A stretch of DNA of 42,360 nucleotides from a virus. Made by a program: the position numbers and the translations under genes. Numbering within the stretch: position 1 is the stretch's first letter; the number at the start of each line of letters is the position of its first letter. This document shows, one piece after another, positions 1 through 42,360 of this stretch. The notes beneath the pieces are model-generated. The model ran no database searches. It was not told where the DNA came from and saw only the letters and a program-made list of their open reading frames with translations. Location of the stretch: positions 1-42,360 of the IMG/VR virus record IMGVR_UViG_3300031951_000384. One strand, written 5' to 3'.

Positions 1-101
1 ATCGTAATATCCATCCAATTAACTATTGATGGAGTATCCATTTTTTCAATCCGGGCTAACTTTTTGTGTGTCTGGGGCTTTTGTTCTCGTTTAAAAAACA
101 T
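1..101 (-). CDS. Hypothetical protein, N-terminal part only (runs off left edge)
   Basis: An open frame of 33 codons starts with ATG at 101 and continues to the window edge. The start shares one base with the stop of the preceding gene (TGATG), the tight coupling seen throughout this block. The visible part begins MFFKREQKPQTHKK and is basic, then contains a VNWMDIT stretch. No family is recognised and the true length is unknown. Confidence 0.6.
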   Translation of the reverse strand, partial: MFFKREQKPQTHKKLARIEKMDTPSIVNWMDIT

Positions 102-433
102 CACCACTCCCGTATGTCGCTCGTTGAAGTATCTAGGTATCTGCCACCTAGAGCGCCTAGGATACCCTCAGTTTCGTCAGAATGTTTTGATTTCTTACAA
201 ATGCCAAATTGAAAAGAATACCTACTAATGCTCACCTGTAAACCCTTACCTACTTTCCAAGGAAAGCTAGTCTGACGCATAAACCCAATAGACAACAATG
301 GTGTTCCTTTAGGCGTGTTATCACGTGTTATCCAATAAATAGGGCCTATATATTGAAGTCTGTTTAGCGTGTCTCTAAATAGGAAATATAGAGATAAGCT
401 TATTATTGTTAAACATACAACAGTTAGTATCAT
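101..433 (-). CDS. Small protein with N-terminal membrane anchor
   Basis: 110 residues. Residues 1-19 form one hydrophobic segment (MILTVVCLTIISLSLYFLF) followed by Arg, so it is a signal anchor or an uncleaved signal peptide; the remainder is basic and soluble (two nearby Cys-Lys-Lys residues around position 80). The start lies 15 bases after the stop of the upstream gene, with an AATAAGG ribosome site in front of it. It overlaps the next gene by one base, so the genes are co-transcribed. No homologous family is recognised; position beside virion genes suggests a minor structural, lysis or membrane role, but that is inference only. Confidence 0.6.
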   Translation of the reverse strand: MILTVVCLTIISLSLYFLFRDTLNRLQYIGPIYWITRDNTPKGTPLLSIGFMRQTSFPWKVGKGLQVSISRYSFQFGICKKSKHSDETEGILGALGGRYLDTSTSDIREW

Positions 434-448
434 TTGTTAACCTTATTC

Positions 449-1012
449 TCATACGTATACAAAAGTGTGTGGTTCAAGTACGTCAACTATAGCTTGCCCA
501 AGGCTCACCGACTCTTTAAACTCAATAAAATCTTTAACGGGCATTGGACCATATTTGCATCTATTGGACGGCTTATTGTAAGCTCTTTTTATAAACTCAA
601 CAGTTACGTATCCTTCAAGAGTGCCATTTTCCAAAGCTTTTTGATTATTGATCGTAACAGGTTCTTCTGTAGAAAAGTTAAACCTCCTTACTCTACTGCT
701 GCGGTTAGGGCCCTGGTAGTAGACATCGGTTTCAACAATATTAACCATTGTAAATATTTGTGGGTTTAACTTATCCCATTCTAAGGTTAATACCGCGTCT
801 GGATCTTCCTCAGTTTCACTGTCGTCAACTACATCTGGTCCGCTAGCGGCTCTCTCTGCAGTACTACCAGTGTCTGCAAACAAAGTTTTACCAAGACCCT
901 CAGACGCCTCACTTTGCTCAAGAATCTCTCCTAGACCAGTCCCTAGTCTTTTTCTTTTCTTTAAAGCATCAAGTCGCTGTTTTGTCTCCGGGTCCATGGG
1001 CTCATTGGCCAT
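449..1012 (-). CDS. Hypothetical protein, probably virion-associated
   Basis: 187 residues with a good ribosome site (AAGGAG, six bases before ATG). The first half (1-75) is charged and low in complexity, with a basic KKRKR stretch near 19-23 and an acidic DDSETEEDPD stretch near 62-71, and is probably disordered. The second half (about 76-187) is a mixed alpha/beta globular domain ending in FVYV. It sits directly downstream of the fibronectin-type fibre gene with a ten-base gap, so it is likely part of the same tail/fibre operon. The family is not recognised. Confidence 0.65.
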   Translation of the reverse strand: MANEPMDPETKQRLDALKKRKRLGTGLGEILEQSEASEGLGKTLFADTGSTAERAASGPDVVDDSETEEDPDAVLTLEWDKLNPQIFTMVNIVETDVYYQGPNRSSRVRRFNFSTEEPVTINNQKALENGTLEGYVTVEFIKRAYNKPSNRCKYGPMPVKDFIEFKESVSLGQAIVDVLEPHTFVYV

Positions 1013-1022
1013 GAGGTGCTCC

Positions 1023-2450
1023 TTAGTTGAATACTAGTGTAATTAGACCTGAGAAATCAGATAAACCACGCAACCCACCTGGTTGGTTGCTGTGGTTAGT
1101 TAGGGCAACACCATATGCTGTACTGTTTGCGAATGCTGACAACCAATCACTAGGCATTGACACATACGTTGATGCGTTATCGCCTGATAGATAAGCTGTT
1201 GCTTCAGTTCCAGAAAACGACGCAGCCCCTGAAGCCGAAGTTCTGTCGTGAACTCTAAATGTGAATGTGCCCGTGTTTCCTCTAAATGCAGCTGTAGACC
1301 CCGCTCTTTTTACAAATATAGTTCCGCTGTCCGCAGCGAACCCTTTGCAGGTGTCTGGTAGTTGTGTCCCATAGAAAAACGCACCATAACTCCAGGTTGT
1401 TGACCTACGTACGACGGCCTCATCGGCCACAGCAAGGTTAGCCCAGTTTGTTCCAAATGAATCAGCATCGGTTAGACCAATGTTGTACGTACCAAGTGGT
1501 CTTGTCCATTCAAAGAATGAACCTTCACTGGTGAATGTAGTTCCCACGTTGTCTACAACGTATATTTGGTATGTAACTTGCCAAGTTTCACCAGAAGGTG
1601 TGTTTCTTCTGTTACTTGGAACACTCATAGTTACAGTGCCACCACTAAATGAGCCAGATGGTATGGAGTAGGTGCTACCACTGACATACCCAGAGCTTGA
1701 CCCAATAAACGTTTGAATTACTGTAGCTGAGGCTACACCAGAACCTACGTCAGTGATAGCACCCCAGGTAACGTTAAAGCTCGACCCATTCTTAGTAGCT
1801 GTGGGTCTAGCTGTGTAGGGAGCAACAGGTCTAGTAGACCCAGTTCCACTCCCAGAACTAGACCTGTCATTGTTTGTAGTTATCGCTCTAACGGTTACAG
1901 TATAAGAAGTTTCATTAGCTAATCCACTGATTGTAAAGTTAGCAGATGAAACAGTTGTCCAGGTTGACCCAGAGTTCAAACTGTACTCGTACGGGGTAGT
2001 GCCGTTTAGGCTGTCTGTACCAGCAGTTCCGTCTGTAACAGCAACGTTGATCTTACCAAGATCAGTTGGGTGCATCGTCACAGATACTGATGGTGCTCCA
2101 GGAAGAGCTATTGGGCGACCAACCGTAGAGTTGGATTGTTCGGAGGCTCCAATTGAGTTAACAGCACGTAGCCTTATTGTGTAGCTTGTGCCATTTGTTA
2201 GCCCAGTGATGACCACTGGAGACGCAGTGCCAGATCGAGTTGTCCATGTTGCACCGTTGTTTAACGAGTACTGATAGTCAGTTGTGGCAGTTGTGCCAAC
2301 CGTACCAGCAGTAAACGACACCTCTAGGCGACCTCCGGTAGTACCGTTTAGGTATGAAATACCCGTTATTGTTGGGGCGCCCGGTCTGATACCACTGCCA
2401 AGACCTAGGGATCTTGAAGACCCAGAAGAAAAGGTGGATACTAACGGCAT
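1023..2450 (-). CDS. Fibronectin type III repeat virion protein (tail fibre or fibre-tip)
   Basis: 475 residues. After a Gly/Ser-rich start, residues ~24-110 and ~117-208 are two clear fibronectin type III domains, shown by the pattern YSLNNGATWTT ... ITGLTNGTSYTIRLRAVN and its second copy YSLNSGSTWTT ... ISGLANETSYTVTVRAIT. A more divergent beta domain follows (~211-320), then a C-terminal domain (~325-475) rich in Gly, Ser and aromatic residues. Such domains are common as carbohydrate-binding modules on phage tail proteins. The start overlaps the stop of the upstream gene (TAATG). The role as a host-surface-contacting structural protein is inferred from context; the exact receptor-binding part is unknown. 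Confidence 0.8.
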   Translation of the reverse strand: MPLVSTFSSGSSRSLGLGSGIRPGAPTITGISYLNGTTGGRLEVSFTAGTVGTTATTDYQYSLNNGATWTTRSGTASPVVITGLTNGTSYTIRLRAVNSIGASEQSNSTVGRPIALPGAPSVSVTMHPTDLGKINVAVTDGTAGTDSLNGTTPYEYSLNSGSTWTTVSSANFTISGLANETSYTVTVRAITTNNDRSSSGSGTGSTRPVAPYTARPTATKNGSSFNVTWGAITDVGSGVASATVIQTFIGSSSGYVSGSTYSIPSGSFSGGTVTMSVPSNRRNTPSGETWQVTYQIYVVDNVGTTFTSEGSFFEWTRPLGTYNIGLTDADSFGTNWANLAVADEAVVRRSTTWSYGAFFYGTQLPDTCKGFAADSGTIFVKRAGSTAAFRGNTGTFTFRVHDRTSASGAASFSGTEATAYLSGDNASTYVSMPSDWLSAFANSTAYGVALTNHSNQPGGLRGLSDFSGLITLVFN

Positions 2451-3397
2451 TACGCAAACTTAGTCTGTGAGGCAAACACCGTGTATGTATTAGTAGCGGT
2501 TTTAATGATAGTGTAAGCGTATATATCTACGCTGTTTGCGCTGCCAGCTGTAGGTGCTGTGCCGCCTTGCCATTTAGGTGTAACTGCCGAGCCATCAATA
2601 GTTATGGATGTTGGGTAATACGGGGTAGACCCGTTTGTTACACCTACCGCAACTGTAATGCTTTGGTTATTTGAGAGCATAGAGTTAAGGGTAGTTGAGC
2701 CGTTTCCTCGTATGTTGAGTACAGTATTTGTTGTTGCGTTGCTGGTGTACACCCACGCAGATGAGGTCTTAACATCTATGTTTTGGGTAGACGATGGTGC
2801 TGAACCAACAACGTTCCATGATTCTATTGGGGCAGTAAATATTGGTGTTACTAAAGTTGGCGATGTAAATGTACCGGTAGTAACAGTTGGGTTTGTAACC
2901 GTGGCAGTAGATACTGTGCCACCGTTAATAGTGGGGCTTGTTAAAGTCTTGTTTGTTAGCGTTTCCGATCCAGCAATTGTTGCTCCGTTAACCCAAGTTA
3001 AACCAGTAGCTTGAGAAGAATCAGCTGCTAACATTTGACCGTCTGTGCCAACTGCCAACTTTGTTGGTGTGTTTGCAGCTGAGGCAACCAAGATGTCGCC
3101 CTTGGTTGTTAGGGTACCTCGCGTGATCAATCCAGTAGACCCGGACGTAGATACAGTGAGTGTAACAACCCCGGAAGTTCCACCACCGGTTAACCCAGTA
3201 CCAGCTATTACCTCAGTGATTGTTCCTGAGTTAAAAAAAGGTAAGGACGCCCATGTAGTGCTACCATCTCCAACTTTTAGTTGCTTTGATGTAGTGTCTA
3301 CACCAATCTCACCAGCTGCCAACACAGCGTTAGTGGTGCCTGCTGCGTCAGTCCACTGTTGAGTGGTACCACGTCGCATCTGTATTCTAACTGCCAT
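2450..3397 (-). CDS. Tail fibre protein with tropism-determinant-like N-terminus
   Basis: 315 residues. Residues 1-55 have the widespread phage fibre head domain (RRGTTQQWTDA ... LAAGEIGVDT ... LKVGDGSTTWASLPF), which resembles the N-terminal domain of the major tropism determinant and attaches fibres to the virion. Residues ~57-75 are a Gly/Thr linker (TEVIAGTGLTGGG), ~95-140 carry the module KGDILVASAANTPTKLAVG...GLTWVNG that recurs in a neighbouring fibre gene, and ~145-200 are Thr-rich triple-strand-like repeats. The ribosome site AGGAG precedes the ATG by seven bases. It is presumably a trimeric fibre. Confidence 0.85.
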   Translation of the reverse strand: MAVRIQMRRGTTQQWTDAAGTTNAVLAAGEIGVDTTSKQLKVGDGSTTWASLPFFNSGTITEVIAGTGLTGGGTSGVVTLTVSTSGSTGLITRGTLTTKGDILVASAANTPTKLAVGTDGQMLAADSSQATGLTWVNGATIAGSETLTNKTLTSPTINGGTVSTATVTNPTVTTGTFTSPTLVTPIFTAPIESWNVVGSAPSSTQNIDVKTSSAWVYTSNATTNTVLNIRGNGSTTLNSMLSNNQSITVAVGVTNGSTPYYPTSITIDGSAVTPKWQGGTAPTAGSANSVDIYAYTIIKTATNTYTVFASQTKFA

Positions 3398-3409
3398 TTG
3401 AGGCTCCTA

Positions 3410-4225
3410 TCAGCCGAACATCTTCTTCCATGTTACAGGACCAACGATGCCGTCTGCTTTTAGACCATTAGCTGTTTGCCAAGCTTTTAGGGCTTGCTCT
3501 GAACGGGGGCCAAAGTCACCGTCAGCGGTAGCTCCGATGATGGCTTGTACAAGAGCAGCAGCTGGCCCTTTAGACCCACGCTGAACCGGGGTACCAGGGT
3601 AGTCAAACTTCATGGGGCCAGCTTCTGGAGACCCGCCTGAGGGCTTGATTGCCTCTACAGGGGCCGCTACAGAACCATCTGGGGCCTTATCGCCAAGACA
3701 GTACTGCCAGTGCCAGGACTCAAATTCCTTTGAGTTCTTGTCGCCGGTCTGAAGGTAGAAACCCCACTTAGGGGCGTTGGCGCACATCCACTCAAAGCAA
3801 GCTCCACCCATCGACTGAACCTTGCCACCAGCTTCGTAACCGAGGTCAATAGCAAGACCCCAACCGTGGTTAGAGCCCTTCTTGCCGGTTGGATCTGGGG
3901 CAGCACTGGGAGCCTTACCAGGCTTGAGATACCAGGTTTTACCCTCGTACTGACGAGTAACTTGAGGGTTGCGTCCCTGGTCAGTGGTGGTGTACCGGTC
4001 CATGAACATGTTCAACTGGCCCTGGAAAGAACGGTAGTCGCCAACATTCCTAAGCTTGTGACCGGCGGCAAGGGCGGCATCGTACATCTTGTTGAACTGC
4101 TCAGCGGCAGGTGCGTACATCAAACCACCGGTTTTTACCTTGGCAAGAAGCTCCTGCGGAAGCTGACCGTTCTTATGATTTGCTAGGGCTGAGGGAAGTA
4201 CTAGTTTGATGTATGGGTAATTCAC
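3410..4225 (-). CDS. Endolysin: M15-family peptidase with C-terminal peptidoglycan-binding domain
   Basis: 271 residues, soluble, no signal peptide. Residues ~35-176 are a D-Ala-D-Ala carboxypeptidase/VanY-type (peptidase M15) domain: SNHGWGLAIDLG at 118-129 supplies zinc ligands His120 and Asp127, and ESWHWQY at 169-175 supplies the third ligand His172. After a Pro/Gly linker, residues ~213-271 form a PG_binding_1 domain (ADGDFGPRSEQALKAWQ, GIVGPVTWKKMF). The family cleaves peptide bonds in the peptidoglycan stem or crossbridge; here it is the phage lysis enzyme. It overlaps the upstream membrane gene by four bases (ATGA), the classical holin-endolysin coupling. Calling it the main endolysin is well supported; the exact bond cut is not. 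Confidence 0.92.
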   Translation of the reverse strand: MNYPYIKLVLPSALANHKNGQLPQELLAKVKTGGLMYAPAAEQFNKMYDAALAAGHKLRNVGDYRSFQGQLNMFMDRYTTTDQGRNPQVTRQYEGKTWYLKPGKAPSAAPDPTGKKGSNHGWGLAIDLGYEAGGKVQSMGGACFEWMCANAPKWGFYLQTGDKNSKEFESWHWQYCLGDKAPDGSVAAPVEAIKPSGGSPEAGPMKFDYPGTPVQRGSKGPAAALVQAIIGATADGDFGPRSEQALKAWQTANGLKADGIVGPVTWKKMFG

Positions 4226-4413
4226 TCAGACCCCTTACCGAACGCAATGTCCTTGGGGTTAAGGAAGCGCATAGCAACAGGAAGGGCAGCGGCCCAGAGG
4301 GCATTAAGGGTGAGCTTCCAGTCTTGGGTAGCGGTGTAGGTAGCTACGGCAGCGCCAAGTACGCTACGTGCGTACGATGCAATTAGGGCTTTATTTTGTT
4401 TTGTCAGATACAT
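4222..4413 (-). CDS. Putative holin (small membrane protein)
   Basis: 63 residues when started at the ATG at 4413, which has a perfect AGGAGG site six bases upstream; a longer frame starting at 4449 has no such site and is rejected. The protein MYLTKQNKALIASYAR is followed by two moderately hydrophobic helices (~13-25 and ~33-48, the latter LTLNALWAAALPVAMRFL) and a charged tail. Size, topology and the four-base overlap with the endolysin start are typical of a holin, which would permeabilise the membrane so that the endolysin can reach the wall. Function is inferred from context; similar small proteins can also be antiholins. Confidence 0.65.
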   Translation of the reverse strand: MYLTKQNKALIASYARSVLGAAVATYTATQDWKLTLNALWAAALPVAMRFLNPKDIAFGKGSE

Positions 4414-4546
4414 CAGTGACCTCCTGCTTGGCCTTTTGGATAGCATCAATTGTAGCCTCTAGGACTGCTATACGCTGGGCCTGCTGTGAAATCTGATTTA
4501 CGAGCGATTCAACAATCTTGTTGACGTCTAGTTGTACATTGGACAT
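4391..4546 (-). CDS. 51-residue coiled-coil protein overlapping the holin gene
   Basis: A short gene, MSNVQLDVNKIVESLVNQIS..., with a GGAGAAGAATA ribosome site before the ATG at 4546 and a TAA at 4391. It overlaps the putative holin start by 23 bases in another frame, and the AGGAGG of the holin lies inside this gene. The sequence has an uninterrupted heptad pattern (IVESLVNQISQQAQRIAVLE) without breakers, so it is an amphipathic coiled coil. Such small proteins sit in many phage lysis cassettes, but no precise function can be given. Its reality rests on the ribosome site, the helical pattern and the translational overlap. Confidence 0.6.
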   Translation of the reverse strand: MSNVQLDVNKIVESLVNQISQQAQRIAVLEATIDAIQKAKQEVTDVSDKTK

Positions 4547-4577
4547 TATTCTTCTCCTGTTGATAGGTCTGGCGGAA

Positions 4578-4811
4578 TTATATTAACCCATGAAAGGGTA
4601 TTCTCATCCCATGCAAATGGGGTATCCCAACTTCTATTGGTAACTCAAAGTATGCCCGTGCTTCTTCTTCTGTATCAAACCAATACCAACCATCAACAGG
4701 ATAGGTATGTTCATCTTTTGTTTCTTTGCGCAGTTCGTAATCCTTGTTGAGCACAAAGTTGGGGCCGTATAGCAGAATGCCGTCGTCGTTTTTGTAGAAG
4801 CCGGGGTTCAT
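4578..4811 (-). CDS. Hypothetical protein following the BspA-repeat fibre
   Basis: 77 residues from the ATG at 4811, which overlaps the fibre stop as ATGA (the frame could also start at 4826). The sequence begins MNPGFYKNDDGILLYGPNFV and contains DGWYWFDTEEEARAYFEL, an arrangement found in small phage proteins encoded beside tail genes. It is acidic and aromatic, without membrane segment or Cys. The translational coupling to the fibre suggests a fibre chaperone or a fibre-associated subunit, but the family is not identified with certainty. Confidence 0.6.
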   Translation of the reverse strand: MNPGFYKNDDGILLYGPNFVLNKDYELRKETKDEHTYPVDGWYWFDTEEEARAYFELPIEVGIPHLHGMRIPFHGLI

Positions 4812-6535
4812 CCTGTGACCGTCCATCCTTTAGCAGTTGCAATTGCGGGGTTGTCGGTGGCGGTTCCCCAGTTGCCGGTGACAGACAAGGTTTGGGCGCT
4901 GACGGTCGGGAGGGCTGTGTAGTAAGCGTTGAGGTAAGTTGCGCTTAGTTTGCAGTATTGGATGCTGTGAGTGAATTTCATGTTGGTTGCTGAAATAGAT
5001 TGCAGGCTGGGACAATTGTTGAACATGCTGGTGTAGGTGCCGCTGCCGTAAGCGCTTGCGCCGCTTAGCCCTGTCACTGACTGCAAGCCGTAACAATTGT
5101 TGAACATCTGAGCCATGTTGTAGACGGCTGCCGTGTTCGCCAGCGACACCGACTGCAAGTTGTAACAACTGCTAAACATGCCGCCCATGTCGGTGACGGC
5201 CGCCGTGTTCGGCAAAGACACCGACTGCAAGCTGGAACAACTGCTAAACATGCCGCCCATGTCGGTGACGGCCGCCGTGTTTGTCAGCGACACTGACTGC
5301 AAGCTGGAACAACCGCTAAACATGCTGTTCATGTTGGTGACGGCTGACGTGTTCGTTAGCGACACCGACTGCAAGCTGTAACAACTGCCAAACATCTGGG
5401 TCATGTCGGTAACGGCTGCCGTGTTCGGCAAAGACACCGACTGCAAGCTGTAACAACCGCTAAACATGAAGCTCATGTTGGTAGCGGCTGACGTGTTTGG
5501 CAGCGACACCGACTGCAAGCTGGCACAAGTGTCGAACATGAAGCTCATGTCGGTAACGGCTGCCGTGTTCGGCAAAGACACCGACTGCAAGCTGTAACAA
5601 CCGCTAAACATCTGGATCATGTCGGTAACGGCTGCCGTGTTTGGCAGCGACACTGACTGCAAGTTGTAACAACCGCTAAACATGCTGTTCATGTTGGTGG
5701 CGGCTGACGTGTTTGTCAGCGACACTGACTGCAAGCTGTAACAAGCGTTGAACATGCCGCCCATGTCGGTGACGGCTGACGTGTTTGTCAGCGACACTGA
5801 CTGCAAGCTGGAACAATTGTTGAACATGCTGTTCATGTTGGTGACGCTCGACGTGTTCGGCAAAGACACTGACTGCAAGCTGTAACAAGCGTTGAACATA
5901 ACGCTCATGTTGGTGACGGCTGCCGTGTTCGGCAAAGACACTGACTGCAAGGCATTACAATTGCTGAACATGCGGGCCATGCTGGTTATCGAACAGGTGC
6001 CGATAAAAGCAAAGTTTTCTAAGCTCAGGTGAGTAATGTTCACACTCGATGCAGACATTGTGAAAGATGTGATAGATGAACCCTGGGCGCTTATTTCAAC
6101 AATTTGCGACGAAGCGGAGGGGGTAATAACACTTGCATGCCTTAGGTTGAAATTGACCCCTGTAATGTTGCCAGTAATTCGGACTCGAGCTTGGCGATAA
6201 CCCCTTGCTGACAAGTTCCCATAACTAGCCCACAAGAACTGTTTGGCGACCGACGTGCCTGAGGCATACGAGTTGCTTGTGCCATTGCCCCAATCAACCG
6301 TAAAATTGCCGGATGATGTCGTAACGCTGAACTGAAGAAAGTTTGAGTCAGGTTGATAAACGGCGTACAGAAAACAGATTTCTGTCGCTGCAACCGGAGT
6401 GGTATTTAGCCAATCTGATGGCCTAACCCAAGGCATGCCCTCGGAGTTGCGAAGGTATTTTTCGGGTCGGCTGACGTTGGGCAGAAAGTCATCGACCACA
6501 CCAGTGCGTTGAGTGCGTTGGGCAAACCTTGACAT
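4808..6535 (-). CDS. BspA-type repeat surface protein, virion adhesin or fibre
   Basis: 575 residues. Residues ~1-45 are an N-terminal region probably used for attachment; ~60-135 are a PKD-like beta domain (FSVTTSSGNFTVDWGNGTS). Residues 198-485 consist of twelve 24-residue repeats of the type SVSLPNTAAVTDMxxMFSGC followed by YSLQ, flanked by degenerate copies. This is the BspA/DUF285 class of leucine-rich-like repeats found in bacterial and protist surface adhesins. The C-terminal ~70 residues resume the repeat-cap pattern (YLNAYYTALP, GWTVTG). Expected role: elongated, ligand-binding tail adhesin. The start overlaps the previous stop (TAATG). Cys at a fixed position in every repeat may stack or form bonds inside the solenoid. 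Confidence 0.85.
   Translation of the reverse strand: MSRFAQRTQRTGVVDDFLPNVSRPEKYLRNSEGMPWVRPSDWLNTTPVAATEICFLYAVYQPDSNFLQFSVTTSSGNFTVDWGNGTSNSYASGTSVAKQFLWASYGNLSARGYRQARVRITGNITGVNFNLRHASVITPSASSQIVEISAQGSSITSFTMSASSVNITHLSLENFAFIGTCSITSMARMFSNCNALQSVSLPNTAAVTNMSVMFNACYSLQSVSLPNTSSVTNMNSMFNNCSSLQSVSLTNTSAVTDMGGMFNACYSLQSVSLTNTSAATNMNSMFSGCYNLQSVSLPNTAAVTDMIQMFSGCYSLQSVSLPNTAAVTDMSFMFDTCASLQSVSLPNTSAATNMSFMFSGCYSLQSVSLPNTAAVTDMTQMFGSCYSLQSVSLTNTSAVTNMNSMFSGCSSLQSVSLTNTAAVTDMGGMFSSCSSLQSVSLPNTAAVTDMGGMFSSCYNLQSVSLANTAAVYNMAQMFNNCYGLQSVTGLSGASAYGSGTYTSMFNNCPSLQSISATNMKFTHSIQYCKLSATYLNAYYTALPTVSAQTLSVTGNWGTATDNPAIATAKGWTVTG
5081..5944 (-). repeat. Twelve tandem 72-bp coding repeats
   Basis: Exactly 864 bases encode twelve consecutive 24-residue units with no length variation. 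Bases such as gacaccgactgcaagctg recur at 72-base steps. Variation concentrates at the two residues before MF (GG, NS, SF, IQ, TQ, SV) and at Pro/Thr after SVSL, while the frame and Cys position are fixed. The high DNA identity makes unequal recombination, and thus copy-number change, plausible. Confidence 0.95.
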
Positions 6536-6894
6536 TAGGCAATCTCGTTGACGTATCCGCTGATGTTTACCTGGCTTGCAGTATCAGCAAACGCCCGGAC
6601 AACGAGTGGCGTTGCGTTTCCTTTCAAGATGAGGCCAGGGACAACAACAACAAGACCGCTCTGCGCTGGCAAAGCGAACGTGATGTAATCATTCGGGCTG
6701 GTTGTCCCACCCCATTGAATGGTCACGGTGCGTTGAACGCCTCCAGGGTTGCTGGCATACAGCCAGATTTCCTGAAATGTGGTGGCGGTGCTCGATCCAG
6801 TGTGAATGGTGGTGCCAGGCGAGCTGTTGGTGGCGACCAAGATGGGTCGTCCATCGGTTGATCCGCTGAGTATTTTTTTGCTGAACGTAGCCAC
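6535..6894 (-). CDS. Small virion-associated beta protein
   Basis: 119 residues, starting MATFSKKILSGSTDGRPILV. The pattern of alternating beta strands and small residues (IHTGSSTATTFQEIWLYASN, VTIQWGGTT, VVVVPGLILKGNATPLVVRAF) resembles a family of small proteins encoded beside tail fibres in marine and freshwater phages. The stop is joined to the start of the BspA-repeat gene by one base. There is a short run of non-coding bases before its start. The exact role (fibre base, neck or head decoration) is unknown. Confidence 0.7.
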   Translation of the reverse strand: MATFSKKILSGSTDGRPILVATNSSPGTTIHTGSSTATTFQEIWLYASNPGGVQRTVTIQWGGTTSPNDYITFALPAQSGLVVVVPGLILKGNATPLVVRAFADTASQVNISGYVNEIA

Positions 6895-6902
6895 TGGTGC
6901 TC

Positions 6903-8087
6903 CTAACTAAAAACCTGGTTGGCAAGAATGTTCTGGTCGTCTTCAAAGTTTGGCATCACCGAGATGGTTTGCCATTCAAGGCCAGTTGATGTTACCGAAT
7001 TAGCAACCAAGAACTGGCCGTTTGTTCCGACCGGCAGCCGGGCTGCAGTGTCAGGTGCGCTGGCAGCGATCAAGTCGCCTTTGGCATCGAAAATGGTGTC
7101 TGGGATGCCACCGCTGACTGTGGCTGGCACAAACTTGGTGCCGTTGTATTGAAGTACCTGATTGGCTGACGCTCCGGTCGTGTCAATCTCGATGCCGTCA
7201 ACAGTCAACACCGAGGTTGCAGTAGTGCCCGTAGACGTTAACCCAGCAAATTGTGGTGTAGCAGAAGTAGCAACCGATTGGCCGATAGCAACAGTTGGTG
7301 TCGCTCCTTCAAAACCTGAACCAGTAACAGTGACACCAGTGCCAGCAGTAACTCCCGCAACATAATTTCCTGTGGTATCAGTACCAAGATCAACAGTATC
7401 AGCCACCCACAATGATCCGTTGTACTTAAGGAACTCTCCAGAGTTGGGCGATGGCAAGCTGACGTTGTGCAACTCATCGAGTTCATAGCCGTTTTGAGTA
7501 GCAACATAGATAATCCCGTTAATAGTTGCACGAACGACTACACCTATGAATACTAGGTGGTCTGGGGCGGATGGCTTAGTAGTGGTAAATGCACCATTTT
7601 CTCCCAACCACAAGGTATCTCCAGCGGTATACCCCGTTGATAGGTCAATACCATCTACATATCCACGGGTAACAATGGGTCCATTGTTACTAGCAGTAAT
7701 GTTTGCCCCAGCAACACCAATGGTCTTAGATGAGGTTGTGTCACTGTTATTGTCTGCCCGCTTTACAGTTGCGTGATCTCCAGTAGCACCAAACAGGTAG
7801 ACACAAGTACCAGTTGTAATCGTGGTCGATTCAACGTTACGCACATAAGAAACTAGAGGGATATGGCTATTTACCCACGATGTGCCGTTGTATGAAAGCC
7901 CTTGAAACTCCTCGGGAGCCGTAACTACAACGTCGGAAAGATCGTCCAATGCGCCAACACTGGAACCACCACCCGCAGAGGCCGCACCAAATTTTGTACC
8001 ATCATATTTAAGGACATCACCAGTAATGGCTCCTGCCGTATCAATTTCAACCCCCTTAACAAAGAGGGACTTTAAAAAGTTAGCCAT
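6903..8087 (-). CDS. Tail fibre protein
   Basis: 394 residues; ribosome site AAAGGAG seven bases before the ATG. The N-terminus MANFLKSLFVKGVEIDTAG followed by GDVLKYDGTKFGAA is a repeated fibre motif, which reappears as GIEIDTTGASANQVLQYNGTKFVPA near residue 300. The middle (~95-200) has a Gly-rich beta domain (GYVDGIDLSTGYTAGDTLWLGENG) that is common in phage and surface fibres. The C-terminal part (~330-378) carries the KGDLIAASAPDTAARLPVG module shared with the fibre gene at 2450-3397. No catalytic motif is visible. Confidence 0.8.
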   Translation of the reverse strand: MANFLKSLFVKGVEIDTAGAITGDVLKYDGTKFGAASAGGGSSVGALDDLSDVVVTAPEEFQGLSYNGTSWVNSHIPLVSYVRNVESTTITTGTCVYLFGATGDHATVKRADNNSDTTSSKTIGVAGANITASNNGPIVTRGYVDGIDLSTGYTAGDTLWLGENGAFTTTKPSAPDHLVFIGVVVRATINGIIYVATQNGYELDELHNVSLPSPNSGEFLKYNGSLWVADTVDLGTDTTGNYVAGVTAGTGVTVTGSGFEGATPTVAIGQSVATSATPQFAGLTSTGTTATSVLTVDGIEIDTTGASANQVLQYNGTKFVPATVSGGIPDTIFDAKGDLIAASAPDTAARLPVGTNGQFLVANSVTSTGLEWQTISVMPNFEDDQNILANQVFS

Positions 8088-8109
8088 AGGGCTCCTTTAA
8101 AACGACTTA

Positions 8110-9366
8110 TTATGCAAGTATAACAACTCGATACTTGTTAGCATCAGGAGCTGTAGCAAAATAAACAGTTGTAGTCGTGTTGGTGTTAACGATGTCGGCG
8201 TACACAACTTCACCTGTATAAACGTCGTACACTGCTACTGAAATGTCAGCGGTGCCAAGTCCGTGTGTAAGGGCGTACGAAGTAGCACTGGTAGCCAGAG
8301 TCTCAGCGTGCTTCTTCTTTGTCCACGCTGGGGCGCTTGCACCTGCAGTAAGAACATACCCTGAGGTACCAAGCCCTAACGTAGTGGTTGTAGACGCACC
8401 ACTCTGGTATACCAATGAGCCAGCGGCACCGCCAGTGACGTTGGTGGCGGTAGTAGCAGTCGAGGAGTTACCTGTGTACTCCGTTGCCGATAGCACTTGG
8501 GTACCAGCAATCTTAAGAACCTTGCCCGAAGCCAGGTCGATGTTCTCAGAGGATGTCCACGAGCTGGTCGACGATACCCAGTTCCATGTCTTATCACCAT
8601 CTACACCACCTGCAACAGTGATACCTCCACCGTTTGCAGTGCTGTTAGTTGGGGTGGTTACAGACCCCAAAACGATGTTTAGATCGTCTACGGTAACGGT
8701 GGTGCTGTTAATGGTGGTGGTTGTACCGTTTACAACTAGGTCACCGGCAATTGTGGTAGTGCTGTTTGCAGCACCAATGTTTACAGCAGTGGCTGCACCG
8801 GCGAAGTTAACGGTGGTAGCAGTGGTGTTAACAAGGTCAAACGAAGTAGACGCAGTTGTAATACTGGTGCTAATAGCTGGGGAAATGCTGAAAACTGCCT
8901 TAGCACCAGTTGAGTACCCAGTCTCATCTGACAGCACCGTGGCAAGTTGCGCTGAAGTGGTGGTGCCTGTACCAAACTGGCTTAACCCAGTAGTGGTTAC
9001 GGCTATGTCAGTAATTACACCACTGTTTCCGTTTACGCTGACAACACCAGTACTGGAAGTTAAGTATGTGTTGGTGTCTAGGGCCCAGGTGTCTGCAGCG
9101 GTCTTTTTAAGAAAACCAGAAGTACCTGTAAGCGCGGCAATTGCCGTAAGGTCAGCGTCTACTGGTTGCCAAGTACCAGAGGGACCAACTGATAGTTCTA
9201 CCCAGGCGCTTCCGTTGTAGTACTTAAGCTTGTTAACTCCGCTAGAGGTGTCAAAGTACAGACCACCCAGCTTTGCGCTGGCTGATGGAGCGGTACCGGC
9301 ATTATGAATTACAACGTTCTGTAGCTCATTACCAGTTAGATCAATGTTTGTAAGAAACTTAGACAT
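8110..9366 (-). CDS. Tail fibre protein with C-terminal host-facing beta domain
   Basis: 418 residues, N-terminus MSKFLTNIDLTGNELQNVVIHN followed by AKLGGLYFDTSSGVNKLKYYN, the typical phage fibre attachment domain. Residues ~100-330 are Thr/Ser/Ala-rich and repetitive (TTTTINSTTVTVDDLNIVLGS), a likely triple beta-helix shaft. The C-terminal ~80 residues (KKHAETLATSATSYALTHG onwards) match the end domain often seen on phage fibres, where the conserved pattern is a LTHGLGT...V..YD...GE...I. It lies between a small minor-tail protein and the previous fibre gene in one operon. Confidence 0.8.
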   Translation of the reverse strand: MSKFLTNIDLTGNELQNVVIHNAGTAPSASAKLGGLYFDTSSGVNKLKYYNGSAWVELSVGPSGTWQPVDADLTAIAALTGTSGFLKKTAADTWALDTNTYLTSSTGVVSVNGNSGVITDIAVTTTGLSQFGTGTTTSAQLATVLSDETGYSTGAKAVFSISPAISTSITTASTSFDLVNTTATTVNFAGAATAVNIGAANSTTTIAGDLVVNGTTTTINSTTVTVDDLNIVLGSVTTPTNSTANGGGITVAGGVDGDKTWNWVSSTSSWTSSENIDLASGKVLKIAGTQVLSATEYTGNSSTATTATNVTGGAAGSLVYQSGASTTTTLGLGTSGYVLTAGASAPAWTKKKHAETLATSATSYALTHGLGTADISVAVYDVYTGEVVYADIVNTNTTTTVYFATAPDANKYRVVILA

Positions 9367-9372
9367 GGAACC

Positions 9373-9795
9373 TCACGATAGGTAGGCTTTTCCACCAAAG
9401 GAAGAGCTGAATGACACGGTTACAACGTTTTGTGATACATATGTTACATCACCTATGACGTAGTTACCGCCGCTGTCTACAACTGAAACAGCGGGGAAAA
9501 ACCCAAGATTGTGGTTTATAGTCCATGTTGTAGAAGATACTATTTGATTATGTATGTATGAGGAGCCTACTGGCAAAACAAAGTTAAGAACTTGGTTGGG
9601 GGCTGTTCCAGTTATAGTTACAGCCGCTGGGCCAGAAGAAACAGTTCCCACTGTTAAAGCGTTTGGTGGTCCTGCTACTCCCGGATCGTGTATTTCTAAA
9701 ATTTGCTCAATTGGCTTTTCAACTGTAGAGACAGTTTTAGTCTTAGTAACTGTTACGTAGCTATTTGAAGGTTTAGATACTTCTACAGTGCTCAT
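9373..9795 (-). CDS. Minor tail/fibre protein
   Basis: 140 residues. The first 40 residues are Thr/Val-rich (MSTVEVSKPSNSYVTVTKTK), the middle has GPAAVTITGTAPNQVLNFVLP, a collagen-like or phage-fibre linker motif, and the end (WTINHNLGFFPAVSVVDSGG) resembles the same C-terminal fibre end domain as the previous gene. It overlaps the upstream gene by ATGA. Possibly a short fibre or a fibre connector. Confidence 0.7.
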   Translation of the reverse strand: MSTVEVSKPSNSYVTVTKTKTVSTVEKPIEQILEIHDPGVAGPPNALTVGTVSSGPAAVTITGTAPNQVLNFVLPVGSSYIHNQIVSSTTWTINHNLGFFPAVSVVDSGGNYVIGDVTYVSQNVVTVSFSSSFGGKAYLS

Positions 9796-10529
9796 GTTGG
9801 GGGTACCGATATTGCTTCTTCTACTACTACTACACCGGATGCCAAACAGTCCCAGTCTCCAGCAGAGTCTTTGACAAACATGTCAAAGTTATGACGACCT
9901 GCAGGTACTGTATTTTTATCCGAAACGTGTAGTTCAAGTGTGGCACCAGCTATTGGTGCAATATACCCACGTCTGTTACCAGCTAACCCAATAACTGTTG
10001 CTTCGGATGGGGTTGATGAGTACCATCTAAGGTCAAGTACAGTAGCCCCAGAAGAGTCTTTTGCCTGCATAAAGGCATCTTGTACTGCGATGATTGCACC
10101 TGTGCTGTCTCTCCAGGTAAAGTTTCTACGGAAGTCCACACGCTGTTTAAACCTGATTTCCATAGCCTGTGTATCCTCCAATGGAGTAATGTTCTCCAAT
10201 CCTGTAACAGTAATTGTACCCCGAGCAACGGGTCTGGTTACCTCTTCGCTAGCTCCTGAGTATGGAGCCTTTCTTGGATAAGTTGCCAATACATCATATT
10301 CCAAGTTACCAGTAGGTAGGTCTGTGGTCTCTTCCTCGGTTAATCCAAGGAGTATTCCCCCTTCTGCCGTAAGAGTAATATTAAATTCTTTGCGGCCAGT
10401 AGTGCTGGTTTTGATGCTGCCGCGTGCAGATGTGGGGAAAATGACTCTATGAGTACGTTGATCACGTACTATGATCAAGCGCTCCCACGGCAACCCTTTA
10501 GATATGGAATAATTAACTGTATTAGTCAT
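9792..10529 (-). CDS. Virion protein with two Ig-like halves
   Basis: 245 residues. Two similar beta-sandwich halves can be aligned by eye: residues ~1-85 (SISKGLPWERLIIVRDQRTHRVIF, GNLEYDVLATY) and ~121-240 (FKQRVDFRRNFTWRDSTGAII, GRHNFDMFVKD). Both pass from a hydrophobic start to W-x-x-x...R-D and end in a Tyr/Phe-D-hydrophobic strand. Proteins with this arrangement are encoded upstream of fibre genes in cyanophage-like and freshwater phages and are thought to sit in the baseplate or fibre base. It is the first gene of its run; a GC-rich hairpin lies between it and the upstream gene. Confidence 0.7.
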   Translation of the reverse strand: MTNTVNYSISKGLPWERLIIVRDQRTHRVIFPTSARGSIKTSTTGRKEFNITLTAEGGILLGLTEEETTDLPTGNLEYDVLATYPRKAPYSGASEEVTRPVARGTITVTGLENITPLEDTQAMEIRFKQRVDFRRNFTWRDSTGAIIAVQDAFMQAKDSSGATVLDLRWYSSTPSEATVIGLAGNRRGYIAPIAGATLELHVSDKNTVPAGRHNFDMFVKDSAGDWDCLASGVVVVEEAISVPPT

Positions 10530-10553
10530 GGTTCCATTCTAGCCTAAGAATGT

Positions 10554-10583
10554 GGGGTGGGCCATCCTCAGATAGCCCACCCC
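10554..10583 (-). terminator. Intergenic hairpin, possible weak terminator
   Basis: A perfect nine-pair stem (GGGGTGGGC with GCCCACCCC) and a twelve-base loop lie between the end of the gene at 10605 and the start of the gene at 10529. On the minus strand only a few Ts follow (ACATTCTTAG), so it may slow or partly stop transcription, separating the membrane-gene operon from the fibre operon, or act as an mRNA stabiliser. Confidence 0.5.
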
Positions 10584-10604
10584 AATCGGACTCCGTGTTA
10601 ATAA

Positions 10605-10847
10605 TTATACACTTTTCTTTCGTGTTTTTGCTGCCTCTAGATTAGTTACCCGCCCATCTAGTCGATCTACCTTCTCATCAAGGCGGTCTACCTTACCGTC
10701 CATGCGGTCTTGCTTATGCTCTATTCTCTCTAAGACCTTCATGTTTTGGCCGTGTTGTTCGGTGTTTCGCTTATCAAAGCGATGTAGAAACCACATTACG
10801 GGTCCACCTATCAAAGCGACCACAATTGGTATGTACACCGGCTCCAT
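10605..10847 (-). CDS. Membrane-anchored coiled-coil protein (holin-like)
   Basis: 80 residues. One N-terminal membrane helix (residues ~4-21, VYIPIVVALIGGPVMWFL) is followed by a long charged coiled coil with heptads such as RMDGKVDRLDEKVDRLDGRV and a basic tail (KTRKKSV). This layout is known for several phage holin/lysis-associated proteins and for actinophage small membrane proteins. The start overlaps the stop of the upstream gene (TAATG). A lysis or membrane-scaffold role is inferred. Confidence 0.65.
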   Translation of the reverse strand: MEPVYIPIVVALIGGPVMWFLHRFDKRNTEQHGQNMKVLERIEHKQDRMDGKVDRLDEKVDRLDGRVTNLEAAKTRKKSV

Positions 10848-11143
10848 TACTCGCTATCCTCTTTTTTACCAGAAGACATAGCACGCCCAGCAGCCAAGCC
10901 AGTAAGGGCGCCGCCAATGCTAAACATGAGAGGCTCAAGTATTTTAAGAAATGCCGCATCATTTGGACTCTGCTCCGCAGGTTGATACACAAAGATTAAT
11001 GAATATAGTAAAGCGCATACGCTAAAAAGGAGAACTCCAGCAAGGGTCATAATCACCACTGCTCTGGTTCTGGCCTCTAAATCTTCTGGCGATAAGCGCT
11101 TACGGGGCTGGTACAGTTGTCGTTGATTGGTTTCTTGGGTCAT
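10847..11143 (-). CDS. Small membrane protein with two helices (holin-like)
   Basis: 98 residues: a basic cytoplasmic head (RKRLSPEDLEARTRAV), helix 1 at ~29-51 (VIMTLAGVLLFSVCALLYSLIFV), a short external loop (YQPAEQSPNDAAF), helix 2 at ~67-86 (ILEPLMFSIGGALTGLAAGR) with a GxxxG-like packing motif, and a charged tail. Topology and size fit a class-II holin. It overlaps the small lipoprotein gene by 44 bases in a different frame and is coupled to the next gene. Since the endolysin lies 7 kb away, an antiholin or superinfection role is equally possible. Confidence 0.65.
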   Translation of the reverse strand: MTQETNQRQLYQPRKRLSPEDLEARTRAVVIMTLAGVLLFSVCALLYSLIFVYQPAEQSPNDAAFLKILEPLMFSIGGALTGLAAGRAMSSGKKEDSE

Positions 11144-11219
11144 CTGCAGGGTTCCTATATCTGTCCGAACAGGCTGATAGAGCCAGTAATGTTGCTAATA
11201 ATAGTACAGCTTTTTTCAT
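11100..11219 (-). CDS. 39-residue lipoprotein overlapping the membrane gene
   Basis: MKKAVLLLATLLALSACSDR is an ideal lipoprotein signal peptide: two Lys, a hydrophobic core, and the lipobox LSAC with Cys17 as the lipidation site, leaving a 23-residue mature peptide rich in Asn, Pro and Thr. The ATG at 11219 overlaps the stop of the upstream gene (ATGA), with GGAG eight bases before it. Its 3' end overlaps the two-helix gene by 44 bases. In phages of Gram-negative hosts such an arrangement would be an Rz1-type spanin; in an actinobacterial host without a classical outer membrane its job is open, possibly superinfection exclusion or lysis control. Confidence 0.6.
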   Translation of the reverse strand: MKKAVLLLATLLALSACSDRYRNPADDPRNQSTTTVPAP

Positions 11220-11395
11220 TCCTCAGACTCCGTTTCTTTTGTAAAAAAGACACCGAGAAAGTGGATAATTAATGATACACCGGATATCCATAAACCTATT
11301 GCTTTTGTGGGACCACTTAATGTAATTAACACTAGGGCTGTTCCACCCAATGTCCATGACAGCGAAGACGTTTCTTTAAAGAATTTCTTAATCAT
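11216..11395 (-). CDS. 59-residue membrane protein with two helices
   Basis: The frame starts with ATG at 11395, overlapping the upstream stop (ATGA), and ends with TGA at 11216, overlapping the lipoprotein start (ATGA). Sequence: MIKKFFKETSSLSWTLGGTA, then hydrophobic helices at ~13-27 and ~33-50 separated by SGPTKAIG, then an acidic tail (KETESEE). A start and a stop both fused to neighbours make this a credible gene despite its size. No family recognised. Confidence 0.65.
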   Translation of the reverse strand: MIKKFFKETSSLSWTLGGTALVLITLSGPTKAIGLWISGVSLIIHFLGVFFTKETESEE

Positions 11396-12597
11396 CTAAC
11401 TTTCCTTGAGCTAGTAGGGGTTGGCATTGCAAAACTGGCTGCAGCTGCAGCCACTATCACTCTTCGTGCTCCTACAGACACAGCAGACCCTGTTGGTACA
11501 TAAGTGTCAAATTGGCCACCAAACACGTCCACTTCAGCTTCAAACTCTTCTTTTACGTCGTCTGGGGCGTTAGTCAACGCTTCAGAAAGCACTAATGCTT
11601 GTTCGTCAGACAGTTCTTCTGGGACAATTGCGTCAATTAGTTCTACTATCTGCTCTTCAGATAGTTCATTAAGTACTTCTTCGCTGAATACAGCGGCAAT
11701 TGATTCCTCAGTTAGTTCACTTACTTCTATAGATTCTACTAGATCAGTGAGTTCTTCGTCTGAGAGATTTAGTATCTCTTCCTCAGAATCCAGAGGGCCA
11801 GTCTCCACAGGCACAATTGTCGGTGTGGTCGTGCTGGTAGACGAACTGGTTGACTCCGGTATGGAGGTGCTCGTAGACGTTGAGGCGACCGTTGTTGTAG
11901 TGGTAGTAGAAGGGGGAAGCGTTGGGGGGGTCACAGTAGGGACAGTCGGCAATGAGGGCGCTGTCGTAGTGGGCTCCACAGGAACACTGGGTAGTACCGG
12001 GGTAACAGATGTAACAGTCGGGGCCACAGTAACAGTCGTAGTTGTAGGTTCCGTCGTCGTAGTAGTCGGTGCTTCCGTAGTTGTCGAGGTACTCGTGGTA
12101 GTTGGGGGTTCCGTGACAGGTACAGTCGTTGTTGGGGCAGTGGTAGTACTGGTCGTCGTTGAAGTCGTGGATGTTGTAGTTTCCGGCCATGTCGTTGTTG
12201 TTTCTGGGATGTTAGTAGGGGTAGTGTTTAGTTCTACAGTATAGCTAGTACCATACCATGCGTCGGGGTTTCCACAGCACACACCTGTGCGAAGCCTGTA
12301 TGAGCCCGGTTGGACGGCGACTTCAAGCCACGAATCCAGCCCAAAGAAATCGTCGTTCTGGGCGAGTAAGACACCATTTGCGTCGTATAGCCACAACATG
12401 GAGTCAATCCCGTACTCCCATGCGTAAGTACGTACCTTAAAATCAGAAGGTTCGGTGTACGTAAACCACAGATCATTAGCCCCAGTTACGGTGTAAGTGG
12501 CTAGTTCTGCTTTAGCAGAGCTGACTGGAAATATTGATAAAACTATTAAAGACCATTTTGAGATACTTATGATTCTTCCAAATAGCTTTTTAATCAA
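11392..12597 (-). CDS. Secreted Thr-rich protein with PPC-like domain and acidic helical repeats
   Basis: 401 residues from a TTG start at 12597 that has AAGGAG five bases upstream. Residues 1-31 are a signal peptide (WSLIVLSIFPVSSAKA, cleavage after AKA). Residues ~32-128 form a beta domain similar to pre-peptidase C-terminal domains (SMLWLYDANGVLLAQNDDFF). Residues ~130-270 are a Thr/Pro/Val-rich linker of the mucin type seen on actinobacterial surface proteins. Residues ~273-350 repeat LSDEELTDLVESI-like acidic helices, and the C-terminus (ARRVIVAAAAASFA) could insert in a membrane. It is probably exported to the host envelope or a virion surface protein; the linker could carry O-glycans. 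Function not established. Confidence 0.75.
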   Translation of the reverse strand: MIKKLFGRIISISKWSLIVLSIFPVSSAKAELATYTVTGANDLWFTYTEPSDFKVRTYAWEYGIDSMLWLYDANGVLLAQNDDFFGLDSWLEVAVQPGSYRLRTGVCCGNPDAWYGTSYTVELNTTPTNIPETTTTWPETTTSTTSTTTSTTTAPTTTVPVTEPPTTTSTSTTTEAPTTTTTEPTTTTVTVAPTVTSVTPVLPSVPVEPTTTAPSLPTVPTVTPPTLPPSTTTTTTVASTSTSTSIPESTSSSTSTTTPTIVPVETGPLDSEEEILNLSDEELTDLVESIEVSELTEESIAAVFSEEVLNELSEEQIVELIDAIVPEELSDEQALVLSEALTNAPDDVKEEFEAEVDVFGGQFDTYVPTGSAVSVGARRVIVAAAAASFAMPTPTSSRKVR

Positions 12598-12725
12598 TAT
12601 ACTCCTTCACAGCATGCGTCACGTCTACCACAGTCTTTGCACTTATAGTGTGCGTGTTCTGGAACCAGCTGACCACCACAGTAAACACACTGTGTAGAGG
12701 TATCACACTGCTTTTCGTCGCTCAT
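12594..12725 (-). CDS. 43-residue zinc-ribbon protein
   Basis: The frame MSDEKQCDTSTQCVYCGGQL... has two CxxC knuckles, Cys13/Cys16 (CVYC) and Cys29/Cys32 (CKDC), separated by twelve residues, which is a classic zinc ribbon, plus Cys38-Cys39 near the end. Both ends are coupled: its ATG overlaps the upstream stop (ATGA) and its TGA overlaps the TTG start of the Thr-rich gene (TTGA). Phages encode many such short zinc proteins as inhibitors or adaptors of host enzymes. Specific target unknown. Confidence 0.65.
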   Translation of the reverse strand: MSDEKQCDTSTQCVYCGGQLVPEHAHYKCKDCGRRDACCEGVY

Positions 12726-12886
12726 GAGTACTTAGAAACTATCAAAGTAACTTCATAAGCTTGTGCGCCAACTTGCTTCACGTTAGTTACTGACACTCTA
12801 CCCCAACCCTCTGCCGTAGCACGGCGCATAGCAATGCTACGCGCATCGTGCATCATTGGAGTGCTGATAGTGTAAGTAACAACCAT
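12722..12886 (-). CDS. Hypothetical 54-residue protein
   Basis: MVVTYTISTPMMHDARSIAM... is an open frame from ATG 12886 to TGA 12722, with its stop overlapping the start of the zinc-ribbon gene. It has one probable helix (HDARSIAMRRATAEGW) between beta strands (VVTYTIS and AYEVTLIVS), so a small ferredoxin-like or swapped-strand fold is conceivable. No clear ribosome site precedes it; a TATAAT box eight bases upstream suggests a leaderless message. Family unknown. Confidence 0.55.
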   Translation of the reverse strand: MVVTYTISTPMMHDARSIAMRRATAEGWGRVSVTNVKQVGAQAYEVTLIVSKYS

Positions 12887-12893
12887 GTTATCA

Positions 12894-12899
12894 ATTATA
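12894..12899 (-). promoter_or_regulatory. Possible -10 box (TATAAT) for the small-protein operon
   Basis: On the minus strand TATAATTG stands eight bases before the ATG at 12886, just beyond the tRNA-Ile 3' end. The distance would give a leaderless transcript, a known mode of translation in actinobacteria. No convincing -35 is present (the expected place is inside the tRNA). Weak evidence from position and identity to the box before the gene at 14280. Confidence 0.35.
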
Positions 12900-12903
12900 A
12901 CAG

Positions 12904-12977
12904 TGCCGGGTACGGGAGTTGAACCCGTCTACCGGTGTTTATAAGACACCTTGCGTCAACCGGACGCATCACCCGGC
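12904..12977 (-). tRNA. tRNA-Ile (anticodon UAU)
   Basis: A complete 74-base cloverleaf on the minus strand: acceptor GCCGGGT/ACCCGGC, D stem TGCGT/ACGCA, anticodon stem GGTGT/ACACC with loop CTTATAA giving anticodon UAU, T arm ACGGG-TTCAACT-CCCGT, discriminator A. CCA is not encoded. UAU reads AUA directly; most bacteria instead use a CAU tRNA modified with lysidine, so this is an uncommon phage supplement for AUA codons. The glycosyltransferase stop codon shares its first base. Confidence 0.9.
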
Positions 12978-13732
12978 TAGCGGGGGCGCAACCATGTTTG
13001 CGGGCAGCGCCGTGTCTTTATATACTCAGGGTACGTATTGTCAATGTCAACAGGTATGAGTTTTTCACCAAGAACATGATACCCATCAGTATACAGCTTC
13101 CCACCCATTTGTCGAATATATTCTTGAATATGTGTTTCAGTGTGGGAAAAAGAAGCTGCTTTTAATTTTATAAACTCTTCGCCACCCAGCCAAGTAAAGT
13201 GCCAACCGTTGGCTACCGACCTAGTAGTCGTGCGCATTCGCCTCCACGCGCTTATACTCAAGTTATTTAAAGTCTTTTTGTGACTAACTACAATTCCAGT
13301 AATTGTTTCTGGGTGTTCCCAATCAACAGCCATAGAATAGAACGCATGATCAAGCACGATTATTTCCCCATAACGCAGGGTGTTAGGTAAGTTTGTAATA
13401 AACTCTCTAGTCGGTATTTCGTCTACGTCACCGTGTAGGATAATTGTGTCGTCACTAAGTTCTTGTAAATACGTTTTTAAAGAATCCCTAGCGGCGTACT
13501 CCCTTTCCCATGGATTGTCGGTTATTGGGAGTTCTGCTTCAATATAGACAATTTTATCGGACCACTCTTTAAACCGATCTAAGTTATTTTTGTATATTAG
13601 GGGTTTTGAAGATCCTTGAAAAGTTACTGAAGATTCAATAAGATAAAACTTGTCAACTACATCGTAGAGCTCAATTAGGCGGCACTCAAGCATGTCAAGT
13701 TCCCAGCCAAATAAAAAGCTATCAACAATCAT
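12977..13732 (-). CDS. Glycosyltransferase, family GT17-like
   Basis: 251 residues. The start MIVDSFLFGWELDMLECRLIEL and the following DKFYLIESSVTFQG, KPLIYKNN and DDTIILHGDVDEIPTREF match the GT17 family (beta-1,4-N-acetylglucosaminyltransferase III-like), where the acidic GDVDEIP motif at ~100-106 binds the nucleotide sugar and metal. A later WHFTWLGG is also typical. Soluble, no signal. It follows the methyltransferase gene with a four-base overlap. Probable role: adding a sugar to virion protein, DNA or host surface structures; acceptor unknown. Confidence 0.8.
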   Translation of the reverse strand: MIVDSFLFGWELDMLECRLIELYDVVDKFYLIESSVTFQGSSKPLIYKNNLDRFKEWSDKIVYIEAELPITDNPWEREYAARDSLKTYLQELSDDTIILHGDVDEIPTREFITNLPNTLRYGEIIVLDHAFYSMAVDWEHPETITGIVVSHKKTLNNLSISAWRRMRTTTRSVANGWHFTWLGGEEFIKLKAASFSHTETHIQEYIRQMGGKLYTDGYHVLGEKLIPVDIDNTYPEYIKTRRCPQTWLRPR

Positions 13733-14280
13733 ACATACCGTTTGTCTATAACAAATATTAGTTCGTCGTTTATGCTATTGCGTCCTGGAACCCATCGGCG
13801 GTCAATACCATAGCTGTATGGTTTTAACGAATCAGGGGTTGCCTCAGTAAGCGCTGGTATCCATTCAGGGTGGGGTATATCCTCTACTACTAGTATTCCA
13901 TTTGGTGATAACAACGAACTATATTTATTAACAAAATACTGTTGAGATTCAAGGGTGTGAGGGCCGTCATCTATCATAAAATCAAACTTAATATGTGACA
14001 CTTTGCCTAGAGCCTCCTCAGAGTACGCGTCTAGGTATACAGGAGAGATGCGGTCTTCTCCTTTAAATCCGTTGCAGTTGTCGTGAACGTCCATGCAGTG
14101 AATCGTTGCGTTTGGAAAGTAGGATTTCCACATGCGTATTGAGCCGCCCCAATAAATACCAATTTCAAGAACATTCTTTGCGGTGTTTCGTATTGGTTCT
14201 AATAGGGCTTCATACACGTGTATATACTGGTGAGCCGACAGTTTGTCGGTATCTTTAGCAAAATCACATAGTCTTGTCAT
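13729..14280 (-). CDS. SAM-dependent methyltransferase
   Basis: 183 residues with the class I Rossmann motifs: motif I VLEIGIYWGGSIRMWKSYF at ~37-55, acidic loop IHCMDVHDN at ~60-68, and motif IV FDFMIDDGPHTLESQQYF at ~98-115, then LLSPNGILVVED at ~123-134. The arrangement is like the methyltransferase-24/macrocin O-methyltransferase group that acts on sugars. Coupled to the GT17-like gene, which suggests methylation of the attached sugar. Substrate is inferred from context. Confidence 0.8.
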   Translation of the reverse strand: MTRLCDFAKDTDKLSAHQYIHVYEALLEPIRNTAKNVLEIGIYWGGSIRMWKSYFPNATIHCMDVHDNCNGFKGEDRISPVYLDAYSEEALGKVSHIKFDFMIDDGPHTLESQQYFVNKYSSLLSPNGILVVEDIPHPEWIPALTEATPDSLKPYSYGIDRRWVPGRNSINDELIFVIDKRYV

Positions 14281-14305
14281 TGTAAACCTTTCTAACGTCA
14301 GCTCA

Positions 14306-14313
14306 ATTATAGT
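14306..14313. promoter_or_regulatory. Overlapping divergent -10-like boxes
   Basis: The sequence ATTATAGT holds TATAAT on the minus strand (26 bases before the methyltransferase start at 14280) and TATAGT on the plus strand (16 bases before the glycosyltransferase start at 14329). The 48-base gap between the divergent genes has no other obvious signal and no convincing -35 hexamers. This is motif evidence only. Confidence 0.35.
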
Positions 14314-14328
14314 ACTAAAGGGGTCAAT

Positions 14329-14988
14329 ATGGGAACATTAATTGCAATTCCAACTAGATCAAATTGGCAAATGTTATCTCCGTTGTTATCTTTTTTAAAA
14401 AACTATGATGTTGTCATATACGACAACGGTCACACTTCTGAAGAAGGCGTATCTGCCATAAACAACCATCAGGGAGAAATAGTCAACGCCCACGGTTGGA
14501 AATTCTACAGAATGTGGAACGACGCCTGGAAAAAGGCCCACGAAAATGGTTATGAGTCTGTAACTCTATTAAATGATGACATAGAACTTCACGAAAACTC
14601 AATAGAGGTGGCCCAACGTGTTTTGATGGATGATCCAACTGTGGGTATTGTTGGTCTTAATTACAATAGGAGTTTGTCTGACGGATCAGACTTTACCGCT
14701 GGGTTTAAACAATGTGATGGATCATATAGAAAATATGGAATTTGGGGTTGTGCATTTTTAGTAAAAAGTAACCTATGGGGGGTAGTTCCGCCAATAGATG
14801 AAGGTTATAACCTATGGTACGGAGATGATGAGCTGTTTGAAAACACAATTCGCCATGGTTACAGAATCGGTATAGCTTTAGGAGCTCCAGTTCTTCACTA
14901 CGCGTCAACTACCGCTTCGGCTCATCCAGAACTGTTAGCTATGACCGGAGATGACGCAGAACTGTTCTACAGTAAATTTAATAATTAA
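14329..14988 (+). CDS. Glycosyltransferase, GT2/GT-A type, inverted relative to neighbours
   Basis: 219 residues, the only plus-strand gene in the first 17.5 kb. The GT-A features are: N-terminal nucleotide fold TLIAIPTRSNWQMLSPLL, DxD-like motif VTLLNDDIEL at ~82-91, and a catalytic-base region LWYGDDELFENTIRHGYRIG near ~164-183. The ribosome site AAAGGGG lies before the ATG. It overlaps the convergent glycosyltransferase gene by four bases at their 3' ends, so an antisense effect on that transcript is possible. Its opposite orientation suggests independent acquisition as a cassette. Confidence 0.8.
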   Translation: MGTLIAIPTRSNWQMLSPLLSFLKNYDVVIYDNGHTSEEGVSAINNHQGEIVNAHGWKFYRMWNDAWKKAHENGYESVTLLNDDIELHENSIEVAQRVLMDDPTVGIVGLNYNRSLSDGSDFTAGFKQCDGSYRKYGIWGCAFLVKSNLWGVVPPIDEGYNLWYGDDELFENTIRHGYRIGIALGAPVLHYASTTASAHPELLAMTGDDAELFYSKFNN

Positions 14989-15671
14989 ATTACTACAGTT
15001 CTGTTGTACCCTCGGTTTTCTAAAGGAGAAATACACTCTGGGTAGTGCCTACCAATGCAGTCTTTTCTTACGTACGTTGGGACTCCTAAGAATTCCTTAG
15101 CGTCCATAGCGTAGCATGGGTCGTCGCTCAAAGACCAATCCCATCTCCAGCGAATTCTTGAGTAAACCCTTTTTGAAGCAAGTAAATAACCAGCTGTATT
15201 CCAATGTTCTTGTACTGGAAATGGGTATTTGTCAACAACAGGCCCTGATAGGCAGTATGTGCCCACTTCACCACCTACTAAATCGTGGTTCATTTCAAGA
15301 AGTTTGGGGAAAGTCTGCTGATCAGGAGTTGTGTCAGAGTCTAGGAACAAAATATGACTGGCGTGCCTTGCTAATGCAAAATCTTGCACAATATTCCTTC
15401 CAGCGCATATATGCGGGATTCTATTGCCACTAGTAACCTCAGTCCTGGTGTCATCGTAAGAATATGAGAAATATTGACCGTTTATTAGGTTTAAAGAGTC
15501 AATTAATGGCTTAAATGGCTCTAATCCGCGCTTATCTACCTCAATAGCAGCAAAATAGCAAACCTCTTCGTTGTGGCTGGCTTTAAGCAATTCAAGGTTA
15601 GTAAGCCAACTTGCCCAAAGTGGCTGTTGGTCCATTGCAAAAGCAGTTAAAGTGGTACCCACTACGATCAT
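14985..15671 (-). CDS. Glycosyltransferase, GT-A type
   Basis: 228 residues; perfect TAGGAGG site six bases before ATG. The N-terminal strand-loop (VVGTTLTAFAMDQQPLWASWL) is followed by RNIVQDFALARHASHILFLDSDT, which contains the DxD motif (FLDSDT, ~109-114), and later WDWSLSDDPCYAMDAKEFLG with acidic candidates for the catalytic base. The motif set is close to phage-encoded GT-A enzymes found beside virion genes. Acceptor unknown; with two others in the same island, a multi-sugar decoration is inferred. Confidence 0.75.
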   Translation of the reverse strand: MIVVGTTLTAFAMDQQPLWASWLTNLELLKASHNEEVCYFAAIEVDKRGLEPFKPLIDSLNLINGQYFSYSYDDTRTEVTSGNRIPHICAGRNIVQDFALARHASHILFLDSDTTPDQQTFPKLLEMNHDLVGGEVGTYCLSGPVVDKYPFPVQEHWNTAGYLLASKRVYSRIRWRWDWSLSDDPCYAMDAKEFLGVPTYVRKDCIGRHYPECISPLENRGYNRTVVI

Positions 15672-15736
15672 TATGCCTCCTAGTTTAACTATTTATGATT
15701 TTTAAGCAATTTTTAGCCTAAAACACCTAATTTACA

Positions 15737-16228
15737 CTATTTTTCCTCGTTTGCTGACTGTTCAAGGGCTTTTATACCCTCTTGAACGTCATCATACTGC
15801 CTAACTGCTGTCTTTGTTATGTCACCAGTGGGTCCAGCTAGTCGACTTACCATACCGCGCTCGACCATTTCGGCTCTTTTACGAGATGAAACACCCCAAA
15901 ATGGTGATTTAACAGGCCCTTTAGGCCCAATTATGTTAACTTGCCAGTCAGATGAGCCCTCATAAAGTGGTGTTATGTGAGTTTTTACGGATGGTTGATC
16001 TAGTGAGTCTTCACCAATAGCGTATTCTCGGTGTGTTCTTTGCCCATCATCCGATGTTAAGTCTCTAACCATCGTAAAATGCATGTCCTGAGCGTAGAAT
16101 TGTCGTGGGTTTAGAGGAGAAACCTTCTTACGCCCACTCATGCTCGGGTGGTTACGCCTGCGCACTTCCTGAGGAGTAGACTCATCTGGCTCGTCGTCAC
16201 CTTCGTCGTCGTCAAATGTTGTGTTCAT
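15737..16228 (-). CDS. Hypothetical protein
   Basis: 163 residues. Residues 1-40 are acidic then basic and disordered (MNTTFDDDEGDDEPDEST, RRRNHPSMSGRKK). Residues ~41-130 look globular with several strands (FYAQDMHFTMVRDL, DWQVNIIGPKGP, FWGVSSRKRAEMVERGMVSR), and the C-terminus is a charged helix. No known motif. It overlaps no neighbour and is followed by an AT-rich spacer; probably virion-related by position in the late block. Confidence 0.6.
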   Translation of the reverse strand: MNTTFDDDEGDDEPDESTPQEVRRRNHPSMSGRKKVSPLNPRQFYAQDMHFTMVRDLTSDDGQRTHREYAIGEDSLDQPSVKTHITPLYEGSSDWQVNIIGPKGPVKSPFWGVSSRKRAEMVERGMVSRLAGPTGDITKTAVRQYDDVQEGIKALEQSANEEK

Positions 16229-16249
16229 AGCTCATCCTTAATACAATAA

Positions 16250-16606
16250 TTAGCAATTTCCGCCGTTACACGCGCAGTTGTTGCTTCCGTGAGAAAAGCT
16301 CCCGTATCTGGTGTTAGTAGAACATGCTTTCCAGTCAGGTTTGTTAATAACGTTACCTTCATCGTCCATGCGGTCCACATCAGGGTTGGTCCTGTAGAAC
16401 CACTCAGCATTCAGTTTGGCGTCATTTGCAGGCTTAGACAATGCTTCATAGCGTTTATTATGCTCAGCTATCTCTTTACGCTTCTTACCAATTAGATTGT
16501 GTTCAGTAATATCATTAATTCGACTAGGGTTATAACCTTTATACGGGTCGTCACGGTACCCAGCCTTCAATACTTCTTCATCAGACAGTTTTTTCATTTT
16601 AGCCAT
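16250..16606 (-). CDS. Hypothetical protein with Cys-rich C-terminus
   Basis: 118 residues from ATG at 16606 (GAGG six to nine bases upstream; a TTG start at 16621 is less likely). The body is hydrophilic and helical (MAKMKKLSDEEVLKAGYRDD, KRKEIAEHNKRYEALSK). The last residues, ACSTNTRYGSFSHGSNNCAC followed by NGGNC, hold four cysteines and could bind a metal or form disulfides. No family recognised. Confidence 0.6.
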   Translation of the reverse strand: MAKMKKLSDEEVLKAGYRDDPYKGYNPSRINDITEHNLIGKKRKEIAEHNKRYEALSKPANDAKLNAEWFYRTNPDVDRMDDEGNVINKPDWKACSTNTRYGSFSHGSNNCACNGGNC

Positions 16607-16658
16607 AATCGCCTCAGTCAAACCCGCAAATTTTTACTACCCCAACTATACTTCAATC

Positions 16659-17504
16659 TCACGTTGGGAAGTATTCGTCTGGGTGGATCTTGGCCCAAGT
16701 ACCAGTGCTAAGGTCAACTACGTCTTCTGCAACATCGTGACCTCTACGAGATTGCTGTATTATTTTAAGGAATTGTGGACTAAACCTCTCTGGGTCCCAA
16801 CCTCTCAGCTGTGGCTGATGTACAGGGTTTGCTAATGCGTGTTCCATTATTTCACGAGCTCTTGGAGAACTGGGGTCGCGCAGAACCCCCCGTACTCTGT
16901 GTCTTAACTCGCCCATGGCCTCTCTAAAGTTACTACTCTGTGTGTCATCTCCAAATGCTTGCCACTTTGCGTCTTCCACAGTATACCCCCAATGCGGGTC
17001 GTGCTCGGCAGCAATAAGTTTTGCGGTAAACGCATCATGTTCGTTTCTCCACCCAGGCTCTCCAGGTATGATATCTATATGATGGGTATATGGCATTCTA
17101 GTAGATATTAAGTGCGTACTGGCAGATTCGACATCTTTATCTACATTCCCCGACCTAACACGGTTGGTGTAGTCGTTTACGTCTTTGTAGCCGAAACGTA
17201 AAGCTGCAGTGTTAGCCTCATCTAGGTGACCTGATGTGTGGATCAGCCCTTCATCATGTTCGTCAACCCTGATCAGATTGCTAGGTACGTGTTGTTCCCC
17301 TCTAGTTGGAGAAATATACATTCGTTTGTTACTAAATACTGGGTGAGTAGAAGCAACATTCCCCATACCAGAGGTAAATGAGGTTAGTCTACGTATATGA
17401 GCTTCAGGGTCAGCGAGACGGAAAGTTCTGTTACGATCAAATGACCCCCCAAAGTCATCAGCATCAACCCAGGTTTCTTTACTATTCCTCAGTAATTCAG
17501 CCAT
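16659..17504 (-). CDS. Hypothetical protein, first gene of the left minus-strand block
   Basis: 281 residues, ribosome site AGGAGG eight bases before ATG. It is His- and Asp-rich (VDEHDEGLIHTSGHLDE, THHIDIIPGEPGWRNEHDAF, AAEHDPHWGYTVED), contains many short helices, and ends GTWAKIHPDEYFPT. The spread of His and acidic residues could form a metal site, but I cannot assign the fold. A TATAAT box lies 27 bases before its start, so it may head a transcript. Possibly a virion-associated protein. Confidence 0.6.
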   Translation of the reverse strand: MAELLRNSKETWVDADDFGGSFDRNRTFRLADPEAHIRRLTSFTSGMGNVASTHPVFSNKRMYISPTRGEQHVPSNLIRVDEHDEGLIHTSGHLDEANTAALRFGYKDVNDYTNRVRSGNVDKDVESASTHLISTRMPYTHHIDIIPGEPGWRNEHDAFTAKLIAAEHDPHWGYTVEDAKWQAFGDDTQSSNFREAMGELRHRVRGVLRDPSSPRAREIMEHALANPVHQPQLRGWDPERFSPQFLKIIQQSRRGHDVAEDVVDLSTGTWAKIHPDEYFPT

Positions 17505-17786
17505 GGTTTACCTCCTAATAGAATAGGTCTATTATAGCTCACTTGTCGGTTGGGCGGCTTTACGATGTAACCGGTTAAGTTGCAGAATAGGGCTATTGCG
17601 TAGTTGGGTGCTCATTGGGGGCTGGGCCCTACGGGGGAGACGTCTGGCTGGTCGTCATAATGGTGGTAGGTAGGGAACACGCACCTAGCGACGCAAGTCG
17701 CGTAGCACGCAAGTGCTTGGTCGTGCCCCCACTTAGGCTCATTCCCGAGCCGAATAATGCCTACGGGCAGGAAGGTATGGCAACTC
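17505..17786 (+). promoter_or_regulatory. Divergent intergenic region with three leader hairpins
   Basis: This 282-base region separates the left minus block from the central plus block and holds no supported gene. Close to the plus-strand gene it has three short hairpins in a row: 17688-17701 (GCGAC-GCAA-GTCGC), 17704-17717 (AGCAC-GCAA-GTGCT), both capped by the same GCAA tetraloop of the stable GNRA class, and 17736-17751 (GGCTC-ATTCCC-GAGCC). They probably form a structured 5' leader for the gene at 17787. No plus-strand promoter could be identified with confidence. Confidence 0.5.
17531..17536 (-). promoter_or_regulatory. Possible -10 box (TATAAT) of the left minus-strand block
   Basis: TATAAT lies on the minus strand 27 bases before the ATG at 17504, with a ribosome site between. 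No convincing -35 hexamer stands 16-18 bases upstream, similar to the boxes at 14306 and 12894. A phage-specific or alternative sigma factor recognising mainly the -10 region is a possible explanation. Confidence 0.4.
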
Positions 17787-18377
17787 ATGTCCACACTAAT
17801 CAGCAGGTTGGCGGAGGGTATCCGCCGACACGGTGCGTTCCAGACCGCTCGCGCGGCTGCGGAGACATTCTTCGCGGACCTCGCCAAGGTGGCGAACGAG
17901 ATCGCTCAACTCTCTCCGGAGAAGGTCGAAACCTCGGAAGTCGCCAAGGCGTGGACGGAAACCATCGGCAAGGCTCCGAACGGATTCGGGCGACTCATCG
18001 TCGCATTCGGACGGTTCGCGTCGCTCCCGAACACCGTGTCGTCGCTCGCCGGTTCTCAGCCATTCACCAACTACTACGGTGCGTTCCAACTCCTGATGGA
18101 GAAGGAAGTGGACCAAGTGGAACTGGCATTGGCAACTGCCAAGACGCAGAAGAACGCTTACACGTTGCTTCAGCGGATTGGCAAGGAGACCAAGAGCAAG
18201 GATGAACTGACCAATGAGCAGTACCAAGTCCAGATGGACAAGGTGTCTCAGACGTGGTTCGACCATGCCGCCAAGGTGTGTGCTCTCGACACCCTGACTC
18301 CTGAGGGACGCAAGTTCCTTGAGCGTCTCGTGGCGATGAGCAATCTCGCCTCCGCCAAGTTGGGCGTCAACGCCTGA
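17787..18377 (+). CDS. GC-rich hypothetical protein, monocistronic
   Basis: 196 residues from ATG at 17787 (AGGAAGG about eleven bases upstream); an ATG thirty bases earlier in frame has no ribosome site. The protein is almost wholly helical and Ala-rich (FQTARAAAETFFADLAKVAN), with one Cys and no membrane segment or known motif. Codons are visibly richer in G and C at third positions (ctc, gtc, atc) than in the surrounding genes, suggesting a different origin or strong expression. A structured leader and a strong terminator isolate it as its own transcript. Function unknown. Confidence 0.7.
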   Translation: MSTLISRLAEGIRRHGAFQTARAAAETFFADLAKVANEIAQLSPEKVETSEVAKAWTETIGKAPNGFGRLIVAFGRFASLPNTVSSLAGSQPFTNYYGAFQLLMEKEVDQVELALATAKTQKNAYTLLQRIGKETKSKDELTNEQYQVQMDKVSQTWFDHAAKVCALDTLTPEGRKFLERLVAMSNLASAKLGVNA

Positions 18378-18390
18378 CCTGATGAGGAGT

Positions 18391-18424
18391 AATGCCCCCC
18401 AGAAATGGGGGGCATTATTTCTTT
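18391..18424 (+). terminator. Strong intrinsic terminator
   Basis: A perfect ten-pair stem AATGCCCCCC/GGGGGGCATT with a six-base loop (AGAAAT) is followed by ATTTCTTT on the plus strand. It begins 14 bases after the stop of the preceding gene. The minus-strand reading lacks a T tract, so it acts on plus-strand transcripts. Confidence 0.9.
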
Positions 18425-18427
18425 GCC

Positions 18428-18458
18428 TCTGCCACGACCGTGTTTCTGCCACGACCGT
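18428..18458. repeat. 14-base direct repeat, two copies
   Basis: TCTGCCACGACCGT occurs at 18428-18441 and 18445-18458, a 17-base period, directly after the terminator. Function unknown; possible protein-binding site. Confidence 0.7.
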
Positions 18459-18544
18459 AGTGTGTGGAGCATCTCTGCTCCCTGCGTCTGGCTGGACCGG
18501 ATAGCGTCGCAAACGGCGCGCCGTCCAGTACGAGGTGCCTAGTG

Positions 18545-18615
18545 TGACAATTGTCATAGCCATGTGACAAATGTCTCACCGTGTGGCAATTGTCACTACC
18601 ATGTGACAAATGTCA
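18545..18615. promoter_or_regulatory. Four phased palindromic boxes (TGACA-NN-TGTCA)
   Basis: Twelve-base boxes lie at 18545-18556 (TGACAATTGTCA, perfect), 18565-18576 (TGACAAATGTCT), 18584-18595 (TGGCAATTGTCA) and 18604-18615 (TGACAAATGTCA, near perfect). Their starts are 20, 19 and 20 bases apart, two helical turns, so bound dimers would align on one face of the DNA. Central bases alternate ATT and AAT. This is a typical arrangement for cooperative binding by a dimeric regulator or an origin-binding initiator. The cognate protein is not identified. Confidence 0.8.
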
Positions 18616-18623
18616 CAACTTGT

Positions 18624-18738
18624 GCCTATGTATGGGCCTATGCTTTCGTTGTACAACGTTATCTGAGTGCAACGTCTGCTTTAGCACTACTCACCCCCCG
18701 TTTGTAGTTGCTATTAGCACATAGGCGTATACATAGCA
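18624..18738. repeat. Imperfect 20-base inverted repeat flanking ~75 bases
   Basis: GCCTATGTATGGGCCTATGC at 18624-18643 matches the reverse complement of 18719-18738 (TGCTATGTATACGCCTATGT) at most positions, sharing CTATGTAT and GCCTATG blocks. Between them lie the palindrome GTTGTACAAC and other small symmetric elements. It could extrude as a cruciform or fold as RNA. Confidence 0.65.
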
Positions 18739-18875
18739 TAAGCCAGTGTGTGTTGATCGCCGTCTTACCCCCTTGCGAGACTGGCTGATCCATGCACTGG
18801 CAAGATCTTATTGACTGTATCAACCATTGACTCCACCATGATTGAGTGGAGCATTATCAGGAAGGGCAAAAAATA

Positions 18876-19124
18876 ATGAACATCAAGGAAATTGAGGAGT
18901 TGGCGCTCCTCTTGGAGGGGGAAAACCCCTCAAGCCATGGTGAGTGGCTCAGGCTCAGGGCAGACGCCCTGACCGCTTTGACTTGGCTGACCCAAGCGAG
19001 TGGGCCACGTGTCACGCCCGAGAACCAGCCCGTGGCTGAGCGCCTCCAGTGCATCTACAGGGGTGCAAACATCGGAATCGGTCAGTACGTGGCGAAGCCT
19101 CGGCTTTGCCTCAACAAGATCTGA
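18876..19124 (+). CDS. Hypothetical 82-residue protein
   Basis: ATG at 18876 with AGGAAGGG about ten bases upstream. Sequence begins MNIKEIEELALLLEGENPSS, is helical in the first two thirds (GEWLRLRADALTALTWLTQA), and carries one Cys in LQCIYRG and another near the C-terminus. No membrane segment or recognised motif. It lies alone between the repeat region and a hairpin-rich spacer. Confidence 0.55.
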   Translation: MNIKEIEELALLLEGENPSSHGEWLRLRADALTALTWLTQASGPRVTPENQPVAERLQCIYRGANIGIGQYVAKPRLCLNKI

Positions 19125-19335
19125 TCAAAAGGCACGAGACAGGACTTCCCCCTTCTGTCGGGACTAACTGGGGCTTGCCACCCGTCAATCAGATGCCTCT
19201 GAGCAAGGCATAACAATACTGCTCAACCCACCCCTCTGCGGGTAATATTATGCGGAGGGCCGGTGCGGTAGTCGTGGATAAGCCGCATCCGTTATGCACC
19301 ACGCCGACCTGAGTATGTCGTAAAAATGCTCACTT
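19125..19335 (+). other. Hairpin-rich spacer before tRNA-Met
   Basis: No supported gene. Hairpins visible by inspection: GACAG/CTGTC (19138-19159), ATGCCT/AGGCAT (19193-19211), CCCTCTGC/GCGGAGGG with one G-U (19232-19259) and TGCGG/CCGCA (19264-19287). The second and third are stable enough to form in RNA. They may belong to the 5' part of a tRNA precursor transcript or terminate the gene at 19124. No clear promoter seen. Confidence 0.4.
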
Positions 19336-19408
19336 GGGGCGTTAGCTCAGTGGTTAGAGCAGGGAACTCATAATTCCTCGGTCGTAGGTTCGATCCCTAC
19401 ACGCCCCA
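19336..19408 (+). tRNA. tRNA-Met (anticodon CAU; Ile2 cannot be excluded)
   Basis: A 73-base cloverleaf: acceptor GGGGCGT/ACGCCCC, D arm GCTC-AGTGGTTA-GAGC, anticodon stem GGGAA/TTCCT (one G-U) with loop CTCATAA, T arm GTAGG-TTCGATC-CCTAC, discriminator A. CCA is not encoded. CAU reads AUG; the acceptor begins with G-C, and the anticodon-loop context is like elongator Met. If C34 were lysidine-modified it would read AUA, but the phage has its own UAU tRNA for that codon. Confidence 0.9.
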
Positions 19409-19434
19409 CTCCACTAACAGAAAGGGGGCGCAAA

Positions 19435-19650
19435 ATGCGCTTTTGTGGTGAGATAGAGTACATGACCCGCAAGGGTCCTGTGCACAGTGACGTGTGTCAC
19501 GAATGTGGTGAGCTGGAGAAAGAGTCCAGCCCGCTGGTCGACAAGGAGTTCTATCATAAACTCCTTGACGAGTGGCTTGCCAAGAGTTGTGGCACCGGCT
19601 TCTTCTGGATCGGTGATCCGGAAGCGATTCGTCGCAACTTCAAGGGCTGA
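19435..19650 (+). CDS. Hypothetical 71-residue protein with CHEC motif
   Basis: ATG at 19435, 26 bases after the tRNA, with a GGGGG site seven bases upstream. MRFCGEIEYMTRKGPVHSDV is followed by CHEC (a single CxxC knuckle) plus Cys4 and Cys52, enough to bind a metal or to form disulfides. The C-terminal half is a helix-rich Phe/Trp segment (FYHKLLDEWLAKS, GFFWIGDPEAIRRNF). No family recognised. Confidence 0.55.
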   Translation: MRFCGEIEYMTRKGPVHSDVCHECGELEKESSPLVDKEFYHKLLDEWLAKSCGTGFFWIGDPEAIRRNFKG

Positions 19651-20183
19651 GATCTGGGCGGTGATGTACAGCCGACCTAGGCACTAAGTGCATGGTTCTG
19701 CAGGACCATAAGTGTGCAGGCACGCAATAGAAACGTGTTGGGTGTATCCCATAGGGTAGTGGTTCATAAACCAAAGCACGTGTAATGGCTTCCCGTTTCT
19801 ATATTACACAGGTTGCAGCCGTGGGCAGTATCACGGCAAGCGTAGTAACAGGCCTACAATATGGTAGGTAATCCTAACACTGTTACTGTCGTGTAGTGCT
19901 GGCCAAATCGTAATGTGACGTGATGTAGCACATCAAGACAACCAGCGCGAAAGCACCATACCTCAGGTGTTATAAGTGAGGTTTAACATCATAGTCGTGG
20001 CTGCTAGAAATCAGTCACTACCTGCGTGTCGTCGGGCAGGTAGCCATAAGAGTAATGCGGCAATGGGCTAGTAATAACTGTAAGTTGCATTAGAGTTGAG
20101 AAGATACTATAACTTGCGAACCTAGGTCGTAGGTTAAGATCGAGGGACTTCCAGCACATGCTTGTTACACCCACCGATGGCAT
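19651..20183 (+). other. 533-base non-coding region with serial hairpins
   Basis: No open frame with supportive features on either strand. Hairpins with perfect or near-perfect stems: ATGGTTC/GGACCAT (19692-19709), GCCGTG/CACGGC (19818-19837), CCTAC/GTAGG (19853-19868), TGATGT/ACATCA (19921-19935), ACCTCA/TGAGGT (19960-19982), CTACCTGC/GCAGGTAG (20018-20043), AACCTA/TAGGTT (20119-20135), and a longer pair GTAAGTT/AACTTGC (20080-20117). Lying between two tRNAs, it may be a processed transcript, degenerate tRNAs, or one or more small structured RNAs. It resembles no RNA family that I recognise. Confidence 0.5.
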
Positions 20184-20256
20184 GCACCAGTAGCTCAATG
20201 GATAGAGCAACAGACTTCTAATCTGTAGGTTGTAGGTTCGACCCCTGCCTGGTGCG
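20184..20256 (+). tRNA. tRNA-Arg (anticodon UCU)
   Basis: Cloverleaf of 73 bases: acceptor GCACCAG/CTGGTGC, D arm GCTC-AATGGATA-GAGC, anticodon stem ACAGA/TCTGT with loop CTTCTAA giving UCU, T arm GTAGG-TTCGACC-CCTGC (one G-U), discriminator G. It decodes AGA (and AGG by wobble), codons that are rare in GC-rich actinobacterial hosts but used by this AT-richer phage. Confidence 0.95.
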
Positions 20257-20261
20257 CTGGT

Positions 20262-20369
20262 TGTAGCAGCTAGCCCATGTCCTTTTGGGTGAAGAGGGAC
20301 CTGCGCTTGGAACATGGCGTTTTACACTCAGTTTTTTCATGAGGCTGAGAAAGGTAACTCGCTGCTACA
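20262..20369 (+). ncRNA. Candidate three-stem structured RNA or leader
   Basis: A perfect nine-pair outer stem (TGTAGCAGC at 20262-20270 with GCTGCTACA at 20361-20369) encloses two further stems: CCATGTCC with GGAACATGG (20275-20317, one bulged A) and CTCAG with CTGAG (20327-20349). It starts six bases after the tRNA-Arg and ends 30 bases before the zinc-protein start. The nested arrangement resembles a three-way junction, which could be a 5' leader regulating the downstream gene or a processed small RNA. Seen by hand pairing only; no known class assigned. Confidence 0.45.
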
Positions 20370-20398
20370 GCCAACCAATCCAACAGCAAGGGAGGAAA

Positions 20399-20569
20399 GT
20401 GAAATTCATCTGTGTTTACAAATGTGGTCACGAAGACCACGCCGAAGTAGACCACCCATACGAGGATAGGGTTTACAACAACCCATCACTGTGTGCAAAG
20501 TGTGCATCAAAAGCAAGTGAAAAGCGAGCCCAAGCGGCTAGCCGAGAGAAGAGAGGGGTGAAGAAATGA
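20399..20569 (+). CDS. 56-residue zinc protein (CGH...CxxC), GTG start
   Basis: GTG at 20399 follows GGGAGGAAA. Sequence begins MKFICVYKCGHEDHAEVDH (Cys5, Cys9, His11) and later LCAKC (Cys38/Cys41), so Cys9, His11 and the two Cys of CAKC could hold one zinc; a basic Ala/Lys/Arg tail follows. The layout CGH-x(n)-CxxC is shared with the gene at 20854. Probably a small DNA- or RNA-binding or adaptor protein. An in-frame ATG at 20285 is too far upstream and would span the structured leader. Confidence 0.65.
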   Translation: MKFICVYKCGHEDHAEVDHPYEDRVYNNPSLCAKCASKASEKRAQAASREKRGVKK

Positions 20570-20736
20570 TAATGGAACTGATGATTATAGCCAGCTTTGT
20601 GCTGGCTGTGTTTTCGTACGATGAGTCTTGGAGCCTATTTGCTCTGGGCTTTTTTGTTGCTTCGATCATACCTTGGATGATCAAAGAAGTGACTGAGTGG
20701 TACGACGAGGAGTGGCGCAACCGCTACGACGACTGA
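20566..20736 (+). CDS. 56-residue membrane protein
   Basis: Overlaps the previous stop as ATGA. Residues ~4-17 (ELMIIASFVLAVFS) and ~23-39 (SLFALGFFVASIIPWMI) form two hydrophobic helices; the C-terminus is acidic and Trp/Tyr-rich (EVTEWYDEEWRNRYDD). Short of the usual ORF cutoff but supported by translational coupling and a clean membrane pattern. Possible roles include host membrane modulation or superinfection exclusion; none proven. Confidence 0.6.
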   Translation: MIMELMIIASFVLAVFSYDESWSLFALGFFVASIIPWMIKEVTEWYDEEWRNRYDD

Positions 20737-20765
20737 ACCCTCTGGTAAACAAGCCAGGGGTTTAC

Positions 20766-20818
20766 CCACCCTGGCTACTGGGCAATACCATGCTCAGTAT
20801 TCAGGGTGGTTTTTCTTT
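20766..20818 (+). terminator. Strong intrinsic terminator with long stem
   Basis: CCACCCTG at 20766-20773 pairs with CAGGGTGG at 20802-20809; an inner ACTG/CAGT extends the stem. A run TTTTTCTTT follows on the plus strand. An additional smaller hairpin, AACCC-CTGG with CCAG-GGGTT, lies just upstream (20737-20763). Ends the small operon that contains the genes at 20399 and 20566. Confidence 0.85.
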
Positions 20819-20853
20819 GCCAAAATTCCGACCGTGAAACTTTCAGGAGAAAA

Positions 20854-21000
20854 TTGACCACAATACATAAAACCCAGTATTCGTGCGGCCACTTGCTTAC
20901 TGAGTTACTCAGAGCTGGCCGTAAGAAGACAGTAATCAAAACCAACCCATGCAATTGCCCTCCGTGCCGGAGGCGTTACAACAAGGAGAAAGCCAGATGA
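20854..21000 (+). CDS. 48-residue zinc protein (CGH...CxxC), TTG start
   Basis: AGGAGAAAA precedes the TTG at 20854. The sequence reads MTTIHKTQYSCGHLLTELLR, and later NPCNCPPC: Cys11-Gly-His13 and a Cys-Pro-Pro-Cys pair form the same CGH...CxxC metal site as the gene at 20399. The tail is basic (RRRYNKEKAR). It is coupled to the next gene (ATGA). An upstream ATG at 20806 lies inside the terminator and is rejected as start. Confidence 0.65.
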   Translation: MTTIHKTQYSCGHLLTELLRAGRKKTVIKTNPCNCPPCRRRYNKEKAR

Positions 21001-21350
21001 TTATCAAATTCACCGAACAAGAGATGACACACAGGGATGACTTCAAGATAGAGTTGCCCGACGATTACTTCCCAGACAGCCCATCAATATCTGTCATGGG
21101 CACTTTTAGGTGTCCAATATGCCAGAGCAAGCACTTTTACGTGCTGCCCAACGAGGTGGGGGCAATGTTCACACTCATCTTGGGTGGCGTCCCTGAAGAG
21201 GGCATGGGAGAGGCCATGATGAAGCTGGTGGCATATGTACAAACCTTGGATTACCTCAACGAGGCTGAAAGATTGCACCTGCTGACGGGTGTCTGCTCAG
21301 TGGAGTGTGAGTTTGAGTGGGTCAACTCAAAACTGTGGGAGGACGAATGA
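20997..21350 (+). CDS. Zinc-binding hypothetical protein
   Basis: 117 residues from ATG at 20997 (AAGGAG nine bases upstream, ATGA overlap with previous stop). MIIKFTEQEMTHRDDFKIEL leads to a CPIC knuckle at ~38-41 and a second Cys pair in VCSVECEFEW near the C-terminus, a likely split zinc ribbon around a helical middle (MGEAMMKLVAYVQTLDYLNE). Unknown family; it heads a row of small coupled proteins. Confidence 0.6.
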   Translation: MIIKFTEQEMTHRDDFKIELPDDYFPDSPSISVMGTFRCPICQSKHFYVLPNEVGAMFTLILGGVPEEGMGEAMMKLVAYVQTLDYLNEAERLHLLTGVCSVECEFEWVNSKLWEDE

Positions 21351-21544
21351 TCTCTCTACGATCTGCGATTCGACTCTTTCTGATTCCCATGGATGTCCCG
21401 TTGGACAGACGTGATATGTCAGAAGACCACAATCTAAGGTGGCTTCAACGCAACCTTAGACTCAACAACGACGGACCAGAAGTGGACGTTGTTCTCAAGT
21501 ATGTCTCGCTGGTTCTCAGCGGACAGGAATGGATAGAGGAATGA
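21347..21544 (+). CDS. Hypothetical 65-residue protein
   Basis: ATG at 21347 overlaps the previous stop (ATGA) and has GGAGG before it. MISLRSAIRLFLIPMDVPLD is followed by RRDMSEDHNLRWLQRNLRLN, then an amphipathic helix (VDVVLKYVSLVLSGQEWIEE). No motif recognised. It is tightly coupled on both sides. Confidence 0.6.
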   Translation: MISLRSAIRLFLIPMDVPLDRRDMSEDHNLRWLQRNLRLNNDGPEVDVVLKYVSLVLSGQEWIEE

Positions 21545-21870
21545 AAGAAAAGGCAACAAGTTGGGGCGCTGTTACAGTGCCCATCGTAACAAAAGACAAC
21601 AGAGACTACGCCCTCGTCATCAGATCTGATGGGCCAACTCTTATGTTGTCTGTTACAGAAGACGGCAACATTATGCCAGTATCAGAATGGGCTTACAAGC
21701 TTGAGTCCATCAGACACGATGTGACAGGCCAGTTTGCGTACTTCAGCTCCACAAGCGAGCTGTGGGGGCTGTTGGTTGATCTAATCATGTTCGAAAATGA
21801 ACTGACGCTCTTTGAAGGAGAAGAAGATGGCGAAGAAGCTAGTGACAGTGACAATAACCTGGGAGATTGA
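21541..21870 (+). CDS. Hypothetical 109-residue protein
   Basis: ATG at 21541 overlaps the preceding stop (ATGA), with GAGGA immediately upstream. Starts MKEKATSWGAVTVPIVTKDN and has beta-rich first half (DYALVIRSDGPTLMLSVTED), then a helix (ELWGLLVDLIMFENELTLFE) and an acidic tail (EGEEDGEEASDSDNN). Its 3' end overlaps the next gene by 44 bases in another frame. Family unknown. Confidence 0.6.
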   Translation: MKEKATSWGAVTVPIVTKDNRDYALVIRSDGPTLMLSVTEDGNIMPVSEWAYKLESIRHDVTGQFAYFSSTSELWGLLVDLIMFENELTLFEGEEDGEEASDSDNNLGD

Positions 21871-22075
21871 CGAAGGAATCTATCTTCCGGAGGAGTACGC
21901 ACCGAGTCAGAAAGACGTTGACGAGGTGACAGCATGGTTAATTGAAGACGATGTGGAAGATTACCTCTTTGAGATGCACATCGAAAACATCGTCCGTGAT
22001 TCCATGGAAAAGCTAGGAGCCAAAACAACAGAGTCCGTTACTTGGACAGAATGGGAGACAAGCAATGCAAGCTAA
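21827..22075 (+). CDS. Hypothetical 82-residue acidic protein
   Basis: ATG at 21827 preceded by GAAGGAG. MAKKLVTVTITWEIDEGIYL is a beta hairpin-like start, followed by acidic helices (KDVDEVTAWLIEDDVEDYLF). It overlaps both neighbours out of frame, showing strong compression. No known motif. Confidence 0.55.
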   Translation: MAKKLVTVTITWEIDEGIYLPEEYAPSQKDVDEVTAWLIEDDVEDYLFEMHIENIVRDSMEKLGAKTTESVTWTEWETSNAS

Positions 22076-22301
22076 GCAGTACAAGCACACGATAGTCAAG
22101 ATCCGCACGGGCAGATACCGAGGTCGTCTGTACTTCAGAACGGTAACTGACACCGGAGAAACTTCGGACTGGTACCACATTTGGTCTTACGACGGGTACA
22201 CCCGTCGTGGAACACGGCGCCACATGCTGCGCAAGTCAGTTGAGTTGCGCAAGGTTGACAGATTCGATATGCGCCACCCAATCAATCCCCCCAAGGAGTA
22301 A
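22065..22301 (+). CDS. Hypothetical basic 78-residue protein
   Basis: ATG at 22065 with GGGAGACAAG upstream; overlaps the end of the previous gene by 11 bases. It is Arg/Lys/Tyr-rich (TGRYRGRLYFRTVTDTGETS, GYTRRGTRRHMLRKSVELRK), with a beta-rich first half, so nucleic-acid binding is plausible. No family recognised. Confidence 0.55.
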   Translation: MQAKQYKHTIVKIRTGRYRGRLYFRTVTDTGETSDWYHIWSYDGYTRRGTRRHMLRKSVELRKVDRFDMRHPINPPKE

Positions 22302-22303
22302 CC

Positions 22304-22501
22304 ATGAAACGTTGCGTATTCTGCGACGAAGAAATTGACGACGAACGCCCGTATGACTACTGCTTGAGTACTGAATGCTACAAGATGGGATTCAAACAAG
22401 CAGAGTACGTTGTACTGGGAGTACACAAGAGCACCCCCATAATTTGTTCAGCCACTGACAGCCTTGTCACTGCTAACAAATCATACATGAACCCCAAGTG
22501 A
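22304..22501 (+). CDS. Small zinc-knuckle protein
   Basis: 65 residues; AAGGAG seven bases before ATG at 22304. Begins MKRCVFCDEEIDDERPYDYC and continues LSTECY, so Cys4, Cys7, Cys20 and Cys25 can hold a zinc. The remaining half is polar with one Cys in PIICSAT. Last of the small-gene row before the MoxR/VWA operon, separated from it by a hairpin. Confidence 0.6.
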   Translation: MKRCVFCDEEIDDERPYDYCLSTECYKMGFKQAEYVVLGVHKSTPIICSATDSLVTANKSYMNPK

Positions 22502-22520
22502 CTTCTGTCACATCAAGATC

Positions 22521-22546
22521 CCCACAACTTCCCATGAGTTTGTGGG
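22521..22546 (+). promoter_or_regulatory. Hairpin in leader of MoxR gene
   Basis: CCCACAA/TTGTGGG seven-pair stem with a twelve-base loop, about 44 bases before the MoxR-like start codon. No T run follows, so more likely an attenuator, processing site or mRNA stabiliser than a terminator. Confidence 0.4.
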
Positions 22547-22589
22547 TTGTAATACAAGATAACACAACACGAGACAAGGAACAAAAGAC

Positions 22590-23876
22590 ATGGCAAGTAC
22601 CAAAGAATTGCGAGAAGGCATGCGAGTGGTGGGTAAGTACCCGCCGTTCAAGAATGCCGAAGGCACAATCACACGGGCGACGTTGATGCCTGGTGGCCCC
22701 GGTAGCAAGATCGAAGTGACGTTCGATGATCCGTTGCTGGGCGTCGTTGAGATCCTGCCCAAGGGCGTTGTAATCCTGGGACGTTCCAACGTCGCAAACG
22801 CCGCCCCGTCCAATGCCCCTCAGCCCTCCAACGGAGTGGTCGTCAGCAACCTGCGAATCGAATCGTTGGATGATCCGGCGCTCGATCCGTTCCGACCGAA
22901 CATCGACCCCAAGAACTACGTATCCCGTACTCTTGCAGGAGACCTCACCGACATTGACGTGATGATGAAGTACTTCAATCGTCGTGACGAGAATGACGGA
23001 TATCCGGTGTCTGTCGCCCTTGTGGGTGACACTCAGTCAGGTAAGACATACTTGGCTCAAGTGATGGCATTCAAGGTTGCTGAACAGCTTGGCCTTGACA
23101 AGCCGTTGCCGGTGTTCACACTTGCCGGTTCGTCGGCAATCACTGACCATGACTTGTTCGGCCAGTACCGACCGGTGGTCGTCAACGGTCAGGAGCAGTT
23201 GGTGTGGATGGAGGGTATCGTTGCCCTCGCGGCCCGTATCGGTGGCATCCTCTACCTTGACGAGGTGAATGCAATGTCCGGTGCTGTTACCGCGGCTATT
23301 CACCCGTTGCTGGACAACCGTCACCAGTTCGTCAACATCCGCAAGCCGGTGTGGGACGGACGAGTGTTCACTGATCCGGTGACTGGAGTGGAAACCCATG
23401 AGGGTTCGTTCCGTCCCGAAATCGTGCATGCCGACAAGAACTTGTGGATTCTTTCCTCTTGGAATCCCGGCTATGCTGGTATGTCCAAGACCAACGAAGC
23501 GTTTGCTAACCGCTTCAAGCTGCTGGAGTGGAACTACGACGAGGATGTGGAAAAGAAACTGATCAAGTCTCCTGCTATCCGCTTGCTTGGTCAGGCATTG
23601 CGTAATGCTCGCGCACAGCGTAGCATCGTCACCCCAGTGGGTACCAGAGCGTTGCAGTTGCTTGAAGGTGACTTGGTTCACCTTGGAGTTGACTTCAGCT
23701 TGTGGGCGTTCATGGGCCAGTTCGTCTCGCAAAACGAGAAGATCGTGGTATCCGAAATCATCAAGGACCGTGGTATCGAAGAGATGCTTCGTGCGGAATT
23801 TGAGCCTCAGCCTGAAGAACCAACCACCAGTGACGTGGTGGAAAATGTAACCTCAGAATTCAACCTGTCTCTCTGA
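22590..23876 (+). CDS. MoxR/CobS-type AAA+ ATPase
   Basis: 428 residues, AAGGAA upstream of ATG. Residues ~10-65 form a small beta barrel (GMRVVGKYPPFKNAEGTITR), then a linker, then the AAA+ core: Walker A GDTQSGKT at 146-153, Walker B ILYLDEVN at 220-227, sensor-1 region SSWNPG at 289-294, arginine-finger-like NEAFANRFK at 302-310. The C-terminal lid follows (to ~400) and the tail is acidic. These are MoxR/RavA/CobS clade hallmarks, AAA+ machines that work with VWA-domain partners on protein assemblies or metal-chelatase complexes. The next gene encodes exactly such a partner. CobS-like cobaltochelatase identity is possible but nothing else of the cobalamin pathway is seen. Confidence 0.9.
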   Translation: MASTKELREGMRVVGKYPPFKNAEGTITRATLMPGGPGSKIEVTFDDPLLGVVEILPKGVVILGRSNVANAAPSNAPQPSNGVVVSNLRIESLDDPALDPFRPNIDPKNYVSRTLAGDLTDIDVMMKYFNRRDENDGYPVSVALVGDTQSGKTYLAQVMAFKVAEQLGLDKPLPVFTLAGSSAITDHDLFGQYRPVVVNGQEQLVWMEGIVALAARIGGILYLDEVNAMSGAVTAAIHPLLDNRHQFVNIRKPVWDGRVFTDPVTGVETHEGSFRPEIVHADKNLWILSSWNPGYAGMSKTNEAFANRFKLLEWNYDEDVEKKLIKSPAIRLLGQALRNARAQRSIVTPVGTRALQLLEGDLVHLGVDFSLWAFMGQFVSQNEKIVVSEIIKDRGIEEMLRAEFEPQPEEPTTSDVVENVTSEFNLSL

Positions 23877-23892
23877 ATAGAAAGGTACAAGA

Positions 23893-26235
23893 GTGACTAC
23901 CAAAAAACCAAAGATAGACCCTGAGATTCTCAAACGCAGAAATGCCGAGAGAGCATCAGCCAACCGAGAGCGTAAGCGCATCGAAGAATCACATCGTGAA
24001 TCAGTATTGTCGATGATCGCTCACGACAACTACAACGACAAGTTGTACACACCTTCGGTGTTTCGTCCTGGTATGAGTGAGTCATACTGGGACCAAGACC
24101 GGACGGCACTGTGGCGTAGACAGACTTCCGCTCTGGCTTATGTCCTTGGTCAGCGTGCACAGTCAGTTCTAACGTCGTTTGGAATCAACCCCAGCGTAAC
24201 CGTTACTGAAGATACCAGTTTGGATATGCCTGTCATAGCGTGTACAAACTTCAAAGACATCGAAATACTGGTTAACCTCAACAAAGTTGATTTCAAAGAC
24301 ATGGAATCAGTTGCGGAGGTACTTATGGCCATCAAGGGTGTGGTGTACCACGAAGGTGGTCACATACTCCACACACTTGGGTTCGATGTGTTGTTTGACT
24401 GTGCGTTGATGGACAACAAGGTTGAACCAATCTCTATTGTGCGCCACGCACGTTGGGGTGGCGACTACATGCAAGAGACTTACCCTGCTTACAAAGGCGA
24501 AGAAAGTGAGTTTAGGTCTCCGTACGTGTCAATGGCAGAGCCGATCGACAAAGTGGTTTCCGAGAACATACGTATTGTGCCTGACGGACGATCTGATTCA
24601 GTAGACGAAGCCAGATACAGCCTGCATGAGCACTATCGCCAATTCGGTAAGGTCAAGGATTGGGTTAGACCAGCGTGGAATTGTCTGGAGGACGGCCGTA
24701 TGGAGGACATAGTGGTTCGCAATACTCCGTCCATGGCTGGCTATCTGGAAGCAGTGACACTCAAACTGATCGTAGAGCCGTCGAAACACCCAGGTTCTGT
24801 TTGGCCCATGATTGCGTCTCGCACGTATCTTTCCGATGATGTGTATCACATGATCAAGGAGTTGGCTGTTGAGTACCTTGAACAACAAGGTAAGCCGCTG
24901 GAGATGATTGAAGAGTGTGAAGAGTTGGTGCGCAAGTTTAGAAGATCAACAACCCCCACTGAAGTGGTTGTATCTTCGTGGGAGTTTGCCACTTTCCTGC
25001 ACAGATGGGTGTCCAATGAGAACACCACACCCAAGCCACCGCATGGTGGTGGTCGTTGGACCAGAGGTGAAAATAGGGATAATCACAAGAGTTCACAAGA
25101 ACCCAAAGGAGCATCTTCACCTGGTGAACACCCAGAAGGTATCAACAATAATACTGAGATCACCGAGAAGCCCAAGTTTGAGAACGAAGAAATAGATCCT
25201 CAGTCTACGAACAAGGGACGGACAGCTGGTTCTGGAAGCCAACAAAGTCAAGAGACTGGTGAAGGTGAAGGACAAGGTAGTCCAACCAAATCAGACAAGC
25301 CTTCCCTTAGCGATCAAGGAGGTAAGGGAGAAGACAAGGAAGACTCTAGACCACTTGATCGTGGTGCTGGGTCTGATGGAACCGGTGGGCAAATCAAGCA
25401 CAATGTCAACTACGCTGAGTTGCGTAAGCAACTTAAGGATAGAATCATTAAGGCGACTAAGAGTGTGTCCAGTGTTACTGACGCTGAGCAGTTTATGAGT
25501 GATGTGAACAAGGAGCTGTCAAAGCCTCTTATCCGAACTCAGGCAACGACAGCGTTGAGCAACGAACTGATTGACAAAGCAAACAAAGTTGCCGGTGCAA
25601 TGCTCAATGCACTCGCTCCTCTAGCAGTGACCGCTGACCCAGCGTGGCGGTTCCGTCAGGAAAATGGTGTCTTGGACCCAGTGTCCTACAAGACTCATGA
25701 ACCAGGCGACAGCGACTATTGGATTGACTACGAGGGTGAAGGCTCGACTGGCCATAGCCTTTCGGTGTCTGTGTTGCTTGACACGTCGGGGTCGATGGAT
25801 GCATGGATGGATGAGTTGTCGGTCGCAGCGTATGGTATTCGTCTTGCGTGCGATAGTTTGGAAATTCCTTGCACTGTTTCAACATTCGACACAGATGCCT
25901 ATATGCTGTACCCGCACGAAGAAAATGTGGCACCATTGCTCATACACGACGGTGGCGGTACAAACCCGAGAGCTGCTTTGAAGCAGGTGGAAAACCAGAA
26001 AGCAGGAAAGCAACGACAGCTGGTCGTCGTGTTGACAGACGGTGCATGGTCTGACGTCAAGTCAATCAAACCGTTCGTGCAACCAGGACAGTACTGGGTG
26101 TTGACCGCTCTTGGCGACGGTGCATATGCAGGTACCTTCGTGGAAGGTAAAGGTGCTGACGTAACTTTGGTCATCAATGATGTGGCAGAGTTGCCGAAGA
26201 AGGTTGAGCAATCCCTATCAAATTTCCTAGCATAG
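23893..26235 (+). CDS. HExxH metallopeptidase-like and VWA-domain protein (CobT/ViaA-like partner)
   Basis: 780 residues, GTG start. Residues ~1-40 are basic and coiled. At 153-157 lies HEGGH inside VVYHEGGHILHT, a zincin-type HExxH site with Glu154; NCLEDGRMED at 263-272 supplies acidic residues that could give the third ligand, as in VWA-linked and CobT-like proteins. Residues ~385-500 are a Gly/Ser/Lys-rich linker. The C-terminal VWA domain (~625-780) has complete MIDAS residues: DTSGS at 630-634, Thr690 in GGGTNP, Asp716 in LTDGAW. It is 16 bases after the MoxR gene. Together they would form a chaperone or remodelling complex, possibly with protease activity. Confidence 0.9.
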   Translation: MTTKKPKIDPEILKRRNAERASANRERKRIEESHRESVLSMIAHDNYNDKLYTPSVFRPGMSESYWDQDRTALWRRQTSALAYVLGQRAQSVLTSFGINPSVTVTEDTSLDMPVIACTNFKDIEILVNLNKVDFKDMESVAEVLMAIKGVVYHEGGHILHTLGFDVLFDCALMDNKVEPISIVRHARWGGDYMQETYPAYKGEESEFRSPYVSMAEPIDKVVSENIRIVPDGRSDSVDEARYSLHEHYRQFGKVKDWVRPAWNCLEDGRMEDIVVRNTPSMAGYLEAVTLKLIVEPSKHPGSVWPMIASRTYLSDDVYHMIKELAVEYLEQQGKPLEMIEECEELVRKFRRSTTPTEVVVSSWEFATFLHRWVSNENTTPKPPHGGGRWTRGENRDNHKSSQEPKGASSPGEHPEGINNNTEITEKPKFENEEIDPQSTNKGRTAGSGSQQSQETGEGEGQGSPTKSDKPSLSDQGGKGEDKEDSRPLDRGAGSDGTGGQIKHNVNYAELRKQLKDRIIKATKSVSSVTDAEQFMSDVNKELSKPLIRTQATTALSNELIDKANKVAGAMLNALAPLAVTADPAWRFRQENGVLDPVSYKTHEPGDSDYWIDYEGEGSTGHSLSVSVLLDTSGSMDAWMDELSVAAYGIRLACDSLEIPCTVSTFDTDAYMLYPHEENVAPLLIHDGGGTNPRAALKQVENQKAGKQRQLVVVLTDGAWSDVKSIKPFVQPGQYWVLTALGDGAYAGTFVEGKGADVTLVINDVAELPKKVEQSLSNFLA

Positions 26236-26243
26236 GAGGAAAC

Positions 26244-26519
26244 GTGGAATGGTCAGAAGTATCTGACGTGGAAGAAGACAACGAACTTCCCAAAGTAATC
26301 AACGTCCTACGAATGGTTAGTTACTCTGTAGAAGAGGCGCTAACTAGTCTGCAGGAGTTTGGGGAGTACCCAGAACCAACGATAGAGGATGTTATGAACG
26401 TCGTGGCAACGTGGGCGAGCGAAGACTTTGGGTGTGATTGGAATCATCCGGTAGACCCAACAAAACTTGTCTACACCGACGAGTACAACAACATACTCTA
26501 TGCTCCAGGTGAGGCATGA
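26244..26519 (+). CDS. Hypothetical acidic 91-residue protein
   Basis: GTG start at 26244 with AGGAGG upstream. MEWSEVSDVEEDNELPKVIN is acidic, followed by a helix-rich part (MVSYSVEEALTSLQEFGEYP) and a Trp/Asp segment with one Cys (WASEDFGCDWNHPVDPTKL). It overlaps the helicase start by ATGA. It may be a regulator or subunit of the MoxR/VWA or helicase genes; no family recognised. Confidence 0.6.
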   Translation: MEWSEVSDVEEDNELPKVINVLRMVSYSVEEALTSLQEFGEYPEPTIEDVMNVVATWASEDFGCDWNHPVDPTKLVYTDEYNNILYAPGEA

Positions 26520-27976
26520 GACAGCCTAGACCGGCAATCGTGCCGCCGTCCAACCAGCTAGTTCTACCGTCCCTCAACATAAGCCTGTACGACTACCAAA
26601 TCGAAGCGTTTGAATGGGCTGTGTCTAAAAAGCAGTCTTATCTTGCGTTAGATATGGGTTTAGGTAAAACAGCAATAGCTATTGCTGTGGCGTCTGCCCT
26701 AGTTGAGCAGGAGCAACAAAAAGTACTAATCGTAGTACCACCGAGCTTGGTGTGGAACTGGGTTAGCGAGATAAGTAAATTTAACCCTAATCTGAAAACT
26801 GCTGTACTCAGAGGTCAGTCCGTGCACAGTCTTCCTGATGCGGATGTTTACATTATCGGTAACGCAGTTCTAACTCACTGGTCAGTAGCCCTTATGGGAG
26901 AAATTGATGCAATCATCGTTGATGAGGCACATTTCTTCAAGAATGCATCAAAGCGTACCAAGTCTTTGATAAACATAAGTAACTATCTGCCTAGTGATGC
27001 GGTTAAAGTACTGATGAGCGGTACGCCCGCTCCAAACGGTAGAAACATGGAACTCGTATCTCAGATAGATTTCTTGGGTTCTAACGCATGGGCAGGAATA
27101 GGTGGTATTGGCCACTTCTATCAACACTACGCACCGTGGTCTGGTAAAACAGTAAACGGTAGAAAAGTTGGTAGGATATCAACCAATGACCTAGACCTTA
27201 AAAATCGTATGCATGACTCTTTTATGTTCAGACGTAAGAGAGACGAGGTAATTGATTTGCCTACCAAGTTTCGGGCGACCGTTACTTTGGAAGGTTCTGG
27301 CCCCGCAGTGCAAGATTATATGGATGTCCATAATGATCTCATTGCGTGGCTTGAATCAATAAACCGAGACACTACGGGAGCCGAAAGAGCATATGCTTTG
27401 GTTCAGCTGGGTTACCTACGAAAACATGTTGGTAGAGCAAAGACAGATGCCATTATCAAACATGTATCGGAGATACTGGATAACGAGCCAGGTGGAATGT
27501 TTATTGTTGCCGAGCACGTAGACACAATGAACGCCCTTACTGCTGGGTTATCTAAGTACAACCCCTGTGAAGTGCGAGGTGGTATGTCGGAGGGCGCTAA
27601 AAAAGCAGCGGTCAACGACTTCAACAGTGGTGCTTCACGAGTAATGGTTGGGCAGATTATCTCAGCTGGTACAGGATTAACACTTACTGGTAATGGTGTA
27701 AACCAAAACTATCGTGGTGTTATTGCCCAGTTACCTTGGAATCCTGCCTCACTAAAACAAGCAGAGGATAGGTTACACCGAATATCACAAACACTTGATG
27801 TTCACATAACCATACCTTTGTGCCACATCGAAGGATGCGAAACAATTGATGAGAGATTGTGGAGTGTCCTTGAAGAGAAAGCCTTTTCTACCGGCATTCT
27901 AATTGACGGTCAAGGAGAGGTACTGCTAGAGCAAATACAAAACGGAGTCTTGGACTCGTACAGAAAGCGAAGATAG
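26516..27976 (+). CDS. SNF2-family DNA helicase/translocase
   Basis: 486 residues, single-domain-size SNF2 protein. Q-like motif LYDYQIEAFEWA at ~24-35, motif I DMGLGKT at 46-52, motif II DEAH at 136-139, motif III SGTPAPN at 168-174, and motif VI QAEDRLHRISQ at 415-425; motif V region SAGTGLTLTG lies about forty residues earlier. This compact group (SMARCAL1/HARP-like helicases) is common in phages, where it acts in replication-fork restart, recombination or nucleoprotein removal. It uses ATP to move on DNA. Coupled with ATGA to the previous gene. Confidence 0.92.
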   Translation: MRQPRPAIVPPSNQLVLPSLNISLYDYQIEAFEWAVSKKQSYLALDMGLGKTAIAIAVASALVEQEQQKVLIVVPPSLVWNWVSEISKFNPNLKTAVLRGQSVHSLPDADVYIIGNAVLTHWSVALMGEIDAIIVDEAHFFKNASKRTKSLINISNYLPSDAVKVLMSGTPAPNGRNMELVSQIDFLGSNAWAGIGGIGHFYQHYAPWSGKTVNGRKVGRISTNDLDLKNRMHDSFMFRRKRDEVIDLPTKFRATVTLEGSGPAVQDYMDVHNDLIAWLESINRDTTGAERAYALVQLGYLRKHVGRAKTDAIIKHVSEILDNEPGGMFIVAEHVDTMNALTAGLSKYNPCEVRGGMSEGAKKAAVNDFNSGASRVMVGQIISAGTGLTLTGNGVNQNYRGVIAQLPWNPASLKQAEDRLHRISQTLDVHITIPLCHIEGCETIDERLWSVLEEKAFSTGILIDGQGEVLLEQIQNGVLDSYRKRR

Positions 27977-27978
27977 CC

Positions 27979-28344
27979 ATGTCAGCAATAAACGAAGTGA
28001 TCAAAGACACCGCTCAAGATTGGGTCAAGCTAAAAGCAGAGCTGGACGTGATCAAGAGCAAGTTTGAAGCCTTGGACGCCATGTTGAAAGACATGATGTA
28101 TGAATCTGGGGTTACAACTGTAACCCTGGACGAAGTAACGATTGAGCTGTCTACTCCTGCTAGACGGTCTTTCGACGCTCAAGTGCTCAAAGATTTGGTT
28201 AGTGCTTCAGTGTTCAACAAGGTTACCAAGCCTTCCGTTGACACACAGTTGATGGATGCCGCGATCAAGATGGGCACGATAAAGCAGGAGGTGGCTGATC
28301 AAGTAACAAAGAAAACCGAGTACAAGCAACTACGAGTGAAATGA
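27979..28344 (+). CDS. Hypothetical protein, Gam/coiled-coil-like
   Basis: 121 residues starting two bases after the helicase stop. Residues ~13-42 are a coiled coil (WVKLKAELDVIKSKFEALDA), followed by a beta part (GVTTVTLDEVTIELSTPARR) and a helical C-terminus ending EVADQVTKKTEYKQLRVK. The layout is similar to phage proteins placed beside recombination helicases (Gam or Gp157-like). The sequence resemblance is general; function inferred from the neighbour. Confidence 0.6.
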   Translation: MSAINEVIKDTAQDWVKLKAELDVIKSKFEALDAMLKDMMYESGVTTVTLDEVTIELSTPARRSFDAQVLKDLVSASVFNKVTKPSVDTQLMDAAIKMGTIKQEVADQVTKKTEYKQLRVK

Positions 28345-28350
28345 GAAACG

Positions 28351-28620
28351 TTGGAAGAATCACTTATCAACTTGATTCTGGAAGTTGTTGATTCACAAAC
28401 TACCTATTCAGCGGCCTCATACAGAAAATTACGTGAGTCGTTGTTTGTGTTGGACTGTGAGTGTGTAAAAACCAAGGAGTATGAAACGTACATAAGGGAA
28501 AGCGTATCAAACCGCGTTTTTGTATTTACGTATACGGGTGAGATGTACTCACATACGTGTAAAAAATGTGAATTGATAGACAAGTTAAACACCAAAATAA
28601 ACCAAGTAGAAAGCGAATAA
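28351..28620 (+). CDS. Hypothetical protein with CxC and CxxC pairs
   Basis: 89 residues; start TTG at 28351 after GAGAAACG is the best choice because no ATG precedes. MEESLINLILEVVDSQTTYS then LFVLDCECVKTKEYETYIRE; later SHTCKKCELIDKLN. Cys pairs CEC and CKKC may bind zinc. No family recognised. Confidence 0.5.
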   Translation: MEESLINLILEVVDSQTTYSAASYRKLRESLFVLDCECVKTKEYETYIRESVSNRVFVFTYTGEMYSHTCKKCELIDKLNTKINQVESE

Positions 28621-28625
28621 AAGAA

Positions 28626-29201
28626 ATGTTTGATTATTACGAAGTGTTTGAAGAGTTCGGGGCTTCCCCGGCAACCCCCGAAGAGTGGGAACACATGAGA
28701 ACCGGACAAGACATGGTGTGGATGTACCACGTTACATCCAATTTCACCGAGCGTCTGATGCAGAGTTACATGCAAACCCACAAAGATGCAAGAGTCATGG
28801 CAAATGAAATGGATTTGTTCATCGAGGAATTGCAACGACAGACAGGATTGCGCCCTGAAGAGACAGGTATCGCAGCCCATCTGGGTCAAGTGATCGCGGT
28901 GGACCGTGAATTCCGTGACGACCCAGAGGGTGCTCGTCAGTTTGCCCGTGAAAGCTACGAGTCATCGTTGGAGAGAGAACAGCAAGTCGATGATGACTTG
29001 GAGAATGACAGCGTTGACCAAGATATCCGAGCACTAGCCGAGGATATGGCACAAATGCTTAAAGAGCGCCATACCAAGAAGCGCCAGATGGATGCTGAAC
29101 TCGGGCGCATGGAATACCTGATGGCTTCAACAGAGCTTGACAAGGTGTTTCAAGCATTCGATTCCATCTTTGGAACGAATGACAAGGAGGAGAAGAAGTG
29201 A
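28626..29201 (+). CDS. Hypothetical 191-residue helical protein
   Basis: Starts MFDYYEVFEEFGASPATPEE. Nearly all helical, highly charged with long coiled-coil stretches (MANEMDLFIEELQRQTGLRP, DIRALAEDMAQMLKERHTKK). No Cys or membrane segment. Weak ribosome site (AAAGAAATG context), but the next gene is coupled (GTGA). Function unknown; perhaps a DNA- or protein-binding scaffold. Confidence 0.6.
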   Translation: MFDYYEVFEEFGASPATPEEWEHMRTGQDMVWMYHVTSNFTERLMQSYMQTHKDARVMANEMDLFIEELQRQTGLRPEETGIAAHLGQVIAVDREFRDDPEGARQFARESYESSLEREQQVDDDLENDSVDQDIRALAEDMAQMLKERHTKKRQMDAELGRMEYLMASTELDKVFQAFDSIFGTNDKEEKK

Positions 29202-29374
29202 ACAAGGAACAGTTGCACCAAGAACTGTACAAAGTTCTATCAGAAATTGATGACACGTTGAGCATCACCGCTGGTCATCAAATTGCGTCGGCACCTGTCA
29301 TGACCGACAGACTGTTGGACATAAGAAACATTGTAAACGCATTACTTAACATGGAGGAAATTTCAAATGGATGA
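29198..29374 (+). CDS. 58-residue helical protein, GTG start
   Basis: GTG at 29198 overlaps the previous stop (GTGA) and has AAGGAGG upstream. Its end overlaps the next gene by eight bases. Sequence MNKEQLHQELYKVLSEIDDT continues as two amphipathic helices (VMTDRLLDIRNIVNALLNME). Overlap at both ends supports expression. Function unknown. Confidence 0.65.
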   Translation: MNKEQLHQELYKVLSEIDDTLSITAGHQIASAPVMTDRLLDIRNIVNALLNMEEISNG

Positions 29375-29972
29375 GTTCGTTCACTTCGCGTGTGAGGACG
29401 CAGACGGAAACAGCGAGGGCTTCATTGAAGCCCCGTATGGTGTAAGCGCACTGTCCTTGGTGCGTGTCATTGACGAGTTGTCAAACAGGTTGCCCCACCG
29501 GTCAATGTTGTTCGACCACGTTGATCCCTGTGTTCTTGAGATAGACGACGAGGGGAAGGTGTGTAGGACATATGAAATTGGAGAAATGGAGTTTGAAACT
29601 CTCCAAGATCTTATCGCGTACATTTGTGTACACCCTGGAATGCTCAGTTACAAGCAGTTCGGAGTGATTGCTCCTGGCAGAGGCTACAACGCAGATACCG
29701 GTGAGATGCGCACTGTGTACATTTGTTTGTATAGCGACGGCCCTGGTTCTGTTGAATCCGTTGTGTGGGACAATGACCAACGAGTGCTCCTCATGAAGCC
29801 TTACAAGTTGGAGCGTAACCAAGGCACTATTGGTGACGCAGTTCTGTTGTTGTCCAACAAGCTGGCCTTCGACCTTCTTCCGGAATCGGTCAAGACTAAG
29901 GATTTGACAAACACGGTGGAGAAGAACATCGAAGCTGGGTTTGCGTTCATAACCAGAAGGGACAATAGTTGA
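29367..29972 (+). CDS. Hypothetical 201-residue protein
   Basis: ATG at 29367, with ATGGAGGAA upstream. Mostly alpha/beta: FVHFACEDADGNSEGFIEAP, VSALSLVRVIDELSNR, DPCVLEIDDEGKVC, FGVIAPGRGYNADTGEMRTV. No catalytic motif recognised. Next is a 31-base gap with an SD-covering hairpin, and the HicA-like gene. Possibly a counter-host protein by position. Confidence 0.6.
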   Translation: MDEFVHFACEDADGNSEGFIEAPYGVSALSLVRVIDELSNRLPHRSMLFDHVDPCVLEIDDEGKVCRTYEIGEMEFETLQDLIAYICVHPGMLSYKQFGVIAPGRGYNADTGEMRTVYICLYSDGPGSVESVVWDNDQRVLLMKPYKLERNQGTIGDAVLLLSNKLAFDLLPESVKTKDLTNTVEKNIEAGFAFITRRDNS

Positions 29973-29973
29973 T

Positions 29974-29989
29974 GGAGGCAATCTCCTCC
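29974..29989 (+). promoter_or_regulatory. GGAGG/CCTCC hairpin before HicA-like gene
   Basis: GGAGG at 29974-29978 pairs with CCTCC at 29985-29989 around a six-base loop. GGAGG is itself a Shine-Dalgarno-like sequence and the structure lies 14-30 bases before the ATG at 30004; the real ribosome site seems to be AAGG further down. It may tune initiation or be an mRNA stability element. Confidence 0.4.
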
Positions 29990-30003
29990 GTTAAGGTGTT
30001 CTC

Positions 30004-30213
30004 ATGGTCATGCAACATAAATCAAAAGCCGTGAAGAAGATGTTTAGGAAACTTGAGGATCTTGGGTTTTCTATTACTCGGAATAAGGGTGGGGTGTATA
30101 AAATTACACCCCCACCCAACATCCAAGGACCAACGTATTCCACACACGGAACCGAATCGTCTCTGCATCCGATGAGACGAGACTTCAAAAAGTTGTACAA
30201 AGTAGAGGTATAG
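30004..30213 (+). CDS. HicA-like protein, probably inactive
   Basis: 69 residues with AAGG eight bases before ATG. Pattern SKAVKKMFRKLEDLGFSITR, NKGGVYKITPPP, and STHGTESSLHPMRRDFKKL matches the double-stranded RNA-binding-like HicA fold (LEKLGF...R.KG...V...H). In active HicA toxins the catalytic His stands in GSH where here the sequence reads GGV, so mRNase activity is doubtful. No HicB antitoxin is found adjacent. It may act as an RNA-binding adapter or counteract host HicB. Confidence 0.6.
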   Translation: MVMQHKSKAVKKMFRKLEDLGFSITRNKGGVYKITPPPNIQGPTYSTHGTESSLHPMRRDFKKLYKVEV

Positions 30214-30214
30214 G

Positions 30215-30490
30215 ATGACAAATTCAGACTGGATAGAGCACGCTGCTTGTAGAGGCAAGCCAATTGAAATCTTCTTCATTGAACGCGGGCAGTCAAGCCG
30301 CGAAGCAAAAGAGATATGCAACTCATGCAGCGTAAAATCAGAATGTTTGGAAGACGCACTAGATGTAAAACATGAAATAGACATGTTTGGCATCTTTGGT
30401 GGGTTAAGTCCAAGAGAGCGCAGAAAGGAACGTCATAGACGCGCTAAAGAGCAAAGCATTAGTGTAGACTCACTCTCGTCGCAATCGTGA
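30215..30490 (+). CDS. WhiB-family iron-sulfur transcription factor (1)
   Basis: 91 residues. The four conserved Cys are Cys12 (AACRGK), Cys35, Cys38 (ICNSCSV) and Cys44 (SECLEDAL), ligands of a [4Fe-4S] cluster. The signature GIFGG at 59-63 replaces the usual G(I/V)WGG; it is followed by LSPRERRKERHRRAKE, the basic DNA-contact region. WhiB proteins bind the main sigma factor and control host genes such as division and redox response. Phage WhiB proteins are known to interfere with host WhiB2 and to exclude superinfection. Phe for Trp in the beta-turn is unusual but conservative. Confidence 0.9.
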   Translation: MTNSDWIEHAACRGKPIEIFFIERGQSSREAKEICNSCSVKSECLEDALDVKHEIDMFGIFGGLSPRERRKERHRRAKEQSISVDSLSSQS

Positions 30491-30514
30491 TGCCGTCAAA
30501 CACTAGGAGTACTT

Positions 30515-30985
30515 ATGGCTCTATGTAGAGGGCCGGTGTGTAATAGACCGGTCGTAGCAAAAGGATTATGTGCAGCTCACTATAAACAACTAAAACGTGA
30601 TGGTGTGTTGCACGTAATTGAAGATTCCAAACTTCCTGAAGATAAGTTTTGGAAGAACATAAACAAAACAGCTGATGGGTGTTGGATATGGACAGGAACC
30701 GTAGATAAAGGCTACGGAAGAATGTACATAGGCAATAAAGCCTATCAAGCACACAGATGGTCTTACGAGCAGCATAAGCATGTAAGTTTGACCAAAGCAG
30801 AAACTCTGGACCACCTTTGCCGTAACACGCTCTGCTGTAATCCAGAACACTTGGAAAAAGTGGCGTTGATTGAGAACATTGAGAGACAACACCTTTACCA
30901 TGCCCTCAATGCCGAGATAAAAAGACTCAGAGAGTTCCTAATCGACATTGGTTACAACCCAGACACACTACAGAAAGAGATGTGA
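30515..30985 (+). CDS. HNH endonuclease with N-terminal zinc finger
   Basis: 156 residues. Residues 1-25 have CRGPVCNRPVVAKGLCAAHY, a four-ligand zinc element (Cys4, Cys9, Cys19, His22). The HNH_3-type core follows: GCWIWTGTVDKGYGRMYIGN at ~55-74, AHRWSYEQHKHVSL at ~79-92, and LDHLCRNTLCCNPEHLE at ~98-114, which contains His and Asn of the HNH site. Group I intron or freestanding homing endonucleases have this structure. No intron is visible around it, so it is a freestanding mobile gene or a packaging/defence nuclease. Confidence 0.85.
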   Translation: MALCRGPVCNRPVVAKGLCAAHYKQLKRDGVLHVIEDSKLPEDKFWKNINKTADGCWIWTGTVDKGYGRMYIGNKAYQAHRWSYEQHKHVSLTKAETLDHLCRNTLCCNPEHLEKVALIENIERQHLYHALNAEIKRLREFLIDIGYNPDTLQKEM

Positions 30986-31389
30986 ACAAATTGAAAAGAT
31001 TACTAGCAATCACTATCCTTGGGCTAGCAGCCTGTGGTGGTACAGAGACAGTGTACGTTGATCGTACTGACGCTCCTGACACAACAGTAAAGGTGGTCAG
31101 AACAACCGACGCACCTATCGCTACCCCTGCACCCCCGGTGTGGTCGGATGAAGATAGTTTCCTGTGGAACATTGAGCAGGAGTTCGGTTACACGGGATTG
31201 CCCGACTACGAACTCATTGAGACTGGTTACGTTGTGTGTGAAGCACTGCGTGGCGGTGCTCAGGCGTGGGATGTAGCAACTGCTCTTGAGCAGTCGTCTA
31301 GCGACTACCGAAGCCAGCAAATGCTGATTGCCATAACTGCTTCGGCAGTTGTCAATTTCTGCCCCGAACAAATGTACAAGTTTGAGTAA
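30982..31389 (+). CDS. DUF732-like secreted lipoprotein, GTG start
   Basis: 135 residues. MNKLKRLLAITILGLAACGG is a lipoprotein signal peptide with lipobox LAAC (Cys18). A Thr/Pro linker follows (~24-48), then a helical domain with GYVVCEALRGG and NFCPEQ, whose two Cys correspond to the pair of DUF732 proteins secreted by actinobacteria. It overlaps the HNH gene as GTGA. It may decorate the host envelope and block superinfection; this is inferred. Confidence 0.7.
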   Translation: MNKLKRLLAITILGLAACGGTETVYVDRTDAPDTTVKVVRTTDAPIATPAPPVWSDEDSFLWNIEQEFGYTGLPDYELIETGYVVCEALRGGAQAWDVATALEQSSSDYRSQQMLIAITASAVVNFCPEQMYKFE

Positions 31390-31400
31390 AGGAGAACAAC

Positions 31401-31739
31401 ATGTCAAAAACAATGTTCACTATAACGTTGCCAAAAACCCTTGTCATGGACGACAGTGAAATTTTGAGAATGCTGACTGACAATCAGTGGTTTGAGTGGG
31501 TCACCCATGTTGTGAGACACGACTATGGGATAACGATTACCATGGATGACCCTGACGGTGATGGGGAAGTAACCAATACGTTCAGTATTCCAGACATGAT
31601 CAAAGTTTTGAAGTCTTTGCCCACGGAAAAGGTTTGGGCTCAAAACGTGATTCACGATGTCATAGAAGGTGATCTTGACAGCGAAACCCAAGATTTGTTT
31701 TGGCAATACGCCATGTTTGGCGACGTTATATACGGATAA
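31401..31739 (+). CDS. Hypothetical 112-residue protein
   Basis: AAAGGAGAACAAC precedes ATG. MSKTMFTITLPKTLVMDDSE is followed by alternating helices and strands (FEWVTHVVRHDYGITITMDD), acidic overall, with no Cys. It ends WQYAMFGDVIYG. No known family; it is encoded between envelope lipoprotein and DUF4314 genes. Confidence 0.6.
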   Translation: MSKTMFTITLPKTLVMDDSEILRMLTDNQWFEWVTHVVRHDYGITITMDDPDGDGEVTNTFSIPDMIKVLKSLPTEKVWAQNVIHDVIEGDLDSETQDLFWQYAMFGDVIYG

Positions 31740-31762
31740 CCCTTAGAAAGAGGAAAATCAAA

Positions 31763-31975
31763 GTGGCAATAGCACAGTACGAGAAGAACATGATTGGTAA
31801 GAGAATTCGGTTGCAGTACACAAATGACCCTTACACCAATCTAAAGCCAGGGGATGAGGGGGTTGTCAGTTTCATTGATGATTTTGGCACAATCTCTGTC
31901 AACTGGGATTCTGGTTCTACCCTCGGGTTGAACCCTGAGTTTGGTGACCGTTACGTACTCATTGAGGGGGACTGA
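31763..31975 (+). CDS. DUF4314 domain protein
   Basis: 70 residues from GTG at 31763 (GAGG nine bases upstream; a longer frame at 31700 would overlap the previous gene and lacks a site). MIGKRIRLQYTNDPYTNLKP, GDEGVVSFIDDFGTISVNWD and SGSTLGLNPEFGDRY match the SH3-like DUF4314 barrel, common in phages of many hosts. It is a small nucleic-acid or protein-binding domain with unknown role. Confidence 0.75.
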   Translation: MAIAQYEKNMIGKRIRLQYTNDPYTNLKPGDEGVVSFIDDFGTISVNWDSGSTLGLNPEFGDRYVLIEGD

Positions 31976-32418
31976 TGCAAACGTTTTTACCTTATGGAAG
32001 AAACTTTACAAAGAACGCTCAAGTTCTTGACAACAAACGTCTAGGTAAGCAACGTGTTGAAAACCTGCAGATAATCAATTGCTTGTGTGGTGTTTCCACA
32101 GGTTGGAGAAACCACCCAGCGGTAAAGATGTGGAAAGGGTACGAACAATCACTTTTTTCATACCAAGTTGCCATTTGCGATGAATGGATGAAAAGAGGGT
32201 ACAAAGACTCTTGTCTAATCAAGGCCGCAGTAATAATTGGCCAACACCCAATCATAAAAAATCTGCCACCAGCTCAGCCTTGGTGGCTTAGTGATGAGGA
32301 AGTTGAAAGCAAGGTGATGGTGTCTCACCAATCAAATCTGGTGCGTAAACTCTCAGATCACTACGCGCCACATTTCCCAGCTGTTCCTAATGATATTCCG
32401 TATCATTGGCCAGTTTGA
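31975..32418 (+). CDS. Pyrimidine-dimer DNA glycosylase-like protein (T4 endonuclease V family)
   Basis: 147 residues. The start MQTFLPYGRNFTKNAQVLDN leads to KRLGKQRVENLQIINCLCG, then GWRNHPAVKMWKGYEQSLFS, YQVAICDEWMKRGYKDSC; this is the Pyr_excise (DUF3013-like, MSMEG_6728-like) family. Its members resemble T4 endonuclease V, which cuts DNA at UV-formed pyrimidine dimers; residues R (LGKQR), H (RNHP) and E near position 57 fit. The start is joined to the DUF4314 stop (TGATG). Repair activity is inferred. It is the last gene of the plus-strand block. Confidence 0.8.
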   Translation: MQTFLPYGRNFTKNAQVLDNKRLGKQRVENLQIINCLCGVSTGWRNHPAVKMWKGYEQSLFSYQVAICDEWMKRGYKDSCLIKAAVIIGQHPIIKNLPPAQPWWLSDEEVESKVMVSHQSNLVRKLSDHYAPHFPAVPNDIPYHWPV

Positions 32419-32422
32419 CATA

Positions 32423-32513
32423 GCCACGTGCTAATCGTGGCCCCGTCCAAATGACAAAAACCCCGAGCGGGCGACTACACATCGTGGTCGTTCGCTCGGG
32501 GTGTTATTTTTTT
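32423..32513. terminator. Hairpin pair with bidirectional intrinsic terminator
   Basis: A long stem (32461-32478 with 32484-32501; CCCCGAGCG paired with CGCTCGGGG, plus CGACTAC with GTGGTCG and two mismatches) stands between convergent genes. It is flanked on the plus side by TGTTATTTTTTT and on the minus side by TTTTTGTCATTT, so it can stop both strands. A smaller upstream hairpin (GCCACG/CGTGGC, 32423-32441) is on the plus side. Confidence 0.9.
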
Positions 32514-32516
32514 GTC

Positions 32517-32909
32517 TCAAATCCGGCTGAAAATCATGTCATCAATTTTCGATTTTCCAAATCCCGTTGGCTCAGTCCAAATCGCTGAATGAACCCCATG
32601 TTCATGCAAAAGTTCTTGGCATCTTTCACAAGGCTTTGCTAACCCAAGATGCCCACTTCTGGTAACTCTTGCGACAAATATCGTTGCCCCCGTTACGTCT
32701 CCAGCACGCTTCAAAGCTACTTCTTCCGCATGGTACGAAACTCCTTCAAGATCAACCTGAGAAGGTAAATTTCTATACCGATTTACACCCATGCTCAGAA
32801 CTCTCCCACCTTTGACCAACACCGCACCGACTCTCCATTGAGAGTGCGTTGCTGTGGAAGATACGTCTACAGCGTAATTAAGCCATTTAAGTTGTCTTGT
32901 GGTAATCAT
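32517..32909 (-). CDS. Cytidine/deoxycytidylate deaminase-like protein
   Basis: 130 residues. The zinc site is clear: His60-Ala61-Glu62 in SYHAEEVAL and Pro93-Cys94 x2 Cys97 in KPCERCQELL, with substrate-pocket VGAVLVKGGRVLSMGVNRYR earlier. This is the CDA/dCMP-deaminase superfamily; in phages such enzymes supply dUMP for thymidylate synthesis or modify nucleotides. No thymidylate synthase is in the window. It overlaps the GT4 gene (ATGA). Confidence 0.85.
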   Translation of the reverse strand: MITTRQLKWLNYAVDVSSTATHSQWRVGAVLVKGGRVLSMGVNRYRNLPSQVDLEGVSYHAEEVALKRAGDVTGATIFVARVTRSGHLGLAKPCERCQELLHEHGVHSAIWTEPTGFGKSKIDDMIFSRI

Positions 32910-33970
32910 ATGTTACTGATTAAGTCTGTCAGTCTCTGTATTCCGTGGGATATGTCACGTGATTGTATACGTGACCGTAGCTCCATTCCAACATTTCTGC
33001 GATTATCTGGGTCTGACAGGTACTTTATGTGCTTCACCCAGTCCTTTGGTTTGGTTGCTACCAGCCCTACATTTAATTTTTTGTGTAAGTTCACGTAGGC
33101 ATCGAGATCTTGAGCAATAAATGGGATTCCTGATGCTGCGTACTCCAGACCTTTTATGTCTGACTTGGCCATGTTAAATGGTGTTTTGTTTAAGGGGACA
33201 ATGCCAATGTCCATCTTCATAAGTTCTGGGTACAACTCAGCTGGTCGCATATCCTCTGTTGTTACCATGTCTTCTGTAAGCCCAAGCTTGCTTGCAAAGG
33301 TTGGTGCGGAACTGTGGTGACCACCATGGTAAAGAGTTATTGAGCCATTCTTTACCATTGGGTCAAGCACACCCTTTAGTGTCTCAATGTCTTTGCTTCG
33401 GTGTGCTGTTGACCCTACCCATCCAACAACTGGAGTGTCCGTGTCTGTGTAGTTTGTTTGTGTAAATCGGTTTATGTCTACAGTGTTTTCAATAACCTGT
33501 ATTGGGCATCGTACAAACGAAGAAGCCCTATCCGCAAGATAGGGGGTACTGACAGTCAGGATTGTGGACTTCGACAAGATTGCTTTGTAGTTGTTAGTGT
33601 TCTCAACTTTGTTAACTTTTGGATGGTTATGCAAGAACGCCATGTTTGATGTGTCTAGACCCCAGTACCAGTCATCAAGATCATTTATTATTTTTTGTCC
33701 ATTTGCAATAGCCATTGGCACGTGCTGGGTAAGCCCCTCATGCATTAAACGTTGCATGTAGATCACATCTACTTCATGCATCTCGTCGTCTACAGTTACT
33801 ACGACAAATCTGTCGTAATACCAAGTGAGTGTACCAACGTGCACTTCAAATGGAAGGTGGTCAACATACTGGCCCAGGCGTGCCCAGCCACTTCCTCCCC
33901 ACAACGCTACAGGTTCTCCTGTTTTTATAGGGTGAAGCCAATCACCCGACACTATCCCTAGTCTTAGCAC
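32906..33970 (-). CDS. Glycosyltransferase family 4 (GT-B)
   Basis: 354 residues from GTG at 33970 (AAAGGA seven bases upstream); an earlier TTG at 34012 would add residues that are not conserved-looking. LRLGIVSGDWLHPIKTGEPV is the N-terminal Rossmann domain; VGWVGSTAHRSKDIETL marks the middle; LYPELMKMDIGIVPLNKTPF and GLEYAASGIPFIAQDL are the C-terminal E-x7-E-like nucleotide-sugar domain. Such enzymes glycosylate cell wall, virion or DNA bases. Acceptor unknown. Its 5' end overlaps the zinc-ribbon gene. Confidence 0.85.
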   Translation of the reverse strand: MLRLGIVSGDWLHPIKTGEPVALWGGSGWARLGQYVDHLPFEVHVGTLTWYYDRFVVVTVDDEMHEVDVIYMQRLMHEGLTQHVPMAIANGQKIINDLDDWYWGLDTSNMAFLHNHPKVNKVENTNNYKAILSKSTILTVSTPYLADRASSFVRCPIQVIENTVDINRFTQTNYTDTDTPVVGWVGSTAHRSKDIETLKGVLDPMVKNGSITLYHGGHHSSAPTFASKLGLTEDMVTTEDMRPAELYPELMKMDIGIVPLNKTPFNMAKSDIKGLEYAASGIPFIAQDLDAYVNLHKKLNVGLVATKPKDWVKHIKYLSDPDNRRNVGMELRSRIQSRDISHGIQRLTDLISNI

Positions 33971-34133
33971 GGCCCATTCCTTTGTACTCCATATTTTTTG
34001 GTCTCTTTCCAACCCCGCAGGGGTGGGTGGGGAGCTCGTTCAAGGGAACGAACACCTCCACCCACGCACTGCACTTGGGGCACTCATAGATACCAGCTGG
34101 ATATTTTTGTCTGTCTGTCTCCATGAGCAACAT
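33942..34133 (-). CDS. Small zinc-binding protein
   Basis: 63 residues; GAGGAG eight bases before ATG at 34133. ECPKC at ~17-21 and HPC near 37-39 can form a zinc finger; the C-terminus is basic (GKRPKNMEYKGMGRAKTRDS). It overlaps the GT4 start by 29 bases. Only moderately certain because the region also codes for the GT4 N-terminus in another frame. Confidence 0.5.
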   Translation of the reverse strand: MLLMETDRQKYPAGIYECPKCSAWVEVFVPLNELPTHPCGVGKRPKNMEYKGMGRAKTRDSVG

Positions 34134-34144
34134 TGTACTACTCC

Positions 34145-34384
34145 TCAGATCTTTGTGCGACGCTTCCAGTTTGAGCCGAATTCAATGATCTGTTGGGCAT
34201 TCCAAAGAGGGGTTGCTGACAGCTGGACAATTGGGGCCGGAAAGTCTGCGCGCTTTCTCAGCGCATGGATCTGCTGTTTGGGGCAGTTGAGAATGCTGGC
34301 AACCTCTGCTGTTCCAACAATGTCTGCAATCTTGATCAACAACATCTCTTCGGGAAGTTGAACTGTAATTGTATTTTCATTCAT
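34145..34384 (-). CDS. Helix-turn-helix DNA-binding protein (excisionase/MerR-like)
   Basis: 79 residues from ATG at 34384, preceded by AAGGAG. After ITVQLPEEMLLIKIADIVG, the sequence TAEVASILNCPKQQIHALRK is a winged HTH (MerR/AlpA/excisionase type), followed by RADFPAPIVQLSATPLWNAQ and an IIEF wing. A -35/-10 pair stands 40-70 bases upstream, so it could be transcribed from its own promoter. Function as regulator or excisionase is unknown; no integrase accompanies it in the window. Confidence 0.75.
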   Translation of the reverse strand: MNENTITVQLPEEMLLIKIADIVGTAEVASILNCPKQQIHALRKRADFPAPIVQLSATPLWNAQQIIEFGSNWKRRTKI

Positions 34385-34424
34385 TGTGTTTCTCCTTGTG
34401 TCTTGGGCTTTGCCCGTTGTTTGT

Positions 34425-34453
34425 ATGCTACACGTGGCTGTTTTCAATTGCAA
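34425..34453 (-). promoter_or_regulatory. Sigma-70-type promoter for HTH gene
   Basis: Minus-strand TTGCAA (34448-34453) and TAGCAT (34425-34430) are separated by 17 bases, the optimal spacing; the start codon is about 40 bases further. An AT-rich stretch lies upstream. It is the most convincing hexamer pair found in the window. Confidence 0.55.
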
Positions 34454-34475
34454 CTATTGTTGTTTATTTTTTTAG

Positions 34476-35024
34476 TTATTTACATTTTCTTGACCAGGGT
34501 TTAAAACCACAACCCTTGTGAATGTCATGCCAAATGTACATCTCCCACGCCCACGCGAAGTTGTAGTACGGGTCTTTGACGTACTCCCAGCTTCCATATT
34601 TGGCTTCAATCTCGTTGAGCCACACCTGGTTGATCTGGAGTGGGCCTCGGTCATGCCCATTAAAGTTCTTGTGACCGTCGATGATGTTGAGGCAACGAGA
34701 TTCTTGCCAAGCCTCATCCAGAACGTCTACTAGTAGTTCTTGGGGCCATCCGGCTGCAAGCGCAATTGGTGCCAATTCTTCACATTTGCTACCGGGTGGC
34801 ACCAAGGTAGTCGTAGTGGTGACTGGTGCCTCTGTGGTGGTTGTCGTGGTTTCTATTACTGTAGTTGTTGGTTGTACCACTGTCGTTTGGGGTGGGAGGG
34901 TGGTGACTAGTGGGGTGGTTACTTCTTCTTTTGGATTTTCTATACCGTTTGCCAGTGGTAACAAGATCGCGAGACTGGTAGCAAACGCCACCAGAATCAC
35001 TGGTTTTGAGTATTTCAATTTCAA
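34476..35024 (-). CDS. Membrane-anchored lysozyme/transglycosylase-like muramidase, TTG start
   Basis: 182 residues from TTG at 35024, seven bases after AAGGAG; the longer frame from 35081 would start inside a terminator and is rejected. A signal anchor (PVILVAFATSLAILLPLANG) is followed by a Thr/Pro linker (~35-78), then a catalytic domain: WQESRCLN with Glu108 (catalytic), GPLQINQVW at ~127-135 and a C-terminal Trp/Cys-rich tail (GCGFKPWSRKC). This is the SLT/GH23-like fold. It would cut glycan strands during entry or release. The charged Thr linker suggests the host envelope as its place. Confidence 0.75.
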   Translation of the reverse strand: MKLKYSKPVILVAFATSLAILLPLANGIENPKEEVTTPLVTTLPPQTTVVQPTTTVIETTTTTTEAPVTTTTTLVPPGSKCEELAPIALAAGWPQELLVDVLDEAWQESRCLNIIDGHKNFNGHDRGPLQINQVWLNEIEAKYGSWEYVKDPYYNFAWAWEMYIWHDIHKGCGFKPWSRKCK

Positions 35025-35054
35025 AAGTATTCTCCTTGATAGGGGATAAAGACA

Positions 35055-35081
35055 GTGCCCAACCGTTGGGTGGTTGGGCAC
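35055..35081 (-). terminator. Intrinsic terminator of the WhiB operon
   Basis: A perfect ten-pair stem GTGCCCAACC/GGTTGGGCAC with loop GTTGGGT lies after the WhiB gene. On the minus strand TGTCTTTATCCCC follows, a short T-rich stretch. Confidence 0.75.
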
Positions 35082-35119
35082 GTATCTATATTACCAAATT
35101 GTGACGAGAACTTACTACA

Positions 35120-35494
35120 TCACATGCTGGAAAGTTTGAAAACTAACGATTCTATGTTGAATTCTTGCCCTCTAGCAGGGAATATTTCTTTTGGGATTCT
35201 CTTTCTTACTGTTACAGATGACTCTCTACACTTCGGGCATCGACACCCAGAACGATACATTTCGATAACTCCGTGATGAAGTCTCGCTGTACCTCTTCGT
35301 TCTTGCGGAGTCAACCCACCCCACAATCCCCAAGTTTCGTCTATACCATAGTTCAAGCACTCTTCCCACACATCACATGTGTGACATACGGCTTTTCCAG
35401 CTTTGTAGTAAGAGTTGTGGTTTGTCTGATCAAGGGGAGGAAAGAAGATATCCGGATTCAATCCACGGCACGGAGCATCTTCCATCCAGTCCAT
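35120..35494 (-). CDS. WhiB-family iron-sulfur transcription factor (2)
   Basis: 124 residues. Cys9 (APCRG), Cys37, Cys40 (VCHTCDV) and Cys46 (EECLNYG) form the [4Fe-4S] ligand set, and the canonical GLWGGLTPQERR is at 56-67. Unlike the first WhiB, it has an extra C-terminal tail with CRCPKC (~84-89), a possible second metal knuckle. It probably binds the host primary sigma factor. With the first copy this gives two WhiB proteins in one phage on opposite strands. The start lacks a clear ribosome site. Confidence 0.9.
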   Translation of the reverse strand: MDWMEDAPCRGLNPDIFFPPLDQTNHNSYYKAGKAVCHTCDVWEECLNYGIDETWGLWGGLTPQERRGTARLHHGVIEMYRSGCRCPKCRESSVTVRKRIPKEIFPARGQEFNIESLVFKLSSM

Positions 35495-35495
35495 G

Positions 35496-35792
35496 TTACT
35501 GTTCTAGATCTCGTCTGAATAGACACAGAGCAATCAAGGCATAGGTGGCGATGTCCAGAAGACTGTCCTCTATGCCCTCATTTCGCAGTGTTGACCCTCT
35601 GGCCGCAGATTGGAGTCGTACAACCTTGTCGTTAGCACGCATCATTGCTCCAACCCACGGTGGGATTCCCCATTGACTTGAGGCCGATACGTTTGCAAAC
35701 TGGTCAGCCTGTGACCCATAATCAGCACCCTTTCGGTCATGCATGTCAATGACCTCTTGTACTGCATCCATGAACTCATTTGGGTTAGGCAT
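35496..35792 (-). CDS. DUF1599-like nucleotide-modification-associated protein
   Basis: 98 residues. Pattern AVQEVIDMHDRKGADYGSQA, FANVSASSQWGIPPWVGAMM, RANDKVVRLQSA and EDSLLDIATYALIALCLFRR match small all-helical proteins (DUF1599) that occur in phage nucleotide metabolism/modification neighbourhoods and share a MazG-like metal-binding arrangement of acidic residues (D..YG...N...R..DK..R...D.L.D). Enzyme activity is not proven. Overlaps the next gene by eight bases. Confidence 0.65.
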   Translation of the reverse strand: MPNPNEFMDAVQEVIDMHDRKGADYGSQADQFANVSASSQWGIPPWVGAMMRANDKVVRLQSAARGSTLRNEGIEDSLLDIATYALIALCLFRRDLEQ

Positions 35793-36096
35793 TGTTGGTG
35801 TTGTCCATTTCGTTGTCGTTGTATGCCGAGAACATCAAAACATTGTAAATTTCGCTGAGAAGCCATTCTGCTGCTTCTTCACGACCGTCATCGTTAGTTA
35901 TATCCCAGTTCATCCACAAAGTACATCCTTTTGTAGACAGGTAGCTCTTGACGGTATCTACACTCAATGCAGTTTCAGACATGAAACCATCACCGTTTAT
36001 AGTAACGTTGTCTGCAACGATTTGTGAACCATCTACACAAACGTTGTTTGACTTGTCGCTACTGGTGGTACCAATCTTGCGCCATGTTCTTGCCAT
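35785..36096 (-). CDS. Hypothetical 103-residue protein
   Basis: AAGGAG eight bases before ATG. MARTWRKIGTTSSDKSNNVC is followed by a beta part (SQIVADNVTINGDGFMSETA) and an acidic helical C-terminus (EEAAEWLLSEIYNVLMFSAY). No known motif. It lies between the nucleotide-associated gene and the large protein; a hairpin ACTGG/CCAGT in front (36117-36132) may separate the transcripts. Confidence 0.55.
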   Translation of the reverse strand: MARTWRKIGTTSSDKSNNVCVDGSQIVADNVTINGDGFMSETALSVDTVKSYLSTKGCTLWMNWDITNDDGREEAAEWLLSEIYNVLMFSAYNDNEMDNTNNA

Positions 36097-36141
36097 ATTG
36101 TGCTCCTTGTTGTAGTACTGGCGTCACCCAGTGTAAGGGAG

Positions 36142-37575
36142 CTACTCGCTAAAGTCAATAACATCCTGGATAAATTGGTCGGTTTGATTTGGCCCAAATC
36201 CCCCACTAGGTAGCTGTTTTGAGATTTCTCCAGCTTTTGTACCAAACAATCTAGAAAGTACACCAGCGTTACCTCGGGCCTCAACCTCAATGCGCATCAA
36301 ATCACGGGTGTCTGAAATGTTCTTAAACTTATCTATGAGTGAGAACAACCTATCCATCTCTGATGAGAGGGCTGGGTCAAGCCCTTGACCTTCAAGTTCC
36401 TCAGCAAATCTTGCGAACAAAACTCTGCTGGCTTGCATCTCGATCATTGCCTGTAGCACTGCTTGTAGTTGATCCTTGGTGCGTATCTCTACAGGTAGCT
36501 TGAAGCCACAATCAGAATGTTCGCGGAATGCGGGACAACGTGAGGCTAGATAGCAACTATCACACTGACGCAAAGGGCTGCTTTGGTAGCGTATTACAGG
36601 GGTCTCTTTTGGTGCTATTTCTATGTATTCATCCTGCTCAGAGCCTGTTTGTGTACCCATTGAAACTATGTTTTCAATGCCCATAACCGGTAGTAATAAC
36701 CGCTCACTGTCGTGCCGCTTTTCTAGCGGGGGTATAGCAATACTTCCCCCCCGTGAAACCGGTTTAGGTGCAGTAGGGGTAGTGGGGGGTATATCAACTA
36801 TATCCCCCTCTTCTTGGGGGGTAAACTCTGACTCGTCGTCCTCATCGCTGGGGTCATAGGCCCAAAAAGTACCCTCTTCCCAAGCCTTCCAGGACCTTAT
36901 TGACAACGCCCCTACCTCAGAAACATCGTCTTCCATGATTAGATCGTAATCTACTCCAAGTCGAATAATATCGGCCCGATGCTTACGTCTGGCAGACTCT
37001 TTATGTTGGGCTGGGTACCTGTGTAAACCATGACCATCCCATACTTGAGTTTCCCCATACCTAATGGCAGAAGTCCATGATCCAACAATAACTGCCTCCC
37101 ATGGCAACTCCTGGATGATGTCTGGTTTGCTTGTCAGACCGTACAACTTTGCCCCCCAGCGTTGTGCTAGAGAGCGTATTCTTGGCAACGTCTTACTATT
37201 TATAGCCTTGTCTGATATGGCCACTCTTCCATTCTTCTGACAAAGCCATGCCATGCGTTCTAGGTCGTCCCCATCTGACCAGACGGGTACGTACTTTTCC
37301 CCTAGCCATTCGCCGTCCATATCTGGCCTACCAATGACTACAGAAAGGCTGTCTGCATGATCTCTTACAAAGTTTTCATACTTGTTTAGATCCTCATCAT
37401 TTTCTGATGTGTACACAAGTAACTCAGCCCCACCGTAAAGCGTGGCCAGATCTAGCTCCTTACGCTTTGGCACTGGAAAGTGTGTGATGTTTATACCCAT
37501 CTTGTCGACACCATTAGCAACCAGCAGGCTTCTATGGGTTCCCTTTTCAGCACCGCCAAAGAATATCTTCATCAT
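36142..37575 (-). CDS. Large two-part protein, N-terminal TGT/DpdA-like barrel (tentative)
   Basis: 477 residues from ATG at 37575 (GGAG six to eight bases upstream; the ATGA overlap with the previous stop). The N-terminal ~230 residues (KIFFGGAEKGTHRSLLVANG, YVPVWSDGDDLERMAWLCQK, AKLYGLTSKPDIIQELPWEA, VIVGSWTSAIRYG) run parallel to the tRNA-guanine transglycosylase/DpdA barrel, where DSTSW carries a catalytic Asp; here GSWTS stands in its place. Next come an acidic and Pro-rich linker and four Cys (CDSC...CPAFREHSDC), then a helical C-terminus (~380-477). It may be an inactive or altered relative; the assignment is inferred from pattern only. Confidence 0.4.
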   Translation of the reverse strand: MMKIFFGGAEKGTHRSLLVANGVDKMGINITHFPVPKRKELDLATLYGGAELLVYTSENDEDLNKYENFVRDHADSLSVVIGRPDMDGEWLGEKYVPVWSDGDDLERMAWLCQKNGRVAISDKAINSKTLPRIRSLAQRWGAKLYGLTSKPDIIQELPWEAVIVGSWTSAIRYGETQVWDGHGLHRYPAQHKESARRKHRADIIRLGVDYDLIMEDDVSEVGALSIRSWKAWEEGTFWAYDPSDEDDESEFTPQEEGDIVDIPPTTPTAPKPVSRGGSIAIPPLEKRHDSERLLLPVMGIENIVSMGTQTGSEQDEYIEIAPKETPVIRYQSSPLRQCDSCYLASRCPAFREHSDCGFKLPVEIRTKDQLQAVLQAMIEMQASRVLFARFAEELEGQGLDPALSSEMDRLFSLIDKFKNISDTRDLMRIEVEARGNAGVLSRLFGTKAGEISKQLPSGGFGPNQTDQFIQDVIDFSE

Positions 37576-38042
37576 TCTCTCCAAGTCTTTTCTGCGGCCT
37601 TTAGGGCTTGATTATCCATCTCCTGAACAAGCGTATCCCAGTCCTTTATCACGCGTAATCCAGCCCATTCTGGGCGTACAACGTAGGGTGACGCAGCCAT
37701 CAACGTGGGCATACCAAGTTTTAAGGTTTCGGCACAGGTTATTGGGTCGTTATCAACGTACCATTCCGCTTTGCCAAACACTGCGGCTACTCGATGAACT
37801 CTCTCGGCTCTTAAATAAGAGTCTGGCTCATCTAACATTTCATAAAACGAGGGTTTTATACCCTCTTTCTTTAGCCAGTCTTCTATTGGCAGCTTGTCGT
37901 ATGTTTCGTTGACTACCAAGCAAACACGACCAATTGAAAAATCGTGCATCATGCGCCAAAGTGAAAACCCCTGAGGATCGGGCTGTCTTAGAGCCAGAGT
38001 TTCCGCTGGGCGAGCCAATACAGAAAAGTTAAATATGATCAC
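37572..38042 (-). CDS. HAD-like protein lacking the nucleophile motif
   Basis: 156 residues. FGKAEWYVDNDPITCAETLK and LGMPTLMAASPYVVRPEW resemble motif IV and the following strand of HAD phosphatases, and helical middle VNETYDKLPIEDWLKKEGIK fits the fold. The usual motif I DxDxT/V is replaced by IIFNFSVLARP, without the nucleophilic Asp. It overlaps both neighbours by four bases. Either a pseudo-enzyme or a distant nucleotide-binding protein. Confidence 0.55.
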   Translation of the reverse strand: MIIFNFSVLARPAETLALRQPDPQGFSLWRMMHDFSIGRVCLVVNETYDKLPIEDWLKKEGIKPSFYEMLDEPDSYLRAERVHRVAAVFGKAEWYVDNDPITCAETLKLGMPTLMAASPYVVRPEWAGLRVIKDWDTLVQEMDNQALKAAEKTWRE

Positions 38043-38497
38043 CCGTCATACATCCCTTTTGCTTGACGATTCTTGAAAGTCACAAAAGCTGATGCTGGGC
38101 AATAGTGGCATAGGTACTGGCGGTTTTCTTTTGGAACGCCAATCTTGCGCCCAATAGTTTTTGACTCGTTCTCGTAGTCAGGGCACATACCAGATGGGCG
38201 ATTATGGCGGTTAAAGCACTTTAGAGCTTCGACTTTTAGATCGTCTTTTAGCTCTCGCACTTCCCACTCGTTTTTTGCTAGCTCTTGTTTGATCTTGGTC
38301 TCATCCCCAAGCTTTTCCCACGTCTCCTGGTCACATCGCAAGATTATTGACTTGTGTGCGTCAGGGTCTGGGTTTGAGGCTTGACCGAGGTGACGATTAC
38401 AGAGCTCAATAAGCTCCATGTCATACTCAGCTGGACCATCGTAATCTCGCATACGGTACATCGTACCGCAGGATTGGCACGTCAAAAGACGGGGCAT
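38039..38497 (-). CDS. Zinc-binding hypothetical protein
   Basis: 152 residues. AGGAG nine bases before ATG. CQSCGTMYRMRDYDG near the start is a zinc knuckle; CNRH at ~33-36, a middle helical region (KIKQELAKNEWEVRELKDDL), CFNRHNRPSGMCPDY and CHYCPASAF follow, giving two or three metal sites. Such proteins are found in actinophage genomes next to structural genes. Function unknown. Confidence 0.65.
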   Translation of the reverse strand: MPRLLTCQSCGTMYRMRDYDGPAEYDMELIELCNRHLGQASNPDPDAHKSIILRCDQETWEKLGDETKIKQELAKNEWEVRELKDDLKVEALKCFNRHNRPSGMCPDYENESKTIGRKIGVPKENRQYLCHYCPASAFVTFKNRQAKGMYDG

Positions 38498-38528
38498 GTT
38501 GTACTCCTAATTAGGTTTGTTTGGTTAT

Positions 38529-38750
38529 TCAGTCTTCTGCGTAACCGTATTCGTATTCTTCATCAGATGATACAGTAATCCCACGCATAAAGTCAACAAC
38601 ATTGTATTGAGTTTGTAGCATTTTTGCTCTGGTTACAGCGTAATCATCCGTGCGCTCTCCACCTCGTCCAGGAGTTAGGCTCTTTAGACGACCGTCGTTG
38701 ATACCATCGTGAAGGTCGCCGTTCATTGATCTTGATGTATTTACTGCCAT
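38529..38750 (-). CDS. Hypothetical 73-residue protein
   Basis: MAVNTSRSMNGDLHDGINDG is disordered, followed by AVTRAKMLQTQYNVVDFMRG, and an acidic tail (SSDEEYEYGYAED). It begins ten bases after the large Gly/Pro-rich gene. No known motif. Confidence 0.55.
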   Translation of the reverse strand: MAVNTSRSMNGDLHDGINDGRLKSLTPGRGGERTDDYAVTRAKMLQTQYNVVDFMRGITVSSDEEYEYGYAED

Positions 38751-38760
38751 TTGATCCTCC

Positions 38761-40593
38761 TCAGGTTCCTGGGCGTCTTGAGCGTTGACGGAAAGCTTGA
38801 CGCTTTAGCTCACTGTCTGCTTGGCCTATTCCTTGCATAGCAACACCTACATAGCCAGTCTGCCCTCCGGTCATGTCACGAGCTGGTGGGCTAGGATGGC
38901 GTGATGGGCCAGTGTATGAAGGATTGCCAAAGTCAGGTCGTACAGCTCCTGTGATTGGATTCATGTCGTGCCTAGAGGGTTGGGCGGGGGCCATAGCGGC
39001 GTATTGTGGTGGCATTCCACCAGTGTTTGATCCTGGTTCTCCAGGACGTGGAACACCCATATCCATGAATCCACGATCTTCACCGTACCTACCTGTTTTG
39101 GCAGCGGCAGGAGCTGGCCCACGGCCACCAAATCGGCCAAGTGTGCCACCTCCTTGCTGGGTAGCCCTACCAACTGGGGCGCTTGCGGGTGACCCGTTGT
39201 TAGCAGAGTTACCATAGGTCATATCTCGGAGTACAGATGGGCTAATCCCCATTGCCTGCATCTGGGATTGAGCCGCTCGGTTATAGCCGGTCATCTGTGG
39301 TCCTGCATTTAATGCCCCCATAGGTGCTCCACCTGCTGGAAGGCCAGTGGTTGGGGCACCAGAGGGTAGACCTCTGGTGTCTGCCGTATAGTCAGTTGTT
39401 GCTTGTGCTGTGTACTCCTGGCCTGGACCATATGTAGTACCGCGCATCACACGGTCAGCTGCCCTGTTCCACATGCGGTCAAGCAAGCCTGTACGACTTT
39501 GTGGAAGACCAGTTGTTGGTGCTGGTGCACCAGGACCACCAGCTGGTGCGCCGGTTGTTGGTGCTCCTGTGGGGGCACCGGTTGTGGCTGGTGTGCCACC
39601 ACGGTATAGTTCTAGACCGGTACCGGGGGTGGGGGAGCTTTCTTTGGGAGTTTCAGCTTTGGGAGTTTCAGCTTTGGGTGTGCCTGTTTCTGGTTTAGAA
39701 ACAAGGTTACCACTAGCGTCGTAATCTCCACCCATACCTGCATACTGTGGTGGCATGCCCCCAGTGTTTGACCCAGGCTGTCCTGGACGGGGTACACCAA
39801 TATCCATTACTCCACGATCCGCAGGTTTCCAGGTTTCTTTAGTAGGTGTAGGGGTGCCCTGGTCGGGTGTGGGTTTTGGACCACCTGCGTTTGGTTTTGG
39901 CGCGTCAGGAGCAGAGGCGGGGGGTTGTGGAGTACCACCTCCACCACCTCCAAAATACGGATGATTGGGGTCAAACATAAAGTGTTGTAGGCTTGCTCCA
40001 CGAGCAAGTGCAGTAGCACCAGCGCCAATTTGAGCCATGTTAAAGTCACCGTCAATGCTGGTGTTACCACCAGAAATAACCTGGTTACCACCAACGTTAG
40101 TGTTGGCGGATTGGTTCATATTCTTGGCTTTAGCTCTATTATTTGATGTGTTACCACTTTGCTGTGAGCCCATGTCTACTCCTCCGCCGCCGCTTGGCGC
40201 TGGTTGTCCACCTTTAGGTGTTTTTTCATTAGATTCTCTGTCTTTTTTATCTTTTAACTTACCCATTTTACCAAAAAAGTTCTTTACGGTTTGCTCTTCT
40301 GAACCGGGGCCGTAGGCGGTACCCCCCTGTGGTGCACGCATTGTTCCTGACACTGATCTAGCTTGATATGCAGTTCCAGGTGCCCTACCGCCTGTGTTTA
40401 CATCACGTGAGTAGCTTGACGTAAATCCGGGGGAACTTGGGTTACTACCTGCTGCATTTCCGCCTGCGCCGTATGCGTTACGCATTTGCCAGGAGCCTGG
40501 TAGGGTTCCCTGCTGCTTAAGACGTTCCTGGTAGAAGTCGTAGGTTGGGGCCAGATCTTGGTTATTTGTATAAAAGTTTCCGTCAAAAGGCAT
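38761..40593 (-). CDS. Large disordered Gly/Pro-rich protein
   Basis: 610 residues (alternative ATG nine bases upstream). Low complexity almost throughout, rich in Gly, Pro, Thr, Ala, Asn (GGGGGTPQPPASAPDAPKPN, APTGAPTTGAPAGGPGAPAP). A roughly 28-residue element occurs twice, around 260-290 and around 505-535: RGVMDIGVPRPGQPGSNTGG and RGFMDMGVPRPGEPGSNTGG, each followed by MPPQYA. Two TYGPGQEY-like segments also recur. It is probably a virion scaffold, decoration, or internal protein, or a surface protein of the tail; no domain can be assigned. Confidence 0.65.
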   Translation of the reverse strand: MPFDGNFYTNNQDLAPTYDFYQERLKQQGTLPGSWQMRNAYGAGGNAAGSNPSSPGFTSSYSRDVNTGGRAPGTAYQARSVSGTMRAPQGGTAYGPGSEEQTVKNFFGKMGKLKDKKDRESNEKTPKGGQPAPSGGGGVDMGSQQSGNTSNNRAKAKNMNQSANTNVGGNQVISGGNTSIDGDFNMAQIGAGATALARGASLQHFMFDPNHPYFGGGGGGTPQPPASAPDAPKPNAGGPKPTPDQGTPTPTKETWKPADRGVMDIGVPRPGQPGSNTGGMPPQYAGMGGDYDASGNLVSKPETGTPKAETPKAETPKESSPTPGTGLELYRGGTPATTGAPTGAPTTGAPAGGPGAPAPTTGLPQSRTGLLDRMWNRAADRVMRGTTYGPGQEYTAQATTDYTADTRGLPSGAPTTGLPAGGAPMGALNAGPQMTGYNRAAQSQMQAMGISPSVLRDMTYGNSANNGSPASAPVGRATQQGGGTLGRFGGRGPAPAAAKTGRYGEDRGFMDMGVPRPGEPGSNTGGMPPQYAAMAPAQPSRHDMNPITGAVRPDFGNPSYTGPSRHPSPPARDMTGGQTGYVGVAMQGIGQADSELKRQAFRQRSRRPGT

Positions 40594-40594
40594 G

Positions 40595-40888
40595 TTACAC
40601 ATTCCCCAAAGAGTTCATTGAGTACCTTCCAGTACCCTCAAAATCACCAGTCATTAGAGCTGGCATCACGGGAGTTCCAGACACCCATGACCTGTAAGAC
40701 ACCCCGTATCTTGACATAGAAAAGACTGACATTAAATTGTGCTCTTGCTTTGCCATGCCACGAGTTTGTGGGAATAGTTGTTGGGGTACCACGGGGCGTG
40801 TTTGCCTAATAGTCTCAGGATCACTGATAGCTGCTTGTAGAGCCTGGTCTACAAGAAACTCCTGACGAGTACCCCATGGTTTGGCCAT
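40595..40888 (-). CDS. Hypothetical 97-residue protein
   Basis: MAKPWGTRQEFLVDQALQAA is helical, followed by VVPQQLFPQTRGMAKQEHNL, and YRSWVSGTPVMPALMTGDFE with a short C-terminus. No recognised motif. Its stop is next to the start of the large disordered gene. Likely virion-related by neighbourhood. Confidence 0.55.
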   Translation of the reverse strand: MAKPWGTRQEFLVDQALQAAISDPETIRQTRPVVPQQLFPQTRGMAKQEHNLMSVFSMSRYGVSYRSWVSGTPVMPALMTGDFEGTGRYSMNSLGNV

Positions 40889-40889
40889 T

Positions 40890-41345
40890 TTACTTACCTT
40901 TACCGTCGTATTGGCTCATGGATTTATTTGGTTTAATGTCAGGTCGCTTGATACCCTGGGGGTCTGCTTGGTCCTTCTCAGCGTATAGCTGACTTGGGGA
41001 TTGTTCCATGGGTTTTGGAGCTGAGTTTATCTTAGAGATGTCTTTAGGGTATTCAGTAGCAGATTTTTTAACTGGTTTAGACTTAAGTTTTTCAGTAGTT
41101 GGACGAGGTATCCCATAAGGATTTGCTTCATCTTCGCGCTGGGGCTCTTGGAATCTTTTGGGTGGTTTGCTGTCTGGTACCGCAAAATTGTCCAATGCCT
41201 TTCTAGTTGCTGAGCCAACTGGCTTTAGCTTTTTTTCAGAGTCAGCAATCATTGGGTCAATAGCTGGACCTGGGTTGCTTGATGGGCCAACTACATAATT
41301 CTTTATGCCTGCAAGACCACCACGAATGGTTGATTTAATACCCAC
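40890..41345 (-). CDS. Hypothetical Lys/Pro-rich protein with IKSxxRGGxxG motif, GTG start
   Basis: 151 residues; GTG at 41345 with AAGGAG seven bases before. The head MGIKSTIRGGLAGIKNYVVG recalls the head of the adjacent gene (MAIKSSFRGGMDGYHAH). The rest is disordered, Lys/Pro-rich (KKLKPVGSATRKALDNFAVP). The shared head could be a virion-binding peptide. Overlaps the neighbour by eleven bases. Confidence 0.6.
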   Translation of the reverse strand: MGIKSTIRGGLAGIKNYVVGPSSNPGPAIDPMIADSEKKLKPVGSATRKALDNFAVPDSKPPKRFQEPQREDEANPYGIPRPTTEKLKSKPVKKSATEYPKDISKINSAPKPMEQSPSQLYAEKDQADPQGIKRPDIKPNKSMSQYDGKGK

Positions 41346-41550
41346 TGTCCATCTCCTTTGCAGTTCCGAGTTCTTTGTAGGGGTCTCTAGATGTGTCTTC
41401 TTCTACGTAAGCACCGTCATCGTCTTCACGGTAGATAGGCAAGCTGTTTTCGTCAATGGAGGTGCGACTATTCATTTGCATTTTTTGAATTTCGGCGTGA
41501 TGAGCGTGGTAACCGTCCATGCCCCCGCGAAAACTTGATTTAATTGCCAT
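41335..41550 (-). CDS. Small protein sharing the IKSxxRGGxxG head
   Basis: 71 residues from ATG at 41550; an ATG at 41622 would overlap the upstream gene and seems less likely, although the ribosome site (AGAGAAAAA) is weak. MAIKSSFRGGMDGYHAHHAE, then an acidic polar stretch (SLPIYREDDDGAYVEEDTSR). Paralogous N-terminus with the gene at 40890-41345. Confidence 0.5.
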   Translation of the reverse strand: MAIKSSFRGGMDGYHAHHAEIQKMQMNSRTSIDENSLPIYREDDDGAYVEEDTSRDPYKELGTAKEMDSGY

Positions 41551-41596
41551 TTTTTCTCTTTTCTTACGTGGTCCCGTCCAATTGGGGCCTAGTTTT

Positions 41597-41806
41597 TTAT
41601 TTCGAGTTATCCCTAACGCCATTCCAAGTGGTGCTTTGGGCTTTTGACTTAGCTATGACATCTTTGTATTGCTCTTGAATGCTTCTGTGTAATTCTTGAG
41701 CTTGTTCAAGTGTCAGTCCAGGGTTGATACCCTCAACATATATTTTATACAAAGCATCAGCTAGCGTTAGTGGTGCTTGAATTTTTGGTGTTGTTGTGTC
41801 ACTCAT
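41597..41806 (-). CDS. Hypothetical 69-residue protein
   Basis: MSDTTTPKIQAPLTLADALY and IYVEGINPGLTLEQAQELHR, IQEQYKDVIAKSKAQSTTW: helical and charged, without Cys or membrane segments. The gene lies between the larger virion-type genes and has GGAGC upstream. No family recognised. Confidence 0.55.
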   Translation of the reverse strand: MSDTTTPKIQAPLTLADALYKIYVEGINPGLTLEQAQELHRSIQEQYKDVIAKSKAQSTTWNGVRDNSK

Positions 41807-41842
41807 TGTATGCTCCTTTGTTATGCATTATCAAATATAACT

Positions 41843-42265
41843 CTACTTGTATCTAGCGTCGGTTGCGTTACCACTGGCATCTTGTACCATGTTAGCGCCA
41901 CCAACTCCACCAATTGCAGTACTTCTAGCCCAGTCTGGTCCCAGTCCGGGGTTTTCTTTACGTAGTTTTTTGTAACTACTCTTTAAAGACCCCATGCTTC
42001 CTGCAGGAACACTGTACCCAGCTTGGCTGCTGTTGCTGATAGGAGAAATCTTTCCTTGAGCTGTGTTATCAGCAATTTCTTCTTTTGTTGGGTATGGGGC
42101 GTTACGAGTTTGCGATGAAAATGCCATCACGTTTGGTGCGAATCGACCTACTGGTGCATTTGGGTTACTTGTACCAAAACTACCTAGTGGTTTGCCGGAG
42201 GCAACACCATGGGGGTTGTCCCCACGACCTGCACCTGATCCTCCTGGAAGGGTTCCACCAATCAT
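41843..42265 (-). CDS. Hypothetical Gly/Ser-rich protein
   Basis: 140 residues; AAAGGAGGAAAT immediately before ATG. The first half is Gly/Pro-rich (GGTLPGGSGAGRGDNPHGVA), the second half has SSYKKLRKENPGLGPDWARS, a short helix, and GGVGGANMVQDASGN. Probably structural or internal virion protein by neighbourhood with similar disordered proteins. Confidence 0.6.
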   Translation of the reverse strand: MIGGTLPGGSGAGRGDNPHGVASGKPLGSFGTSNPNAPVGRFAPNVMAFSSQTRNAPYPTKEEIADNTAQGKISPISNSSQAGYSVPAGSMGSLKSSYKKLRKENPGLGPDWARSTAIGGVGGANMVQDASGNATDARYK

Positions 42266-42293
42266 ATTTCCTCCTTTTACTAACTATAGTTTA

Positions 42294-42360
42294 TCATTTC
42301 CAAGGCGGAGCTAGGGTTTTAAGAAGGCTCCGTCTTTGCATGTCAATAACCTCTTGCTGC
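42294..42360 (-). CDS. C-terminal end of a gene running off the right edge
   Basis: The frame ending with TGA at 42294-42296 has its last 21 codons in the window, reading QQEVIDMQRRSLLKTLAPPW and Lys. It is in the same orientation as the following gene, with 28 bases between. Protein identity cannot be told from this fragment. Confidence 0.5.
   Translation of the reverse strand, partial: QQEVIDMQRRSLLKTLAPPWK

Follow-up and report, generated by a model that had tools for sequence, protein, structure and literature searches.

The window, which is the whole 42,360-base virus record analysed here, encodes a real and well-conserved pair of proteins, an AAA+ ATPase and a partner in which a zincin-like domain is joined to a VWA domain. 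Judged from sequence comparison and predicted structures, the pair is probably a two-component AAA+-coupled zinc metallopeptidase and not a cobaltochelatase. The architecture is less novel than the original prediction implied, since jumbo phages were already reported in 2021 to encode a pair of this kind (PMC7824862). What is added here is the near-universal conservation of the site, the occurrence of relatives on plasmids, and evidence against the label "phage CobST".

Gene organization and predicted structures

Both ORFs lie on the plus strand, separated by 16 bases (Table 1). The partner ORF starts with GTG, and a purine-rich stretch 5' of each ORF could be a ribosome-binding site. Immediately 3' of the pair, on the same strand, are a 91-aa ORF and then an SNF2-type helicase gene (26516-27976). 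The ORFs and motifs are located where the original prediction had placed them, including a 780-residue partner with HEGGH, NxLEDxRMED and a complete MIDAS VWA domain. Elsewhere, the window contains three tRNA genes, Ile(tat) (12903-12977, minus strand), Met(cat) (19336-19409, plus) and Arg(tct) (20184-20257, plus), as well as a GT17-family glycosyltransferase (12977-13732, minus; E=1.6e-26) and a glycosyl transferase group 1 (32906-34012, minus; E=3.6e-7).

Table 1. Coordinates of the AAA+ ATPase, its partner and their principal elements in the window.
Feature	Position	Strand	Evidence
MoxR/CobS-type AAA+ ATPase, 428 aa	22590..23876	+	Pfam AAA_5 E=3e-12; phrog_249 E=5.5e-20; Foldseek NorQ/CbbQ
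AAA+ N-terminal five-strand small barrel, residues 12-62	22623..22775	+	AlphaFold2 secondary structure; aligned in most clade members
Walker A GDTQSGKT, residues 146-153	23025..23048	+	K152 invariant, 62 relatives
Walker B LYLDE, residues 221-225	23250..23264	+	E225 invariant, 62 relatives
Zincin-VWA partner protein, 780 aa	23893..26235	+	ORF, alignment, AlphaFold2
HEGGH, residues 153-157, proposed zinc-binding/catalytic motif, helix 137-160	24349..24363	+	H, E, H invariant 67/67
NCLEDGRMED, residues 263-272, helix 235-277; E266 proposed third zinc ligand	24679..24708	+	E266, E271 invariant 67/67
Flexible linker between zincin-like and VWA domains, about residues 384-505	25042..25407	+	pLDDT mostly <50
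MIDAS DTSGS, residues 630-634, VWA domain	25780..25794	+	D, S, S invariant; Foldseek NorD, MDN1 MIDAS domain
MIDAS T690	25960..25962	+	Invariant
MIDAS D716	26038..26040	+	Invariant

The AAA+ protein has the features of the MoxR clade, including Walker A and B, sensor 1, an Arg finger and a MoxR-like fold, and its residues K152, E225, N292, R308 and R338 are invariant in 62 relatives. The AlphaFold2 model (pLDDT 89) gives NorQ and CbbQ as top Foldseek matches, with E about 1e-14 and a target-normalised TM of about 0.7. The N-terminal barrel, described as unusual in the original prediction, is indeed predicted with confidence (pLDDT mostly >90), but it is not unique, as it aligns in most relatives of the clade; Gordonia-type AAA+ proteins lack it.

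The partner comprises a zincin-like N-terminal domain and a C-terminal VWA domain, both mostly above 90 in an AlphaFold2 model of mean pLDDT 81.7, connected by a linker that is disordered at about residues 385-500. In the model, three strands (101-106, 114-118 and 122-127) are followed by the helix that bears HEGGH and by a second helix that bears E266 and E271. Zincins present the same order of elements, with strands, HExxH helix and glutamate helix, and the layout of the predicted domain is zincin-like. E266 is a candidate for a third ligand of the gluzincin type. The VWA domain contains the complete MIDAS set, with DTSGSM starting at residue 630.

Structural searches recognize the VWA part. 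Using the whole partner against the PDB, the best Foldseek matches are NorD and the MIDAS domain of MDN1; among the 50 matches listed, all are of VWA type and none is a solved zincin. NorQ-NorD and CbbQ-CbbO provide the best structural matches to the AAA+ protein (NorQ, CbbQ) and to the VWA domain (NorD); NorD and CbbO are not known to have a zincin site. In BFVD, long matches are obtained with ATV ORF892 and with phage proteins under various names (VWFA, CobT-like, metallopeptidase, cobalamin biosynthesis). At the level of sequence models, Pfam gives a sub-threshold VWA match alone, phrog_459 contacts the partner at the VWA domain alone (E=0.04), and the zincin part is not recognized by Pfam, PHROGs or NCBIfam. 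A match to phrog_1314, "HNH endonuclease", falls on the VWA domain and was not read as a nuclease.

Conservation of the pair and of its sites

Relatives were collected from Gordonia and Brevibacterium phages and from two scans of IMG/VR, one seeded with partner motifs and the other with AAA+ motifs. The partner alignment includes 67 viral sequences (53 clusters at 60% identity) with a median pairwise identity of 23%, the members being 16-68% identical to the window partner. Residues H153, E154, H157, E266, E271, R310, G592, D630, S632, S634, M635, T690 and D716 are invariant in all 67. A lone HExxH is estimated to occur in a random 780-aa protein with a chance of a few per cent; as ten zincin/MIDAS residues are invariant at this level of divergence, the motif set is not due to chance. 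The original prediction had named a lack of HEGGH conservation in homologues as grounds for its refutation, and it withstands this comparison.

The partner-seeded scan demanded either of two zincin motifs, which could bias the sample, and the AAA-seeded set was therefore counted apart. Among 41 AAA-seeded loci with a clear AAA+ protein, a partner sought within the fetched stretch is visible in 40, and HExxH and the acidic motif are present in all of these partners (40 contigs, several of them nearly identical). The invariance of the site is thus no artefact of seeding a search with its motifs. The distance from HExxH to E266 ranges from 32 to 113 residues across relatives, which indicates an insertion between the two in the window clade.

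The two genes occur together in nearly all loci examined, despite divergent or swapped gene order, and both are under purifying selection. The comparison of the window with locus L004 gives dN 0.055 and dS 0.39 for the AAA+ gene, and dN 0.23 and dS 1.10 for the partner; dN/dS is well below 1 for both genes wherever dS could be estimated. A scan of 84,980 genomes returned three loci, all on MAG contigs; it used a single strict pattern, so that rarity in cells is indicative only. In a Propionibacterium MAG, a zincin-VWA gene is found on two contigs (L149/L154 and L153), which are probably of viral origin and were binned along with the MAG. Some candidates were set aside. The gene 3' of the AAA+ gene in Microbacterium phage Pumpernickel (L012) lacks the motifs and is unrelated. 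Three loci of a distant class (L133, L137 and L138, L137 having the same sequence stretch as the other two) harbor an HExxH within the VWA domain and were not counted as zincin evidence.

Relatives in phages and on plasmids

Jumbo phages of group 2.2 were reported to carry a MoxR / metallopeptidase-vWA pair (ASV44729.1 / ASV44728.2; Iyer et al. 2021, PMC7824862). As described, these comprise a MoxR AAA+ gene and a vWA protein with an N-terminal metallopeptidase domain, the architecture found in the window pair at the level of sequence and predicted structure. The virus itself differs from the group 2.2 jumbo phages, with a record of 42 kb and relatives on contigs of up to about 118 kb.

In Gordonia and Brevibacterium phages, "CobT-like" proteins accompanied by an AAA-ATPase are full-length relatives with the same motifs and the same order. 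They are 19-24% identical to the window partner and differ from it by a shorter HExxH-to-E spacing (about 32-46 residues, versus 113 in the window); their AAA+ protein has no barrel. Cyanophages have a similar pair, formed by a "peptidase" (phrog_459) and a CobS protein (phrog_249), with HExxH, LEDxRxE, a VWA domain and a nearby AAA+ gene. The P-SSM4 and P-SSM2 "peptidase" proteins contain HEVGH together with NVLEDARIE (P-SSM4) or NVCEDVRIE, and the phrog_249 AAA+ gene is located downstream, at about 0.8 kb in P-SSM4. This gene order is the reverse of that of the window, and the P-SSM4 protein matches the partner family profile weakly, over the zincin core alone. Relatives of the P-SSM4 protein were found in 463 phage records.

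Related VWA proteins are also encoded by 1,103 plasmids, with the listed matches mainly over the VWA domain, and HExxH is present in the three plasmid proteins that were checked. A protein of an IncA-type conjugative plasmid (HEAAH / NILEDCRIE) is encoded downstream of Bet and an exonuclease, and a conjugative Hydrogenophaga plasmid encodes a PF06213-matching protein with HECGH / NCLEDPRVE. At all three plasmid loci (L168, L169 and L170), these two included, the zincin-VWA gene is adjoined by a DUF3150 protein; our literature search found no paper that mentions DUF3150.

Genomic neighborhood

We scanned 108 neighbor proteins from about 45 loci against PHROGs. The commonest neighbors are SNF2-type helicases (14) and DpdA-like queuine transferases (12), followed by ribonucleotide reductase, primase/helicase and Ku-like proteins, and the 25 commonest neighbor families of these loci include no head or tail family. 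The original prediction had suggested action on host complexes or virion assembly; these neighbors place the pair in a DNA-metabolism module and favor an early function over virion assembly. The window also carries a DpdA-like queuine tRNA-ribosyltransferase gene (36142-37584, minus strand; phrog_887 E=5e-38), which may be a sign of 7-deazaguanine DNA modification.

Iyer et al. proposed for the jumbo-phage pair a role as a chaperone-protease of virion morphogenesis, which would aid assembly and clip structural proteins (PMC7824862). The p618/p892 pair of ATV, which lacks the peptidase, serves tail development, and ATV p892 is among the Foldseek matches of the partner. We nevertheless consider such a role unlikely, given that DNA-metabolism genes dominate the loci. 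In the window, moreover, the pair shares a plus-strand block with the SNF2 helicase, whereas the virion-like genes are at 1-10 kb on the minus strand, and relatives of the partner reside on conjugative plasmids, which make no virions.

Proposed mechanism

Both the AAA+ / zincin-VWA architecture and the regulated AAA+ protease put forward in the original prediction hold up as far as motifs and models can tell. By similarity with NorQ and CbbQ, the AAA+ protein would form a MoxR-type ring. The VWA domain of the partner would dock on this ring, as suggested by NorQ-NorD, CbbQ-CbbO and midasin, and its MIDAS metal ion may grip an acidic residue from a ring loop or from the substrate. In the N-terminal domain, conservation and the predicted helices are consistent with a zinc ion held by H153 and H157, with E266 as third ligand and E154 as the general base. 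In the docked complex, remodelling driven by ATP hydrolysis would then uncover a segment to be cut by the zincin, so that cleavage would be targeted. Since the pair adjoins DNA-metabolism genes, early action is suggested, and the target may be a host or phage protein of replication, recombination or defence.

Proteins with HExxH may be inactive or hold a metal structurally. The pair could be a non-proteolytic MoxR chaperone or a metal-insertion cofactor, in which the metal at HExxH is structural or is delivered. The MoxR-VWA pairs RavA-ViaA, NorQ-NorD and CbbQ-CbbO are not known as proteolytic (PMC3893208, PMC4660213), and the related N-domain of CobT has no HExxH. On the other side, E154, a residue that would be dispensable at a site with a purely structural metal, is kept in 67 of 67 partners alongside the metal-binding histidines. 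This conservation of the catalytic glutamate counts in favor of a metallopeptidase, and we regard a non-proteolytic pair as improbable.

Relationship to cobaltochelatase subunits

Phage and archaeal virus pairs have been read as cobaltochelatase subunits (PMC8651126). Phage cobS and cobT are widely counted as auxiliary B12 genes, core in T4-like cyanophages, and calling cyanophage cobT a "peptidase" was described as an annotation mistake (PMC8651126, PMC9503304). Cellular CobS-CobT resembles the window pair in combining an AAA+ protein with a VWA partner, and among PDB sequences the partner family is matched best by CobT, over linker and VWA. However, the window partner has no match to the CobT models PF06213 or TIGR01651 at E<=0.1, and its AAA+ protein matches no CobS model in Pfam or NCBIfam, only the phage family phrog_249, "porphyrin biosynthesis". 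HExxH is absent from the five cellular CobT proteins examined (L157-L161, PF06213 matches beside AAA+ genes), which have a pattern such as DALEQARCE in place of the phage NxLEDxRxE. The likeness to RavA-ViaA and CobS-CobT drawn in the original prediction is thus reasonable for mechanism, but does not extend to identity with CobST.

The two N-terminal domains nevertheless appear homologous. Two further PF06213 matches do carry the motifs, one with HESAH/NIVEDIRIE and the other being the HECGH/NCLEDPRVE protein of the Hydrogenophaga plasmid. When reduced to its N-terminal 200 residues, without linker or VWA, the HESAH protein still matches PF06213 above the cut-off (E=6.7e-9), and the IncA protein treated likewise falls just below it (E=8.6e-6). 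On these sequence matches, the CobT N-domain appears to be related to the zincin domain through plasmid-type intermediates, CobT lacking the catalytic motif. Compared directly by hhalign, the phage zincin region and CobT N-domains gave no significant match (probability 0.6%), although LED was aligned with LEQ/LEE. For the AAA+ proteins, a clade of the phage proteins with CobS is not rejected by the AU test (p=0.116), on a weak tree with long branches from which most MoxR rows were lost. The absence of CobN in 13 phage records was discarded as evidence, as the same search also missed CobN in CobT-bearing cellular genomes.

Despite the CobT match, the phrog_249 assignment and the AU result, the defining models left unmatched and an HExxH invariant in phage partners yet missing in cellular CobT make it very doubtful that the pair joins host CobN as a cobaltochelatase that raises the B12 supply.

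Implications

The AAA+-coupled metallopeptidase favored here has a wider reading, which we put forward tentatively and at somewhat less than even confidence. Phages and conjugative plasmids would have in common a wide class of AAA+-coupled zinc proteases that have been filed as "CobST" genes for B12. CobT would share ancestry with them or descend from them, its N-domain being a zincin from which HExxH was lost, and the versions on mobile elements would be targeted proteases for early host takeover or for maintenance of the element. As the HExxH and glutamate site is invariant in the phage proteins and absent from the cellular CobT examined, the "peptidase" label may be right after all. This suggests a need to revisit what has been concluded about B12 from phage cobS/cobT genes. 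Should the pairs prove active, hundreds of phages, and perhaps also some 1,100 plasmids, would carry targeted AAA+ metalloproteases, which would bear on how CobT originated.
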